Below are positions 1 through 64,000 of a DNA stretch of 64,000 bases, in pieces. The first letter of the stretch is position 1. Each line of letters opens with the position of its first letter. Origin of the DNA: Providencia rettgeri (GTDB taxonomy: Bacteria > Pseudomonadota > Gammaproteobacteria > Enterobacterales > Enterobacteriaceae); assembly GCF_041075285.1 (NCBI RefSeq), contig NZ_CP163512.1, positions 4,286,955-4,350,954 of the forward strand. The letters are read 5' to 3'. The notes beneath the pieces are model-generated. The model saw only the letters and a list, made by a program, of their open reading frames with translations, was not told where the DNA came from and searched no databases. The position numbers and the translations under genes are program-made.

Positions 1-2545
1 GGCGGATCTGAGCAATGGTTTTTTGTGCGATATCTGTCATTTCTTGTGCTCGTTCAGGGGAAGTCGTGAAATTCAAACGGGCAAGGTAATAAGATTGCGG
101 TTTTTTCGCGAGCATCTGCGAGAAGCCCAGTGCATAAATTCCGCTCGCTTTTTCACGCAACTCTCCCCGTAAACCTTGGCTCACTATGGTGTCTATCAGT
201 TGTAGGGCGAGCTGGTCTTGTTGTGACCAAACCGCAGGGGCGGCATATTGAATGCTGACCATGCTTTTATCACTGCTACTGATTGGGTAAGTTTTATTGA
301 AACTCGCCATTTTGGGCATAATACCCTGATCGCGAGATAACAACTTCTGGTCGTTGTATGGCAGTGAAGCAACCCATTTTTCCAATAGTGGTTTTAGTTC
401 TCGGCTATTCATTGCCCCCGTAATCACTAATGTCATATTTGTGGTTGAGGTGAGCAATTGGCGGTTGGCTTGTTGCAATTGCTGTGCTGTGAACTGCCGC
501 CAGCCACCTTGTGGATTGATGACTAAAAGTTCACCGTGGGTATAGCTTTCTTGATTGATATTATCGAGAAATGTGCGTTCCACTGGGGTTTTCGATAAAT
601 TTAACGCGAAAGCGTGTTTCTGTTGCTCAAGTTTTTCCCCACTAAATTGTGGCGCAGTCAGTTTTAAATTTAGCAGCTGTAATGCTGTTTCAAGGTTATC
701 AACAGGGGCTTTACCGCGAAAACCGTGAGTCAGTAACTCACTATAAGGACGCAGAGTGATTTGGTTCTGTTTCGCGAGTAGTGCTAAATCACGCGCGCTG
801 TAATGAGCATAACCACTGCTTTCAGGCAGTTTCAGCGCCCAGTCAGTCAAGCCTGCGGTTTGTGGGGTTTCCAAAGAGCGTCCACCCGGTAATTGAAGGT
901 TAAATTGAATATCATCTTTAAGATTTTTATCCGTTTTAACAATCACTTTGACACCATTACTTAATGTCCATTGTTCGGTTTTATCAATGGGCAATTTGAT
1001 TTGCTCGACGATAGTACCTTTTGCCATTTCAGGTAGTTGTAAGGAAATGGCTGTCGAACGCATAGTGAAAGGTCCTGGTGAACTTTGGCGGATTTTCAGC
1101 CATTGTGCGTTAAAGACGGATTTATCCACTGTTGGCGCATCAGTATCTGGACCAATTAAGGCTAAACGCGGGGAAGCCACTTGCAGGAATTTTGCCACGT
1201 GTTGTTGTAGCCCTTGCGGTTTGATTTCATTAATCAATTGATAGCTACCATCCAATTGCTGGCGTTTATTCCACATTGGCATGTCATATTCAAGGGCAGT
1301 CGTCAGTTGCCCTGCCAGATAATCATTACTGTAACGCTGTTCAGATGCAGCTTGTAAACTGAGTTTTTTGAATATCGCTTGTTTTGCGCTATCGAGTTCT
1401 TCTTGAGTCACGGGTTCAGTGGCTAAACGCTGTAACTCTGTAAACAAAATTTGTGTTGCACCGACATAATCATTATCTTTGGGGTGGATGATCATTAACT
1501 GCTGCAAACGTCGGTTATCCAACATCGCACCTTGCTCATTGATACTGATTGACGGCAGGACGCCGTTATCCACCATCACTGAAAAACGTTGGTTTAAAAT
1601 AGCAAGCCATAAGCTGTCTAATAAGTCTTCTTGTTGCCCTAAGCGAGTATTCAGCGGAGCGCTAATATCTTTTTGTAAAGCAAATTGCACATAGCGAGCC
1701 CCTTGTTCTTTATCAAAGACCCCTTGGACTAACATATTGGTGGAATGCGCGAATTGTTTCCATTGAGGGTTATCTTCTGCCACTTTTTCAGGCCTTGGTA
1801 AGGCAAATAGCGTATTCACCTGATTGCGAACTGAAGCGCGATTAAAATCACCAATCACTAACAGCGTCATGCGCTGTGGCTGGTACCATGTTTGATAGTA
1901 GTTTTTAGCCTGTTCAATTGGTGCTTGGCGTACAATATCCAGTGAGCCAATCGGGTTACGTTCTGCGTAACGGCTGCCGTGGTAACGCAGTTTTTCAAGG
2001 CTATCATTAATGCGATAGCCCATTCCTTGGCGTAAACGCCACTCTTCAACAATGACAGGGCGTTCTTTTTCAAACGCTTCTTGGTCAAAGGTCATATTCG
2101 AAGCCCAATCCGCCATCACTTGCAAGCCAGTCTCTACCTGTTTTGCGGTTGCATCGGGGAGCGATAACTTATAAAGGGTGGAATTTAAACTGGTGATTGC
2201 ATTGACATGACTACCTAGTTTCAGACCCTGCTGTTCTAGCTGTTTAAAGCCAGTGGTACCGGGAAAATGTTGGGTACCTTTAAACGCCATATGTTCGGTA
2301 AAGTGAGCAAGACCAAGTTGTTGCTCATTCTCTTGCAATGAGCCGCTATTGACCAGTAAACGCAGTTCAACACCGGGTTGGTTGCGGGGTAAAAGGTAAA
2401 CTTGCAAGCCGTTGTCTAGTTGATAATGCTGTAGATCGTTACGTACAGGTAGCAATGCGTTTGCACTTTGGCTAGGGGCGACACCGCCCGCACAGCCGCC
2501 TAGCAGTAAACTGATGCAAGTAGCAAAGGTGATGTTACGAAACAT
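1..2545 (-). CDS. pqqL: M16 zinc metalloprotease lipoprotein, PqqL/FusC-like (partial, C-terminus off window)
   Basis: About 848 residues are visible and the reading frame stays open to the window edge; E. coli PqqL is about 930 residues, so most of the protein is here. The N-terminus is a lipoprotein signal with lipobox LLGGC (Cys18), implying a membrane-anchored periplasmic enzyme. The inverted zinc motif HFTEH (residues 81-85) marks the active M16 domain, with downstream Glu ligands in VIVEEWRLR; later M16 domains follow. PqqL/FusC proteases cleave imported protein substrates such as plant-type ferredoxin in the periplasm (family knowledge). The start overlaps the 3' end of the upstream ABC gene by 11 nt, so the two are translationally coupled, as in the E. 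coli yddB-yddA-pqqL operon. The substrate here is not known. Confidence 0.88.
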   Translation of the reverse strand, partial: MFRNITFATCISLLLGGCAGGVAPSQSANALLPVRNDLQHYQLDNGLQVYLLPRNQPGVELRLLVNSGSLQENEQQLGLAHFTEHMAFKGTQHFPGTTGFKQLEQQGLKLGSHVNAITSLNSTLYKLSLPDATAKQVETGLQVMADWASNMTFDQEAFEKERPVIVEEWRLRQGMGYRINDSLEKLRYHGSRYAERNPIGSLDIVRQAPIEQAKNYYQTWYQPQRMTLLVIGDFNRASVRNQVNTLFALPRPEKVAEDNPQWKQFAHSTNMLVQGVFDKEQGARYVQFALQKDISAPLNTRLGQQEDLLDSLWLAILNQRFSVMVDNGVLPSISINEQGAMLDNRRLQQLMIIHPKDNDYVGATQILFTELQRLATEPVTQEELDSAKQAIFKKLSLQAASEQRYSNDYLAGQLTTALEYDMPMWNKRQQLDGSYQLINEIKPQGLQQHVAKFLQVASPRLALIGPDTDAPTVDKSVFNAQWLKIRQSSPGPFTMRSTAISLQLPEMAKGTIVEQIKLPIDKTEQWTLSNGVKVIVKTDKNLKDDIQFNLQLPGGRSLETPQTAGLTDWALKLPESSGYAHYSARDLALLAKQNQITLRPYSELLTHGFRGKAPVDNLETALQLLNLKLTAPQFSGEKLEQQKHAFALNLSKTPVERTFLDNINQESYTHGELLVINPQGGWRQFTAQQLQQANRQLLTSTTNMTLVITGAMNSRELKPLLEKWVASLPYNDQKLLSRDQGIMPKMASFNKTYPISSSDKSMVSIQYAAPAVWSQQDQLALQLIDTIVSQGLRGELREKASGIYALGFSQMLAKKPQSYYLARLNFTTSPERAQEMTDIAQKTIAQIR

Positions 2546-4241
2546 ATTCAGGTGTTCCTGTCATTAAAGAGTCCACTCGTACAGACTCTGAAAGGTGAAT
2601 TTTTTGTTCGGCAAATTGCGCGACAAACGTTTGGTGACTCACGAGTACAATGGCGCTATCGTGTAGCTCGGCTTTTAGCAGTGCGAGTAATTCCAATGCA
2701 CTGTTTTCATCCAGAGCCGATGTCGTTTCATCAAGTAACAACAGTTTAGGGCGGTTAAGTAGCAGCCTTGCAAACATGATGCGTTGCTGTTCGCCACCTG
2801 ATAAGCGGTTGCTCCAGTCTGTTTCTAGCGCTAATTGGAAATGCAGTTTTTCTAATCCCACCAGGGTCAGTGCATACTGAAAATCCTGTTGGCTAAACTG
2901 GCTAGCAGCTTGTGGGTAAGCCAATAAATTATCCAGACGGCTTACGGGCAAATACAGGCGCTGTGGGATCCATATAACATGTTCCGTTCGTGAAATAGAC
3001 CCGCTGAAAAACGGCCAGTGCCCGCTGAGTGTCCGCAGTAAGGTAGATTTACCGATACCCGATCGCCCTGAAATTAACGTCAGTTCCCCTTGTTTGGCAG
3101 TGAAATCGACACCTTCAACTAATAGGCGGTTATCCGCAGTAGAGACGGTGATCTTGGCAGTCAAAGGCGCATGTTGCTCATCAATGGTAACTTGCGCTTT
3201 CTTGTCATTTTCCAGTAACACCACAAAGTTATATAAACGGGATACCGTGGCTTGCCATGCTGCAATTTCTTTATAAGCGAAAATAAACCAGCCGAGAGAG
3301 GTGGCAACACTGGTAAAGGCTTGGCGTAATTGCATTAATCCGCCTAACATAATTTCTCCGGCAAGAAATTTAGGCAAGGCTAATAAAACAGGGGCTAATG
3401 CGGTCACTTGCTGATAACCCACGGTATAAAATGATAGATTCCGTTCGCAGCGGATCAATCGGTTCCAGTTACTGATGATTTCACCAAATCGACCCATTAA
3501 TTCTGTTCTGTCTTGGTTTTCACCGCGTTGCCCTGCGATGGCATCACCGTGTTGGCGGCAGTTAATGAGTGAACTACGGTAATCTGCCTCACGGCGCTGT
3601 TTGTCCATGTGTAAGCGGCGCAGTGGAAAACCAATCCACTGGGTGAGGGCGATACCAATCAGGGTGTAAATGAGACAAGCCCAGAACATATAACCAGGGA
3701 TGGTCCAATCGCTATCGGCGACATTAAATGATAGGCTGCCAGAAAGCGTCCACAAAATTGCCGCAAATGAAATTAGCGTTAACATTGAATGGAGGAATGT
3801 CACCACCAAATTTAAAGTGGATTCAATCAGTAAGCGAATATCTTCTGCGATACGTTGGTCTGGGTTATCAGGCTCTTGAGCCGTCAGCCTTAATAAGTAA
3901 TGTTTGCTATTAGGGGATAGCCAACGGCTGAGCACTTGCTCAGTCATACCTTTACGCCAACGTATAATCAGCATTTGTTTGAAGTAATTCCCCATGACGA
4001 CCACAAATATCAACCCGCTAACTAAGATGACAAAGTACTGCAATAACCCATACAGCGCTTGACCATCGAGTTTTTGCAGCGCGTTATAAAAGTCACCGTT
4101 CCACATGTTCATTTTGACGTTGAACCACACGGATGATAGCGTTAACCCCAGCGAGGCAAATAGCAGGATCCAGCACAAAAGGGCAGCACGCCGCCCCCAA
4201 AAAGGTTTCACTAAATAGAAAAATTGTTTCAGTGTCTTCAT
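2535..4241 (-). CDS. yddA: YddA/SbmA-BacA-type ABC transporter (fused permease and ATPase), FusD-like
   Basis: 568 residues, close to E. coli YddA (about 561). The N-terminal half is an SbmA/BacA-type membrane domain with hydrophobic segments around residues 17-37, 65-85, 140-165 and 185-205. The C-terminal half is an ATPase with Walker A GRSGIGKST (about residue 397), signature LSGGEQQR (about 480) and Walker B LLLLDE (about 500). It lies between a TonB-dependent receptor upstream and the M16 protease downstream on the same strand. In the Fus system the equivalent protein is thought to move proteolysed ferredoxin or its peptides out of the periplasm; that role is inferred here from context. 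The protein could also export another peptide or cofactor. Confidence 0.88.
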   Translation of the reverse strand: MKTLKQFFYLVKPFWGRRAALLCWILLFASLGLTLSSVWFNVKMNMWNGDFYNALQKLDGQALYGLLQYFVILVSGLIFVVVMGNYFKQMLIIRWRKGMTEQVLSRWLSPNSKHYLLRLTAQEPDNPDQRIAEDIRLLIESTLNLVVTFLHSMLTLISFAAILWTLSGSLSFNVADSDWTIPGYMFWACLIYTLIGIALTQWIGFPLRRLHMDKQRREADYRSSLINCRQHGDAIAGQRGENQDRTELMGRFGEIISNWNRLIRCERNLSFYTVGYQQVTALAPVLLALPKFLAGEIMLGGLMQLRQAFTSVATSLGWFIFAYKEIAAWQATVSRLYNFVVLLENDKKAQVTIDEQHAPLTAKITVSTADNRLLVEGVDFTAKQGELTLISGRSGIGKSTLLRTLSGHWPFFSGSISRTEHVIWIPQRLYLPVSRLDNLLAYPQAASQFSQQDFQYALTLVGLEKLHFQLALETDWSNRLSGGEQQRIMFARLLLNRPKLLLLDETTSALDENSALELLALLKAELHDSAIVLVSHQTFVAQFAEQKIHLSESVRVDSLMTGTPEYVS

Positions 4242-4304
4242 GACGTTTTATTCATTTGTTGTTTTAATTGCATAACGAGTTTCATTGCTCACATTGCTAT
4301 TGAA

Positions 4305-7085
4305 TTACAGGTCGTAATTGACTTGTAGCCAGAATTGACGACCCGGATCGTAGGATTTCAATACGCGATCCTCGAACACGAAACGGTCGGCCACATTTTT
4401 ATTGTTGAGAATATTGTTCACTTCCACAGAGAAACCAAAGCCATGGGCGAACTCTGGTTTCCAACCAAGGCGAGTATCCCATGTGTATTTGCTGGCAAAG
4501 TGCTGTTTAGTGTATTTACGTAATTGACCATATTCAGGATCGGCCGCGTAGGCATTGTCGTAGCGAACTGCTTGGCTGCGCGCTCCCCACCACTGAAGGC
4601 GGTTATACCAAGTCACGTCGTATTCATCCCAAACACTGGTGAGTTCAAGATTGAGCTTAATCGGTGAATTGAAGCTGGTGGACGGTAGTTTCGATGCATC
4701 AATGACTTTGCCGTCATACCAGACTTTGTTTAGGTTGACTTTATTGGCAGGATCGTAAGCGCTGTAGCCTGAGTCTTTTGGTGTATTACTCTCACTTTGT
4801 TGCCATGTAAAAGAGGCATTCATAACATGGGAGGCGTCTGCCCATTCCCACGGTTGGCTATTTCTTACCGATAAAGTAACGGTATCGTGGGAGCTGCGCC
4901 CGCCGTTATCAAAGGTACGAATACTACGTGTATTTGGATCGCGTGGGTTATCGTATTTAGTGCGGTTTCTCACCTCATCATAACCTTCACGATGCACATA
5001 TTGCAGGCGCCATGTGGTAGAAAGAATATCTTGTTGCAAAGCAACGGTAAGCTCATCGTTATACGGGGTTTTAAGCGACTCTAATCCTTCATAGTCTTTT
5101 TGATTATCCCAATTGTTGTTTTCTAATATAAGGGAGCAAGGATCCCACTCGCTACCATTACAGTTTTGCATCCCACCATTTTGTGCGCCATATAATGCAT
5201 AGGTAAGCATTGAGCGGCCATAATAACGGTTAGCGCCTGCAATTAGCTGAGTTTTTCCATCACCAAAGACATCATAAGTTCCACTTAAACGGGGGGCAAT
5301 ATTGGTACGATTGACAAAGTCATCGCGATCTAGGCGAACACCAGGACGTAAACTCAATTTGCCATATTGGATATTATCATCTAGAAAAACTGCATAGTTA
5401 GTGTAGTCGGCAGAGTATGATCCCTTTTTAAATCGGTTAATATTTGTTAGTTGGCCAGTATAATCATCACCAACAACATTCCCTGAATACGTATATCGAA
5501 GGTAATCATTATCACGAACGTAGGTGCCTTTGGTGTAATTTATTTCGGCACCAAGGGTTGGCTGATGTACGAAACCAAGGCCATCTTCGTGTGAATTAAA
5601 GCGCATCACGGTTTTTAGTCCATGCGTTTTTTGTTTGGACTCTAAATCGCCAAGACCCCCACTATTACGCTCAGACATGCCGAGGTAATTAAAGTCTTCA
5701 TCAAATTTTATTGCTCTGACGGTGAGCGAGTATTTTTGATCATTTTTTCGATCATCTTTTAAATCTTGGGTATTCGCCGTGACTTCTAACCGGCCTAAAT
5801 CAAGCTGATGTTTGAATACAGCGGTAAAACCGAGTCCATTATGGGTTGAGTTATAACCTGAATTGCTGACAGAAGAAGAAAAAAGCCGGCTATCGTAATT
5901 GGCGTAGTTAGCCGATAAATCTAACGAACTCTTATCAGATAAATCCAAAGAATATTTTAAAAAGTAATTATCAGATGTACGGCGCTGATTTTTTTTACCA
6001 GAAGCAGAGGTGATCGGCTCGATTTGGTTATTTTCCAGCACAAAGGCTTCTCCCCCCGTTACCGTCATCGGAATAGTTGAACTGCGGCGTGAGGCAGAGA
6101 AGACAATCCCTGAATTTTCGCTGACGCCTAATTCAAACCAACCACCAAAGTCACTTTTATCGTAGCGGTTTTGGAAACGAGCTGGGTTAGCCGTATCATT
6201 TTTAGTAGTATCAATGCCTTGTGATGAATCGTGGAACAAATTATTCCAACCGGAACGGGTTAAGCGATAATACGCATGAGCACTATTTTCCCCTTGCCAG
6301 CGGCGACTATTGACTTCTACCGTCCCCCCCGTAAAACCACCAAATTCGACGGGGATATTGTTGTCATACACCGTCATACTGTCGATAAGACGGCTGTCGA
6401 TGTAAATCCCTTGGTCGCTGCTGCTAAGTCGGGTAGAGGTTTCGCCGAGGCCATTGTCCGCAGGGTCAAAATCATTATTAAAGCTCACGCCATCAAGACG
6501 ATAAGCATTTTGATAACTGCTTGAACCGTGGATAGAAATACGTGAAGGTTTAATTTCCCCTTGGTTCATGGAATTGCTGTCATTATTGGCAAATTGCACC
6601 GCAGGATTGGTTTTCATCAGGTCAGTAATATTGCCATCGCCCGTATTTTTCTGGCTAATTTCTTCAGCGGTGACATATTGTGGTGCTGACATAACATCTG
6701 TCGAGGGGTGATCCTGAACAACGCCAGATACTTGAGTTTCCGGTAATACCAATGTGCCTTGGCTTATATTTTGCTGACGAATAACGAATACTCCGTTTTC
6801 GCTAACGAGTTCTAACCCGCTACCGATCAGTATTTTTTGTAATGCGGTTTGGGCGGAGTAGCTACCCGATAATGCAGGGGCTCGCAGGCCATTGAGTTGG
6901 CTTTTATCGTAAAGCAGTTGTATTTGGCTCTGACGGCTAATTTCGGCAACGGATTTATCCAGTGATTGTTCTGGTAGTGAAAATGTGAGTTCTTGTGCTA
7001 ATGCACTCTGACAAACAATGGCGCTGCTCACCGCAATAGCAAGGGCGAGCGGCCTTAATCGGCTTTGCGTAAACTGAATAGACAT
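4305..7085 (-). CDS. TonB-dependent outer-membrane receptor with STN signalling domain (YddB/FusA-like)
   Basis: 926 residues. A signal peptide ends near ALAQ (residue 30). It is followed by a secretin/TonB short N-terminal (STN) domain, about residues 33-105, then a plug domain (about 135-260) and a 22-strand-type barrel to the C-terminus, ending in WLQVNYDL. STN domains occur in transducer receptors such as FecA and FpvA and talk to a FecR-type anti-sigma; the two genes immediately upstream are exactly that pair. The downstream yddA and pqqL homologues suggest a proteinaceous iron source (ferredoxin-like) rather than a small siderophore, but the ligand is not readable from the sequence. It is larger than E. 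coli YddB (about 790 residues), partly because of the STN domain. Confidence 0.9.
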   Translation of the reverse strand: MSIQFTQSRLRPLALAIAVSSAIVCQSALAQELTFSLPEQSLDKSVAEISRQSQIQLLYDKSQLNGLRAPALSGSYSAQTALQKILIGSGLELVSENGVFVIRQQNISQGTLVLPETQVSGVVQDHPSTDVMSAPQYVTAEEISQKNTGDGNITDLMKTNPAVQFANNDSNSMNQGEIKPSRISIHGSSSYQNAYRLDGVSFNNDFDPADNGLGETSTRLSSSDQGIYIDSRLIDSMTVYDNNIPVEFGGFTGGTVEVNSRRWQGENSAHAYYRLTRSGWNNLFHDSSQGIDTTKNDTANPARFQNRYDKSDFGGWFELGVSENSGIVFSASRRSSTIPMTVTGGEAFVLENNQIEPITSASGKKNQRRTSDNYFLKYSLDLSDKSSLDLSANYANYDSRLFSSSVSNSGYNSTHNGLGFTAVFKHQLDLGRLEVTANTQDLKDDRKNDQKYSLTVRAIKFDEDFNYLGMSERNSGGLGDLESKQKTHGLKTVMRFNSHEDGLGFVHQPTLGAEINYTKGTYVRDNDYLRYTYSGNVVGDDYTGQLTNINRFKKGSYSADYTNYAVFLDDNIQYGKLSLRPGVRLDRDDFVNRTNIAPRLSGTYDVFGDGKTQLIAGANRYYGRSMLTYALYGAQNGGMQNCNGSEWDPCSLILENNNWDNQKDYEGLESLKTPYNDELTVALQQDILSTTWRLQYVHREGYDEVRNRTKYDNPRDPNTRSIRTFDNGGRSSHDTVTLSVRNSQPWEWADASHVMNASFTWQQSESNTPKDSGYSAYDPANKVNLNKVWYDGKVIDASKLPSTSFNSPIKLNLELTSVWDEYDVTWYNRLQWWGARSQAVRYDNAYAADPEYGQLRKYTKQHFASKYTWDTRLGWKPEFAHGFGFSVEVNNILNNKNVADRFVFEDRVLKSYDPGRQFWLQVNYDL

Positions 7086-7159
7086 GGATATCCCTTATTC
7101 TTAAGCTGCACAAAAAGTGTGCGAAAAATGGTCAGTAAAAGAATGACTATTTAAGAAGA

Positions 7160-7183
7160 GGGTGAAATGAGAATTATCCTCAC
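7160..7183 (-). promoter_or_regulatory. Candidate FecI-type ECF promoter of the receptor gene
   Basis: Read on the minus strand, about 75-98 bp before the receptor start, the sequence contains GGATAATTCTCATTTC followed by a CTC/CTT stretch. It closely resembles the E. coli fecA promoter core as I remember it (GGAAAATAATTCTTATTTC then TCC). This fits control of the receptor by the adjacent ECF sigma factor. The similarity was judged by eye; no transcription start was mapped. Confidence 0.5.
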
Positions 7184-7202
7184 CTGCAAATAAAAATATT
7201 TT

Positions 7203-8192
7203 TCATTTATTTTTTTTATTTTGAATAATCAAGACGTTATTTTTATCTTGATAGACCACTTGCACTGGTAATAGTGAGGGAAGGGCTTGAAAGAATGCAT
7301 CGGGCTGCCGCAGATTGAGGCGACCTGAGATTTTACTATTGGCTAGGCTAATAGGTGACAGCTCAACATTGAGGGAAGAATAGCTTTTCAGTTCGTTAAG
7401 CACTTCAGAAAGGGGTTTATCAACAAACACCAGCTCGCCAAAACGCCAACGGGCGACGTCTAATGCATCAATGTGTTGGCGGGTAATTTGGCTGTTAGGG
7501 CTTTGGCTGACCGCGCTATCCCCTGCCAGAAGAAAAACCGGATGGTCATTTTCAAGGCTTTGGAAGCTGACAATCCCTTGGCTTACATTAACTGAAACCT
7601 GTTGCGCCACTTTGTTCACTTCAAACTCTGTGCCAACCACTTGAATACGTCTTTTATCGGCTTGAATGATAAATGGGCGATAAGGGTTAGACTTCACTTT
7701 GAAATAGGCGTTACCGCTTTCTAGGTAAACATTACGCACTGGGGTCTCATAGGCCACGTGAATACGTGTATTGCGGTTAAGAAACAATTGAGAACCATCT
7801 GGCAAAGTCACTTCTTTTGGAAAGTCCGTGGCGACCAAGGTCATATTATTGAGCAACATGGATGGCAGGTGGCTATAAGGTAGAAATAAGATTGCCGCGA
7901 TAAAAAATGCTGCTAACGTATTTCCCAGTGGACGCCATAAGCGAAAAAAAGGGCGTTTTTCACTGTCCTCTTTTAGGGCACTGGCAGGACGTGGGAGCGC
8001 ATCAAAGTCACGCCATACTTCAGCTATTGCCTCATAGGCTTTTGCATGTTCAGAGGATGCCGTAAGCCATTGTTTAAATTGCTCGGCTTCCTGTTCGCTG
8101 ATGCGTTGGCTGTGCATTCGGGTAAACCAAAGTGCAGCCTCTTCATCGATACGCTCTCTATCCTCTGAACCGTGCAAAGGGTTGTGTGTCAT
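7203..8192 (-). CDS. FecR-family anti-sigma factor
   Basis: 329 residues with an N-terminal cytoplasmic region containing WFTRMHS (anti-sigma domain), one membrane-spanning segment at about residues 88-107 (LAAFFIAAILFLPYS), a periplasmic FecR domain (about 120-215, including GTEFEV) and a C-terminal STN-like DUF4974 region (about 255-320). Such proteins sense the periplasmic STN domain of a loaded receptor and release or activate an ECF sigma factor. Its start overlaps the sigma-factor stop by 4 nt (ATGA), so the pair is coupled. The receptor gene begins about 120 bp downstream, after the candidate ECF promoter. Confidence 0.9.
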   Translation of the reverse strand: MTHNPLHGSEDRERIDEEAALWFTRMHSQRISEQEAEQFKQWLTASSEHAKAYEAIAEVWRDFDALPRPASALKEDSEKRPFFRLWRPLGNTLAAFFIAAILFLPYSHLPSMLLNNMTLVATDFPKEVTLPDGSQLFLNRNTRIHVAYETPVRNVYLESGNAYFKVKSNPYRPFIIQADKRRIQVVGTEFEVNKVAQQVSVNVSQGIVSFQSLENDHPVFLLAGDSAVSQSPNSQITRQHIDALDVARWRFGELVFVDKPLSEVLNELKSYSSLNVELSPISLANSKISGRLNLRQPDAFFQALPSLLPVQVVYQDKNNVLIIQNKKNK

Positions 8193-8728
8193 GATGATCC
8201 GTTGCCCTGATTATCAAGGTGTTTTTTACAATGAACTAATGCTGCCGCAATGTGTTTTTCTACCATGCTAATTGAAATTTCCATCCGTTCAGCGATTTCG
8301 CTTTGCGATAACCCATCAAAACGATACAGCAAAAAAGCTTCTCGTCGGCGAGGCGGCAACGTTTCAAGGGCTTCACTTAACCGTTGAATACGCTGCTGGT
8401 ACTCGACTATTTCACTGGGATCGGCTTCCCGTTGTTCAAAGTTGTGTTCATGTACTACCTCATCAATGGAGGTTTCTGATTTTGTTTGGCGTTGGTTGCG
8501 TCGCCAGTGGTCAATTAGTACATGATTGGCAATTTTAAACAGATAAGCACGGCTCTCTTTTACTGGCGTTTGTTCCTTGCGATTAAGCCATAGTGTAAAC
8601 ACATCCTGTGATAAATCATCAGCATCGTTGCTGTTGTCTAGCCGATTGCGGAAAAACCGCACAAGTTGGCAATAAGTCGACTGATACGCACCGCTAATTT
8701 TGCGGGTAAGGGATTTATCGATGGTCAT
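8189..8728 (-). CDS. ECF sigma factor, FecI-like
   Basis: 179 residues with the two-domain layout of ECF sigma factors: region 2 (about residues 15-80, with ADDLSQDVFTLW and AYLFKIANHVLIDHWRR) and region 4 (about 115-165, with LPPRRREAFLLYRFDGLS then the helix-turn-helix SEIAERMEISISMVEKHI). With the downstream anti-sigma and STN receptor it forms a FecI-FecR-FecA-type surface-signalling module. The ribosome-binding site is weak. It is divergent from the tonB-like gene, with a Fur-box-like sequence between, so iron limitation probably sets basal expression. Confidence 0.92.
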   Translation of the reverse strand: MTIDKSLTRKISGAYQSTYCQLVRFFRNRLDNSNDADDLSQDVFTLWLNRKEQTPVKESRAYLFKIANHVLIDHWRRNQRQTKSETSIDEVVHEHNFEQREADPSEIVEYQQRIQRLSEALETLPPRRREAFLLYRFDGLSQSEIAERMEISISMVEKHIAAALVHCKKHLDNQGNGSS

Positions 8729-8860
8729 TTTGCTGGTGTCAATGTTATCAAAGTGCGCAAATAACAGGATGGGACCCCTGAATACGCTGATGAATAATCT
8801 GCTCAGATTACTTTTTTATATAAATCAATCTATTATTTTAATTATTGTCTTTTTATTAAT

Positions 8861-8879
8861 AATAATGAATATCATTTTT
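8861..8879. promoter_or_regulatory. Candidate Fur box between the ECF sigma and tonB-like genes
   Basis: The sequence AATAATGAATATCATTTTT matches 14 of 19 positions of the classical Fur consensus, including the TAATGA/TCATT core. It lies in the 200-bp divergent intergenic region, just upstream of a TATAAT -10 (8894-8899) facing the tonB-like gene, so Fur bound here could repress that promoter and probably the sigma gene too. Confidence 0.6.
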
Positions 8880-8928
8880 GTTTGTATTATGCCTATAATC
8901 TGCAAAAAATAAAGTCGTGAGGCAGAAT

Positions 8929-9711
8929 ATGAGCAGTATCACGGGCAAGTTAGAACGCCCGATTTTCCGTCCACTGGGCGGTTTGGCGTTGAGTTGTCTT
9001 TTCCACGGAACATTAGCAATTATTTTTATTGGATGGTTTACCTCTTCCATACCTAAGACGGGGGTATTACCGCCCGCCATTTCGTTGCAACTTGGTGTTT
9101 ATCAATTAGAACAGCAGGTAGAACCTGAAGTAAATCATGCGCCAAAACAGCAAATGGCGACTCGTGAAGAGACGCTACCTGAAGTGGTCGAAAAGGTTGA
9201 GAAATTGCCTGAGACGGTAATGGTGGATAATGGTACCTTGACGAAAGTATCTGAGAAAAAACGTCCGCCAAAGAAAAAACAACCTCAAGAGAAACAGGTA
9301 GTTGAAGACGCACCTGTTTCAACTCAACAATCTGCCGTAACGTCAGCACCCGCTTCAGGTAGCGAGGCAAACAGTAGCGCGAACTTTTCCAGCAATGCTT
9401 CCGCGGCAGTGAGCGGTCATCAAGGCTGGCAAAGTGAAGTGCTTCAACGCATTGCAAAATCAAAACGTTACCCACGTGCCGCCCTACGTTTTCGTTCAAC
9501 AGGGGTGTCTCAGGTAAAAGTGACCTTGGACAGCAAAGGTGAGGTCATTACTGTCAGCTTATTGAATTCATCAGGCACAAAGATCTTGGATAAAGAAGCC
9601 TTAGCGACGATTTCCCGGGCCGCGCCTTTCCCGGTACCGCCAGAAACATTACTGGTGGATGGGCGAGTGGAATTCATCGCTCCTATCGTATTTGACACCA
9701 CATCAATTTAA
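8929..9711 (+). CDS. TonB-like energy transducer (FusB-like)
   Basis: 260 residues with the TonB layout: one N-terminal membrane anchor (LSCLFHGTLAIIFIGWF), a Pro/Glu/Lys-rich periplasmic spacer (KKRPPKKKQPQEKQ) and a C-terminal TonB domain with RYPRAALRFRSTG. I chose the ATG at 8929 over an in-frame GTG at 8917 because GAGG sits 6 nt before the ATG. It is divergent from the ECF sigma/receptor operon, so it is probably the dedicated TonB of this system, as FusB is in the Fus locus. It is unlikely to be the housekeeping tonB, which normally lies elsewhere, but that cannot be excluded from this window. Confidence 0.88.
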   Translation: MSSITGKLERPIFRPLGGLALSCLFHGTLAIIFIGWFTSSIPKTGVLPPAISLQLGVYQLEQQVEPEVNHAPKQQMATREETLPEVVEKVEKLPETVMVDNGTLTKVSEKKRPPKKKQPQEKQVVEDAPVSTQQSAVTSAPASGSEANSSANFSSNASAAVSGHQGWQSEVLQRIAKSKRYPRAALRFRSTGVSQVKVTLDSKGEVITVSLLNSSGTKILDKEALATISRAAPFPVPPETLLVDGRVEFIAPIVFDTTSI

Positions 9712-9721
9712 TTTATGGATG

Positions 9722-10477
9722 TTACTTATCAGACTGAGTTGGCTTACTTTGCGGAGTAGGCCGCTTTGGTCGATAAGGACGAGGTGCTTTTTTGCGTCGT
9801 AACCTAACGGGTTTTGCGCGAATAGCGGGCTCATAACTTGGATTATCTAATTCATTTTCTTCGCTACTTTCTTCCGTGTTTACCACTAATGGCGGCGGCT
9901 GTTTGTGGCCTTTCTTTTTCTTCAATTTCAGTAAGGTATTGGCTAAAACAAAGCCAATACACAGGGCGAATAAAATAAAAAACCGCAACACATTGGTGCT
10001 GTTATCTGCTTGCTGAATTTCTGCTGCCAGTAATTCGGTATCAATCGTTAAGCGCAAGTAGCCTTTAGGTTCTTTTGCACCTTGAATTGGAACAACTAAT
10101 TGATATTGAAAGTTTTGTAACGAAGAGTTGTCATCAATAGCGAGACGCTCTTTGACGGAGGTTGGCTCACCGACTTGGGTGATCAATGTACCACTTGCGG
10201 TATAGATACTGGCATCCAAAATATAGCGATCTTTTGCCACATTATTTAAATTGGCATTAATTCGTTCTAAATTAAAATCTTTGCTGCCGGGAACAATATA
10301 ATCAGATAAGCTGAAGGCAACTTGTTCGGCAAGCACATAAGTCAATTGTTTGAATTGCTCAATGCGGCTCTGATTTTGGCTATAGCCCAAATAGGAAATG
10401 CCGTGCATCAGTAAAGTTACCAGTGCAATACAGATAACAATAATGACGGTTTTATGTAGCCTGAAGGTGCGTTTCAT
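9722..10477 (-). CDS. smp: Smp/YtjB-family inner-membrane protein
   Basis: 251 residues. There are hydrophobic segments near the N-terminus (TVIIVICIALVTLLMHGISY) and at about 175-192 (FFILFALCIGFVLANTLL), with a periplasmic domain between. The cytoplasmic C-terminal tail is strongly basic and Pro-rich (RLRRKKAPRPYRPKRP). The position divergent from serB is the conserved enterobacterial place of smp (ytjB). Function is poorly understood; a role in membrane or envelope physiology is only inferred. Its 3' end nearly touches the tonB-like gene, which is convergent. Confidence 0.8.
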   Translation of the reverse strand: MKRTFRLHKTVIIVICIALVTLLMHGISYLGYSQNQSRIEQFKQLTYVLAEQVAFSLSDYIVPGSKDFNLERINANLNNVAKDRYILDASIYTASGTLITQVGEPTSVKERLAIDDNSSLQNFQYQLVVPIQGAKEPKGYLRLTIDTELLAAEIQQADNSTNVLRFFILFALCIGFVLANTLLKLKKKKGHKQPPPLVVNTEESSEENELDNPSYEPAIRAKPVRLRRKKAPRPYRPKRPTPQSKPTQSDK

Positions 10478-10669
10478 TGCTTTATTGGTGCTCTCGACTT
10501 ATGTTGAGTATAAAGGTCGCGTTATACTTCAAGTAATTGGGGGCTATATTCCGTTTTCGCGGTAAAAACTTAAGGTTATAAAGCCTTAAAGTTTAGTATA
10601 GTGGCTTCGTTCAGCTACTCGCAACTCATCATTATAAAAAAGTTATTTCGATTACAGGAGCTAATTTTC

Positions 10670-11647
10670 ATGTCAACGAGTTTGACCTATTGTTACTTAC
10701 CCGACGAGATCCAAAAATGGCCGGGCCTGCCCCTTTCTTTAAGCGGGGAAGAAGTAATGCCCCTTGACTATCGTGCAGGTGACAGTGGGTGGCTACTCTA
10801 TGGTCGCGGTTTAGATAAAGGGCGGATCAGTAATTTCCAACAACGTTTGGGGATTGCAATTGTGATTGTGTCTTCATGGCGCATTGATGATTACCAAGTC
10901 GTCAGGATCGCCGGCAGCATCACGCCAAGAATTAAAAAACTCGCTGATGAATGTTTATTAGACGTGGTGCCATTAGGTCAAATCCCGCGCCTGCGTTCGC
11001 CAGGGATCTTATTAATGGACATGGATTCCACCGCGATCCAAATTGAATGTATTGATGAAATTGCCCGCCTAGCAGGGGTTGGCGAACAAGTGGCAGAGGT
11101 CACTGAGCGTGCAATGCAAGGGGAGTTGGATTTTACCGAAAGCCTGCGTGCTCGAGTCACATTACTGGAAGGTGCAGATGCCACCATCTTAGATAACGTC
11201 TTAGAAAACCTGCCGTTAATGCCAGGATTAACGAACCTTGTTCGCAAACTGCAAGCGATGAACTGGCACATTGCCATCGCTTCAGGCGGATTTACGTTTT
11301 TTGCTGATAACCTAAAGCAAAAACTAAAATTGGTTGCGGCAGTGGCTAACCAACTAGAAGTGAAAAACGGTAAGCTAACTGGGAAAGTTAAAGGGCCAAT
11401 TGTTGATGCGAAATATAAAGCACAAACCTTGGTAAAACTGGCGGAAAAATTAGAAATCCCGATAGAGCAAACGGTGGCAATTGGTGATGGTGCCAATGAT
11501 CTAAAAATGATCCGTAAAGCGGGGCTGGGGATCGCATATCATGCGAAACCAAAGGTATACGCTAGGGCTAAGGTGGCTATCCGTCATGCGGATCTCATGG
11601 GGGTGATGTGTGTGTTAAGTGGTGGCTTGAAGCACGAAGAACGCTAA
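10670..11647 (+). CDS. serB: Phosphoserine phosphatase
   Basis: 325 residues. It catalyses the last step of serine biosynthesis, phosphoserine to serine. HAD motifs are visible: the nucleophile motif MDMDSTAIQIE, the motif IASGGFTFF, and the C-terminal metal-binding motif AIGDGANDL. The N-terminal LPLSLSGEEVMPLDY is typical of enterobacterial SerB. I chose the ATG at 10670 over an upstream in-frame codon at 10601 because CAGGAG lies 9 nt before it and the length fits the family (about 322). The stop codon is shared with the start of an ERIC element. radA and nadR follow, as in E. coli. Confidence 0.96.
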   Translation: MSTSLTYCYLPDEIQKWPGLPLSLSGEEVMPLDYRAGDSGWLLYGRGLDKGRISNFQQRLGIAIVIVSSWRIDDYQVVRIAGSITPRIKKLADECLLDVVPLGQIPRLRSPGILLMDMDSTAIQIECIDEIARLAGVGEQVAEVTERAMQGELDFTESLRARVTLLEGADATILDNVLENLPLMPGLTNLVRKLQAMNWHIAIASGGFTFFADNLKQKLKLVAAVANQLEVKNGKLTGKVKGPIVDAKYKAQTLVKLAEKLEIPIEQTVAIGDGANDLKMIRKAGLGIAYHAKPKVYARAKVAIRHADLMGVMCVLSGGLKHEER

Positions 11648-11772
11648 TATTCTTCATATTTCACGCTGTGGCGGTGTTGGCTTCGCTCGGCTGCTTGGGT
11701 CACATACTTGTGTATGCTCCCCAAGACATCCTCCCTTGCCGCCTTGCCACAACGCGAACTATTTTGAATATT
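11646..11772. repeat. ERIC (IRU) element, full length, after serB
   Basis: 127 bp, the standard ERIC length. The outer ends are inverted (AATATTCTTCATATTTC against GAACTATTTTGAATATT) and the centre has the ERIC palindrome around CACATACTTGTGTATGCTCC. It begins with the last two bases of the serB stop codon. It would form a long hairpin in the serB transcript. Confidence 0.85.
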
Positions 11773-11774
11773 AA

Positions 11775-11816
11775 TTAAAATTAAAATTAAAATTAAAATT
11801 AAAATTAAAATTAAAA
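11775..11816. repeat. Seven perfect tandem copies of the hexamer TTAAAA
   Basis: Seven uninterrupted TTAAAA units, with partial units on both sides, follow the ERIC end directly and finish about 76 bp before the radA start codon. Such a short repeat can change length by slippage and would shift spacing in the radA upstream region. Confidence 0.9.
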
Positions 11817-11892
11817 TTTAAGGTTTCAAGAACATTCAGAATATTGTAGTTAGTCGGTTGTAAAACAGAATAATTTTAACGAGGAGTTTGGT

Positions 11893-13278
11893 GTGGCGAA
11901 AGGGGTAAAAAGGGCGTTTGTCTGTAATGAATGCGGGGCGGATTATCCGCGCTGGCAGGGGCAATGCAGTGCTTGCCACGCATGGAATACCATTACGGAA
12001 GTGCGTCTCGCCTCAGCAAGCTCGACCTCTCGTAATGACCGTTTAACGGGGTATGCAGGAAATGCGGCGGGGGTGAGTAAGGTTCAGAAACTCTCTGATA
12101 TTAGCCTTGAAGAGCTGCCTCGCTTTACCACCGGCTTTAAAGAATTTGATCGTGTATTGGGGGGTGGGGTTGTACCGGGAAGCGCCATTCTTATTGGGGG
12201 GAATCCGGGGGCGGGTAAAAGTACCTTATTGCTGCAAACCATGTGCTTGTTATCTCGTGAAATGAAAACCTTGTATGTCACAGGGGAAGAATCACTGCAA
12301 CAAGTTGCGATGCGTGCCCATCGACTCGGGTTACCAACAGACTCGCTCAATATGCTCTCTGAAACCAGCATCGAGCAAATCTGCTTAACTGCTGAGCAAG
12401 AACAACCGAAATTAATGGTCATCGACTCCATCCAAGTTATGCATATGGCAGATATCCAATCTTCACCGGGGAGCGTCGCACAAGTACGTGAAACGGCAGC
12501 TTATTTGACGCGGTTTGCTAAAACTCGTGGTGTCGCCATCATTATGGTGGGCCATGTGACAAAAGACGGTTCATTGGCAGGGCCTAAAGTCCTCGAACAC
12601 TGTATTGACTGCTCGATTATGTTAGATGGCGATGCAGATAACCGCTTTCGCACTCTGCGCAGCCACAAAAACCGTTTTGGGGCAGTAAATGAATTAGGGG
12701 TTTTTGCGATGACAGAGCAAGGCCTCAAAGAAGTGAGCAATCCCTCCGCAATTTTCTTAAGTCGCGGTGATGAAATTACCTCGGGAAGCTCTGTGATGGT
12801 GGTGTGGGAAGGTACGCGCCCCTTGCTGGTGGAAATTCAAGCATTAGTTGATCACTCAATGATGTCGAATCCACGTCGTGTTGCCGTCGGTTTAGAACAA
12901 AACCGTTTGGCGATTTTATTGGCGGTGCTGCATCGTCACGGTGGCTTACAAATGTCGGATCAGGATGTGTTCGTGAATGTCGTTGGGGGCGTAAAAGTCA
13001 CTGAAACCAGTGCTGATCTTGCTTTATTGCTCTCCCTAGTGTCCAGTTTTCGTGATCGCCCATTACCACGCGACCTTGTCGTCTTTGGTGAGGTCGGGCT
13101 GGCAGGGGAAATTCGGCCAGTACCGAGTGGGCAGGAGCGTATTTCTGAGGCGGCAAAACATGGTTTTAAACGGGCAATTGTCCCCTATGCTAATATGCCC
13201 AAAAAATCTCCGCCTGATATGAAAGTGTATGGAGTGAAGAAATTAGCGGATGCATTAAGTATTTTGGATGAGCTATAA
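11893..13278 (+). CDS. radA: DNA repair / branch-migration protein RadA
   Basis: 461 residues, matching the family length. An N-terminal zinc finger (CNEC then CSAC, residues 10-30) is followed by the RecA-like ATPase with Walker A GGNPGAGKST, the RadA-specific KNRFG motif (in HKNRFGAVNELG), and a C-terminal Lon-protease-like domain. RadA processes recombination intermediates. The GTG start at 11893 is preceded by GAGGAG about 6 nt upstream. nadR follows after 24 nt with its own ribosome-binding site, so the two are probably co-transcribed. Confidence 0.96.
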   Translation: MAKGVKRAFVCNECGADYPRWQGQCSACHAWNTITEVRLASASSTSRNDRLTGYAGNAAGVSKVQKLSDISLEELPRFTTGFKEFDRVLGGGVVPGSAILIGGNPGAGKSTLLLQTMCLLSREMKTLYVTGEESLQQVAMRAHRLGLPTDSLNMLSETSIEQICLTAEQEQPKLMVIDSIQVMHMADIQSSPGSVAQVRETAAYLTRFAKTRGVAIIMVGHVTKDGSLAGPKVLEHCIDCSIMLDGDADNRFRTLRSHKNRFGAVNELGVFAMTEQGLKEVSNPSAIFLSRGDEITSGSSVMVVWEGTRPLLVEIQALVDHSMMSNPRRVAVGLEQNRLAILLAVLHRHGGLQMSDQDVFVNVVGGVKVTETSADLALLLSLVSSFRDRPLPRDLVVFGEVGLAGEIRPVPSGQERISEAAKHGFKRAIVPYANMPKKSPPDMKVYGVKKLADALSILDEL

Positions 13279-13302
13279 CAACTTGAATCAAAAGGAAAAA
13301 TT

Positions 13303-14538
13303 ATGGCTGAATTTGAATATCTAAAAAACGCGATCAAACGAGCGGGCTATACGCTTCAACAGGTTGCGGATGCGACAGATATGACCAAAGGCTATCTCAG
13401 CCAGTTGATTAATGACAAAATTAAAAGCCCAAGCGCCCAAAAGATTGCAGCGCTCCACCGCTTTCTTGGGTTGGAATTTCCCAACCAACCAAAAACTATC
13501 GGGGTGGTTTTTGGTAAGTTTTATCCATTACATACAGGGCATATCTACCTGATCCAGCGGGCATGTAGCCAAGTAGACGAACTGCACGTAATTTTGTGCC
13601 ATGACGAGCCACGGGATAAAGAACTGTTCGTTAACAGCTCTATGTCTCAGCAACCGACGGTGAGCGACCGATTACGTTGGTTGCTGCAAACCTTTAAATA
13701 CCAAAAAAATATTCATATTCACTCATTTGATGAGAAAGGCATTGAGCCTTATCCACACGGTTGGCAAGTGTGGAGTGATGGGATGAAAGGCTTTTTGAAA
13801 AAGCACAACATTAATCCAAGTTTTATCTATTCAGGGGAAGCGAACGATGCCCCGCGCTACAAAAAATATTTGGGTATTGAAACGATCCTTATTGATCCTG
13901 AGCGCACATTTATGAATATCAGTGGTAACCAGATCCGCCAAGCGCCATTTCGTTACTGGGAATATATCCCGACGGAAGTGAAGCCATTTTTCGTGCGAAA
14001 AGTGGCGATTTTAGGTGGTGAATCCAGCGGTAAGTCCACACTAGTCAATAAGTTAGCCAATATTTTTAACACCTCCAGTGCATGGGAATATGGTCGAGAC
14101 TATGTTTTCAGCCATTTAGGGGGTGACGAAATGGCACTGCAATATTCTGACTATGACAAAATCGCTTTAGGCCATGCACAATATATTGATTTTGCAGTTA
14201 AATATGCAAATAAAGTAGCGTTTATTGATACGGACTTCGTGACCACTCAGGCCTTCTGCTTACGTTATGAAGGCAAGGAGCATCCATTCGTTCAGGCACT
14301 GATTGATGAGTATCGATTTGATTTGGTGATAGTGCTTGAGAATAATACGCCATGGGTTGCCGATGGCTTGAGAAGCTTAGGCAGTGATAAAGACCGAAAA
14401 GCGTTCCAGAACCTACTCATTGAAATGCTTAAGAAAAATAATATTGAGTTTGTTCGAGTGGAGTCATCGGACTACGATACCCGTTTCTTAGAATGTGTCA
14501 CCCTTGTTCAGCAGCTATTAATGTTGGATGACTTATAA
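13303..14538 (+). CDS. nadR: NadR: NAD-dependent repressor, NMN adenylyltransferase and ribosylnicotinamide kinase
   Basis: 411 residues with three domains in order. There is an N-terminal helix-turn-helix (YTLQQVADATDMTKGYLSQL, residues 16-35), an NMN adenylyltransferase domain with the GKFYPLHTGH nucleotide motif (about residue 70), and a kinase domain with Walker A GGESSGKST (about 240). The protein represses NAD biosynthesis genes and salvages nicotinamide riboside. The start follows AAAGGAAAA. The 3' side carries a duplicated terminator hairpin with a repeat element between the copies, convergent with ettA. Confidence 0.95.
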   Translation: MAEFEYLKNAIKRAGYTLQQVADATDMTKGYLSQLINDKIKSPSAQKIAALHRFLGLEFPNQPKTIGVVFGKFYPLHTGHIYLIQRACSQVDELHVILCHDEPRDKELFVNSSMSQQPTVSDRLRWLLQTFKYQKNIHIHSFDEKGIEPYPHGWQVWSDGMKGFLKKHNINPSFIYSGEANDAPRYKKYLGIETILIDPERTFMNISGNQIRQAPFRYWEYIPTEVKPFFVRKVAILGGESSGKSTLVNKLANIFNTSSAWEYGRDYVFSHLGGDEMALQYSDYDKIALGHAQYIDFAVKYANKVAFIDTDFVTTQAFCLRYEGKEHPFVQALIDEYRFDLVIVLENNTPWVADGLRSLGSDKDRKAFQNLLIEMLKKNNIEFVRVESSDYDTRFLECVTLVQQLLMLDDL

Positions 14539-14553
14539 CAGTACACAATAAAA

Positions 14554-14736
14554 AACGGCATCTGATGATGCCGTTCAGACTGCTGACAAACATAACATGT
14601 TTGGCGGCAGGTTGGATAGGTTTTGAAAAAACAAGGAAAATCAATATATTGATTTTCGCCTGATAACACAAAGTGGGAAAAACCACGCTTTTATCCCACT
14701 TTGTCAACAACCTCAACGGCATCTGATGATGCCGTT
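14554..14736. terminator. Duplicated nadR/ettA terminator hairpin flanking a 139-bp repeat
   Basis: An identical 22-bp hairpin (stem AACGGCATC/GATGCCGTT) occurs at 14554-14575 and 14715-14736. Only the left copy keeps a U-run, and only for minus-strand (ettA) transcription, where it is followed by six T. The interval between the copies is exactly a repeat element seen elsewhere in the window. Confidence 0.8.
14576..14714. repeat. Terminator-associated repeat element, copy 1
   Basis: A 139-bp non-coding element. Imperfect inverted ends (AGACTGCTGAC and GTCAACAACCTC) enclose three internal palindromes: AAACAT/ATGTTT, AAAATCAATA/TATTGATTTT, and ACAAAGTGGGA/TCCCACTTTGT. Copies with the same parts occur at 23034-23174 (reversed), 29887-30027 and 60143-60282. 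No coding capacity. Confidence 0.85.
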
Positions 14737-14747
14737 CTGAGCATATT

Positions 14748-16415
14748 TTACTTCGTCATTCTTTTGTACTTCATTCGATGCGGCTGAAGGGCTTCCGCGC
14801 CTAAAGTACGTTTCTTATAATCTTCATATTCAGAGAAGTTACCTTCGAAGAACGTGATGTTACCTTCATCTTGGTAATCAATGATATGGGTTGCGATACG
14901 GTCAAGGAACCAACGGTCATGGGAGATAACCATTGCACAGCCCGGGAACTCTAACAGCGCGTTTTCTAACGCACGTAAGGTTTCTACGTCTAGGTCGTTG
15001 GTTGGTTCATCGAGTAACAGCACGTTTCCGCCCACTTGCAACAGTTTTGCTAAGTGTAAGCGGCCTCGTTCACCACCGGATAACTCACCAACGCGTTTAC
15101 CTTGGTCAACGCCTTTAAAGTTAAAGCGGCCAACGTAAGCGCGGCTTGGGATCTCAAAGTTACCGATACGCATGATGTCTTGCCCGTTGGAAATCTCTTC
15201 CCACACGGTTTTGCTGTCATCCATTGAATCACGGAATTGGTCAACCGAGGCAATTTTTACTGTTTCACCCACGGTGATTGTTCCTGAATCAGGTTGCTCT
15301 TGACCTGAAATCATACGGAATAGGGTTGATTTACCCGCACCATTTGGACCAATGATCCCGACAATTGCCCCTTTAGGAATGGAGAAACTTAGGTTATCAA
15401 TTAATACGCGGTCACCATAAGATTTACTTAGGTTTTCCACCTCGATCACTTTATCACCTAAACGCGGTCCAGGTGGGATAAAGAGTTCGCTAGTTTCATT
15501 ACGTTTTTGGTATTCAACGCTATTAAGTTCTTCAAAGCGAGCCAGACGAGCCTTTCCTTTCGATTGACGGCCTTTAGGATTTTGGCGGATCCACTCAAGC
15601 TCTTTCTCGATAGACTTACGGCGAGCCGCTTCGGTTGATGCTTCTTGCGCCAGACGCTGATCTTTTTGCTCAAGCCATGAAGAGTAGTTGCCTTCCCATG
15701 GAATACCTTCACCACGGTCAAGTTCGAGGATCCAACCTGCAACGTTATCTAAGAAGTAACGGTCGTGCGTGATAGCCACAACAGTACCTTCGTAGTCATG
15801 TAAGAAGCGCTCTAACCAAGCAACGGATTCCGCATCCAAGTGGTTGGTTGGCTCATCAAGTAACAACATATCGGGTTTTTCTAGCAACAGACGGCAGATA
15901 GCCACACGGCGGCGTTCCCCCCCTGAGAGGTTTTCGATTTTTGCATCCCAAGGTGGCAGACGCAGGGCATCAGCAGCACGTTCCAGTTGGTTATCTAAAT
16001 TGTGACCATCATGCGCAGAAATAATCGCTTCTAACTCGCCCTGTTCTTTGGCCAACTTATCGAAATCGGCCCCTTCTTCTGCATAGGCTGCGTAAACTTC
16101 GTCTAAACGTGTTAATGCACGTTTAACTTCACCAACCGCTTCTTCAACCGCTTCGCGCACAGTGTGCTCAAGGTTCAGTTTCGGCTCCTGGGGGAGATAG
16201 CCAATTTTTAAGCCCGGTTGTGGGCGAGCTTCACCTTCGATATCGGTATCAATACCCGCCATAATGCGCAGTAATGTTGATTTACCTGCGCCGTTGAGAC
16301 CTAAAACACCGATCTTAGCCCCCGGGAAGAAGCTCAGAGAGATATTTTTTAAAATATGACGTTTCGGTGGAACAATTTTTCCAACCCGATACATACTATA
16401 AACGAATTGAGCCAA
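14748..16415 (-). CDS. ettA: Energy-dependent translational throttle protein EttA (ABC-F ATPase)
   Basis: 555 residues from a TTG start at 16415, which gives MAQFVYSMYRVGK, the conserved family N-terminus and length. Upstream in-frame codons exist but would add about 43 unrelated residues. It has two ABC-F ATPase domains (Walker A GLNGAGKST near residue 40 and GPNGAGKST near 360; signatures LSGGERRR and LSGGERGR; Walker B LLLDEPTNHLD and LLLDEPTNDLD) separated by the P-site tRNA interaction motif region. EttA binds the ribosomal E site and gates elongation with the ATP/ADP ratio. Confidence 0.95.
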   Translation of the reverse strand: MAQFVYSMYRVGKIVPPKRHILKNISLSFFPGAKIGVLGLNGAGKSTLLRIMAGIDTDIEGEARPQPGLKIGYLPQEPKLNLEHTVREAVEEAVGEVKRALTRLDEVYAAYAEEGADFDKLAKEQGELEAIISAHDGHNLDNQLERAADALRLPPWDAKIENLSGGERRRVAICRLLLEKPDMLLLDEPTNHLDAESVAWLERFLHDYEGTVVAITHDRYFLDNVAGWILELDRGEGIPWEGNYSSWLEQKDQRLAQEASTEAARRKSIEKELEWIRQNPKGRQSKGKARLARFEELNSVEYQKRNETSELFIPPGPRLGDKVIEVENLSKSYGDRVLIDNLSFSIPKGAIVGIIGPNGAGKSTLFRMISGQEQPDSGTITVGETVKIASVDQFRDSMDDSKTVWEEISNGQDIMRIGNFEIPSRAYVGRFNFKGVDQGKRVGELSGGERGRLHLAKLLQVGGNVLLLDEPTNDLDVETLRALENALLEFPGCAMVISHDRWFLDRIATHIIDYQDEGNITFFEGNFSEYEDYKKRTLGAEALQPHRMKYKRMTK

Positions 16416-16752
16416 GTTATTTACCTTTTGTTTTATAAAGGGAATTTTAATTTTATGCAGTTTTCTGTGTTTTAGGGGGAAATTCACCAAAAGACAGAGG
16501 AAAACGGCGATAAATTGTTTGTCCTGAACTATACCTGATTGCACATGGGATGGTCTAGGCTATCGACGCTAAGAAGGAAGTAAAAGCACAGTTAATCTAA
16601 AGTAAAAGACTGTAAAATAGGTAAATTCAAGAACTCTCCGCTATTGCTCGATAAAAACTTTCGGTAGCATTAACATTATTGATATATGTTTAATGTATAG
16701 GTTAAGGTTTTGCCTATATTTTGACTTTAGTTTAGCGATGGAGCGAGTGGAT

Positions 16753-18666
16753 ATGAAACGTTGGTTAGCAGCAGTTCCAGTGACTATGATGCTGGTTTCT
16801 AGCACCGTGTGGGCGGATTCTCTTCAGTCACAACGGGAACGGTATCAGGCGATTAAAACCGCTTGGGATGCAAATAAAATGGATGAAGTGGAGCGCTTAT
16901 TACCGACGTTACATGATTATCCTCTTTACCCTTATTTGGCTTACCGTGAGTTGACGCAAGATCTTGATATTATTTCACCTCGTCAAGTTCAGGAGTTTAT
17001 TAACGCTTATCCAACGCTACCTGTTGCCAAGAATTTAAAAACACGTTTTGTGAATGAACTTGCTCGCCGCCAAGAGTGGAAATCACTGCTTGAATTTAGT
17101 CCTGAGGTGCCAAAACCCGCTGAAGCCCAATGTAATTTCTACTTCGCAAACTGGGCGGTTGGAAATAAACAAGTGGCTTGGCAAGGTGCAGAAAAAGCTT
17201 GGTTAAATGGTCATTCAATGCCAGCTGCTTGTGATAAATTATTTAACGAATGGGAAAAAGCGGGCTATTTAAGTGCAGAAATGGTGCTTGAGCGTATCAA
17301 CCTTGCCATTAAAGAAGGCAACCCATCGATTGCGAGTTATTTAGCAAAACGTTTACCACCAAGCTATAAAACCATTGGAGATGCACTGGTTAAATTGCAA
17401 AACGACCCAGCTTCTGTTGTTTCATTTGCTAAAACAGTGACCCCAACTGACTTCACTCGCCAAGCGACCATCGCCGCATTTAACCGCTATGCACGCCAAT
17501 CACCAGATGCCGCACGTGCCGTATTAAGTCGCGTTAGTTCAGTACAAAAAATGAATATGGCAGAAAGCCAACTGCTAAAAGACAGCATTGCATGGCAGTA
17601 TATGGGAGACGTGACTCCTGAGCAGGCGCAATGGCGCGATGAAACTATTCAGGAAAGTCATTCTGCCTCTTTGAAAGAGCGCCGTGTTCGTCTAGCTTTA
17701 GGGGCAGGGGACAAAAGAGGTGTTGCATCATGGTTGAAACAGTTGCCAGCGGAAGTGAAGAATAAAGAAGAATGGCAATATTGGCAGGCTATCACATTAA
17801 TTGACGCAGGGAAAAAAGCGGAAGGTGAAACGCTACTTCGTCAATTAACTGAAAAGCGTGGTTTTTACCCAATGGTTGCTGCGCAAGTGTTAGAGATTGA
17901 CTACCCTGTTTTAGTGAAAAGTGCAGTTAAACCTGATGCGAGTATCAGCCAACTGCCTGAAGTTCAGCGTGTACGTGAATTAATGTATTGGGAAATGGAT
18001 AACCTCGCCCGTTCTGAATGGGTGAGTCTAGTGGCCTCACTACCTGCCAACCAGCAAGAGCAATTAGCTCGTTATGCGTTTGATAACCAATGGGCAGATC
18101 TTAGTGTGCAAGCGACAATCACCGCAAAACTGTGGGATCATCTGGAAGAACGCTTCCCATTAGCATGGGATAAAGAGTTTAGTTTGTATACCAAATCAAA
18201 GGATATACAAAAAAGTTATGCCATGGCGATCGCCCGTCAAGAAAGTGCATGGAATCCGCAAGCGCGCTCACCAGTGGGGGCAACAGGTTTGATGCAGTTA
18301 ATGCCGGCAACCGCAAAACATACAGCACAGAAGCAGGGTATTAATTATGTGAATACCAGTCAGTTAACCAATCCAATAATGAATATTGAACTGGGAACTG
18401 CTTATCTGGAAGATGTATACCAGCAATTTGGCAATAACCGGATTTTAGCCAGCGCTGCCTACAATGCGGGACCGTCCCGTGTGACACGTTGGCTAGGAAA
18501 CAGTGGCGGTCGTATTGATGCCGTGGCATTTGTAGAAAGTATTCCGTTCTCAGAAACCCGTGGCTACGTGAAAAACGTGTTGTCATATGACTTATTCTAT
18601 CGACACTTTATGGGGCAGAAAAACAACAAGGTGCTTCTCCCGAACGAATGGAATATGAAGTACTAA
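16753..18666 (+). CDS. slt: Soluble lytic murein transglycosylase Slt70
   Basis: 637 residues from the ATG at 16753 (GGAG 9 nt upstream). This start gives a clean signal peptide, MKRWLAAVP...VSSTVWA, while the longer frame from 16693 does not. A long alpha-superhelical U/L domain is followed by the lysozyme-like SLT domain, with catalytic Glu at about residue 497 (ARQESAWNP), GLMQLMPATA and AAYNAGPSR. The enzyme cleaves peptidoglycan to anhydromuropeptides in the periplasm. The stop codon overlaps the start of an ERIC element, and trpR follows. Confidence 0.95.
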   Translation: MKRWLAAVPVTMMLVSSTVWADSLQSQRERYQAIKTAWDANKMDEVERLLPTLHDYPLYPYLAYRELTQDLDIISPRQVQEFINAYPTLPVAKNLKTRFVNELARRQEWKSLLEFSPEVPKPAEAQCNFYFANWAVGNKQVAWQGAEKAWLNGHSMPAACDKLFNEWEKAGYLSAEMVLERINLAIKEGNPSIASYLAKRLPPSYKTIGDALVKLQNDPASVVSFAKTVTPTDFTRQATIAAFNRYARQSPDAARAVLSRVSSVQKMNMAESQLLKDSIAWQYMGDVTPEQAQWRDETIQESHSASLKERRVRLALGAGDKRGVASWLKQLPAEVKNKEEWQYWQAITLIDAGKKAEGETLLRQLTEKRGFYPMVAAQVLEIDYPVLVKSAVKPDASISQLPEVQRVRELMYWEMDNLARSEWVSLVASLPANQQEQLARYAFDNQWADLSVQATITAKLWDHLEERFPLAWDKEFSLYTKSKDIQKSYAMAIARQESAWNPQARSPVGATGLMQLMPATAKHTAQKQGINYVNTSQLTNPIMNIELGTAYLEDVYQQFGNNRILASAAYNAGPSRVTRWLGNSGGRIDAVAFVESIPFSETRGYVKNVLSYDLFYRHFMGQKNNKVLLPNEWNMKY

Positions 18667-18797
18667 TACGCGTCATATTTTGGGGTGTGGCGTTGTTGAC
18701 TGCACTTAGCGACTCGGGGCACAGACTTTTTTGTATGCCCCGAGCTATCCTCGCTGGTCGCTTAGTCACAACTCAAACTATTTAGTGTTAACGTATT
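18665..18797. repeat. ERIC (IRU) element between slt and trpR
   Basis: 133 bp with inverted ends (AATACGCGTCATATTTTGG against AAACTATTTAGTGTTAACG) and the central ERIC palindrome around CACAGACTTTTTTGTATG. It begins with the last two bases of the slt TAA stop codon. Confidence 0.8.
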
Positions 18798-18870
18798 AAT
18801 ATAGTAACTAAATGGATTTTTTTTGTTTTGTGTTTGGTTGATGATTTTTAGTTATAGTGTGTTATTATTT

Positions 18871-18889
18871 GTACTAGTTAAATAGTATG
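18871..18889 (+). promoter_or_regulatory. trp operator of trpR (autoregulation)
   Basis: GTACTAGTTAAATAGTATG matches the trp operator core (ACTAGTTAACTAGT) with one central change, 12 bp before the trpR start. In E. coli trpR represses itself through such a site. Confidence 0.8.
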
Positions 18890-18901
18890 GGTGGATAAAC
18901 G

Positions 18902-19219
18902 ATGACGGCAAATCAACAACACGACCCAGCGCTGACAGCCGATGAAAACGCTGACTGGCTGCGCTTTGTGAATTTATTACAATTGGCATTCGAACAAGAT
19001 ATTCATCTGCCAGTTCTTCAGTTATTGCTAACCCCTGATGAACGCACAGCATTGGCGACCCGAGTTAAAATCGTGCAAGAACTAATGCGCGGCGAAATGA
19101 GCCAAAGAGAGCTGAAAAATGAGCTGGGAGTGGGGATCGCGACGATTACGCGAGGGTCAAATAGTTTGAAGTCAGCGCCTATTCCGGTGAAGGAGTGGCT
19201 TGAGTCTCAGCTTCTCTAA
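18902..19219 (+). CDS. trpR: Trp operon repressor TrpR
   Basis: 105 residues, all-helical. It has the TrpR-specific [20 protein letters not shown] segment and the helix-turn-helix [20 protein letters not shown] (residues about 68-87). It binds tryptophan and represses trp operon, aroH and its own promoter; a trp operator is present upstream. The stop codon is followed at once by an ERIC element and an ERIC-derived array. Confidence 0.96.
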
Positions 19220-19347
19220 AATACTCTTCATATTTCGAATTGTAGGGGTGTTGGCTGCGTTTGCTAACCCTAGTCACATACTAGTGTATGCTCCTAGGGC
19301 TTAGCGTCACTTGCCGCCTACCTACAATCCGAACTATTTTGAGTATT
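19220..19347. repeat. ERIC (IRU) element, full length, directly after trpR
   Basis: 128 bp from the base after the trpR stop codon. Ends are AATACTCTTCATATTTCG and CGAACTATTTTGAGTATT; the central palindrome surrounds CACATACTAGTGTATGCTCC. It is the first and only complete unit of the array that follows. Confidence 0.85.
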
Positions 19348-19780
19348 TATATTTTCGTACTATCCTCGTTAGTCGCCTAGTCACAGCACGAATTATTTAG
19401 AATATTAATACTCTTCATATTTCGAATTGTAGGGGTGAATACCTACAATCCGAACTATTTTGAGTATTTATATTTTCGTACTATCCTCGCTGGTCGCCTA
19501 GCCACAGTACGAATTATTTAGAATATTAATATTTTTTATATTTTCGTACTATCCTCGCTGGTCGCCTAGTCACAGTACGAATTATTTAGAATATTAATGC
19601 TTTTTATATTTCGAATTGCAGGGGGGAATGCCTACAATCCGAACTATTTTGAGTATTTATATTTTCGTACTATCCTCGTTGGTCACCTAGTCACAGTACG
19701 AATTATTTAGAATAGTAATACTCTTCATATTTCGAATTGTAGGGGGGAATACCTACAACCCGAACTATATTGAGTATTCG
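19348..19780. repeat. Head-to-tail array of seven internally deleted ERIC derivatives
   Basis: Seven units of about 59-69 bp occur in two types. Type A (19408-19469, 19598-19657, 19718-19780) keeps both ERIC ends, CATATTTCGAATTGTAGGGG and CCTACAATCCGAACTATTTT, but lacks the centre. Type B (19348-19407, 19470-19528, 19529-19597, 19658-19717) keeps the left tip fused to the right half (CTATCCTCGCTGGTCGCC then CACAGTACGAATTATTTAG). The order is B A B B A B A. This array and the full ERIC before it fill most of the trpR-yjjX gap; I see no gene in it. Confidence 0.8.
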
Positions 19781-19802
19781 TATTGTTAGGCTGCCAGTAG
19801 GC

Positions 19803-19830
19803 ATAAAAAAAGTATGGTTTCCCATACTTT
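19803..19830 (-). terminator. Intrinsic terminator of yjjX
   Basis: Stem AAAGTATGG/CCATACTTT (19809-19830) followed on the minus strand by a run of seven T, downstream of yjjX. Confidence 0.8.
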
Positions 19831-19887
19831 AGTGTGAAAAGAGGTTGCACTTTATCCTGCATGCAATTTTAATTATTTTGAGTATAA

Positions 19888-20424
19888 TTAGTCTTCGACT
19901 TGGTTTAGCTCTTTATAAATTTCATGCTTAATGGGAACCAAAGCCAGTATTAAGGCTTGTTGGTAAACGCTGGTACGGGTTAACACACCGTCAGTGAAAA
20001 AGCCAATGGCTCCGCCTTGTTGTTTGATATTATCAATACCAGTCAAAAAGGCCATTTCATCGCCGAGTTCACGACCTTCACGAATACCTGCCAGAATTTT
20101 TTCTGGGATCATAATACTTGCAGAGCGAGATTCCCCGCGAATTTGCTTGTGCTCAATGACAATCCAAGCGAAAGTCATGTCCTCATCAATACCCGCTTCA
20201 ATACCGACCCAAAAGTCTGCTTCTGGGCGAACTTGTCTTGAAGCCATCACGCGTTGTCTAGCGCCTGTACGGGTTTCATTATTACCGATAGGTTGCTGTG
20301 GAACACTGCTATCGACATTAATATCTTCAATTTGATAACTGCCTGGCCCAAATACAGCATCGAAAGCGAGACGGATCGCATTAATCTTGGCAGGGTTAGT
20401 CGTTGCAGCTATAACTTGGTACAT
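19888..20424 (-). CDS. yjjX: Inosine/xanthosine triphosphatase (house-cleaning NTPase)
   Basis: 178 residues with the YjjX/NTPase_I fold signatures [16 protein letters not shown] (N-terminal nucleotide-binding loop), [14 protein letters not shown] and [10 protein letters not shown]. The enzyme hydrolyses non-canonical ITP/XTP. It is divergent from gpmB, with 52 bp between the starts, and sits between trpR and gpmB as in E. coli. The start matches the family N-terminus. Confidence 0.93.
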
Positions 20425-20476
20425 TCACTATTTTCCTTTGAACACATACTTCGAAAAGTAATAACGGAACACATCT

Positions 20477-21124
20477 ATGTTACAGGTTTATCTTGTTCGC
20501 CATGGCGAAACTGAATGGAATTTGGCTCGTCGCATCCAGGGACAATCTGATAGCCCTCTGACAGCCACAGGACGATTACAAGCAAGGCAGGTGGCTGAAA
20601 GGATAAAATCAGAAGGTATTACCCATATTATCACTAGTGATATGGGGCGCACACTAGAAACTGCACAAATCATTGCAAGTGTATGCGGATGTGAAATTAT
20701 CACAGAACCGCGCTTACGTGAACTAAATATGGGTGTGTTAGAGCAAAGAGCGATCGACTCATTGACGGAAGAAGAAGAACAGTGGCGCAAAAGTTTGATT
20801 GATGGTACCCGCGGAGGGCGTATACCCAATGGTGAATCTATGGAAGAGCTCTATACACGCATGTTTGCGGCGCTCAATAGCTGCTTAGATTTACCCGAAG
20901 GAAGCCGCCCATTATTAGTCAGCCACGGTATTGCGTTGAGCTTACTCATTAGCCGTATTATGGGTGTTCCCGCTTATTCAGAGCGCCGTTTACGTTTACG
21001 TAACTGCTCTTTATCCCGTGTGGATTACCAAAATAGCCCTTGGCTAGCGAATGGTTGGATTGTTGAAACCGCAGGGGAAGTTGCCCATTTAACGCAACCA
21101 GCATTGGATGAACAGCAGGGGTAA
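20477..21124 (+). CDS. gpmB: Histidine phosphatase family protein GpmB
   Basis: 215 residues with the phosphohistidine motif VRHGETEWN (catalytic His9), GMGVLEQR-like NMGVLEQRAID, and the second catalytic His in LLVSHGIALS. Named phosphoglycerate mutase B, but family members are often general sugar or nucleotide phosphatases, so the physiological substrate is uncertain. It is convergent with rob, and a ~278-bp inverted-repeat element lies in the shared terminator region. Confidence 0.93.
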   Translation: MLQVYLVRHGETEWNLARRIQGQSDSPLTATGRLQARQVAERIKSEGITHIITSDMGRTLETAQIIASVCGCEIITEPRLRELNMGVLEQRAIDSLTEEEEQWRKSLIDGTRGGRIPNGESMEELYTRMFAALNSCLDLPEGSRPLLVSHGIALSLLISRIMGVPAYSERRLRLRNCSLSRVDYQNSPWLANGWIVETAGEVAHLTQPALDEQQG

Positions 21125-21131
21125 TGGTGAA

Positions 21132-21433
21132 AAAGGCGTTTCGAGCTAGGGGTTGTTTATCTTTGATGGTCAATTTTCATTCGAATTAAAGCCATTTAAG
21201 CCAAGGCGAGAGGTTCGCCGCCGAGTGAACTCGGCAAGCACCTCTCAACGCAGCATTAAATGAGAGAAAAGTGCTTTTATCGAACCCGTAGGGCGGCGCT
21301 TAGGGACAATAGTTGATTCAAATCGTCGTCAGTTAGCACGACGGAGACATCGATCCATTTTTTTTGTTATTTCTTAACCTTTTTTAGCGGTAATAATCAG
21401 CAGAAAAGATAAACAACCCCTAGAAACGCCTTT
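21132..21433 (-). terminator. rob terminator hairpin split by an inserted element
   Basis: The two 11-nt arms AAAGGCGTTTC (21132-21142) and GAAACGCCTTT (21423-21433) are exact inverted repeats. On the minus strand the distal arm is followed by T residues, so joined together they would be the rob terminator. They are now separated by 280 bp of repeat element. Confidence 0.6.
21146..21423. mobile_element. MITE-like inverted-repeat element, copy 1
   Basis: 278 bp with near-perfect terminal inverted repeats (CTAGGGGTTGTTTATCTTT and its complement at 21405-21423). Inside is a strong secondary hairpin (GAGAGGT/ACCTCTC enclosing CCGAGT/ACTCGG). There is no open reading frame of note. A second copy lies at 61737-62004. 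The flanking CTAG could be a 4-bp target duplication, as some IS5-family elements make; that family link is inference. It fills the gpmB-rob gap. Confidence 0.75.
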
Positions 21434-21436
21434 CCA

Positions 21437-22351
21437 CTAAGCTGCAACCACGACATCCGTTTTGATAGGGCCATAATAATCAAACGTATCAATATGAGTC
21501 TTCGGATCATCACTGTCAGGTGTGATCTTATGTAAGTCAATACGTTTTAATCGATAATGTTCAATGTCATACCCTGGACGACGGGTTAAATTGAGCTTTG
21601 GCAAATAGACACCGTAGATCTGGTATAAAAACTCTTGCAGAGCATCACGGGTTGGCATGCCGTTAAATGAAAATTTGACATAATTTCCACTTGGTAGCGT
21701 GATACTTGTGTATTGATCCGTATTGAAACTCGCATCTTCAGGTTTCACTGCCGTGGTATAAAATACGGTTTGTTCATCTTCTTTTTCTGGATTATGGATC
21801 GCATGATGCAAACCGAAGACTTCAGAAGCGATAGTCGTAGTGTTATCCAGATAATAGTGCCAAAACGTTTGGCGCATTTTTGAACAAGCGGTTGACCACT
21901 CTTCGAGCGCATATGAGCAGCTTTGCTCTAAGCCAACCAGTGATAGCTCAGGCATTTGCACAAACTCATGATCAATAATGACATGATTATCTAAAATAAT
22001 CGGCGGGCAGATACCCGCAGCGCACCACTCTTCACTGCGCCGATAAAAAGCGGGAGTCAAATTGAACTGCTTTTTAAAGGCGCGGGTAAAGGTTTGTTGT
22101 GAGTCAAAGCGATATTGCAGGGCAATATCTAAAATTGGGCGGCTGGTTAAGCGTAACGCTACTGCCGCACGAGAAAGCCTTCTCGCTCGAATATAAGCCC
22201 CAATTGCTTGGTCTGTGACCTCTTTGAACATTCGTTGTAAATGCCACTTTGAGTAACCGGCTTTTGCGGCGACATTGTCCAGCGAAAGCGGTTTATCGAG
22301 GTTATCATCTATCCAGCGAAGCAAGTCGCGAATAATATTAGTTTGATCCAT
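21437..22351 (-). CDS. rob: AraC-family transcriptional regulator Rob
   Basis: 304 residues, slightly longer than E. coli Rob (289). The N-terminal AraC DNA-binding domain has two helix-turn-helices (SLDNVAAKAGYSKWHLQRMF and ILDIALQYRFDSQQTFTRAF, residues 20-85). The C-terminal GyrI-like effector domain begins at about residue 125. Rob activates multidrug and stress resistance genes of the mar/sox/rob regulon. The position between gpmB and creA is conserved. Confidence 0.94.
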   Translation of the reverse strand: MDQTNIIRDLLRWIDDNLDKPLSLDNVAAKAGYSKWHLQRMFKEVTDQAIGAYIRARRLSRAAVALRLTSRPILDIALQYRFDSQQTFTRAFKKQFNLTPAFYRRSEEWCAAGICPPIILDNHVIIDHEFVQMPELSLVGLEQSCSYALEEWSTACSKMRQTFWHYYLDNTTTIASEVFGLHHAIHNPEKEDEQTVFYTTAVKPEDASFNTDQYTSITLPSGNYVKFSFNGMPTRDALQEFLYQIYGVYLPKLNLTRRPGYDIEHYRLKRIDLHKITPDSDDPKTHIDTFDYYGPIKTDVVVAA

Positions 22352-22529
22352 GTATATCCCCAGCCAATGCGACTTATAGAACAGATATAATCTATCAATG
22401 AATTGCTATTCTATATCAACTTATCTTTTTCGTTTATAGTAAATGAGCTGTATTTGAGAATTAGTTAGAAAAGTGAATAATTAACACTGTCATGGTGTTT
22501 GTTGGTTTAAACTAAATAGGAAACCCAGT

Positions 22530-23006
22530 ATGCGTTTTTCCACATTAAAAAAAATCGTATTTGCGTCGTTGTTAGCGGTGACGGCTGGTTCAGCGCTCGC
22601 TGAAGAAATTGGTTCAGTGGATACTGTGTTTAAAATTTTTGGACCAGACCATAAAATTGTCGTTGAAGCTTTTGATGATCCTGACGTTGAAAATGTCACA
22701 TGTTATTTGAGCCGCTCAAAAACAGGTGGGATAAAAGGGGGATTAGGGCTCGCGGAAGACACCTCAGATGCGGCAATTTCCTGCCAACAAGTTGGTCCTA
22801 TTGAACTTAGCGATCGCGTAAAACGTAAACCAACAAAGGGGCAAGTTGTTTTCCAGAAAAGAACTTCGTTAGTCTTTAAGAAACTGCAAGTTGTGCGTTT
22901 TTACGATCCCAAGCGTAATGCGCTGATTTATTTAACCTATTCAGACAAAATGATCGATGGTTCTCCGAAAAACGCCTTAAGTGCCGTGCCGATTATGCCT
23001 TGGTAA
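22530..23006 (+). CDS. creA: CreA family periplasmic protein
   Basis: 158 residues with a signal peptide ending at GSALA ([20 protein letters not shown]). The mature protein begins [18 protein letters not shown] and contains the family motifs [29 protein letters not shown] (two parts, with Cys) and AISCQQVG. CreA is a conserved exported protein of unknown function; creBCD are absent here, as in other non-E. coli genera. The 3' end is followed by a reversed copy of the terminator-associated repeat and then an intrinsic terminator. Confidence 0.9.
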
Positions 23007-23033
23007 TATAGAGCTAGAGGTAAACGCAAAGGC

Positions 23034-23174
23034 GGAGGTTGTTGACAAAGCGGGAAAAAGCGTGGTTTTTCCCACTTTGTGTTATCAGGCGAAAATCAAT
23101 GTATTGATTTTCCTTATTTATTTTCAAAACCTATCCAACCTGCCGCCAAACATGTTATGTTTGGCAGCCGTCTG
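23034..23174. repeat. Terminator-associated repeat element, copy 2 (reversed)
   Basis: 141 bp in opposite orientation to the other three copies, from GAGGTTGTTGAC to GGCAGCCGTCTG, with the same three internal palindromes. It directly abuts the creA terminator at 23175 on its right; no matching hairpin is visible on its left. Confidence 0.8.
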
Positions 23175-23199
23175 AAAGCACCTAAAAAGGTGCTTTTTT
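23175..23199 (+). terminator. Intrinsic terminator after creA
   Basis: Stem AAAGCACCT/AGGTGCTTT with a 4-nt A loop and a following T-run, between the convergent genes creA and arcA. Confidence 0.85.
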
Positions 23200-23228
23200 G
23201 TGTTGAAATATTAGATAACTAATAATTC

Positions 23229-23945
23229 TTATTCGTCTAAATCACCACAGAAGCGATAGCCTTCACCGTGAATTGTCGCGATGATTTCTGGCGTGTCTGG
23301 TGTCGATTCAAAGTGTTTACGAATACGACGGATTGTGACGTCAACTGTTCTGTCATGTGGTTTTAATTCACGGCCCGTCATTTTCTTCAGTAAGTCAGCA
23401 CGGGTCTGAATTTTGCCAGGGTTCTCACAGAAATGCAGCATCGCGCGGAACTCACTACGTGGTAATTTATAGTGCTCGCCAGCAGGGCTGACTAATGAGC
23501 GACTATTAATATCCAGTTCCCAACCATTGAACTTATAGCTTTCAACGAGGCGACGTTCTTCAGAGCCACCTGCTAAATTCATGGTACGAGACAACAGGTT
23601 ACGTGCACGAATAGTCAGTTCACGTGGGTTAAATGGTTTAGTGATATAGTCGTCAGCGCCGATTTCGAGGCCAAGGATTTTATCCACTTCATTATCACGA
23701 CCTGTTAGGAACATTAAAGCGATGCTTTCTTGTTCACGTAACTCACGTGCGAGTAATAAACCGTTTTTACCTGGTAAGTTAATATCCATGATGACTAAAT
23801 TGATGTCATGCTCAGAGAGGATATTATTCATCTCTTCGCCATCAGTTGCCTCATGAACCACATAGCCTTCCGCCTCAAAGATACTTTTCAGCGTATTGCG
23901 TGTGACAATCTCATCTTCAACAATCAAAATGTGTGGGGTCTGCAT
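23229..23945 (-). CDS. arcA: Aerobic respiration control response regulator ArcA
   Basis: 238 residues. The receiver domain has phospho-acceptor Asp54 ([10 protein letters not shown]) and the conserved Lys (TKPF); the C-terminal OmpR-type winged helix contains [17 protein letters not shown]. It acts with the sensor ArcB, encoded elsewhere, to repress aerobic metabolism under low oxygen. A perfect FNR-type palindrome lies about 260 bp upstream, in line with FNR control of arcA in E. coli. Confidence 0.97.
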
Positions 23946-25002
23946 AGTTGCTACCTAAGTATTAAAATAAAAATACTGAACTCATAAGCCGTTTCCAGTT
24001 AGGTGGTTATTGATATTGTTCTTCCGGAAAAACACGTTCATGAGTATAAATTTGTTTTGAAATTCAACAGTGACTTTATGTTGCCGTTTCTGGCAAAAGA
24101 CGCCAAAAATGAATCCAAGTATAAGCACTTTCCCAATATTGGGCTGTTAACAGCAATATAACAGCTAATACTGCATTTACCACCTAAAAAACTAACTTTT
24201 GTTGATACATATCAAAATCAATTGTAGCACGTTAACAAAAATTGTTAGGGAGATAATTATATAAATTAACTTGGTGTTTAGATATTGGATAAGCACTTAA
24301 AAATACAGAAGGGAATGAGAGGAGTTCCTGTTTGGGTTTGATATAAAAGCATTAAGTTTCTAACAGGCTAAATATACCACTATTAATCCTGTTCAATTTG
24401 TGACCTAACTCGAATAACGAACGGGTGTTTGGATCGCCAGAAATCCTTTTGAGGGCTCCATATTGGTGAGAATGTGAAAAAAACACTAAAATTGGGTTTT
24501 TATGATATTTAATTAGGAAAACTACCTATTTTATTTTCATTCAATCGTTTTTTTTACAATTAAGAAACATATTGCTTTTCGTGATTTGATTTTTTGATAT
24601 TTAATAAAATCATTAAACTAAGTATAAATAGCTAGCTTTATGATCGATTGGTTTGTTTAACGTTATAAAGACAAAATAACGATAAACTTTTTGTCTTTGG
24701 CGATGAGCATCGCTCTCAACCAGCGGAGGTCGCAAGGGTTTTTTGATTATTTAATGTTCTATTTTAAATAAAAATAGGCAAAAAAATATTTTTCTAATAA
24801 TTTGGCAATGTGTGGTTTTTAAAGCTGACTTTTTTATGTTTAATCTGTTTTTATTCAAACTCTGGCGCTTTATGTAGATAATTTTTAATCAAAAAAAAGC
24901 CATTTTAGCGATGTGCTTTTGCAAATAAATTTGACAATTTATAGTAATTGCTTTAACCGTATAGGGAGAAATCAAATGGATCGAATGAGACAGACAGAAT
25001 TT
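23946..25002. other. arcA-thrL intergenic region (about 1 kb, AT-rich)
   Basis: No convincing gene seen on either strand. The E. coli genes yjjY and yjtD, found at this place, are absent. It contains the arcA upstream region with an FNR site (24202-24215), a structured segment at 24667-24743 (a hairpin AAAGACAAA/TTTGTCTTT, a small GCGATG/CATCGC hairpin, then AACC/GGGTT followed by T residues) that could be part of a small RNA, and the thr promoter with TTGACA at 24931-24936. Confidence 0.5.
24202..24215 (-). promoter_or_regulatory. FNR-type binding site upstream of arcA
   Basis: TTGATACATATCAA matches all ten defined positions of the FNR consensus TTGAT-N4-ATCAA. arcA is the nearest gene; thrL is about 790 bp away in the other direction. 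Confidence 0.65.
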
Positions 25003-25071
25003 ATGCGTAATATCAGCCTGACTATTATTATTACCACCACCACCGTAACCACAGGAAACGGGGCGGGCTGA
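25003..25071 (+). CDS. thrL: thr operon leader peptide ThrL
   Basis: 22 codons reading MRNISLTIIITTTTVTTGNG then AG, matching the E. coli leader in its Ile/Thr run and its GNGAG end. Ribosome stalling at these codons when charged Thr or Ile tRNA is scarce prevents attenuator formation. An in-frame ATG at 24976 with a better ribosome-binding site (AGGGAG, 7 nt spacing) would add nine residues (MDRMRQTEF). I prefer 25003 by homology, because the putative -10 (about 24953-24958) would leave almost no leader for 24976. Confidence 0.85.
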   Translation: MRNISLTIIITTTTVTTGNGAG

Positions 25072-25094
25072 CGCATCCAAAAAATAAAAATGAA

Positions 25095-25130
25095 AAAGCC
25101 CGCATTCCTACCAGATGCGGGCTTTTTTTT
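25095..25130 (+). terminator. thr operon attenuator
   Basis: Stem AAAGCCCGCAT/ATGCGGGCTTT with a following T-run, 24 nt after the thrL stop and just before thrA. This is the classical leader-terminator arrangement. Confidence 0.92.
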
Positions 25131-25155
25131 GGTGTTAATTCAGGAGAGAAATACC

Positions 25156-27615
25156 ATGCGTGTGCTTAAATTTGGCGGTACTTCCGTTGCGAACGATGAA
25201 CGAGTACTGAATGTTGCTGACATCGCTGAAAGTAAATTAGCAGATGGACAGGTGGCTCTGGTGCTGTCCGCTCCAGCAAAAATCACTAACCATCTCGTTG
25301 CAATGATTGATAAAACGGTTGCAGGTCAGGATGTCATCACGCATGTGAATGATGCTGAAATGATTTTTGCGAACTTGCTAAAAGGATTAAAAGAGAAACA
25401 GCCCGGCTTTGAGTATGAAAGGCTGAAAAAACTCACTGAGCAAGAATTTGCGCAAATTAAGCAAGTACTGCATGGTATTACTCTTCTCGGTCAATGCCCT
25501 GATAGCATTAACGCATCAATCATTTGTCGTGGTGAAAAACTGTCGATTGCCATTATGGAATCCGTTCTAAAAGCGCGGGGTCATAGCGTAACAGTAATTA
25601 ACCCAGTTGAAAGTTTATTGGCCAAAGGGCATTACCTCGAATCCACGGTTGATATCAACGAATCAACAAAACGTATTGCTGAACTGAATATCCCAAAAGA
25701 CCATTTCGTGTTAATGGCGGGCTTTACAGCAGGTAATGAAAAAGGGGAGTTAGTCGTTTTAGGTCGTAACGGTTCTGACTATTCTGCCGCAGTATTAGCA
25801 GCGTGTTTACGTGCAGATTGTTGTGAGATCTGGACTGACGTCGATGGTGTCTATACTTGTGACCCGCGCCTAGTACCAGACGCCCGCTTGTTAAAAGGGA
25901 TGTCATATCAAGAAGCCATGGAGCTTTCTTATTTTGGCGCTAAAGTTCTTCATCCTCGCACCATTGCCCCAATTGCTCAATTCCAAATCCCTTGCCTTAT
26001 CAAAAATACCACGAATTTAAGTGCTCCCGGTACCTTAATTGGTGATGGTCAAACCGATGATAGCACCCCAGTGAAAGGGATTACTAACCTGAACAATATG
26101 GCGATGATCAACGTATCAGGACCGGGTATGAAAGGCATGGTGGGGATGGCGGCCCGTATTTTCTCCGTGATGTCCCGTAAAGGTATTTCAGTCGTATTAA
26201 TTACCCAATCATCTTCTGAATACAGCATCAGTTTCTGTGTGCCACAAGGTGAGTTACAGCGTGCACGCGCTGCCCTTGAAGAAGAGTTCTATTTAGAACT
26301 TAAAGATGGCGTGTTAGACCCGCTAGATGTCATGGAGCAACTGGCGATCATCTCAGTCGTTGGTGATGGCATGCGTACATTAAAAGGTATCTCTGCGCGT
26401 TTCTTCTCCGCATTGACTCGCGGTAATATCAATATTGTGGCGATTGCCCAAGGTTCCTCTGAACGTTCTATTTCTGCGGTTATTGCGAATGAGTCAGCGA
26501 CAACAGCGGTTCGTCTTTGTCATCAGATGCTGTTTAATGCAGAACAGGTGATTGAGGCCTTTATTGTCGGTGTTGGTGGAGTGGGTAATGCACTGATTGA
26601 GCAAATTCATCGTCAACAGCAATGGCTAAAGCAAAAGCATATCGATCTGCGTGTGTGCGGTATTGCCAATTCACGAGCAATGTTGACTAATATGCAGGGC
26701 ATTGATCTGGATAATTGGAAAGCGGAATTAGCGCAAGCTAAAGAACCTTTTAGTTTAAGCCGTCTGATCCGTTTAGAGCGCGAATATCATTTCTTAAACC
26801 CCGTGATCATCGATTGTACCTCTAACCAAGAAATTGCTGAGCAATATGTGAATTTCTTAAAAGATGGTTTTAACGTGGTCACACCAAATAAGAAAGCAAA
26901 CACATTATCTATGGATTATTACCATCAGTTACGTGTTGCAAGTGAAACATCAAAACGTAAGTTCTTATACGATACAAACGTCGGGGCGGGTCTGCCCGTT
27001 ATCGAAAACCTGCAAAACCTATTGAATGCGGGTGATGAGCTGGTGCATTTTAGTGGTATTTTATCAGGCTCGTTGTCGTTTATTTTCGGTAAGTTAGATG
27101 AAGGGATGTCACTGTCTGAAGCGACAACACTCGCGAAAGAAAAAGGTTTCACGGAGCCAGATCCTCGTGATGACTTATCGGGAATGGATGTAGCGCGCAA
27201 ATTATTAATTTTAGCCCGTGAAGCAGGGTATAACTTAGAACTACATGATATTGAAGTTGAACCTGTTCTTCCGACGGACTTTGACAGTTCAGGCACAGTT
27301 CCGGAATTTATGGCGCGTTTAGTGCAATTAGATGACCAATTTGCGGTGCGAATAAAAGCCGCAGAAGCAGAGCAAAAAGTGTTACGCTATGTTGGATTGA
27401 TAGAAGAAGGGCGTTGCCAAGTTAAGATTGTTGCAGTAGATGGCAATGACCCACTCTTTAAAGTCAAAAATGGCGAAAACGCATTGGCTTTCTATACACG
27501 CTATTACCAACCAATTCCTTTAGTATTAAGAGGTTATGGTGCAGGTAATGATGTTACCGCAGCTGGTGTATTTGCAGATATGTTACGTACCCTGTCATGG
27601 AAATTGGGAGTTTAA
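25156..27615 (+). CDS. thrA: Bifunctional aspartokinase I / homoserine dehydrogenase I
   Basis: 819 residues from the ATG at 25156 (CAGGAGA 9 nt upstream); a longer frame from 25090 would start inside the attenuator. The N-terminal aspartokinase has [17 protein letters not shown] and two ACT regulatory domains (about residues 315-460). The C-terminal homoserine dehydrogenase starts near 465 with a [12 protein letters not shown] nucleotide-binding motif. It catalyses the first and third steps from aspartate to threonine, feedback inhibited by threonine. The next gene starts 3 nt after the stop. Confidence 0.97.
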
Positions 27616-27618
27616 TAA

Positions 27619-28548
27619 GTGATCAAAGTTTATGCACCCGCTTCAATCGGTAATGTTAGTGTCGGGTTTGATGTGCTTGGGGCCGCTGTCTCACCTGCTG
27701 ACGGCTCATTATTAGGCGATTGTGTCACTGTCGAGGAGGCAGAGACTTTTTCGTTAACAAACAAAGGCAAATTTGTTTCTAAGCTACCGAAAAAAATTGA
27801 ACACAATATTGTTTATCAATGCTGGCAACTGTTTTGTGAACGTTTGGGGAAAACCTTAAATGTGGCAATGACACTTGAGAAAAACATGCCCATTGGTTCG
27901 GGATTAGGCTCCAGTGCATGTTCTGTTGTTGCAGCGCTGATGGCGTTGAATGAGTTTGCTGAAAAACCGTTTGATGATACGCAACTACTTGGCATGATGG
28001 GGGAACTTGAAGGGCGCATTTCGGGTAGCGTGCACTACGATAATGTCGCGCCGTGTTTCTTAGGTGGATTACAGCTGATTATCGAGCAAAATGGCATTAT
28101 TTCCCAGCCTGTACCTGCATTCGAAAATTGGTATTGGGTCATGGCCTATCCGGGAATTAAAGTCTCAACGGCGGAAGCTCGCGCGATTTTGCCAGACAGC
28201 TATCCACGCCATGATATCGTCAATCATGGCCGCTATCTCTCAGGGTTTATTCACGCTTGCCATACTAACCAGTCATTATTGGCGGCAACCATGATCCAAG
28301 ACGTGGTTGCAGAACCATACCGTACACAACTACTGCCCGGCTTTGCACAAGCTCGTCAAAATGCGAAAGAAATCGGCGCATTAGCTTGTGGAATTTCAGG
28401 CTCAGGGCCAACATTATTTGCCATTTGCGATGATAAACAGATTGCAGAGAAAATGGCTGCGTATTTGCAACAACATTATATTCAAAATGATGAAGGCTTT
28501 GTGCATATCTGCCGTTTGGATCTCGCCGGGGCAAGGACAATAGGGTAA
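27619..28548 (+). CDS. thrB: Homoserine kinase
   Basis: 309 residues. GHMP-kinase family: the ATP-binding motif [12 protein letters not shown] (about residues 91-102) and the C-terminal [11 protein letters not shown] are clear. It phosphorylates homoserine. The start is GTG at 27619 with GGGAG 8 nt upstream, 3 nt after thrA, so translation is probably coupled. Confidence 0.96.
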
Positions 28549-28551
28549 ACA

Positions 28552-29847
28552 ATGAAACTGTATAATTTAAAAGATAACAACGAACAAGTCAGCTTCGCGC
28601 AAGCCGTTAAACAAGGTTTAGGTAAGCAGCAAGGTCTATTTTTCCCACAAGACTTGCCCGAGTTTAGTGCGGCAGAAATTGACGAATTATTAAAATTAGA
28701 TTTCGTCACGCGTAGTAGCAAAATTTTGAGTGCATTTATTGGGGATGAAATTCCTGAGGCTGAGCTTGCCGCGCGCGTAAAAGCAGCATTTGCGTTTCCC
28801 GCGCCTGTTTCCAGAGTGGAAGATGATGTCGCGACTCTTGAGTTATACCACGGCCCAACACTGGCGTTTAAAGACTTCGGTGGGCGTTTTATGGCGCAGG
28901 CGCTAGGGCAAGTTGCCGGTGAGCTACCTGTTACAATTTTAACTGCAACTTCCGGTGATACGGGGGCTGCTGTTGCGCACGCATTTTATCGTTTGAATAA
29001 TGTTCAAGTGGTGATCCTCTACCCAGAAGGGAAAATTAGCCCTCTGCAAGAGAAACTGTTTTGTACATTAGGTGAAAACATTCACACTGTGGCTATCAAA
29101 GACGATTTCGATGCATGCCAAGCATTAGTTAAGCAATCATTTGATGATGAGGAACTGAAAAAAGCGTTATTCTTAAATTCAGCTAACTCGATCAATATCA
29201 GCCGTTTATTAGCACAGGTCTGCTATTACTTTGAAGCCGTTGCGCAGATCCCTGCTGAAAAGCGCGACCATTTAGTGATCTCCGTACCTAGTGGTAATTT
29301 TGGGGATCTAACGGCAGGGTTACTGGCCAAATCGATGGGCTTACCCGTTAAGCGTTTTATTGCGGCAACTAACGTAAATGACACTGTTCCACGTTATTTA
29401 GTCGATGGTGAGTGGAGACCAAATCAAACGATTGCAACATTATCTAACGCGATGGATGTAAGCCAACCAAACAATTGGCCGCGTATTGAAGAACTGTTCC
29501 GTCGTAAAGGTTGGTCTTTGAAAGAATTAGGTTATGGCGCAGTTGATGATGAAGTGACAAAAGATACCGTGCGTGAATTAGATAAAAAAGGTTATTTATC
29601 TGAGCCCCATGCAGCGGTTGCCTATCGCGTATTACGAGATCAACTCCAAGAAGGCGAATATGGTCTATTTTTAGGGACCGCGCACCCAGCTAAATTCAAA
29701 GAAAGTGTGGAAGAGATCTTAAATAAACAGATCCCTTTACCGAAAGAATTAGCAGAACGTGCAGAGTTACCGCTGTTATCTCACGTCTTACCAGCTGATT
29801 TTGCGAAATTGCGTGAATTTTTGATGAAATTAGCGCCGAAGCAATAA
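28552..29847 (+). CDS. thrC: Threonine synthase
   Basis: 431 residues. PLP-dependent fold: the cofactor Lys lies in PTLAFKDFGGRF (about residue 107), with the phosphate-binding SGDTGAA and SVPSGNFGDLTAG motifs. It converts phosphohomoserine to threonine, the last step of the operon. It starts 3 nt after thrB. The transcript ends in a terminator split and duplicated by a repeat element. Confidence 0.97.
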   Translation: MKLYNLKDNNEQVSFAQAVKQGLGKQQGLFFPQDLPEFSAAEIDELLKLDFVTRSSKILSAFIGDEIPEAELAARVKAAFAFPAPVSRVEDDVATLELYHGPTLAFKDFGGRFMAQALGQVAGELPVTILTATSGDTGAAVAHAFYRLNNVQVVILYPEGKISPLQEKLFCTLGENIHTVAIKDDFDACQALVKQSFDDEELKKALFLNSANSINISRLLAQVCYYFEAVAQIPAEKRDHLVISVPSGNFGDLTAGLLAKSMGLPVKRFIAATNVNDTVPRYLVDGEWRPNQTIATLSNAMDVSQPNNWPRIEELFRRKGWSLKELGYGAVDDEVTKDTVRELDKKGYLSEPHAAVAYRVLRDQLQEGEYGLFLGTAHPAKFKESVEEILNKQIPLPKELAERAELPLLSHVLPADFAKLREFLMKLAPKQ

Positions 29848-29863
29848 TCTGAAAGTTATATCA

Positions 29864-30053
29864 AAACGGAAGCTTAGCTTCCGTTTCAGGCTGATGACAA
29901 ACATAACATGTTTGGCTGCAGGTTGAATAGATTTTGCAAATAGGCTAGAAAAATCAATATGTTGATTTTATGTTGCTAACACAAAGTGGGAAAAAACACG
30001 CTTTTATCCCACTTTGTCAACAACCTCAAACGGAAGCTTAGGCTTTCGTTTTT
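29864..30053 (+). terminator. Duplicated thrC terminator hairpin flanking a 141-bp repeat
   Basis: The hairpin AAACGGAAGC/GCTTCCGTTT occurs at 29864-29886 and, with two changes, at 30028-30053. Only the right copy has the T-run. Between them lies repeat copy 3 with no extra bases. Confidence 0.8.
29887..30027. repeat. Terminator-associated repeat element, copy 3
   Basis: 141 bp in the same orientation as copy 1, from CAGGCTGATGAC to GTCAACAACCTC, with the three internal palindromes (the middle one slightly degenerate). It lies between thrC and the Gly-rich genes. Confidence 0.85.
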
Positions 30054-30093
30054 AGGTTACAGAAGTCGAAACAGACATTTTCATTGTTATGAA

Positions 30094-30744
30094 TTAAATT
30101 AAAGTCGCTCCATCATCACCGTCTCGTCCTCCATCAGGTCCGCCGCGCCCACCTTTACCCGCTTTTCCTCCATTTGGTCCCGCATCACCGCCTTTTCCGC
30201 CGTCGCCGCTTCCAGAACCATCACCACCATTTCCGCCGTTCCCCCCATTCAGGCCACCGTTGCCACCATTGCCACCGTTACCATTGACGGAACCATTTCC
30301 TCCGTTACCCCCATTTCCTCTGCCATCACCATTTCCCCCATTGCCCCCATTACCACCATAAATACCGCCACTTCCGCCATTCCCCCCATTACCATTACTT
30401 CCCGGTGCGGCATGCCCACCATGGCTACCGTGACTCTGTGCTGATGAGTGACTTCCCCCGTTCCCTCCATTTCCACCGTGTTGTCCATCACCTCCGGAAC
30501 CACCGTGATTGCCATTATTGCCATTCGTTCCATTTTGGTTACTGCTGTTGATCTCTTGGTGCACCAATTGAAATCGATGTTGTTTTTGATGCATTAACAG
30601 ACAAGAGGATTGGAGCGTGGTTAACATTCGATTTTTATTTGATAAACAGTTAGTGGATAGATCAAATGTATTTGCCGCATGACCAGTAATCGAGATGCTG
30701 ATTAATAAAAGAGAGCAGAAAGATAGGATTGATTGGTTATTCAT
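30094..30744 (-). CDS. Exported glycine/asparagine-repeat protein
   Basis: 216 residues from the ATG at 30744, chosen for GGAGG 5 nt upstream and a signal peptide (MNNQSILSFCSLLLISISIT, cleaved near GHA-A). After about 50 ordinary residues with two Cys, the rest is low-complexity repeat of the type GGNGGNGG with scattered His, Ser and Asp, ending GGRDGDDGATLI. I do not recognise a family. Repetitive Gly/Asn surface or extracellular structural proteins look similar, but no function can be assigned. It is 57 bp downstream of a second, shorter protein of the same type and probably in one operon with it. Confidence 0.7.
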   Translation of the reverse strand: MNNQSILSFCSLLLISISITGHAANTFDLSTNCLSNKNRMLTTLQSSCLLMHQKQHRFQLVHQEINSSNQNGTNGNNGNHGGSGGDGQHGGNGGNGGSHSSAQSHGSHGGHAAPGSNGNGGNGGSGGIYGGNGGNGGNGDGRGNGGNGGNGSVNGNGGNGGNGGLNGGNGGNGGDGSGSGDGGKGGDAGPNGGKAGKGGRGGPDGGRDGDDGATLI

Positions 30745-30754
30745 AAGCGCCTCC

Positions 30755-30781
30755 AATTCCCCCTTTAGGCAAGGGGGAATT
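30755..30781 (-). promoter_or_regulatory. Hairpin abutting the ribosome-binding site of the 216-residue Gly-rich gene
   Basis: A perfect 11-bp stem (AATTCCCCCTT/AAGGGGGAATT, 5-nt loop) ends one base before the GGAGG of the downstream gene. It could slow processing or modulate translation between the two Gly-rich genes; it lacks a U-run. Confidence 0.5.
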
Positions 30782-30801
30782 TATTGATTGGTATGATTTA
30801 A

Positions 30802-31032
30802 TTAATGGCCATTCCCGCCATTCCCACCATTACCACCATTCCCGCCATTACCACCGCTGCCACCACTTCCTCCATGTCCACCGTTACCGCCATTCCCACC
30901 ATTTCCACCATGATTTTGCCATAGTTCTGATGTGGCTAAAGGGGGAGGATCGAGTAAAGAGAGAAAGGTAGTTGCTGCCAAAGAAGAGATTGGAAATAAT
31001 AAAGATATCATTAAAATTAATGTTTTATGCAT
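30802..31032 (-). CDS. Small exported glycine/asparagine-repeat protein
   Basis: 76 residues. The N-terminal signal peptide MHKTLILMISLLFPISSLAA is followed by about 20 ordinary residues and a C-terminal run of GGN/GGS/GGH repeats ending in GGNGH. The repeat type is the same as in the next gene downstream (30094-30744), suggesting a paralogous pair. An ordinary upstream spacing and start support that it is a real gene, although low-complexity sequence makes prediction less secure. Confidence 0.6.
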   Translation of the reverse strand: MHKTLILMISLLFPISSLAATTFLSLLDPPPLATSELWQNHGGNGGNGGNGGHGGSGGSGGNGGNGGNGGNGGNGH

Positions 31033-31189
31033 ATAAATTCCTTGTTTAAAGTGAATTAAATAAACTGCATAAAAAAGTCTAATTTATTATTTGTAGGATT
31101 CAATAGATTGACGATTTAATTGAATTATTAAATTTATTGGTTGTGACAGGTAAAATGATATTGGCGTTGAGTGGGGAAAATAAAAAGAA

Positions 31190-31227
31190 AAAAGTCATAT
31201 TATTAGAGGGTGTATAATATGACTTTT
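31190..31227 (-). terminator. Intrinsic terminator after the three-repeat exported protein gene
   Basis: Stem AAAAGTCATATTAT/ATAATATGACTTTT followed on the minus strand by a T-rich run. It separates the gene at 31235-31702 from the Gly-rich pair downstream, so these are likely different transcripts. Confidence 0.8.
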
Positions 31228-31234
31228 ATGAAAA

Positions 31235-31702
31235 TTAATTAAGTGCGTTTAAATGCTTTTGTATTTCTCTTTGAATAGATGCAGATGAACTATTTTCATG
31301 TAATTGTAACATCACAATTGCTTTTTCATGTTCATTCATATCAGCAAATAAAGTGCCTGGTTTTACTTTATTCTTTTTATACCCTGATGACTTCTCAAGG
31401 TGTGACTGAATACTACTTTCTATTGTCGGGGCCGTATTGTTTTGTGTAAAACTTAGGGCGATAGCGGCTTTTTCATGGCTATCTAATTGAGAAAATGCAG
31501 AGCCTGAATGAATGTTTTCCTCAGGATTAATGCCCGCTTGACTTAAATGTTTTTTAATTGCTTGTTGGGTAGCTGGTGAGCTACTATTTTCAGTAAATGA
31601 TAATGTAGTTGCTGTATTTTTATGAACATTTACATCTGAGTGCGCACTGGCGATATTCGTCGCCGAAACAATAAAACTTAATGCAATAATAACCTTTTTC
31701 AT
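31235..31702 (-). CDS. Exported protein of unknown function with three internal repeats, next to cusRS
   Basis: 155 residues with a signal peptide (MKKVIIALSFIVSATNIASA, cut before HSDV). The mature part is three copies of a roughly 40-residue unit: a Leu-rich strand such as LSFTENSS or LSFTQNNT, then a helix ending in IxxHL (IKKHL, IQSHL, IQKHL), joined by HEKAAIA or HEKAIVM links. No Cys; Met is rare and there are a few His, so it is not an obvious metal chelator like CusF or SilE. It lies downstream of cusS but has its own CusR-type operator (31778-31799) and terminator. I do not recognise the family; a copper-induced periplasmic role is inference from the operator. Confidence 0.75.
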   Translation of the reverse strand: MKKVIIALSFIVSATNIASAHSDVNVHKNTATTLSFTENSSSPATQQAIKKHLSQAGINPEENIHSGSAFSQLDSHEKAAIALSFTQNNTAPTIESSIQSHLEKSSGYKKNKVKPGTLFADMNEHEKAIVMLQLHENSSSASIQREIQKHLNALN

Positions 31703-31738
31703 TACTTGTCCTTACTTGACTAAATATATTTCAATAAG

Positions 31739-31799
31739 GCTATAATAATATAAAGACACTGTCTTATAACTGACAGTTACATGACAATATTGTCATTTT
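31739..31799 (-). promoter_or_regulatory. Candidate CusR-dependent promoter of the three-repeat protein gene
   Basis: At 31778-31799, read on either strand, a CusR-type palindrome TGACAA-TA-TTGTCA is present. One half-site matches AAAATGACAA at 8 of 10, the other (TTGTCATTTT) at 10 of 10. On the minus strand a TATAGC -10 (31744-31739) starts 34 bp beyond the box end, the same distance as TATAAC from the cusC box. No good -35 is visible, as expected for an activated promoter. Confidence 0.7.
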
Positions 31800-31816
31800 A
31801 TATTTTAACCCTATAG

Positions 31817-33208
31817 TCAAGTTTGGTTATCGGGTAAGAAAATAGTAAATCGTGTTGAGTATTCATCTGAAGCGACTGTGATTGTCCCTTTATGGGCGAA
31901 TATAATTGACTTAACAATCGCAAGGCCAATACCGCTTCCTTCATTTTTTCGTTGACGTGATTTATCTACACGATAAAAGCGATCGAATAACTTTGGTAAG
32001 TGTTCCTCTGGAATTTTTTTACCAGGGTTGCTAACAATAATTTCGATACCATTTTTGACATTTGCTAGCTTTATACTGACCGCGTCACCTTTTGGCGTAT
32101 AGCGAATTGCATTAGAAATTAAATTCGTTAGTGCCCTTCTTAGCATATCTTTATCGGCGAAAATGGGTTTTGCTTCCCCAACCATTTTTAGTTGAATGCC
32201 ATTGTCTTCAGCCAAAAATTCAAAATAATCAAAAATAAGCGCAATTTCTGATTGAATATCGACCTGTTTTTTTTCAGGGATCAGCCGATTATCATCAGCC
32301 TGTGCCAAGAATAACATCTCTGAGATCATACGTGAAAGGCGCTTATATTCTTCTAAGTTTGAATAGAGAACTTCTTCAAGTTCTTCTTTTGTGCGGTTTT
32401 TATTTAAAGAGATCTGAGTTTCAGTCATGAGGTTCGTAATTGGCGTCCGCATCTCGTGAGCTATATCAGCAGAAAAATTAGTTTGTCGAGCAAACACATC
32501 CTCAATTTTGACTATCATCTGGTTAAATGACTCAGTGAGTTGTTTTAATTCTTTTGGTACGGATGATGGATCTAATCGGACACTTAAATTTTCTGAGGTA
32601 ACATTTTTAATTTTGTCACTGACTTCCTTAAGGGGTTTTAGTCCTTTGATCACCAGAAAATAGACAATAAAGATAGTTACTACACATAGTAAAACGGCAC
32701 TAATGATTAAGCTACTGATTAGTGAGCTGAGGTAGCTATGGTGAAAATTAAGAGAAAGCGCAGTGACTAATCGATACTGTTTTATATTATTAGGTTGCCC
32801 AACCTGAATAGTGTTTTCGGTAATACGATAATATTCGATGTATTGTTCGTGATTATCTTTTTCAGCACTGTAGTTTTTTAAACGCTCAATAATGTCTTTG
32901 CTTGTATTGGGAGAGACTAACGTATTGCCATAATTATCTGAAAGGTAAACGGCAATATCTTGATGTTCGTTTAAAATAGTTTTTATATGAGAAAATTGTT
33001 CATTTTGTTGTTCTGTATTTTCGCTTAATAAACTACGGATAGTTAAATTTATCTGACTTAAGGTGTATTCATCTTGTTGTTTAAAATGCAATACAACAGA
33101 ATTGATCATGATCGAGCTAAACAATAATAAAGCCAGAGAGAGCGTTGCGCCGATCAAAATGACCAATCGAGTTGAAATGGCGATCGGCGTATTACATAAT
33201 TTAATCAT
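31817..33208 (-). CDS. cusS: Copper/silver sensor histidine kinase CusS
   Basis: 463 residues. A periplasmic sensor domain lies between two membrane segments (about residues 15-38 and 165-190), followed by HAMP, the H-box [14 protein letters not shown] (His about 251), N-box [13 protein letters not shown] and G-boxes (GSGIGLAIV). It senses periplasmic Cu(I)/Ag(I) and phosphorylates CusR. Its start overlaps cusR by 8 nt. Heavy-metal sensor kinases are similar to one another, but the adjacent cusCFBA makes the assignment firm. Confidence 0.93.
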
Positions 33209-33884
33209 TTTCTGGGATCTCTAATAAATACCCCATTCCTCTAATGGTGTGGATCAGTTTAGGTTCATAGTTGTGATCAATCTTTGATCTTAGTCGTTTA
33301 ATTGCCACATCAATGACATTGGTGTCACTGTCAAAATTCATGTCCCAAACTTTTGAAGCAATTAACGGGCGAGATAAAACTTCACCTTGGTGTAAAACAA
33401 AAAATTCAAGTAGTGAAAATTCTTTACTGGTTAAATTAATTTTATCGTTAGCACGGGTGACACGCCGTTTAATTAAATCGACATGAAGGTCTGCAATATG
33501 AAATTGCGTTTTTTGGATATTATTATTACCACGACGCAATAATGTACGAACCCGTGCAAGTAATTCAGAAAAATCAAAAGGCTTAACCAAATAATCATCA
33601 GCCCCCAACTCAAGCCCCTTCACTCGGTGCTCAACATTACCCAGTGCTGTTAACATTAATATTGGGGTATTTTTTCCAACCGTTCGTAAGTTTTTGGCAA
33701 TTTCCCAACCATTAATATCTGGCAACATCACATCAAGAATAATTAAATCATACTCTTCCGTCGTCGCCATATGCAGTCCAGTGATCCCATTTTCTATTGC
33801 ATCAACAACAAAGCCAGATTCAGTTAATCCTTTAGATAGATATTCTCTGGTCTTTCGTTCGTCTTCCACAATAAGTAATTTCAC
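33201..33884 (-). CDS. cusR: Copper response regulator CusR
   Basis: 227 residues from a GTG at 33884 (GAGGT 6 nt upstream), which gives [16 protein letters not shown] and exactly the E. coli CusR length. A longer frame from 33926 is possible but lacks support. The receiver domain has Asp51 in [10 protein letters not shown]; the OmpR-type DNA-binding domain ends [20 protein letters not shown] and GMGYLLE. It activates cusCFBA from the palindrome in the 150-bp divergent interval. Confidence 0.95.
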
Positions 33885-33942
33885 AGTCACCTCGACAACG
33901 TATTTACACCTATCCATTCTAAGCATTGAAATCAGTAAATGT

Positions 33943-33964
33943 AAAATGACAAATTTGTCATTTT
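33943..33964. promoter_or_regulatory. CusR box between cusR and cusC
   Basis: A perfect 22-bp palindrome, AAAATGACAA and TTGTCATTTT separated by AT, is identical to the known CusR/CopR consensus. A TATAAC -10 for cusC lies 34-39 bp past it (33998-34003). Confidence 0.9.
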
Positions 33965-34036
33965 CATGTCATGAATCTAACAGGCGGTTTTTTTTACTAT
34001 AACGCCAAGTTAAATTACCAGAGGCATGGCTATACC

Positions 34037-35419
34037 ATGTATTTTCCTAAAATATTTTTGATAGCAAATGCCCTAATTTTAAGTGGCTGCGTTTCATTAG
34101 CGCCTGACTATCAGCGCCCAAATTTAAATGTACCGAGTCAGCTAAGCAGTAATATCGGTACCTTAGTTGAACAATCGACATTTTCAGTGCCAAGTTGGCA
34201 GATGTTTATTCGAGACTCGCAAATGAAGGCGGTTATCCAGCGTGCGCTTGAAAAAAACAGTGATCTTTATTTAGCGGCATTGGATGTTGAGGAAGCTAGG
34301 GCTCGCTTTGGGCTGGCCAGTGCAGAAAAATACCCACAAATGAATACGTCATTGGGGGGCGAGTATAGCCAAGGGCTAAAACAGAGTTCTGCATTTGATA
34401 AAAAATACAGTGCAGGCATCGATATTAGCTATGAGCTGGACTTTTTTGGGCGAATTAAGAATTTAGCTGAGGCGGATAGAGCAAATTTTATTGCTTCAAA
34501 AGAGATGCTCCGCGCGACCCAAATTATCACGATTAAAACAGTTGCAGATGCTTATTTAGATGTAGTGTATAACCAACAATTATTATCAATTGCACAAGAG
34601 ACGAAAGTCAGTTACCTGAATAGTCAATCGATAGTGGCGCAAAAAGTGGCAGCAGGCAAAGCAACACTAGCTGATTTAGAACAAGCACAAGGGCAAGTTC
34701 AGGCTATTGAAATTAATATCGAAAAAATTAACAGTGACATTGCCAGAAATGAAAATTTAGTTAACTTTTTAACTAATGATTATATTCAACAAATACAAAG
34801 CGCTTCAGGTCGTTTTGAGCCGGATTATCCGTTGATAACGACTCCTTTAACTTTGTCGTCTGATATTTTATTAAGTCGTCCTGATATTATGGCAGCAGAG
34901 CAAAAAATCATTTCTGAAAATGCCAATATTGGAGTAGCAAGGGCTGCATTTTTTCCTTCTATTTCTTTCAATACAGGTGTAGCTAACAATAACGATTCGT
35001 TGTCTGGTTTATTTGATTCCTCAAATGGTGTTTGGAATTTTATTCCAAAAATTACCTTGCCTATTTTCACAGGAGGAAAAAATAGCCGAAACCTAGAGTT
35101 AGCAAATATTCGTAAAAATAAAGCCATTGTGAATTATGAAAAAAGTATTCAAGTGGCCTTCCGTGAAGTGAAAGATGCGTTAGTGATTAAGTCTAGTTTG
35201 GAAAAACAATTAAGTGCTCAGGTGATATATGTCAATACATTGAAGAGCATCTTAGCACAGAAACAAACGAGTTACCGCTATGGTAGTACCAGCTACCTTG
35301 ATGTTCTTGAAGCGCAAAGAAGTTTATTTACTGAACAGCAAAATTTACTGAATTTAAAAATTGAACAGCAGAAGAATGAAGTGACTTTATTCTCTGCTCT
35401 TGGTGGTGGACTAATTTAA
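34037..35419 (+). CDS. cusC: Outer-membrane channel lipoprotein CusC
   Basis: 460 residues from the ATG at 34037. This start gives a lipoprotein signal MYFPKIFLIANALILSGC with the lipobox at Cys18 and the family length (E. coli 457). The upstream frame from 33971 would run through the promoter. The TolC-like (NodT family) repeats include LAPDYQRP at the mature N-terminus and two OEP domains. It forms the outer-membrane exit duct of the Cu(I)/Ag(I) efflux pump. Confidence 0.94.
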   Translation: MYFPKIFLIANALILSGCVSLAPDYQRPNLNVPSQLSSNIGTLVEQSTFSVPSWQMFIRDSQMKAVIQRALEKNSDLYLAALDVEEARARFGLASAEKYPQMNTSLGGEYSQGLKQSSAFDKKYSAGIDISYELDFFGRIKNLAEADRANFIASKEMLRATQIITIKTVADAYLDVVYNQQLLSIAQETKVSYLNSQSIVAQKVAAGKATLADLEQAQGQVQAIEINIEKINSDIARNENLVNFLTNDYIQQIQSASGRFEPDYPLITTPLTLSSDILLSRPDIMAAEQKIISENANIGVARAAFFPSISFNTGVANNNDSLSGLFDSSNGVWNFIPKITLPIFTGGKNSRNLELANIRKNKAIVNYEKSIQVAFREVKDALVIKSSLEKQLSAQVIYVNTLKSILAQKQTSYRYGSTSYLDVLEAQRSLFTEQQNLLNLKIEQQKNEVTLFSALGGGLI

Positions 35420-35433
35420 TTATGAGAACAAAT

Positions 35434-35769
35434 ATGAAAAAATTACATAGTATTGTTTTTGCCCTTTCTGTCGGAATATTTACTGCAACAGGTTATGCGA
35501 ATGTGGATCATCATGCGGTTTTTTCTGAAAAGGTTGCAATACCAGTTATTAATACAGAAGGTAAATTAATTTCTATTGATAAAGAAAATAAGAAATTAAC
35601 CATTAGTCACAAAGAAATTGAAAGCATTGGTTGGCCTCCAATGACGATGCGCTTCACCTATGAAGATGAAAATATAATTAAAGGCCTACAAGATAACGAC
35701 GAATTAAAATTTTCCTTTGTACAAAAAGGTAATCTTTCAATATTGAAATCCGTCGAAAAAATAAACTAA
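35434..35769 (+). CDS. cusF: Periplasmic copper/silver chaperone CusF
   Basis: 111 residues from the ATG at 35434. An ATG 12 nt upstream is also possible, but GAGAA placed about 6 nt before 35434 and the signal peptide MKKLHSIVFALSVGIFTATG favour the inner one. The metal site is intact: His in ISHKEI, then WPPMTMRF with Trp and two Met, as in E. coli CusF. It hands Cu(I)/Ag(I) to CusB. Confidence 0.93.
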   Translation: MKKLHSIVFALSVGIFTATGYANVDHHAVFSEKVAIPVINTEGKLISIDKENKKLTISHKEIESIGWPPMTMRFTYEDENIIKGLQDNDELKFSFVQKGNLSILKSVEKIN

Positions 35770-35786
35770 TTAGATAGAGAGATGTT

Positions 35787-37055
35787 ATGTCATTAATTAA
35801 CCTCACTAAATTGCTGTTGGTTATTATTATATCGAGCGTTATTTCAATCTTGTCTTATCGCTATTTTTTTGTTGAAGGAAATAATAGTCAACCGATTGAA
35901 AAACAAGAACGCACGGTATTGTATTGGTATGATCCGATGCACCCAAACACCAAGTTTGATCAAGCGGGTAAGTCGCCATTTATGGACATGGATCTTGTGC
36001 CTAAATATGCCGATGAAAACCAAGACTCGGTAGATAGTCAAGGGATCACCATTAACCCGACGCAAACCCAAAATCTAGGGTTAAAAACCGTTGAGGTTAA
36101 ATGGGGACAGTTAAACTATGACCTAACATTTCCTGCCGAAATCGCTTTTAACGACCACCAATTTGCGATTGTACAAGCGAGGGAAAGTGGTTTTGTCGAA
36201 AAAGTATATCCATTTACGATTGGTGAGCGGATCCAAAAAGGTGTTCCTATTGCAGACTTGACGATCCCTGCTTGGGTGGAAGCGCAAAGTGAATATCTTG
36301 CACTAAAACAAATGGGGGCGAGTCAAACTGATCTTAATAGCGTGATCGAACGTTTACGATTAAATGGTATGCCTGAAGGGGCGATTTCCCAATTTATTAA
36401 AACAAGAAAAGTGCAAACGCGTTTTACTATTCAAGCGCCGATATCAGGGGTTATTACTGCATTAAATCTGCGTTTAGGAATGAATGTTTCTAAAGAAATG
36501 ACTATTGCTCAAATACAGGGAACAAACCCGGTGTGGGTGAATGCATCTGTTTCTCAATCAGTGGCGGAATTGTTAACGAAGCAAGCGCAATTTTCTGTTT
36601 CTATTCCCGCTTATCCAACTCAGCAATTTACGGTAAAAAACTGGTTGATATTACCGAGCGCAGATCAAGCAAGTCGCACAATTAATATTCGTGTAGAAAT
36701 TGCAGATAACGAAAATTTATTAAAGCCGGGTATGACCGCCTATTTAAACTTGCTGGCGAAAGGGCCAGAGAGTTTATTAATTCCATCTCAAGCTATTGTG
36801 GATTCAGGGAAAGAGCAACACGTTATTGTGGTGGGTGAACAAGGGGAGTTTATCCCTAAAAAAGTGAGTGTTATCAATGAATCCCAGCAAACAACGGCGA
36901 TTTCACAAGGGTTACAAGTTGGCGAAAAGATTGTAACGCAAGGCATTTTCCTGATCGATTCAGAAGCGAATATCGCAGGGGCATTAGCCCGAATGGAAGC
37001 GCTTCCCACACAACCTGAGTCATCAAATCATTCATCACATAAATCTCAGGAGTAG
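35787..37055 (+). CDS. cusB: Membrane fusion protein CusB
   Basis: 422 residues with an N-terminal membrane anchor (LLLVIIISSVISILSYRYFF), the heavy-metal-binding segment YDPMHPNTKFDQAGKSPFMD (continuing MDLVPKYA) whose Met residues bind Cu/Ag, and lipoyl, beta-barrel and membrane-proximal domains. It links CusA to CusC and activates transport. It sits 17 nt after cusF, and the next start is 3 nt after its stop. Confidence 0.95.
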   Translation: MSLINLTKLLLVIIISSVISILSYRYFFVEGNNSQPIEKQERTVLYWYDPMHPNTKFDQAGKSPFMDMDLVPKYADENQDSVDSQGITINPTQTQNLGLKTVEVKWGQLNYDLTFPAEIAFNDHQFAIVQARESGFVEKVYPFTIGERIQKGVPIADLTIPAWVEAQSEYLALKQMGASQTDLNSVIERLRLNGMPEGAISQFIKTRKVQTRFTIQAPISGVITALNLRLGMNVSKEMTIAQIQGTNPVWVNASVSQSVAELLTKQAQFSVSIPAYPTQQFTVKNWLILPSADQASRTINIRVEIADNENLLKPGMTAYLNLLAKGPESLLIPSQAIVDSGKEQHVIVVGEQGEFIPKKVSVINESQQTTAISQGLQVGEKIVTQGIFLIDSEANIAGALARMEALPTQPESSNHSSHKSQE

Positions 37056-37058
37056 ACC

Positions 37059-40000
37059 ATGTTGGAATGGGTTATAAGACGCTCGGTTGCGAATCGCTTT
37101 TTAGTCTTAATGGGCGTGCTATTTTTAGTCATTGCTGGAATGTGGAGCATCCGCAACACGCCTGTTGATGCACTGCCTGACTTATCTGATGTACAAGTGA
37201 TCATCAAAACCACCTATCCAGGACAAGCTCCTCAACTGGTTGAAAACCAAGTTACTTATCCGATAACGACGACGATGTTATCTGTACCAGGTGCGAAAAC
37301 GGTTCGCGGCTTTTCGGCCTTTGGTGACTCTTATGTTTATGTCATTTTTGAAGACAATACGGATTTATATTGGGCACGTTCGCGGGTTTTAGAGTATTTA
37401 AACCAAGTTCAGACAAAACTTCCGAAAGGTGCGGTTGCTTCTATTGGTCCTGATGCAACGGGTGTCGGTTGGGTGTTTGAATATGCACTGGTTGATAAAA
37501 GTGGTAAACATAATTTAGCTGAATTGCGTTCGTTGCAAGATTGGTTTTTGAAATATGAGCTAAAGACGCTGCCAAACGTTTCTGAGGTTGCAACTGTTGG
37601 CGGTGTGGTGAAGTCTTATCAAATCGTCGTTGATCCGCTTAAGTTAACGCAGTTTTCAGTGACGTTACCAGAAATAAGACAAGCGGTTGAAATGGCTAAC
37701 CAAGAGGCGGGTGGGTCTTCCATCGAAATTGCCGAAGCGGAGTTTATGGTTAGAGCTAATGGTTACCTTCAATCGATAGATGACTTTAATAAAATTTACT
37801 TGAAAACCGTAGAGAATGACGTCCCGATTTACTTGAAAGATGTGGCTCGTATTCAAGAAGGCCCTGAAATGCGTCGCGGTGTTGCTGAGCTTAATGGGGA
37901 GGGGGAAGTTGTCGGTGGGATCATCTTATTACGCTCAGGGGAAAATGCGCGAAATGTTATTCATGATGTCAAACAAAAGCTTGAGGATTTAAGTGCTAGT
38001 TTGCCTGAAGGCATTGAAATCATTACAACCTATGATAGAAGCATACTGATTGATAACGCAATTGATAATCTCAGTTATAAACTGTTAGAAGAATTTATTG
38101 TTGTTGCCTTAGTTTGTGCTGTTTTTTTATGGCATTTCCGTTCTGCTTTAGTTGCGATTATCTCTTTACCACTCGGGTTATTTATTGCGTTTATTGTTAT
38201 GCATTACCAAGGAATAAATGCAAACATTATGTCTCTTGGGGGGATAGCTATTGCCATTGGGGCAATGGTTGATGCGGCGATCGTGATGATTGAAAATGCC
38301 CATAAAAAATTAGAAAAATGGCAGCATCAACATGAAGGCCAAGTTCTCGATAATACACAACGTTGGAAATTAATTACGGATTCGGCGGTTGAGGTTGGGC
38401 CTGCACTATTTATTAGCTTACTTATTATTACGCTTTCCTTTATTCCTATTTTTACTTTGGAAGGTCAAGAAGGGCGTTTATTTGGGCCTTTGGCATTTAC
38501 AAAAACCTATGCCATGGCGGGAGCCGCTGCATTAGCGTTAATTGTGATCCCTATTTTAATGGGATACTGGATCCGCGGTAATATCCCAAATGAAAATAAA
38601 AACCCGTTGAATCGCTGGTTAATCGCATTATATAGCCCAATCTTATTAAAGGTTTTAGCGTGGCCAAAAACGACGTTACTGATTAGCGTTCTATCATTGT
38701 TTACCGTGATATGGCCATTAAAGAATTTAGGTGGTGAATTTCTCCCATCGATTAATGAAGGTGATTTGCTGTATATGCCGTCAACATTGCCAGGGGTCTC
38801 CCCTGCTCAAGCCGCATTTTTACTGCAAAATACCGATAAATTAATTAAAACTATTCCTGAAGTGGAGACCGTTTTTGGTAAAGCAGGGAAAGCGGAAACA
38901 GCAACGGATTCTGCACCGATGGAAATGATCGAAACCGCCATTCGTTTAAAACCACAGTCTGAGTGGCGAGAAGGGATGACGCTGGAGAAAATCATCAATG
39001 AGTTAGATGAAACTGTACGTTTACCGGGGGTGGCTAATTTATGGGTTCCGCCTATTCGTAATCGAATTGATATGCTTTCCACGGGAGTCAAAAGCCCGAT
39101 AGGGATTAAGGTATCAGGGAAAAACCTCGAAGAAATCGATGCAGTTGCACAAGAAATTGAAAAAGTGACCAAAACCGTGCCGGGTGTTGTGTCAGTATTG
39201 GCTGAACGTCTAGTCGGAGGACGGTATATTGATGTAAAAATTGACAGAGAAAAAGCGGCCCGTTTTGGTATGAGCATCAGTGATGTACAAGTTTATATCT
39301 CAATGGCGACTGGTGGAGAGATGATTGGTGAAACTGTTGAAGGAATAGAACGTTATCCAATTAATTTAAGATACCCTCAGGATTATCGAAATAGTGCCTC
39401 AGCGTTAAAATCATTGCCGATTTTAACACCGAGTAAGCAACAAATTGTTCTCAGTGATGTGGCTGATGTGGTAGTGCAGATGGGGCCTCCCATGTTGAAA
39501 ACCGAGAATGCGCGACCAACCAGTTGGATTTATATTGATGCGCGGGACAGAGATATGGTCTCAGTCATTAATGATATTGATACGGCAATAAAAAATAATA
39601 TCCAAATGAAAGCGGGGATCAGTTATTCCTTCACAGGACAATTTGAATCACTTGAAAGAGCCAACCAGAAACTAATGTTAATGGTGCCAGCAACCATCAT
39701 GATTATTTTTGTCTTGCTCTATTTAGCCTTTAGGCGATTTAGTGAAGCATTGCTGATTTTATTAAGCTTACCTTTTGCGTTAGTGGGGGCAATTTGGCTC
39801 CTGTATTGGATGGACTTTAATTTATCTGTCGCAACAGGGACTGGCTTTGTTGCATTAGCGGGGGTTGCTGCTGAATTTGGTGTGGTGATGTTGATTTATT
39901 TAAGACATGCCATTGAAGATAGAGAAAAACAGCAAGGAATAAACACATTATCGAATCAGGATTTAGATAGTGCGTTATATGAAGGGGCGGTATTGCGCGT

Positions 40001-40196
40001 TCGGCCAAAAGCCATGACCGTGGCTGTTATTCTCGCGGGGTTATTACCTATTTTATTAAGCACAGGCGTGGGGTCTGAGGTAATGAGCAGGATCGCGGCT
40101 CCAATGATTGGAGGGATGATCACAGCACCATTATTATCGTTATTTATCATTCCTGCTGCATATAAATTGATTTGCCAAATGCGCTCTAAAAAATAG
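37059..40196 (+). CDS. cusA: Copper/silver RND efflux transporter CusA
   Basis: 1045 residues, the family length (1047 in E. coli). It has an RND permease with 12 predicted membrane segments, the proton-relay region [19 protein letters not shown] (TM4), two large periplasmic loops, and the Met-containing metal-site segment [13 protein letters not shown]. It pumps Cu(I)/Ag(I) from cytoplasm and periplasm through CusBC. It directly follows cusB. Confidence 0.96.
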
Positions 40197-40241
40197 GCGC
40201 TTTACAGATAGTTGCCATTATTCTTGATAAGGTGAGTCGTA

Positions 40242-40664
40242 ATGAAAAAGATGATTTTAGGTGGAATGTTATTACTGTCATTTTCTGCGGTTTCTCAAGC
40301 ACAGAGCGTGCAACTGTATAAGGATGCTAACTGCGGTTGCTGCCAGTTATGGGGAGAGGGGATTAAAAAAGCAGGATATGACGTTGTGGTCAATGAAATC
40401 AGTTATGATGAATTGAATCAACTAAACGATGAGCTGAATGTGCCATACAACTTACGTAGCTGCCATATTGCTAAATACAAAGGTAAAGTGATTGTTGGAC
40501 ACGTCCCTGTAAGCAGCCTAGATACGATTGATGCGTTACCTACAGAGGTGGTTGGCATTTCAGTACCAGGTATGCCAATAGGCAGTTTAGGTATGGAACA
40601 GCCTGATGGTAGAACACAGCCGTATTCAGTGGTCCAATTTAAAGCGAATGGTGAATACCGTTAA
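40242..40664 (+). CDS. DUF411 family exported metal-binding protein
   Basis: 140 residues with a signal peptide MKKMILGGMLLLSFSAVSQA and a thioredoxin-like DUF411 fold: motif DANCGCCQLWGE (three closely spaced Cys), SCHIAKYKGKVIVGHVP, and VPGMPIGSLGMEQPDG rich in Met. DUF411 proteins are common in copper-resistance clusters and are thought to bind Cu(I). It follows cusA by 45 bp on the same strand and probably belongs to the cus operon; E. coli K-12 cus lacks it. Confidence 0.9.
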   Translation: MKKMILGGMLLLSFSAVSQAQSVQLYKDANCGCCQLWGEGIKKAGYDVVVNEISYDELNQLNDELNVPYNLRSCHIAKYKGKVIVGHVPVSSLDTIDALPTEVVGISVPGMPIGSLGMEQPDGRTQPYSVVQFKANGEYR

Positions 40665-40680
40665 TTAAGGTAAATTTATT

Positions 40681-40704
40681 AAGTTGCAGGGGGACCTGCA
40701 ACTT
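40681..40704. terminator. Hairpin between the DUF411 gene and the aldo/keto reductase
   Basis: Perfect inverted repeat AAGTTGCAGG/CCTGCAACTT between the two convergent genes; there is no strong U-run on either strand, so it may be only a weak terminator. Confidence 0.5.
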
Positions 40705-40713
40705 ATATAAATA

Positions 40714-41706
40714 TCATTCGTTTTCTAGTATCAGTTCAATGGCTTTCAGTTCATCTTGGTTAAAGTCGCGGTTTTTTAACATCCCCATCGCATCATCAAT
40801 TTGGCTAATTCGGCTGGCTCCAATCAATACAGAGGTGATCCTATCATGGCGCAATAACCAAGCTAATGCCATTTGACTCAGTTTTTGACCGCGTTTAGCG
40901 GCAATTTCATTCAACTGTTTTACTTTTGCTAACACAGAAGAGGTGAGTCGCTCAGGAGGTAACGATGGATTACCTGCTGCCCGTGAGTCCGCAGGAATAC
41001 CGTTTAAATAGCGATCCGTTAAGATCCCGCCAGCAAGGGGGGAGTAAGCGATCGACCCGACGCCTTCTTCTTCAAGCACATCAAGTAATCCTTCTTCAGG
41101 TGTACGTTCAAACATGGAGTACTTGGGTTGGTGGATAAGGCAAGGCGTCCCTAATTCAGTCAGAATACCAATAGCTTCTTTCGCTAAATCTGTAGGGTAG
41201 TTTGAAATTCCAACGTATAGCGCTTTTCCTTGGCGAACGATTAAATCAAGAGCCCCCATGGTTTCTTCTAATGGTGTATCGGGATCTGGACGATGGTGGT
41301 AAAAAATATCCACATAATCAAGTCCCATCCGTTTTAAACTCTGATTGAGACTGGCGACCAAATATTTTTTACTTCCCCAATCTCCATATGGGCCATCCCA
41401 CATGGTAAAGCCAGCTTTTGATGAAATGATCATTTCATCACGATAAGGCAGAAAATCCCGTTGTAAGATTTGGCCAAATTTCGTTTCAGCAGCCCCCGGC
41501 GGAGGGCCGTAGTTATTGGCAAGATCAAAATGTGTAATACCAAGATCAAAAGCATGGCGCAGCATGGCTTGGCAGCTATCAAATGATTTGTTATCGCCAA
41601 AATTATGCCATAATCCTAATGAAATCAGAGGCAAACGTAATCCGCTATGACCACATAAACGGTATTCCATTTCAGTATAGCGCTTTGATGATGCAGTATA
41701 AGGCAT
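40714..41706 (-). CDS. Aldo/keto reductase, YghZ (Gpr)-like
   Basis: 330 residues. TIM-barrel AKR signature residues: Asp and Tyr in FDLANNYGPPPG, Lys in ISSKAGF, His in IFYHHRPDPDTP, and a C-terminal NADPH segment SVLIGASRISQID. The N-terminal MEYRLCGHSGLRLPLISLGL and the GPPPG loop are typical of the L-glyceraldehyde-3-phosphate reductase (YghZ) subgroup, which also reduces methylglyoxal. It stands alone between the copper cluster and yaaA; the physiological substrate here is uncertain. Confidence 0.88.
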   Translation of the reverse strand: MPYTASSKRYTEMEYRLCGHSGLRLPLISLGLWHNFGDNKSFDSCQAMLRHAFDLGITHFDLANNYGPPPGAAETKFGQILQRDFLPYRDEMIISSKAGFTMWDGPYGDWGSKKYLVASLNQSLKRMGLDYVDIFYHHRPDPDTPLEETMGALDLIVRQGKALYVGISNYPTDLAKEAIGILTELGTPCLIHQPKYSMFERTPEEGLLDVLEEEGVGSIAYSPLAGGILTDRYLNGIPADSRAAGNPSLPPERLTSSVLAKVKQLNEIAAKRGQKLSQMALAWLLRHDRITSVLIGASRISQIDDAMGMLKNRDFNQDELKAIELILENE

Positions 41707-41896
41707 ATTTTACCTCCAGATAGTGAGCAAAATCCCGTCCAATACTGTCATAAATCTTAAGTATGAGCTGAGGAATCCATGCTAATTTGATTTAGTATGG
41801 TCGTTTTATAGTGAAATTGTGATGAAGTATGGATAATTTTGTGATGTGTTGAAAGGGACGGGTATTCAACGTAAGTTAATCCCCGTCATGAGTCGA

Positions 41897-42673
41897 TTAA
41901 ATATTTTCTGGGCGAGTAAAAATCAATTCATTCCCCTTAGATTGGCTTTCATCAAATTGATAGCCTTCTAAATTAAAGTCCGATAATTGCTCTGTTTTTG
42001 TCAGTTTATTTTGAATAATAAACCGGCTCATTAAACCACGTGCTTTTTTTGCATAAAAACTGATAACCTTGTATTTGCCATTTTTTTCATCAAGGAAAAC
42101 GGGTTTAATAATCTGACCATCGAGTTTTTTGGTATTGACGGATTTAAAATATTCATCAGAAGCAAGGTTGACTAAAACTGGGTCTTTCTGCTGTGCAAGT
42201 GCTTGATTTAATTGTTTGGTAATAATGTCGCCCCAAAATTCATATAAGTTTTTGCCTCGCGTATTTTTGAGGGCAATCCCCATCTCAAGCCGATAAGGTT
42301 GCATTAAATCTAAAGGACGTAACACCCCATAAAGGCCAGATAAAATACGTAAATGAGACTGGGCGAACTCAAAATCTTCCGCGCTAAATGTCTCCGCTTG
42401 CATCCCCGTATAAACATCACCTTTGAAGGCTAAAATGGCTTGGCGTGCATTATCAGGGGTAAAGTCAGCGTGCCATTCTGCAAAGCGAGCGGCATTCAAT
42501 CCTGCCAGTTTGTCACTGATTTTCATTAAACTTGCAATTTCCGCTGGGGTTAACTTACGGCACTCTTTTATCAGTTTTTGCGATTCCGCTAATAATTCAG
42601 GTTGCGAGAATTGCGCGGTTGCAAGTGGGCTTTCGTAGTCTAACGTTTTTGCAGGTGAAATAGTAATAAGCAT
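41897..42673 (-). CDS. yaaA: Peroxide stress protein YaaA (DUF328)
   Basis: 258 residues with the family motifs [16 protein letters not shown] at the N-terminus, [21 protein letters not shown], and [13 protein letters not shown] near the C-terminus. YaaA limits intracellular unincorporated iron and DNA damage during peroxide stress in E. coli. It is divergent from talB across a 342-bp region. The start fits the family. Confidence 0.94.
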
Positions 42674-43015
42674 GACTTGACCCTTTATAAAAAATAATAA
42701 CGCTTACTTTAGCAAAAATTCATCCTAAATAGCTAATTGATACAATAAGCCAAACCGATATTGTTCTTTGCTATTGTTGGCTAACAAGATATTTCGCTAA
42801 ATGGATTCAGCTTAATATCTGACAGCGAAACCGATTGCCAATCAGATAGTTGCTTTTAACCAGATTTCCTTACTTGCAGCAATATGGATGCATGATATTA
42901 TCTGTAGACGGTGCGGCGATAGCCACAATTCCTTTATAATACGCAAAGTAATTCAAGTTGCAGCTAACTACCCTACAACTTGAAGTATGACGGGTATAAC
43001 AACGAGATTAAAGAG
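42674..43015. other. yaaA-talB divergent intergenic region
   Basis: 342 bp. No gene. It carries a short ERIC-end derivative at 42937-43000, just 15 bp before talB; the remainder is plain AT-rich promoter DNA. Confidence 0.6.
42937..43000. repeat. Truncated ERIC element in the talB leader
   Basis: About 64 bp with both ERIC ends, AATTCAAGTTGCAG on the left and CTACAACTTGAAGTATGACG then GGTATA on the right, and no centre. The right end matches the E. coli ERIC terminus better than the array after trpR does. It ends 15 bp before the talB start, so it must be in the mRNA leader or promoter. Confidence 0.65.
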
Positions 43016-43969
43016 ATGACCGATAAACTAACCTCCTTACGTAGTCTGACAACCGTTGTTGCTGATACTGGCGACATCGAAGCAATGAAGCTTTACAAAC
43101 CACAAGATGCGACCACTAACCCGTCGCTGATCTTAAATGCTGCACAAATTCCTGAGTACCGTAAATTAATTGATGATGCGGTCGAGTGGGCACGTAAGCA
43201 AAGCAGCAATCGCGAGCAACAAATTATTGATGCTTGTGACAAACTGGCAGTCAATATCGGTCTGGAAATTCTGAAATTAGTTCCGGGTCGTATTTCTACC
43301 GAAGTTGATGCGCGTCTTTCTTATGATGAAGAAGCGTGTATTGCTAAGGCTCGTCATTTAATCAAAATGTATAATGATGCGGGGATCAGCAATGACCGTA
43401 TCCTGATTAAATTAGCATCAACTTGGCAGGGGATCCGTGCGGCAGAAAGACTGGAAAAAGAAGGCATCAACTGTAATCTAACGCTATTATTCTCTTTTGC
43501 TCAAGCGCGTGCTTGTGCGGAAGCCGGGGTTTACCTGATCTCTCCTTTCGTCGGTCGTATCCTTGACTGGTATAAAGCAAATACAGACAAAAAAGAATTT
43601 GCACCACAAGAAGATCCTGGCGTGATTTCTGTAACTGAAATCTACAACTACTATAAAGCGCACGGCTACAAAACCGTGGTGATGGGGGCAAGCTTCCGTA
43701 ACGTGGGCGAAATCATTGAATTAGCCGGCTGTGACCGCTTAACCATCTCCCCAGGCCTACTGAAAGAACTGTCTGAGTCTGAAGGTACTTTAGTCCGCAA
43801 GCTGACTGATGCAGGCAAGACAAAAGAACCGGGTGCGAAAATGACTGAAGCTGAATTCTACTGGCAGCACAACCAAGACCCAATGGCGGTCGATAAGCTG
43901 TCTGATGGTATCCGTAAGTTTGCGGTAGACCAAGAAAAACTGGAAAAAATGATTGCAGATTTACTGTAA
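43016..43969 (+). CDS. talB: Transaldolase B
   Basis: 317 residues from the ATG at 43016 ([20 protein letters not shown]), the E. coli TalB length and N-terminus. A longer frame from 42980 would add a translation of the ERIC end and is rejected. The Schiff-base Lys lies in [12 protein letters not shown], and [10 protein letters not shown] is conserved. It transfers dihydroxyacetone units in the pentose phosphate pathway. An intrinsic terminator follows. Confidence 0.97.
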
Positions 43970-43987
43970 TTTTCCGCCCTTTGCTCG

Positions 43988-44013
43988 AACCCAGCTATAG
44001 GCTGGGTTTTTTT
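43988..44013 (+). terminator. talB intrinsic terminator
   Basis: Stem AACCCAGC/GCTGGGTT followed by a T-run, 19 bp after the talB stop. Confidence 0.88.
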
Positions 44014-44155
44014 ATGGCTATTTTTCATTGAGTTACTTCTCAATTTAAATATAAAAAAAACCACAACGCTGCATGAAAATACGCATCATGATATGATACT
44101 GCCCCTGTTTAAGGGCAAGTAGACAGTTTCTGATAAGTCAAGTTTTGAGGTTTGT

Positions 44156-44740
44156 ATGAATGAATTGCGCATAGGTCTGGTTTCCGTTTCTGATCGTGCT
44201 TCGAGTGGTATCTATGAAGATAAAGGCATTCCTGCACTAGAAGCGTGGTTAGCAAAAACGTTAACAACGCCTTTTCGCATCGAAACGCGGTTGATCCCCG
44301 ATGAGCAAATTATGATAGAACAAACCTTATGTGAGCTGGTGGATGAATTCGCATGTCATTTAGTGCTTACTACAGGTGGCACGGGGCCGGCTCGTCGTGA
44401 TGTTACGCCAGATGCAACATTAGCCATCGCCGATCGCGAAATGCCAGGGTTTGGTGAACAGATGCGCCAAATTAGCCTGAAATTTGTGCCAACAGCTATC
44501 TTATCGCGCCAAGTGGGGGTGATCCGTAATCAAGCCTTAATCTTGAACTTACCGGGGCAGCCAAAAGCCATTGCGGAAACATTAGAAGGGCTAAAAGATA
44601 AAGAAGGGAATGTGGTGGTTTCTGGAATTTTTGCCAGTGTCCCTTATTGCATTCAGTTATTGGATGGTCCTTATGTTGAAACAGACCCCGCGGTAGTGAA
44701 GGCTTTTCGGCCTAAATCAGCGATCCGCACTACAGACTAA
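44156..44740 (+). CDS. mog: Molybdopterin adenylyltransferase Mog
   Basis: 194 residues with the MoaB/Mog domain: LVSVSDRASSGIYEDKGIP, the nucleotide motif LTTGGTGPARRDVTPDAT, and LPGQPKAI. It adenylates molybdopterin before molybdenum insertion. The conserved place is between talB and satP. A long-stem hairpin follows. Confidence 0.95.
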   Translation: MNELRIGLVSVSDRASSGIYEDKGIPALEAWLAKTLTTPFRIETRLIPDEQIMIEQTLCELVDEFACHLVLTTGGTGPARRDVTPDATLAIADREMPGFGEQMRQISLKFVPTAILSRQVGVIRNQALILNLPGQPKAIAETLEGLKDKEGNVVVSGIFASVPYCIQLLDGPYVETDPAVVKAFRPKSAIRTTD

Positions 44741-44750
44741 TAAAACTGAA

Positions 44751-44797
44751 ATTTGGCTACAATACAATCTGAAGAGATGGTTCCATTGTAGCCAAAT
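44751..44797 (+). terminator. Hairpin terminator after mog
   Basis: A perfect 13-bp stem ATTTGGCTACAAT/ATTGTAGCCAAAT with a 21-nt loop, followed by AGCTTTTT. Confidence 0.75.
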
Positions 44798-44997
44798 AGC
44801 TTTTTACTTATTGATGTGTTGATTGTCTGTAGACATTTAGAAAGTGTACTTTCTATTTCTTGCCTTGTTTTCTTATTGATATCAAAAATTTTGGCAATTT
44901 CTGAAAATAAACCCCTGCTGGGTTTTGGGCTAGTATACTGACGTGTACATTTAAACCCGTTGAAAAAGTTCGTATGACATCTAATTTTTGTCTGGGT

Positions 44998-45289
44998 TTA
45001 AAAACCATTTTTGAGCAGCTCACTAATGGTTTTAGGTGTCGATTGCTTTTTGTTTTCTTGGTCGAGAACAAGAGAGTATAGGCGGCCTAGTTCATCAAGG
45101 CATTGCCATAGCAGTAATAACTGTCGAAAGGATATTTTGCCTTGTAATTCGAATTTTTTATTGTCGAAGCAGGGACTGTACTTTTTTCTGCAAGCTCCTC
45201 TCTTGAGAGTTTTGCCAACTCTCTTTTTTATGTAAGTGTGCTGCAAATGCTTGGCTGACATCAGTATCCGTCAATAATATTAGTCTCAT
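44998..45289 (-). pseudogene. Possible decayed small regulator-like gene downstream of satP
   Basis: An ATG at 45289 has a good ribosome-binding site (AGGAA, 6 nt) and starts MRLILLTDTDVSQAFAAHL, but stops after 43 codons. A second frame from about 45160 to 44998 reads KISFRQLLLLWQCLDELGRL and TPKTISELLKNGF, which looks more protein-like than random; an A-run between them could mark a frameshift. A 14-bp palindrome (45347-45360) overlaps a possible promoter (TATAAC). I do not recognise a family; it may be a pseudogene or no gene at all. Confidence 0.3.
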
Positions 45290-45369
45290 AACGCTTCCTA
45301 AATGGATACGTTTATGTCTAGTTATACTAAAAAATTGATTTTTTTGGACACTATAGTGTCTATTTTCAT

Positions 45370-45401
45370 TTAGTCAGGTGAACTGATACTCACCTGACTA
45401 A
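45370..45401 (-). terminator. Hairpin after satP
   Basis: Perfect 12-bp inverted repeat with an 8-nt loop, 17 bp past the satP stop. It lacks a clear U-run, so its strength is uncertain. Confidence 0.5.
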
Positions 45402-45417
45402 GTAGCACTATCAAGAA

Positions 45418-45984
45418 TTAACCACGTTGCCCTATCGGCAGAACTGTTCTTCCGTATTGCTCATTTAATACTTCTGCGACGGCTAAATAAAACGCGCTAG
45501 CACCACAGATTATTCCTTCGAAACCCGCAAATTTAAGTAATGCGGCATTGCCCGCTAAGTTACCGATAGCTAGCAAGGCAAATAAGAGGGTTAAGCTACC
45601 GAAAACAAATTGCAGTACCAAGTTAGCCTTAAATGTGCCAAGGAACATAAAGAAGGTAAAAATGCCCCAAATAGCCAGAAATACACCTAAAAACTCAGGG
45701 GAAGTTGCCTCGGCTAACCCCATGGAAGGTAAAAATAACAAGCCCACTAATGCAATCCAAAACATCCCATAAGAGGTAAATGCGGTTGCGCCAAATGTAT
45801 TGCCTTTCTTATACTCAATTAGCCCTGCGATAAATTGGGCAATCCCACCATAAAAAATACCCATGCTTAAAATAACAGATGAAAGCGGAAAAAATCCTGC
45901 GTTATGAATATTCAGCAGGATAGTTGTCATACCAAAGCCGAGTAAACCAAGTGGGCCTGGATTTGCAAGAGCGCTAGACTGCAT
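45418..45984 (-). CDS. satP: Acetate/succinate uptake protein SatP (YaaH family)
   Basis: 188 residues from the ATG at 45984, which has AGAGG just upstream and gives the family length (E. coli 188). A longer frame to 46014 adds ten unrelated residues. The AceTr signature NPGPLGLLGFGMTTILLN is present, with six membrane segments. It is an acetate/succinate-proton symporter of the inner membrane. It lies between mog and dnaK as in E. coli, on the minus strand. Confidence 0.94.
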   Translation of the reverse strand: MQSSALANPGPLGLLGFGMTTILLNIHNAGFFPLSSVILSMGIFYGGIAQFIAGLIEYKKGNTFGATAFTSYGMFWIALVGLLFLPSMGLAEATSPEFLGVFLAIWGIFTFFMFLGTFKANLVLQFVFGSLTLLFALLAIGNLAGNAALLKFAGFEGIICGASAFYLAVAEVLNEQYGRTVLPIGQRG

Positions 45985-46140
45985 ATAACCTCTGGTAAAA
46001 TATATAAAATTCAAATAGATAAAATGAAATAAATACCACCAAAATGACAGCGGCGGCGAATCATACGCAGTTTTAGTTGTCTAAACAATGATCACAAGAC
46101 AGGTTTTTTTGCAATAAATGCAAATTTTTTTTAATTCCCC

Positions 46141-46169
46141 CCTTGATGAATGGATTTACGACCCCATCT
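46141..46169 (+). promoter_or_regulatory. Sigma-32 heat-shock promoter of dnaK (P1-like)
   Basis: -35 CCTTGATG (46141-46148) and -10 CCCCATCT (46162-46169). Both match the sigma-32 consensus, and the spacer TTTACGA is shared with the E. coli dnaK P1 promoter as remembered. Confidence 0.88.
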
Positions 46170-46242
46170 TTAAAGCATCAACCGATATCTCTGTGAATTA
46201 TTGCGTTTTGAAAAATAATTTAGGCTCAGGGTTAAAAACGCC

Positions 46243-46270
46243 CTTGAAAAAGAAATATTGAGCCACATAT
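46243..46270 (+). promoter_or_regulatory. Second sigma-32 promoter candidate of dnaK (P2-like)
   Basis: -35 CTTGAAA (46243-46249), a perfect core match, then 12 bp and a weaker -10 GCCACATAT (46262-46270), about 50 bp before the dnaK start. Confidence 0.55.
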
Positions 46271-46320
46271 AGATTGATATCGAAATCATTGTGAAAAGAA
46301 TTCCTTTGGAGGCGTTTTAG

Positions 46321-48237
46321 ATGGGTAAAATTATTGGTATCGACTTGGGTACAACTAACTCATGCGTTGCAATTATGGATGGTACTACTGCTCGTGTTCT
46401 GGAGAACAGTGAGGGTGATAGAACGACTCCTTCCATCATTGCGTACACTCAAGATGGTGAAATTTTAGTTGGTCAGCCAGCAAAACGTCAGGCTGTCACC
46501 AACCCAGAAAATACATTATTTGCAATCAAACGTTTGATTGGTCGTCGTTTCCAAGACGAAGAAGTTCAGCGCGACGTTTCTATCATGCCATACAAAATTA
46601 TTGCGGCAGATAACGGCGATGCTTGGTTAGATGTGAAAGGCCAAAAAATGGCTCCACCACAAGTTTCAGCTGAAGTTCTGAAAAAAATGAAGAAAACAGC
46701 GGAAGATTACTTGGGTGAACCTGTAACAGAAGCAGTAATTACCGTTCCTGCATACTTCAACGATGCTCAGCGTCAAGCGACTAAAGATGCGGGTCGTATC
46801 GCTGGTTTAGATGTAAAACGTATCATCAACGAACCAACAGCGGCGGCATTGGCCTACGGTTTAGATAGAGAAGTTGGTAACCGTACAATCGCTGTTTACG
46901 ACTTAGGTGGTGGTACATTCGACTTATCAATCATCGAAATCGATGAAGTTGATGGTGAAAAAACCTATGAAGTTCTGGCAACCAATGGTGATACTCACTT
47001 AGGTGGTGAAGACTTCGATACACGTTTAATCAACTATTTAGTTGAAGAATTTAAGAAAGAACAAGGTGTTGACCTGCGTAACGATCCGTTAGCAATGCAA
47101 CGTCTGAAAGAATCTGCGGAAAAAGCGAAAATCGAGCTCTCTTCTGCACAACAAACGGATGTGAACCTGCCATACATCACCGCTGATGCGACAGGGCCAA
47201 AACATATGAACATCAAAGTGACTCGTGCAAAATTAGAGTCACTGGTAGAAGACTTAGTTAAGCGTTCAATGGAGCCTGTGAAAGTTGCTCTGCAAGACGC
47301 AGGTTTAAGCGTGAGTGAAATCAACGACGTTATTTTAGTCGGTGGTCAAACGCGTATGCCAATGGTTCAAAAAGTGGTTGCTGACTTCTTTGGTAAAGAG
47401 CCACGTAAAGATGTTAACCCTGATGAAGCCGTTGCAATGGGTGCTGCTGTACAAGGTGGTGTTTTAGCGGGTGATGTTAAAGACGTTCTGTTACTTGACG
47501 TAACACCACTGTCTTTAGGTATCGAAACTATGGGTGGTGTGATGACTTCGTTAATTTCGAAGAACACAACCATTCCAACAAAACACAGCCAAGTGTTCTC
47601 AACTGCAGAAGATAACCAAGCAGCCGTGACTATCCATGTTCTGCAAGGTGAACGTAAACGTGCGAGTGATAACAAATCACTGGGTCAGTTTAACTTAGAT
47701 GGTATTCAACCAGCACCACGCGGTATGCCACAAATTGAAGTGACTTTCGACATCGATGCGGATGGTATTTTGCATGTATCGGCGAAAGACAAAAACAGTG
47801 GTCGTGAGCAAAATATCACCATTAAGGCTTCTTCAGGTCTGAACGATGAGGAAATCGAAAAAATGGTACGTGACGCGGAAGCGAATGCGGAAGCTGACCG
47901 TAAGTTTGAAGAGTTAGTGCAGGTTCGTAACCAAGCTGACCAATTGATCCACGGTACACGTAAACAAATCGAAGAAGCGGGTGATAAATTACCTGCTGAC
48001 GATAAAGCGAATATCGAAAAAGCAACATCTGAGTTAGAAGCTGCTGCGAAAGGTGAAGATAAAGCCGATATCGAAGCGAAAATCCAAGCTTTAGTCACTG
48101 CATCTGCAAAACTTCTGGAAATCGCACAGCAACAAGCTCAAGCTCAAGCGGGCGGTGCAACTGACGCTGAAGCGAAGAAAGATGATGATGTTGTTGATGC
48201 TGAGTTTGAAGAAGTTAACGACAAAGACAAAAAATAA
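46321..48237 (+). CDS. dnaK: Chaperone DnaK (Hsp70)
   Basis: 638 residues, identical to the E. coli length. ATPase domain with [12 protein letters not shown], the adenosine-site [14 protein letters not shown] [13 protein letters not shown] and GGQTRMP; substrate-binding domain with the interdomain linker [14 protein letters not shown]; helical lid ending [11 protein letters not shown]. It works with DnaJ and GrpE in folding and in sigma-32 control. The start follows GGAG about 9 nt upstream. Confidence 0.98.
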
Positions 48238-48346
48238 TGCCCTTAGCGGGCGCAGTAGCTGTAGCTAAAATGGTTAATAGTTACTGATACCGGATACGGG
48301 CGTTGAGGGAACTCTGCGCCCGTTCCGCATGTTAAGGGTAAATTGA
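48238..48346 (+). other. dnaK-dnaJ spacer with a GC-rich hairpin
   Basis: 109 bp containing CGGGCG/CGCCCG (about 48296-48325). E. coli has a small RNA (tpke11) annotated at this place; here only the position and the hairpin support an equivalent, so the call is tentative. Confidence 0.35.
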
Positions 48347-49486
48347 ATGGCAAAAAGAGACTTTTATCAGGTTTTAGAACTTGAAAAGAATGCTTCAGAA
48401 AAAGACATTAAAAGAGCGTATAAGCGCTTAGCAATGAAATACCATCCTGACCGTAATCAGGGTAATAAAGACGAATCTGAAGAAAAATTTAAAGAAATTA
48501 AAGAAGCTTACGAAGTGCTTTCCGATGAGCAAAAACGTGCCGCTTATGACCAATACGGTCATGCCGCATTTGAACAAGGCGGAATGGGCGGCGGTGGCGG
48601 CTTTGGTGCTGGTGCGGACTTTAGCGATATCTTTGGTGACGTCTTCGGTGATATTTTCGGAGGCGGTCGCAGACAGCAACGCCCAAGCCGTGGCTCTGAT
48701 CTGCAGTATAACATGGAACTGACTCTTGAAGAGGCTGTCCGTGGAGTGACCAAAGAAATTCGTATTCCAACGCTAGAAACCTGTGATGTATGCCATGGTA
48801 ATGGTGCGAAACCGGGAACCAGTGCAGACACCTGTCCTACCTGTCATGGTATGGGGCAAGTTCATATGCGCCAAGGCTTTTTCTCAGTGCAGCAACCTTG
48901 TCCAACTTGTCACGGACGTGGAAAAGTTATCAAAGATCCATGCAATAAATGTCATGGTCATGGTCGTGTTGAAAGATATAAAACATTGTCAGTTAAAATC
49001 CCTGCGGGTGTTGATACTGGCGATCGTGTTCGCTTATCCGGTGAAGGTGAAGCTGGCGAAAAAGGAGCTCCAGCGGGAGATTTATTCGTTCAGGTTCGTG
49101 TATTACCTCATCATATTTTTGAACGTGATGGTAATAACCTGCATTGTGAAGTGCCAATCAATTTTGCGGATGCGGCATTAGGTGGTGAAATAGAAGTGCC
49201 AACACTTGATGGTCGTGTGAAGTTAAAAATTCCTGCTGAGACACAAACCGGTAAAATTTTCCGTATGAAAGGAAAAGGCGTGAAATCGGTGCGCGGTGGT
49301 CTGCAAGGTGATTTGATGTGCCACATTGTTGTTGAAACTCCAGTGAAACTGAATGAGAAACAAAAAGCATTACTCAAAGAGTTTGGTGAATCTTTAGGTG
49401 GCAAAGGTGGGGAGAAAAATAGCCCTCGCTCGAAAAGTTTCTTAGATGGCGTTAAAAAATTCTTTGATGATTTAACCAATAAATAA
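48347..49486 (+). CDS. dnaJ: Co-chaperone DnaJ (Hsp40)
   Basis: 379 residues. The J-domain has the HPD motif in YHPDRNQG (residue about 33), followed by a Gly/Phe-rich linker, four zinc-binding repeats ([32 protein letters not shown]), and the C-terminal substrate domains. It stimulates DnaK ATPase and delivers substrates. It shares the heat-shock operon with dnaK. Confidence 0.98.
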
Positions 49487-49510
49487 TCGGTTAATCATTG
49501 GCTAAATTAG

Positions 49511-49547
49511 AATGGCTGGTCTGTGATACGCAGAACCAGCCATTTTT
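49511..49547 (+). terminator. Intrinsic terminator after dnaJ
   Basis: Stem AATGGCTGGT/ACCAGCCATT with a following T-run, between the convergent genes dnaJ and the amidohydrolase. Confidence 0.85.
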
Positions 49548-49550
49548 ATG

Positions 49551-50951
49551 TTATTTAACCACTTCTCCGCTTGCGATAACCGTTTCGCGTACTTTATTTG
49601 CAAAATCCTGAGCTTCTTTGATAATGACTTTTTCATCAGCAGTGAGTAACTTACGGTCTTTCATTAAAACTTTACCATCAACAATGGTATGACGAACGTT
49701 GGCACCATTCGCCCCATAGACGAGTGCGGCATATGGGCTATACATAGGCACCATATTTGGTGATTTAGTATCAATAACAATAATATCAGCAAGCTTACCC
49801 GCTTCAAGTGAACCTAATTTTTCTTCCATATGCAGAACTTTAGCGGATCCTTTGGTGGCTAATTCGACCACGGTTAGTGGTGGCATCGCCGCTCGGTCTT
49901 TGTTTTCCAGTTTATGAATTTTGCCAACTAAATTCAGCTCATTTAATGTTGTTAGCGTATTGCTCGACATCGGTCCATCTGTTCCTAACCCCACGCGAAT
50001 ACCTTTTTCTAACATGGTGATGACAGGGGCAACGCCTTTAGCTGATTTAGTATTCGCACTAATATTATGTGCAACACCGACATCGTATTGTTTCAGTAAA
50101 TCTAGATCTTGTTCATTTACCATAATCGCATGGGCAGCAATAACTTTATTATTCAGCGCACCGATATCGGCCATGTATTGAACGGGGCTTTTTCCACCAG
50201 TACGTTTAGCGATCTCTTCTTGCTCACGATCGGTTTCCGCTAAGTGGATCATCACTGGAACATTTAACGCTTGAGATAATTTCGAAATTTGCTGTAAATG
50301 CTCAGTTGAGTTGGTATATGGGGCATGAGGTGCAAAAGCAGGGGTTATGCGAGGATGATCTTTATATTGATTAATAAAGTTTACTGCATATTGAATGCCT
50401 TCATCCGCATTTTGTGCATCAGCAACAGGAAATTGGATCACGGATTCACCCAAAACAGCCCTTAGACCAACCTTATCCACTGTTTTTGCCACTTCGTCTT
50501 CAAAGTAGTACATATCGACGTAAGTTGTGACGCCACCTTTAATCATCTCAATATTAGCAAGGTTTGCTCCGACACGAACCATTTCACGGCTTACCATTTT
50601 ACTTTCCAAAGGAAAAATATAGCGATGTAAACGGTCAGGAACATCATCCGCGAGTGAACGAAAAACGGTCATAGAAGCATGCGTGTGGGTATTAATCAGA
50701 CCTGGCATAACAATGTCACCATCGACATTTAACACATTCGGTGCTTGATATTCTTTAACGAGCTCAGGGCCCCCGACGGCGATAATTTTATTTTCTTTAA
50801 TGACGATTGTGCCATTTTCGATAATATGATTTTTAGCATCCATCGTTAAAACAGTACCATCAACGATCATAATATCCGCTGGTGTGGTAGAAAAACTTGC
50901 AAAAGAAGCTGTTATTGTTGCAAGTGCTAATAAAGACTTTGTAAAAGACAT
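49551..50951 (-). CDS. Exported amidohydrolase of the chlorohydrolase / SAH-MTA deaminase group
   Basis: 466 residues. Metal-dependent hydrolase barrel with NTHTHASMT (first His pair), AFAPHAPYTNS, MIHLAETDREQ, IAAHAIMVN and VGLGTDGPMSSN, the pattern of the TrzN/AtzA and S-adenosylhomocysteine/methylthioadenosine deaminase family. The N-terminus MSFTKSLLALATITASFASF looks like a signal peptide, unusual for this mainly cytoplasmic group, and suggests a periplasmic enzyme. It stands between dnaJ and an EamA permease; both are on the minus strand. The substrate (purine nucleoside, aminated heterocycle or other) cannot be read from the sequence. Confidence 0.82.
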   Translation of the reverse strand: MSFTKSLLALATITASFASFSTTPADIMIVDGTVLTMDAKNHIIENGTIVIKENKIIAVGGPELVKEYQAPNVLNVDGDIVMPGLINTHTHASMTVFRSLADDVPDRLHRYIFPLESKMVSREMVRVGANLANIEMIKGGVTTYVDMYYFEDEVAKTVDKVGLRAVLGESVIQFPVADAQNADEGIQYAVNFINQYKDHPRITPAFAPHAPYTNSTEHLQQISKLSQALNVPVMIHLAETDREQEEIAKRTGGKSPVQYMADIGALNNKVIAAHAIMVNEQDLDLLKQYDVGVAHNISANTKSAKGVAPVITMLEKGIRVGLGTDGPMSSNTLTTLNELNLVGKIHKLENKDRAAMPPLTVVELATKGSAKVLHMEEKLGSLEAGKLADIIVIDTKSPNMVPMYSPYAALVYGANGANVRHTIVDGKVLMKDRKLLTADEKVIIKEAQDFANKVRETVIASGEVVK

Positions 50952-51361
50952 TATTACCTCATATCTAAATGAAAAATCAGGTTTTACTTTTTATAAAAGA
51001 TGAAAGCTAATATCGTGACGAGTCCATTTTTTTACCCATATTTCTGTGGATACACCATCATGTGCTTGCACTGAAACTCCATGTAAAATAAGGGAGTCAT
51101 ATTGACTAAATTGCGCCGTAACAACAGGTTCAGTGAGCCGCTTTTCTATTTCACTTTGCTTGAAACGTACCACAATATCATTATCAGATTAAATTTGTTG
51201 TCGAGTCATCTATTCAAACGGTTAATGAATATATTAGCGGAAGAAGCAACCATGTACCTCATGGCATCTGTCTGTTCTTGGCCTATCGCATTTTGTGTTT
51301 TTTCTTCTTGTAATAGCAAAATGCAAGGGATTAACATTTATTTTCAGTCCATTAGCGTAGG
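50952..51361. other. Gap between the EamA permease and the amidohydrolase
   Basis: 410 bp with no firm gene. A 60-codon minus-strand frame (50991-51173, QYDSLILHGVSVQAHDG) looks somewhat protein-like and could be a relic, but it has no clear start or ribosome-binding site. The amidohydrolase promoter must lie here. Confidence 0.4.
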
Positions 51362-52210
51362 TTAACTACTGAGTTTGGCAAGTAAAACACCCGATAAAAT
51401 AACGATACAGGCAAGAACTCGCATTAGGCTGAATTTCTCTTTTAAAAAGACAATCGAAAGGAACATTGCAAATAGCACACTGGTTTCCCTGATTGCTGCC
51501 ACCATCACAATAGGTGCTTGGCTCATTGCCCAAATAGCAATGCCATAGCTTACCAGTTGCATTAGTCCACCTAACAAACCAGAGCGCCAATATTGTTGTA
51601 TGCCTATGATGAGTGTTCTGCGATATTTGATAATACCGGGAATGGTTAAAACGATACCATTTAATAAAAAGAGCCAAAGTGTATATACCACAGGATCTTC
51701 ATTGGCTCGTGCACCGTGACCATCTGAAAGCGTATAGCAGGCAGTAAAAAAGGCAGTACATAAAGCAAAAGTTAATGCTTTTCCTTTGATATTTAATGTG
51801 AATTTTCGCCCTGCAAAGGCAATTAATATAACACCACTAATGATAAACAATATGCCAATAAAGCCCATCAATGAAATAAATTCGTTGAATAATAAGGCAC
51901 CAAGTAATGCCGTAATTAAGGGGGCAGACCCCCGTGAAATAGGGTAAATCTGGCTCAAATCACCGTATATATAGGCTTGGCTTAAAAAGTAGGTATAGCC
52001 AATGTGAAACAAGACGGATAATGCCAACCAGTGCACGGCTTCAGGTGAAGGCAACCCCAACCAAAGTATTGCCGGGATCGCTAATATGCCTGAAAAAAAC
52101 GAAATCATGACGAGCCCAAAAAAGCGATCATTACCAAATTTAACTAAGGCGTTCCAGCTGGCATGGCAAAACGCAGCAAAAAGGACGGCTAATAATACGT
52201 AACTTGTCAT
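51362..52210 (-). CDS. EamA/DMT-family permease
   Basis: 282 residues with about ten membrane segments in two EamA repeats, beginning VLLAVLFAAFCHASWNALVKFG, a common EamA N-terminus, and ending with a conserved helix VLACIVILSGVLLAKL. Such permeases export or import small metabolites such as amino acids or nucleosides; no substrate can be assigned. It is upstream of the exported amidohydrolase on the same strand but 410 bp apart, so operon membership is unsure. Confidence 0.85.
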   Translation of the reverse strand: MTSYVLLAVLFAAFCHASWNALVKFGNDRFFGLVMISFFSGILAIPAILWLGLPSPEAVHWLALSVLFHIGYTYFLSQAYIYGDLSQIYPISRGSAPLITALLGALLFNEFISLMGFIGILFIISGVILIAFAGRKFTLNIKGKALTFALCTAFFTACYTLSDGHGARANEDPVVYTLWLFLLNGIVLTIPGIIKYRRTLIIGIQQYWRSGLLGGLMQLVSYGIAIWAMSQAPIVMVAAIRETSVLFAMFLSIVFLKEKFSLMRVLACIVILSGVLLAKLSS

Positions 52211-52611
52211 AAATAAAGAATAAAGGTTAGTTTTTTGTTTGAAAAATAAAGCAAATAGTTTTTGCGAAGCGCCTTACAAAACGCTTGTAACCAGTCTCCC
52301 ACATTAAAAATTGTTGCGAAACCCCTCGAAGATAAAAAAGAGATGATTGATAGGTGATTGCATGTGGATTACCGAAAAAGTAGATTACAAAAAACGTGAA
52401 AAATTGAACTTATAAAGTCACTTTTTTAAAAAATTTATTATTTGTTTTTATAAAAATTGTCTATAGTGAAATTAACGTTTTATTATCATTTTGAGTGATC
52501 TCTAACCTAAACTGATCGTTAATTCCGAGTGTTAATGGATAAATAAACGATTTTTTACGAATTAATAATTAGCATAATATTAACATTCAAAAAATATTGA
52601 GGTTAAATGAA
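52211..52611. other. EamA-nhaA divergent intergenic region
   Basis: 401 bp, AT-rich. I see no gene. It should hold the nhaA promoter and, by family knowledge, NhaR-binding sites, but no clear motif was recognised. Confidence 0.5.
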
Positions 52612-53787
52612 ATGACAGCAATTATTCGTAAATTTTTAAGGTTAGAAGCAGCAGGGGGCTTACTCCTGATTATTGCTGCCATAGTTGCTTTGATTATGGC
52701 TAATACGCCATTACAAGGGATTTATCAGCAATTTTTGAATATTCCAGTATCGATTAAAATTTCTGAGTTTGGGTTAGATAAGCCATTAATTTTATGGATT
52801 AATGATTTTCTAATGGCTATATTTTTCTTAGTCGTGGGCTTGGAGGTTAAGCGTGAATTATTGGAAGGATCCCTAGCTGGTCGTGATAAAGCGATATTTC
52901 CAGCAATTGCAGCATTAGGTGGGATGATTGCACCTGCCTTACTTTATCTGCTTTTTAATGGTGGAAATGAAATTACTCAACAGGGTTGGGCTATCCCTGC
53001 GGCAACAGATATTGCATTTGCATTAGGGGTAATGGCGCTATTAGGTAAGCGTGTACCTACGGAATTAAAAGTGTTTTTGTTAGCGCTCGCCATTATTGAT
53101 GACCTTGGCGTTATCGTGATTATTGCCTTTTTCTATACAAGTTCTGTTTCACTGGTTGCGCTCAGTTTAGCCGCACTCTGTATTGCCATATTGGCAGCGA
53201 TGAATTGGCGTCAAGTTGAGAATACCGCAGCCTACCTAGTGATAGGGCTTGTGTTGTGGGTATGTATATTAAAGTCCGGTGTTCATGCAACGTTGGCAGG
53301 GGTTATTGTGGGGTTCTTAATTCCCTTACGAGGGACAAACCAAACCAAACCTTCAGAAGAACTTGAGCACGTTTTACACCCGTGGGTTGTCTATTTAATT
53401 TTGCCCATTTTTGCATTTGCTAATTCAGGTGTGCAATTGCAAGGTGTGACTCTTGATGGTTTATTGAGCCCACTACCGCTTGGCGTGGCCGTTGGGCTGA
53501 TATTTGGTAAGCCAATTGGTATTTTCTTATTCAGTTGGGTTTCGGTAAAACTTGGTTTTGCAAAATTACCTGAGTCGATTAATTTGAAGCAAGTTTTTGC
53601 CGTTTCAGTGCTATGTGGGATCGGTTTTACTATGTCTATTTTTATAACCGGCCTCGCATTTGATGGAATGGATGAGGTATATAGTACTTACTCACGTTTA
53701 GGTATTTTGATTGGTTCGACAGTTGCGGCACTAATGGGCTATTTTATGTTAAGGGCGGTCTTACCGAAACAAAAACAATTAGCGTGA
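52612..53787 (+). CDS. nhaA: Na+/H+ antiporter NhaA
   Basis: 391 residues from the ATG at 52612 (GAGG 9 nt upstream); a TTG five codons earlier is in frame but less likely. The ion-binding aspartate pair is in [12 protein letters not shown] (two adjacent Asp, about residue 163). Other conserved NhaA segments are [28 protein letters not shown] and [12 protein letters not shown]. It exports Na+ using the proton gradient. nhaR follows on the same strand. Confidence 0.96.
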
Positions 53788-53980
53788 ACGAGAGTTATAA
53801 AGTAATTTAATTAATTATTAGTAAGAATTTCCGAACTAATATTCTATGATATATCGTGGTGTATCTTATTGAAGATACACTGCGGTACATATAATAAAAG
53901 CGCCTGAGTCATGGGGTACAGGTAGATATGTATGGTGAATAACGCCAAAGGTTGTTATTGACGGTACAAAAGGAATCGAT

Positions 53981-54898
53981 ATGCGGGTTTCACATTTAAA
54001 TTTTAACCATCTTTACTACTTTTGGCATGTATGTAAAGAAGGCTCCGTCGTTGGAGCAGCAGAAGCACTTTACTTGACCCCTCAGACTATTACGGGGCAG
54101 ATAAAGGCGCTAGAAGAGCGCTTAGGTGGTAAATTATTTAAGCGGCAAGGGCGCGGTTTAGTGCCTTCTGAGCTTGGGCAATTAATTTTTCGCTATGCAG
54201 ACAAAATGTTTATGCTTAGTCAGGAAATGCTGGATATTGTCAACTACAGCAGAGAATCTAATTTATTATTTGATGTTGGTGTTGCGGATACACTATCAAA
54301 ACAGTTAGTGAGCCGAATTTTAGAAACGACGGTTGTTGAACATGAACAGATTCATTTGCGTTGTTTTGAATCAACTCATGAACTGTTATTAGAACAGCTT
54401 AGCCAACATAAACTGGATATGATTTTATCGGATTGTCCTGTGGATTCATCGCAACAGGAGGGGCTGTTCTCTGTAAAATTGGGTGAATGCAATATGAGCT
54501 TTTTTTGTCGTCAGCCAATTCCGAAAAAGCCATTTCCAGAGTGCCTCGAAGAACGCCGCTTACTTATTCCAGGCAGACGCTATCTATTAGGTCGACATAT
54601 CTTAGCTTGGATACGGAATAAAAACTTACAAGTTGAGGTATTAGGTGAATTCGATGATGCCGCGTTAATGAAAGCGTTTGGTATGCATTATAATGCGATT
54701 TTTGTTGCACCCTCACAATATACACCTGACCTGCTCGGTGGGGAGGACATTGTCGAGTTAGGGCGATTAGAAAATGTAAAAGAAGAATATTACGTTATTT
54801 TTGCAGAAAGAATGATCCAGCATCCAGCGGTGCAGCGAGTTTGTAATAAAGACTTTTCAGAATTATTTTCTGTGCCATTCGATAGGTTAGAGCAATAA
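53981..54898 (+). CDS. nhaR: LysR-type activator NhaR
   Basis: 305 residues. The N-terminal helix-turn-helix ([20 protein letters not shown], residues 20-39) and the start [17 protein letters not shown] are typical of NhaR; the rest is the LysR effector domain. It activates nhaA in response to sodium. It lies 193 bp after nhaA; a small perfect hairpin (GTGTATCTT/AAGATACAC, 53859-53880) is in the gap. Confidence 0.94.
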
Positions 54899-54910
54899 AC
54901 TGAGCAAACA

Positions 54911-54937
54911 AAAAAACCGGCCAAGGCCGGTTTTTTT
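54911..54937. terminator. Bidirectional terminator between nhaR and rpsT
   Basis: Palindrome AACCGGCC/GGCCGGTT flanked by A-run and T-run, so it can serve both convergent genes. Confidence 0.9.
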
Positions 54938-54956
54938 AGCTAATCAAGAAGCTAAA

Positions 54957-55217
54957 TTACATTGCTTTGATTTGAGCAACTAAGTTAGCTTTATGACGTG
55001 CTGCTTTATTTTTGTGGATCAGGCCTTTAGAGGCATGACGATCAACAATAGGTTGCATGTCATTGAATGCTTTCTGAGCAGCTTCTTTATCGCCAGCAGC
55101 GATAGCAAGGTAAACTTTCTTGATAAAAGTACGTACCATAGAGCGACGGCTAGCATTGTGCTGGCGACGTTTCTCTGACTGGATGGCACGTTTCTTAGCT
55201 GATTTGATATTAGCCAA
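54957..55217 (-). CDS. rpsT: 30S ribosomal protein S20
   Basis: 86 residues, with [20 protein letters not shown] at the N-terminus and the basic helical body. The start codon is TTG (55217), as in E. coli, where the weak start is needed for autogenous control by S20. GGGAG lies about 8 nt upstream. Confidence 0.96.
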
Positions 55218-55806
55218 GGTCCAACTCCCAAATGTATTCTATTGAGGACAATTCAAAGGTCGAGGAATATGCCCTTTCGCCCTGCATTTGTCAATGGATT
55301 TGTGCAAATAAACATCGTGTACTTCGATGCTCATGCGTTGTGAATGGTGCAAGATTCTATCAGCAAATATGAGAAGAATACAGATCTTAGCGTGAAAAAA
55401 TGCGTAATTGATGTCAGAAAATTAAAAACAATCATGATAGAAAAAAAATTTAGCCCATCAATCAGAGGGGTGTATGATAATTGCTCGTTAATTGATTGCT
55501 TATTAGCCACAAAATATGTTTAGCTATCGGCAATAATGATAAAACGATAAAAATTTAATATTTTTAGAGACCTCGGGGCAAATTTGTTGTATTGATAATC
55601 CATTGGTTATCCCAACTTTTTTGATATTCACACCTAAGCGCTCATAGAGGGTAGCAATATAGCTTGCTGTTCACGTAAAATGAATGGCTAATTAAGGTGT
55701 GTAGAGATCAAAAAGATAGGGTTTAATGAAACCTTTTGCGAACTAAGGTTAACCTTATGCGTCGTACAAGGTATAATCCTGCAATTTCCTCGGTATTGAG
55801 CCTGTT
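55218..55806. other. rpsT-ribF divergent intergenic region
   Basis: 589 bp with no gene seen. It contains the ribF promoter (annotated separately) and presumably the rpsT promoters; the rest is AT-rich without recognisable structure. Confidence 0.6.
55749..55777 (+). promoter_or_regulatory. Sigma-70 promoter of ribF
   Basis: -35 TTAACC (55749-55754), 17-bp spacer, consensus -10 TATAAT (55772-55777), 29 bp before the ribF start codon. Confidence 0.7.
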
Positions 55807-56745
55807 ATGGAGCTAATTCGCGGTATACAGAATATCCGGGCGTGCCATCATGGTTGCGTGCTGACTATTGGTAATTTTGACGGTGTCCATCGTGGACACC
55901 AAATGTTACTTCAAAATTTGAAATGCAAGGGTAAGGAACTTGGCTTACCTACGGTTGTGATGATTTTTGAACCGCAACCACTTGAATTTTTTATTGGTGA
56001 CAAAGCGCCTGCGCGTTTGACACGGTTGCGAGATAAAGTGAAATACCTCGCTGATAGCGGTATTGACTACCTTCTCTGTGTCGAATTTAATCAGCACTTT
56101 GCCTCTTTAACACCTGCTGAGTTTGTCTCTGATTTACTCGTTGACAAGTTAGGGGTGAAATATCTCGCCATCGGTGATGATTTCCGTTTTGGGAAAAATC
56201 GTATGGGGGATTTCGCGTTTTTGCAACAAGCGGGTAAAGAGCTAGGTTTCGAGGTAGCCGATACGGAAAGCTTTTGTGACTCAGGTCTTCGTATTAGTAG
56301 CACCGCAATCCGTAAGGCGATTCAAGATAATGACCTTGAATTAGCGGAAAACCTATTAGGGCATGCTTATCGTATTAGCGGGCGAGTGGTCCATGGTAAT
56401 CGGCTTGGTAGAACGATAGGTTTTCCGACGGCAAACCTACCGTTAAAACGTTTGGTCACACCGGTTACAGGTGTGTATGCTGTAGAAGTTTACGGTCTAG
56501 GTGATAAGCCTTTACCGGGTGTGGCGAATATCGGCACACGACCGACTGTATCTGGAAAAGGAACGCAGTTAGAAGTTCATCTGATTGATGCCTCTATGGA
56601 TTTATACGGGCGTCATATCGATGTAGTGTTACGTAAGAAATTACGTGATGAGCAGCGGTTTGCTTCGTTGGAAGCGCTTAAGGAGCAAATTGCTAATGAT
56701 GTAATTGCAGCTAGAGAGTATCTCACTGCAATAGGAATCAGATAA
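55807..56745 (+). CDS. ribF: Bifunctional riboflavin kinase / FAD synthetase
   Basis: 312 residues. The N-terminal FAD synthetase has the nucleotidyltransferase motif TIGNFDGVHRGHQ (about residue 21) and RISSTAIR; the C-terminal riboflavin kinase domain contains GRTIGFPTANLPLK and GVANIGTRPTV. It makes FMN and FAD. ileS starts 28 nt after the stop, followed by lspA, fkpB and ispH in the classical cluster. Confidence 0.97.
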   Translation: MELIRGIQNIRACHHGCVLTIGNFDGVHRGHQMLLQNLKCKGKELGLPTVVMIFEPQPLEFFIGDKAPARLTRLRDKVKYLADSGIDYLLCVEFNQHFASLTPAEFVSDLLVDKLGVKYLAIGDDFRFGKNRMGDFAFLQQAGKELGFEVADTESFCDSGLRISSTAIRKAIQDNDLELAENLLGHAYRISGRVVHGNRLGRTIGFPTANLPLKRLVTPVTGVYAVEVYGLGDKPLPGVANIGTRPTVSGKGTQLEVHLIDASMDLYGRHIDVVLRKKLRDEQRFASLEALKEQIANDVIAAREYLTAIGIR

Positions 56746-56773
56746 TTTAGCGGAAAATTGGAACTGAGAATCG

Positions 56774-59584
56774 ATGAGTGACTATAAAAATACCCTGAAT
56801 CTACCGGAAACAGGGTTCCCAATGCGTGGCGATCTCGCTAAACGCGAACCACAGATGTTAGAGCGCTGGTACAAAGAAGGTTTGTATCAGGCAATCCGTA
56901 AAGCAAAATCGGGCAAGAAAACCTTTATCCTGCACGATGGTCCTCCGTATGCTAACGGTAGTATTCATATTGGTCACTCAGTTAACAAAATTCTCAAAGA
57001 TATTATTATTAAATCCAAAGGGTTAGCGGGTTATGATTCCCCGTATATTCCTGGTTGGGATTGCCATGGCTTACCGATTGAACACAAAGTTGAACAAATC
57101 GTGGGTAAACCAGGGGAAAAAGTTTCCGCCGCTGAATTTCGCGCACAATGCCGTCAATATGCTAAAGAGCAAATAGAAGGCCAAAAAGCTGATTTTATTC
57201 GCCTTGGTGTTTTAGGTGAGTGGGATAAACCTTACTTAACCATGGACTTCGAAACAGAAGCCCACATCATCAGGGCGTTAGCCAAAACGATTGCAAACGG
57301 TCACTTAGTGAAAGGGGCTAAGCCTGTTCACTGGTGTACAGCATGTGGTTCTTCTCTGGCAGAGGCTGAAGTTGAGTATTATGACAAAACTTCACCATCC
57401 ATCTACGTCCGCTTCCCTGCGGTAGATAGCGCAGCGGTATGTGAAAAATTTGGTATCAGTAGCGATAAAACACCATCACTGGTTATCTGGACTACAACAC
57501 CTTGGACATTGCCCGCCAACCGTGCAATCTCTTTGAACCCGGAGTTCAAATACAACTTGGTACAAGCAAATGGCGAATTAGTCATTTTAGCAGCTGATCT
57601 TGTTGAAGATGTCATGAAAACTATCGGCATCGATGCTTGGGATGTTTTAGGTGAATGTGACGGTTCTGCACTTGAATTATTGCGCTTTAAACATCCATTT
57701 ATGGGCATTGAGGTCCCTGCAATTTTAGGTGACCATGTTACGTTAGATGCAGGTACAGGTGCGGTGCATACCGCCCCTGGTCATGGTCCTGAAGACTATG
57801 TTGTTGGTCAAAAATACGGTTTAGAAACTGCGAATCCAGTTGGTCCAGATGGCTGTTTCTTAGCAGATACTTATCCAACATTGGACGGCGTGTTTATTTT
57901 TAAAGCTAACGATTTAATTGTTGAGCTATTAAATGAAAAAGGCGCGCTACTGTATAAAAAAGCAATTACCCACAGCTATCCATGTTGCTGGCGCCATAAA
58001 ACACCGGTTATTTTCCGTGCAACACCACAATGGTTTATTGGCATGGATAAAAGCGGTTTGCGTGAACAATCTCTGAAAGAAATTGATATTGTTCAGTGGA
58101 TCCCTGGTTGGGGACGTGCTCGTATTGAGTCAATGGTTGAAAACCGTCCTGACTGGTGTATCTCTCGTCAGCGTACTTGGGGGACTCCAATGTCTCTATT
58201 CGTCCATAAAGAGACCGAAGAGCTGCATCCTCGTACATTAGAATTGATGGAAGAAGTGGCTAAGCGTGTTGAAGTTGACGGTATTCAAGCATGGTGGGAT
58301 CTCGACCCTGCTGAATTACTGGGTGATGAAGCTGAAATTTACCGCAAAGTTCCCGATACTCTGGATGTTTGGTTTGATTCTGGATCAACCCATTTTGCTG
58401 TGGTTGATGCTCGTCCAGAGTTTCACGGCAATTCAGCTGACATGTACTTGGAAGGTTCAGACCAACACCGTGGCTGGTTTATGTCTTCATTAATGCTGTC
58501 AACGGCAATGAAAGGCAAAGCGCCATATCGTCAAGTATTAACGCACGGTTTCACCGTTGATGGTCAAGGTCGTAAAATGTCTAAATCATTAGGCAATACG
58601 ATTAGCCCGCAAGACGTAATGAACAAACTGGGTGCGGATATCCTACGTTTATGGGTCGCTTCTACGGATTACACTGGCGAAATCGCGGTTTCAGATGAAA
58701 TTTTAAAGCGTGCAGCGGATTCATACCGTCGTATTCGTAACACCGCACGTTTCTTATTGGCGAACCTTAACGGTTTCAACCCTGAAACAGATATGGTGAA
58801 ACCAGAAGATATGGTTGTGTTAGATCGCTGGGCGGTTAGCCGTGCCCTTGAAGCACAACAAGAAATCGCTAAAGCGTATGATGAATATGATTTCCTTTCC
58901 GTTATTCAGCGCTTAATGCATTTCTGTTCGATCGAAATGGGCTCGTTCTATCTGGATATCATAAAAGACCGTCAGTACACCGCAAAAGGCGATAGCCTAG
59001 CGCGTCGTAGCTGCCAAACGGCTTTATTCCATATTGTTGAAGCGTTAGTGCGTTGGATTGCCCCTGTTCTTTCCTTCACTTCAGATGAAATCTGGAATGA
59101 ATTACCTGGAAAACGCGCGAAATTTGTTCTGACCGAAGAGTGGTACAACGGCTTATTTGGCTTAGATGAGTCAAATAAAATGAACAATAGCTTCTGGTCT
59201 GAACTGCTTGCTGTTCGCGGTGAAGTGAACAAAGTGTTAGAACAAGCACGGACAGATAAGCACATTGGTGGTTCATTAGAAGCTGCTGTGACGTTATACG
59301 CAGATAAAGACTTAGCGCATAAGCTGCAAAGCTTAGGCGATGAGCTGCGTTTCGTTCTGCTGACTTCACAGGCGACTGTGGCAGATATTGCAACGGCACC
59401 CGCAGATGCACAGGAAAGCGAGCTAAAAGGTCTGAAAATCGCCTTTAGTAAAGCGGAAGGCGAAAAATGCCCACGTTGCTGGCACTATGCAAGTGATATC
59501 GGCTCTTCAAGTGAACAACCAGAAATTTGTGGTCGTTGTGTGACTAACGTAGCCGGTAACGGTGAATTGCGTAAGTTTGCTTAA
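56774..59584 (+). CDS. ileS: Isoleucyl-tRNA synthetase
   Basis: 936 residues. Class I synthetase with HIGH (in [11 protein letters not shown], about residue 64), KMSKS (in [11 protein letters not shown], about 602), the editing domain between them, and a C-terminal zinc site CPRCWHY and CGRC. It charges tRNA-Ile. Its stop codon overlaps the lspA start by one base (TAATG), giving translational coupling. Confidence 0.97.
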
Positions 59585-60087
59585 TGAAAACACCTATTTG
59601 TTCTACCGGTCTGCGTTGGTTATGGTTAACCATAGTGATCATCGTGGCAGATTTAGGGATAAAGCAATTAGTGCTAAAAGACCTAAATCTGTACGAGCCT
59701 CATCCTGTGATGCCATTTTTCAACATTATGTACGCGCAGAATTTTGGCGCGGCGTTCAGCTTTTTGGCTGATGAAGGTGGTTGGCAGCGTTGGTTTTTTG
59801 CTGGGATCGCGGTGGGGATCTCCGTTATTTTGATGGTGATGATGTACCGCCAAAGTGCGCAAAAACGCTTATCCAATATTGCTTATGCACTCATTATTGG
59901 TGGGGCAATCGGCAACCTTAGCGACCGACTGGTTCATGGGTTTGTCGTTGATTACCTTGATGTTTACGTCGGTAATTGGCATTGGCCAACATTTAACCTA
60001 GCGGATATGGCAATTTGTATTGGTGCTGCTTTAGTTATTTTGGAAGGTTTTTTACCTGAAAAATCAAAGCAGGAGAAAACAAAATAA
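59584..60087 (+). CDS. lspA: Lipoprotein signal peptidase (signal peptidase II)
   Basis: 167 residues, four membrane segments, and the two catalytic Asp motifs in [18 protein letters not shown]. It cleaves prolipoprotein signal peptides at the lipobox. It overlaps ileS by one base. fkpB follows, but about 240 bp downstream instead of closely, because a repeat element is inserted. Confidence 0.96.
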
Positions 60088-60123
60088 ATTGGTAGCACAA
60101 TAAGTTACAATGTAATAACACAG

Positions 60124-60301
60124 AGCCCAGGTATTCTGGGCTCACCTGCTGATAAATATAAAGTGTTTTGCGGCAGGTTGAATAGGTTTAAAAAATAGAC
60201 TGGGAAAATCAATGTATTGATTTTCGCCTGATAACACAAAGTGGGAAAAAACACGCGGTTACTCCACTTTGTCAACAACCTCAGCCCAGATTTTCTGGGC
60301 T
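60124..60301 (+). terminator. Duplicated hairpin between lspA and fkpB flanking a 140-bp repeat
   Basis: AGCCCAG/CTGGGCT hairpins occur at 60124-60142 and 60283-60301; the 19-bp sequences differ at two positions. Neither has a strong U-run, and the genes on both sides run in the same direction. Confidence 0.7.
60143..60282. repeat. Terminator-associated repeat element, copy 4
   Basis: 140 bp in the orientation of copies 1 and 3, ending GTCAACAACCTC, with the middle and last palindromes conserved (AAAATCAATG/TATTGATTTT; ACAAAGTGG with CCACTTTGT). It is the only copy between co-directional genes of one operon. Confidence 0.8.
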
Positions 60302-60328
60302 GAACTTTATGACAAAATAGGTTTGGTT

Positions 60329-60799
60329 ATGTCTATTCAAATACAGGCTCAGAGCGCTGTTTTACTGCATTTCACATTGAAATTGGAAGATGGCTCTACA
60401 GCAGATTCTTCACACGCTCAAGGAAAGCCTGCGCTGTTTGTGCTAGGGAATGGTTCGTTATCACCGGAACTTGAAGCTGAGCTAGTTGGTCTGAATGAAG
60501 GTGAAAAGAAAACCTTTTCATTACCTGGAGATACTGTTTTTGGTAAGCATAACCCTGATTTAGTTCAGTATTTTTCATTGCGTGATTTTATGGATACGGG
60601 TATTCCCGAGATTGGGACTATTATGTTATTTACGGCAATGAATGGCAGCGAAATGCCGGGTGTAGTAAAATCAATTGAAGGAGAATCAATTACTGTTGAT
60701 TTTAATCACCCACTCGCTGAGCAACAAATTAGCTTTGAAATTGAAGTGCTTGAAGTAGACCCGCAATTGGAGAATCACAATGCAAATATTAATGGCTAA
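60329..60799 (+). CDS. fkpB: FKBP-type peptidyl-prolyl isomerase FkpB (SlpA)
   Basis: 156 residues from the ATG at 60329. A longer frame from 60269 would translate the repeat element and hairpin and is rejected. SlyD-like FKBP core with [37 protein letters not shown] and [19 protein letters not shown]. It is a chaperone-type prolyl isomerase. Its 3' end overlaps ispH by 20 nt. Confidence 0.93.
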
Positions 60800-61733
60800 C
60801 CCTCGTGGTTTTTGTGCTGGTGTTGACCGCGCAATTAGCATTGTAGAAAGGGCGTTAGAACTTTATGGTGCACCTATCTATGTTCGCCATGAAGTGGTGC
60901 ATAACCGTTATGTTGTTGATGATTTACGCCAGCGTGGCGCTATTTTTATTGAAGAAATTTCTGAAGTGCCAGATGGTGCTATCTTAATTTTCTCAGCTCA
61001 CGGTGTCTCACAAGCTATCCGCCAAGAAGCGCGTTCTCGTAACTTAACTATGTTATTTGATGCGACATGCCCATTAGTCACCAAAGTACATATGGAAGTG
61101 GCTCGCGCCAGTCGTAAAGGCAAAGAAGCGATTTTAATTGGGCATGCAGGGCACCCAGAAGTCGAAGGTACCATGGGGCAATACAGTAACCCTGAAGGTG
61201 GTATGTACCTTGTTGAAAGCCCTGAAGATGTTTGGAAATTAAAAGTCAAAGACGAAAACAACTTATCGTTTATGACACAAACCACATTATCAGTGGATGA
61301 CACTTCAGATGTTATTGATGCACTAACAGCTCGCTTCCCAAGCATTGTCGGGCCACGTAAAGATGATATTTGTTACGCAACAACTAATCGCCAAGAAGCC
61401 GCCAGAGAGCTGGCTGAGCGTGCGGATATTGTGCTAGTGGTTGGTTCGAAGAACTCATCAAACTCAAACCGCCTTGCTGAACTGGCATCAAGAATGCAAA
61501 AACCGGCATTTTTAATTGATGGTGCAGAAGACATTAAAACCGAGTGGCTAACCGATAAAAATATTATTGGTCTAACAGCGGGGGCATCTGCACCAGATAT
61601 TCTAGTTAGACAAGTAATTGATAAGCTTAAAGAACTGGGTGCGAATTCTGTTGTTGAATTACAAGGTCGTGAAGAAAATATTGTTTTTGAAGTGCCAAAA
61701 GAATTGCGAGTAGAAGTGAAGGAAATTAACTAA
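60780..61733 (+). CDS. ispH: 4-hydroxy-3-methylbut-2-enyl diphosphate reductase
   Basis: 317 residues. Three Cys ligands of the iron-sulfur cluster are visible: [12 protein letters not shown] (Cys12), [11 protein letters not shown], and [11 protein letters not shown]; the catalytic [14 protein letters not shown] segment is intact. It makes IPP and DMAPP, the last step of the MEP isoprenoid pathway. It starts inside the end of fkpB, so they are translated together. It ends the ribF-ileS-lspA cluster. Confidence 0.97.
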
Positions 61734-61736
61734 TAT

Positions 61737-62004
61737 CTAGGGGCTGTTGATCTTTGATGGTTAATTTTTATTCGAATTAAAGCCATTTTAGGCAAGGCGA
61801 GAGGTTCGCCGCCTTGTGAACTTGGCAAGAGCCTCTCAACGCAGCATTAAATGAGTGAAACGAGCTTTAATCGAACCCGTAGGGCAACTGTAGGCACAAT
61901 ATTTGATTCAAATCGTCGTCAATCAGTACGACGGATACATTTTGCCATTTTGGGGGAGCTTTTTGGGGCTGTAAAAATCAGCAGTAAAGATAAACAGCCC
62001 CTAG
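61737..62004. mobile_element. MITE-like inverted-repeat element, copy 2
   Basis: 268 bp with terminal inverted repeats CTAGGGGCTGTTGATCTTT and (complement at 61986-62004) the same with one change. The body is similar to copy 1 at 21146-21423 along its whole length, including the inner GAGAGGT hairpin and a conserved TTCAAATCGTCGTCA segment, with small indels. It begins 3 bp after the ispH stop. Confidence 0.75.
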
Positions 62005-62020
62005 ATGCATCCTGTCCAAA

Positions 62021-62062
62021 GGGCCACTTTGTGATATCAAAGTGGCTCAAACCTGTTTTTCT
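62021..62062 (+). terminator. Terminator-like hairpin after ispH and the MITE
   Basis: Stem GCCACTTTG/CAAAGTGGC with a 6-nt loop, followed by a CCTGTTTTTC stretch. Confidence 0.65.
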
Positions 62063-62271
62063 TTCCTATTTTTCTTATCATCAACACTTTTTCTGATAAT
62101 TAGCCTACGCTCTACGTTTTTGTTAATAACTGTCGATTATTACTGGCAGGATCCTGTCATGATGGTTAATCTGTAACGTAATCATTAATTAAAATACCGA
62201 GTAATATATTGATTTTTACTTGGGATAGCAGTTTAAATTTAGTCAGTTGCATCAATAATGAAAAAGGATGA

Positions 62272-63096
<825 letters not shown>

Positions 63097-63112
63097 TCTT
63101 TGTTTTTAAATT

Positions 63113-63172
63113 ACCATTATAAATCAATGATATTTTTATTATTCATTGGTTTATAATGGTTTGTTGTTTTAT
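63113..63172 (+). terminator. dapB terminator
   Basis: A near-perfect long stem (ACCATTATAAATCAATGA against TCATTGGTTTATAATGGT) followed by TTTGTTGTTTTATTTT. Confidence 0.75.
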
Positions 63173-63540
63173 TTTTAATAAAGCAGCTATTTCTTGCTGA
63201 TTTCCTCATTTTAATTGACTTTTCTTTGTGTTGATTTACCTTTAATCTCATTTCAAGCTGAGTTATTATCAATTACACAATTATCTTACTTGGCAACCGT
63301 TTACTTATTCATATTGGCTATCATTTTTAATGCTCATGGGGCTTAAGTTGGGGGTGCTGGCTATAAAAGTAAGATAAAAGTGTAAAAAATGCATTTTTTT
63401 CTAGACAAGACCCTATCTCATCATTAGAATGCGCGCAATTTGCCAAAAATTTGCTTAAAAACTCATTTTGGCATTGATTTAGATCGCAAAATCTGAATTA
63501 ATATGCAAAAAACGTGATTTATTATTCTCCGGAGGGTGTT
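63173..63540 (+). promoter_or_regulatory. carAB promoter region with two ARG boxes
   Basis: No gene. Two ArgR half-box pairs lie 21 bp apart: TGAATTAATATGCA (63494-63507, 13 of 14 match to the consensus) and TGATTTATTATTCT (63515-63528, 12 of 14). This is the arrangement of the arginine-repressed E. coli carAB P2 promoter. A strong Shine-Dalgarno (GGAGGG) follows at 63531. Confidence 0.75.
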
Positions 63541-64000
63541 TTGATTAAGTCAGCTATATTGGTTCTGGAAGACGGAACCCAATTCCACGGGCGTGCCATC
63601 GGTGCTGAAGGGGCCGCAGTTGGAGAAGTCGTTTTCAACACGTCGATGACCGGATATCAAGAAATCATTACAGACCCTTCCTATTCCCGCCAAATTGTTA
63701 CTCTCACTTATCCCCATATTGGTAATGTCGGCACTAATGCTGATGACGAAGAATCTCCAAACGTTCATGCACAAGGCTTAATCATTCGTGACTTACCATT
63801 GGTATACAGTAACTTTCGCGGGCAAGAAGGGCTATCTGAGTATCTAAAACGTCACAATGTTGTGGCAATCGCAGATATTGATACACGTAAATTGACTCGC
63901 TTACTGAGAGAAAAAGGGGCGCAAAATGGGTGCATCATTGCGGGGGATAACCCTGATGCAGCACTTGCGCTAGAGAAAGCACGCCAGTTTTGCGGTCTTA
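63541..64000 (+). CDS. carA: Carbamoyl-phosphate synthase small subunit (5' part)
   Basis: The first 153 codons are visible; the gene continues past the window end. The TTG start at 63541, 4 nt after GGAGGG, is also used in E. coli. The sequence [20 protein letters not shown], then [21 protein letters not shown] and [19 protein letters not shown], is the glutaminase-subunit N-terminal domain; the catalytic Cys domain lies beyond the window. It supplies carbamoyl phosphate for arginine and pyrimidine synthesis. Confidence 0.96.

What the first reader, a model, noticed from the sequence alone, without database searches (positions are those of the whole stretch)
14554..14737. A ~140-bp repeat family that always abuts terminator hairpins and is usually flanked by a duplicate of the hairpin
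Four copies (14576-14714, 23034-23174 reversed, 29887-30027, 60143-60282) share ends and three internal palindromes. In three copies the terminator stem-loop is present on both sides with no spare bases: 22 bp identical here, 23 bp with two changes at thrC, 19 bp with two changes at lspA. The hairpin sequences differ between loci, so they come from the target, not from the element. This looks like a small mobile element (MITE) that targets intrinsic terminators and duplicates the whole hairpin. I know of no described family with this exact behaviour, but I could not search.
Basis: partly seen in the sequence, partly recalled or inferred. Interest (0 to 1): 0.8.

Follow-up and report, generated by a model that had tools for sequence, protein, structure and literature searches.

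The report
Mini-transposon that duplicates terminator hairpins
A short, gene-less mobile DNA sequence in Providencia inserts at the foot of the hairpins that end transcription and usually leaves a full copy of the hairpin on both sides; it appears to be moved by a known class of jumping gene (IS1182 family) that does the same.

Summary
The ~139-bp element has 101 matches in this Providencia genome, 78 near full length. Of 75 full copies, 61 are flanked by a repeat of the whole terminator hairpin, 18-32 bp; 0 of 74 scored lie between divergent genes. Relatives without the insert carry one hairpin at all four window sites, so duplication is real. It is not unprecedented: its ends match Yersinia YPAL/RU-2, described with variable duplications at dyad symmetries; its interior does not. 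The likely mover was found: ~1.59-kb IS1182-family elements sharing its end sequence, on plasmids of Providencia, Klebsiella, Salinivibrio and Vibrio and in other genomes. Of 27 copies inspected, 23 show exact 16-28 bp duplications centred on a hairpin; three plasmid insertions match natural one-hairpin empty sites exactly. Near-identical copies in one genome made 16-25 bp duplications, so the hairpin, not a fixed stagger, sets the length. A 2017 IS1272 paper drew this outcome as a hypothetical pathway. Apparently new: the MITE-IS1182 link, the scale, and the outer terminator that insertion usually leaves intact.

The parts
14554..14575 (.). left copy of the target terminator hairpin, AACGGCATCTGATGATGCCGTT (22 bp)
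   Evidence: single hairpin in 19 relatives at this site
14576..14714 (+). MITE copy 1 (139 bp); left end CAGACTGCTGACAAAC, right end CTTTGTCAACAACCTC
14587..14603 (.). left subterminal palindrome CAAACATAACATGTTTG, in the place of the IS right-end palindrome
14636..14657 (.). internal palindrome GAAAATCAATATATTGATTTTC
14668..14704 (.). right subterminal palindrome ACAAAGTGGG...CCCACTTTGT, in the place of the IS left-end palindrome
14715..14736 (.). right copy of the target hairpin, identical to the left copy
23035..23174 (-). MITE copy 2
23175..23196 (.). the only hairpin at copy 2, AAAGCACCTAAAAAGGTGCTTT; no second copy
   Evidence: single hairpin also in the G216 and G213 empty sites
29864..29886 (.). 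left hairpin copy after thrC (23 bp)
29887..30027 (+). MITE copy 3, after thrC
30028..30051 (.). right hairpin copy after thrC (24 bp)
   Evidence: one hairpin in 4 of 4 named Providencia empty sites
60143..60282 (+). MITE copy 4
60283..60301 (.). right hairpin copy (19 bp, two changes)
   Evidence: one hairpin in 23 of 23 relatives

Best explanation
The repeat is a MITE moved in trans by an IS1182-family transposase. SHOWN: one end is identical over 15 bases to an end of ~1.59-kb IS1182-family elements, and both ends have the same layout (terminal repeat, then a palindrome); both kinds of element sit at terminator hairpins; both leave a direct repeat equal to the hairpin, centred on its dyad and nearly always beginning with A and ending with T; empty sites have one hairpin; near-identical IS copies made duplications of 16-25 bp. 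INFERRED: the target hairpin is folded out (a cruciform, or single-stranded hairpins). [quoted passage not shown] Gap repair then copies the whole hairpin to both sides. CONSEQUENCE read from sequence: the outer hairpins mostly keep their A tract (left, 46 of 48) or T tract (right, 31 of 48), so a terminator usually remains for incoming transcription and the insertion is probably close to harmless (inference).
For: Ends and partner; the exact 15-mer CAGACTGCTGACAAA is at one end of 26 of 27 IS copies inspected. Partner is IS1182 family by NF033551: G099 and G272 copies about 490 bits and one G200 copy 393 bits against a cut-off of 270. TSD in MITEs: 61 of 75; 48 ungapped TSDs of 18-32 bp, dyad centre within 0.5 nt of the TSD centre in 45 of 48, first base A in 48, last base T in 44; TSD edges fit their own hairpin in 38 of 48, against a mean of 20.5 and a maximum of 29 in 1000 length shuffles. 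TSD in IS: 23 of 27 copies, 16-28 bp, dyad-centred in 23 of 23, at least 4 T in the 8 nt at the right foot in 23 of 23, first base A in 22, last base T in 21. Empty sites: 19, 4 and 23 relatives with one hairpin at three window sites, 2 at the fourth; 3 plasmid sites with exact 240-bp empty sites in 4 of 4 comparisons. Gene context: 38 convergent, 36 tandem, 0 divergent, against 56 divergent among 166 background gaps. A hybrid relic joining an IS end, the start of the transposase and the MITE left end lies in this genome at 1427484-1427701.
Against: No intact IS1182 transposase is in this genome (best match 36 bits), so the mover is inferred from shared ends. The MITE right end (GAGGTTGTTGACAAA) matches the left end in 11 of 15 bases only. 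14 of 75 MITE copies have no matching hairpin pair and 4 of 27 IS copies gave no clean TSD, one of them only because my region was cut. Potential pairing continues 1-8 bp beyond the TSD in 29 of 48, so the cut is not always at the last possible pair; correspondingly TSD length correlates only moderately with the length of the blindly extended stem-loop (r 0.57, 45 of 48). The GC-contrast measure of the shuffle test was only marginal (4.38 observed, shuffles up to 4.48). IS ends on plasmids were chosen with the help of the TSD score (L331 by hand), which favours finding TSDs there. DNA cruciform formation itself was not tested.
Confidence: 0.83

Rival explanations
1. The target is read as sequence, not structure: the transposase has a loose stagger and prefers A...T edges in A/T-flanked G+C-rich DNA; terminators are over-represented because insertions elsewhere were lost by selection.
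For: First base A in 48 of 48 and last T in 44 of 48 show a sequence preference at the joint; loss elsewhere would also give 0 of 74 divergent gaps; the cut often lies inside the longest possible stem (29 of 48).
Against: TSD centre equals the hairpin dyad in 45 of 48 MITE and 23 of 23 IS cases; lengths fit their own hairpin far better than exchanged lengths; near-identical, presumably recent IS copies show the same.
Confidence: 0.1
2. The hairpin is recognised not in duplex cruciform DNA but in single-stranded DNA of the replication fork or transcription bubble, or through RNA polymerase paused at the terminator.
For: All 23 IS targets with a TSD have a T tract and MITEs avoid divergent gaps, so the link to termination could be causal and not only due to palindromy.
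Against: Two-sided attack with a whole-hairpin duplication is simplest with both strands folded; IS1272, of the same family, also hits inverted repeats inside genes.
Confidence: 0.25
3. Two adjacent hairpins existed before insertion, or the hairpins belong to the element.
For: A few copies have two different hairpins as flanks (211828, 2661621).
Against: Hairpin sequences differ between loci; empty sites carry one hairpin; exact plasmid empty sites.
Confidence: 0.02
4. The MITE is moved by a different enzyme and its ends resemble the IS1182 ends by coincidence or by descent only.
For: No intact IS1182 element in this genome; right ends differ.
Against: 15 identical terminal bases at one end, same end layout, same target and same TSD type, and a hybrid IS/MITE relic in this genome.
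Confidence: 0.08

Closest known systems
YPAL / RU-2 (Yersinia palindromic sequence, ~168 bp; De Gregorio 2006 as reviewed in PMC2229807, sequence in PMC2759123)
   Same: Left 18 bases TTCAGACTGCTGACAAAC identical to window copy 1, right end CACTTTGTCAAYAACCTCA nearly so; no TA termini; target duplications of 3-26 bp; targets span or lie next to dyad symmetry
   Different: Interior not alignable above shuffled interiors; 139-142 bp instead of 168; whole-hairpin rule and IS1182 partner not stated in the passages I saw
IS1182-family insertion sequences that target palindromes (Siguier 2015, not seen, as cited in PMC4923244 and PMC5678879)
   Same: Transposase family of the partner (NF033551), palindrome targets, terminal inverted repeats
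   Different: PMC5678879 says that Siguier gave no detailed target data; the subgroup here duplicates the whole terminator hairpin
IS1272 / TnSha1 (IS1182 family, Staphylococcus; PMC4923244, PMC5678879)
   Same: Inserts at the base of terminator or other hairpins without primary-sequence consensus
   Different: IS1272 deletes or replaces the hairpin and makes no TSD; here the hairpin is duplicated, as in the hypothetical pathway b of PMC5678879
ERIC/IRU (RU-1)
   Same: Small intergenic enterobacterial MITE-like repeat
   Different: TA termini and TA duplication; neither is found here
Group IIC introns (recalled, no call)
   Same: Insert next to intrinsic terminators
   Different: Retroelements of about 2 kb without target duplication

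Membership tests
YPAL/RU-2 | terminal sequences TTCAGACTGCTGACAAAC ... CACTTTGTCAATAACCTCA | tested here: met
   alignment
YPAL/RU-2 | homologous ~168-bp interior | tested here: not met
   score 1.5, below the best of 300 alignments with shuffled interiors (15.0)
YPAL/RU-2 | target duplications of variable length at dyad symmetries; nearness to stop codons is recalled, not from a call | tested here: met
   (18-32 bp; median 44 nt from the stop codon)
MITE (non-autonomous derivative of a DDE element) | short, no transposase gene, terminal inverted repeats shared with an autonomous element, TSD | tested here: met
   its two ends match each other in 11 of 15 bases
MITE (non-autonomous derivative of a DDE element) | mobilised in trans by that element's transposase | not testable with these tools
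   needs a transposition assay
IS1182 family (partner element) | transposase over the NF033551 cut-off of 270 bits | tested here: met
   one G200 copy 393 bits, G099 and G272 copies about 490 bits; 10 analysed plasmid records annotated as IS1182 family transposase
IS1182 family (partner element) | DDE catalytic residues intact | not tested
   only Pfam matches seen: DDE and DUF772 below the gathering score for the 309-aa piece, DUF772 above it for the 93-aa piece
IS1272-type stem-loop-replacing transposition | target hairpin removed, no TSD | tested here: not met
   filled site minus IS and one TSD equals the natural empty site exactly, 3 sites
ERIC/IRU | TA termini and TA duplication | tested here: not met

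The most novel reading that the evidence does not exclude
A subgroup of IS1182-family transposases and the MITEs they move (including, by their ends, Yersinia YPAL) use a folded hairpin as target so that the duplication length is set by DNA structure and not by an enzyme ruler. By copying the whole terminator they leave a working terminator on the outer sides: a family-wide safe-landing strategy in Enterobacterales and Vibrionales.
Probability: 0.6. Interest if true: 0.75.

Novelty: new variant of a known kind. Interest (0 to 1): 0.6.

Why it matters
Most transposases have a fixed target stagger (general knowledge); here near-identical elements left 16-25 bp duplications that follow the hairpin, which is natural evidence for a route that the 2017 paper drew as a hypothesis. 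It also suggests an identity for the mover of YPAL-type repeats, and a reason why such repeats can reach about 100 copies: they land in terminators and usually leave one intact. Filled and empty plasmid pairs make the mechanism directly testable with ordinary laboratory strains.

Tried and rejected
Three relatives with 2.3-6.9 kb inserts at the first terminator were read as candidate autonomous elements; their ORFs look like ordinary genes, by eye, and none is a transposase. Seven other IS1182-like loci in the genus (L252, L254, L255, L256, L258, L262, L263) show no such end with two or fewer mismatches. Rfam has no gathering-level family for the element (15.8 kb holding three of the four copies). 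RNA folding is strong on both strands (z -6.0 and -5.2) but is expected from the palindromes, so no RNA function is claimed. Literature: YPAL with IS1182 gives 0 papers; IS1182 family with MITE and terminator gives 2 papers, off topic by listing; other searches. The primary YPAL paper is not held under the DOI I recalled, so its text was not seen and it may state more than the review does. ISfinder could not be consulted. My first placement of 60 loci assumed a wrong strand and was corrected. In one search the partner-end search was cut short by locus length and was redone with longer regions for G099 and G272 only.

Full report
1. What is there. The element runs from CAGACTG to CAACCTC, 139-142 bp, with three palindromes. 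The genus is Providencia: the closest named thrC relatives are P. heimbachae, P. rettgeri and P. vermicola at 91-93% protein identity; the species was not established. A 21-base core pattern has 71 matches in the 4.35-Mb genome with up to 3 mismatches, against 0 for the reversed control; the right end has 102 against 11. In the 510 kb fetched around such hits a profile finds 101 matches, 78 near full length; fragments far from any pattern hit would be missed. The element occurs in 23 of 24 genomes of the genus, this one included, but reached E 1e-6 in only 3 of 197 genomes drawn from the order, one being this one and only 4 candidates per genome being scored.

2. Target. By simple ORF calling, 38 of 75 full copies sit between convergent genes, 36 between tandem genes, 0 between divergent genes and 1 could not be scored; none is inside an ORF. 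Background gaps of at least 60 bp without a copy were 29 convergent, 81 tandem and 56 divergent. The element lies a median of 44 nt from a stop codon (112 gene ends).

3. Duplication. For 75 copies, 61 have a flank repeat above the 99th percentile of 1500 mismatched-locus pairings, and 50 exceed their maximum; among copies at least 92% identical to the reference it is 49 of 53, among the others 12 of 22. Fifty-one have an ungapped repeat of at least 12 bp. In the 48 of these whose repeat abuts both ends exactly, it is 18-32 bp, its centre lies within 0.5 nt of the blindly found dyad in 45, its first base is A in 48 and its last base T in 44 (the search required the outermost bases of the two copies to match each other). 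Potential pairing goes 1-8 bp further in 29 of 48, and TSD length correlates only moderately with the length of the blindly extended stem-loop (r 0.57, 45 of 48), so the cut is near, not always at, the end of pairing. When TSD lengths are exchanged between loci with the dyad kept, well-formed A...T stem edges fall from 38 of 48 to a mean of 20.5 (maximum 29 in 1000); a second measure, GC contrast, was only marginal.

4. Empty sites (read by eye). Site 14.5 kb: 19 of 23 relatives carry one hairpin and no element there, 1 (G199) carries a related element between two hairpins at the same terminator, and 3 have other inserts and were not scored; in several of the 19 a different repeat follows further downstream. 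Site lspA: one hairpin in 23 of 23 relatives. Site 23 kb: one hairpin in the two nearest relatives, and also only one in this genome, so here a copy was lost or never made.

5. The probable mover. One search listed a left end outside any MITE copy; its context is a 218-bp relic whose one end reads into MLKEPFPQQYQFETITLEELVSEDHLVR, close to the start of the G200 transposase, and whose other end is the MITE left end. NF033551 (IS1182 transposase) found elements in sister species; two in G200 have the MITE's left-end sequence and hairpin TSDs, though their reading frames are broken. tblastn with a 309-aa piece found relatives in 396 plasmid records; I analysed 10 of these records (an 11th, L329, was fetched and left aside). 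Of 27 IS copies inspected (11 plasmid, 2 G200, 13 of at least 20 in G099, 1 G272), 26 carry the exact 15-mer at one end and 23 have an exact TSD of 16-28 bp, centred on a hairpin dyad and followed by a T tract. The four others: L325 and L326 have hairpins on both sides but are rearranged, L335 was cut by my region, and L342 has no recognisable right end. Plasmid IS ends were chosen with the help of the TSD score, L331 by hand; in G099 and G272 the ends were fixed by sequence and length. In G099, a genome of another family of the order, 11 near-identical copies (6 distinct sequences, at most 21 differences in 1593 bp) have TSDs of 16, 17, 18, 18, 21, 22, 22, 23, 23, 24 and 25 bp. For three plasmid copies, leaving out the IS and one TSD gives 240 bp that occur letter for letter in related plasmids without the IS (4 of 4 comparisons).

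6. Ends. The MITE left end CAGACTGCTGACAAAC resembles the IS right end (CAGATTGATGACGAAC) and is identical over 15 bases to the IS left end; the MITE right end GAGGTTGTTGACAAAG corresponds to the IS left end CAGACTGCTGACAAAG; each end is followed by a palindrome. Yersinia RU-2 shares both ends but not the interior. The exact 15-mer occurs in 13 of 295 genomes of the order with 0 in the reversed control. Of the 26 such places outside this genome that were fetched as loci, 14 abut a hairpin and 12 do not by my test; random positions do so in 60 of 5200.

7. Mechanism. PMC5678879 (abstract, passages and part 1 of its Discussion seen) draws three outcomes of attack on a cruciform; 'pathway b', attack at the 5' feet, would duplicate the whole stem-loop. 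IS1272 itself is proposed to follow pathway a, replacement. The present elements behave as pathway b. Because both 5' feet would meet at the four-way junction, stem length would not matter, which explains variable TSDs from one enzyme. Cruciform against single-stranded hairpin is not resolved. The left hairpin loses its run of T on the inner side (1 of 48 has at least 4 T there), but 46 of 48 keep an A tract on the left outer side and 31 of 48 a T tract on the right outer side; so a complete terminator usually remains for incoming transcription. This benefit is inferred from sequence only.

8. Known or new. Papers seen: PMC2229807 (part 1 of 3 of the text, and passages), PMC2759123, PMC2847712, PMC10969869, PMC4923244 and PMC7891712 (passages), PMC5678879 as above; others only as search listings. 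The kind is known: MITEs with odd TSDs at dyad symmetries, and palindrome-seeking IS1182 elements. In this library I found no text linking YPAL and IS1182 (0 papers) or showing whole-hairpin duplication by an IS1182 element, but the primary YPAL paper and ISfinder were not available.

Noticed in passing
own genome 1427484-1427701 (L257:47-264): 218-bp hybrid relic: IS1182 left end plus transposase N-terminus joined to the MITE left end, with different hairpins on the two sides.
   Followed up: partly
own genome 47991-48131 and L325: One flanking hairpin is the reverse complement of the other (loop inverted), so hairpin copies may flip during or after insertion.
   Followed up: no
own genome 2880235, 1382510, 3233277: The two hairpin copies differ by paired changes that keep the stem, suggesting selection or intra-stem correction on both copies (by eye).
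   Followed up: no
L335/L336 (G099:502860-506062): Two IS copies in tandem separated by a single hairpin and flanked by two more: a duplicated hairpin seems to have been used again as a target.
   Followed up: partly
L220 (G199, site of window 14.5 kb): A related element sits in the orthologous terminator of another species between two different hairpins: independent reuse of one terminator, or divergence after an old insertion.
   Followed up: no
own genome, tandem gene gaps: Element orientation looks biased: 26 opposite to the genes and 10 in the same direction.
   Followed up: no
L325 (Salmonella plasmid CP053580.1): The IS1182 copy is flanked by long inverted repeats of the neighbouring sequence instead of direct repeats, a rearranged site.
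   Followed up: no
L221-L228, downstream of the terminator of window site 1: A different imperfectly palindromic repeat (GGTAGGCGGC...CTAGG) follows this terminator in several Providencia species.
   Followed up: no
window 25010-25131: Rfam Thr_leader (RF00506) upstream of the threonine operon, 86.5 bits.
   Followed up: no
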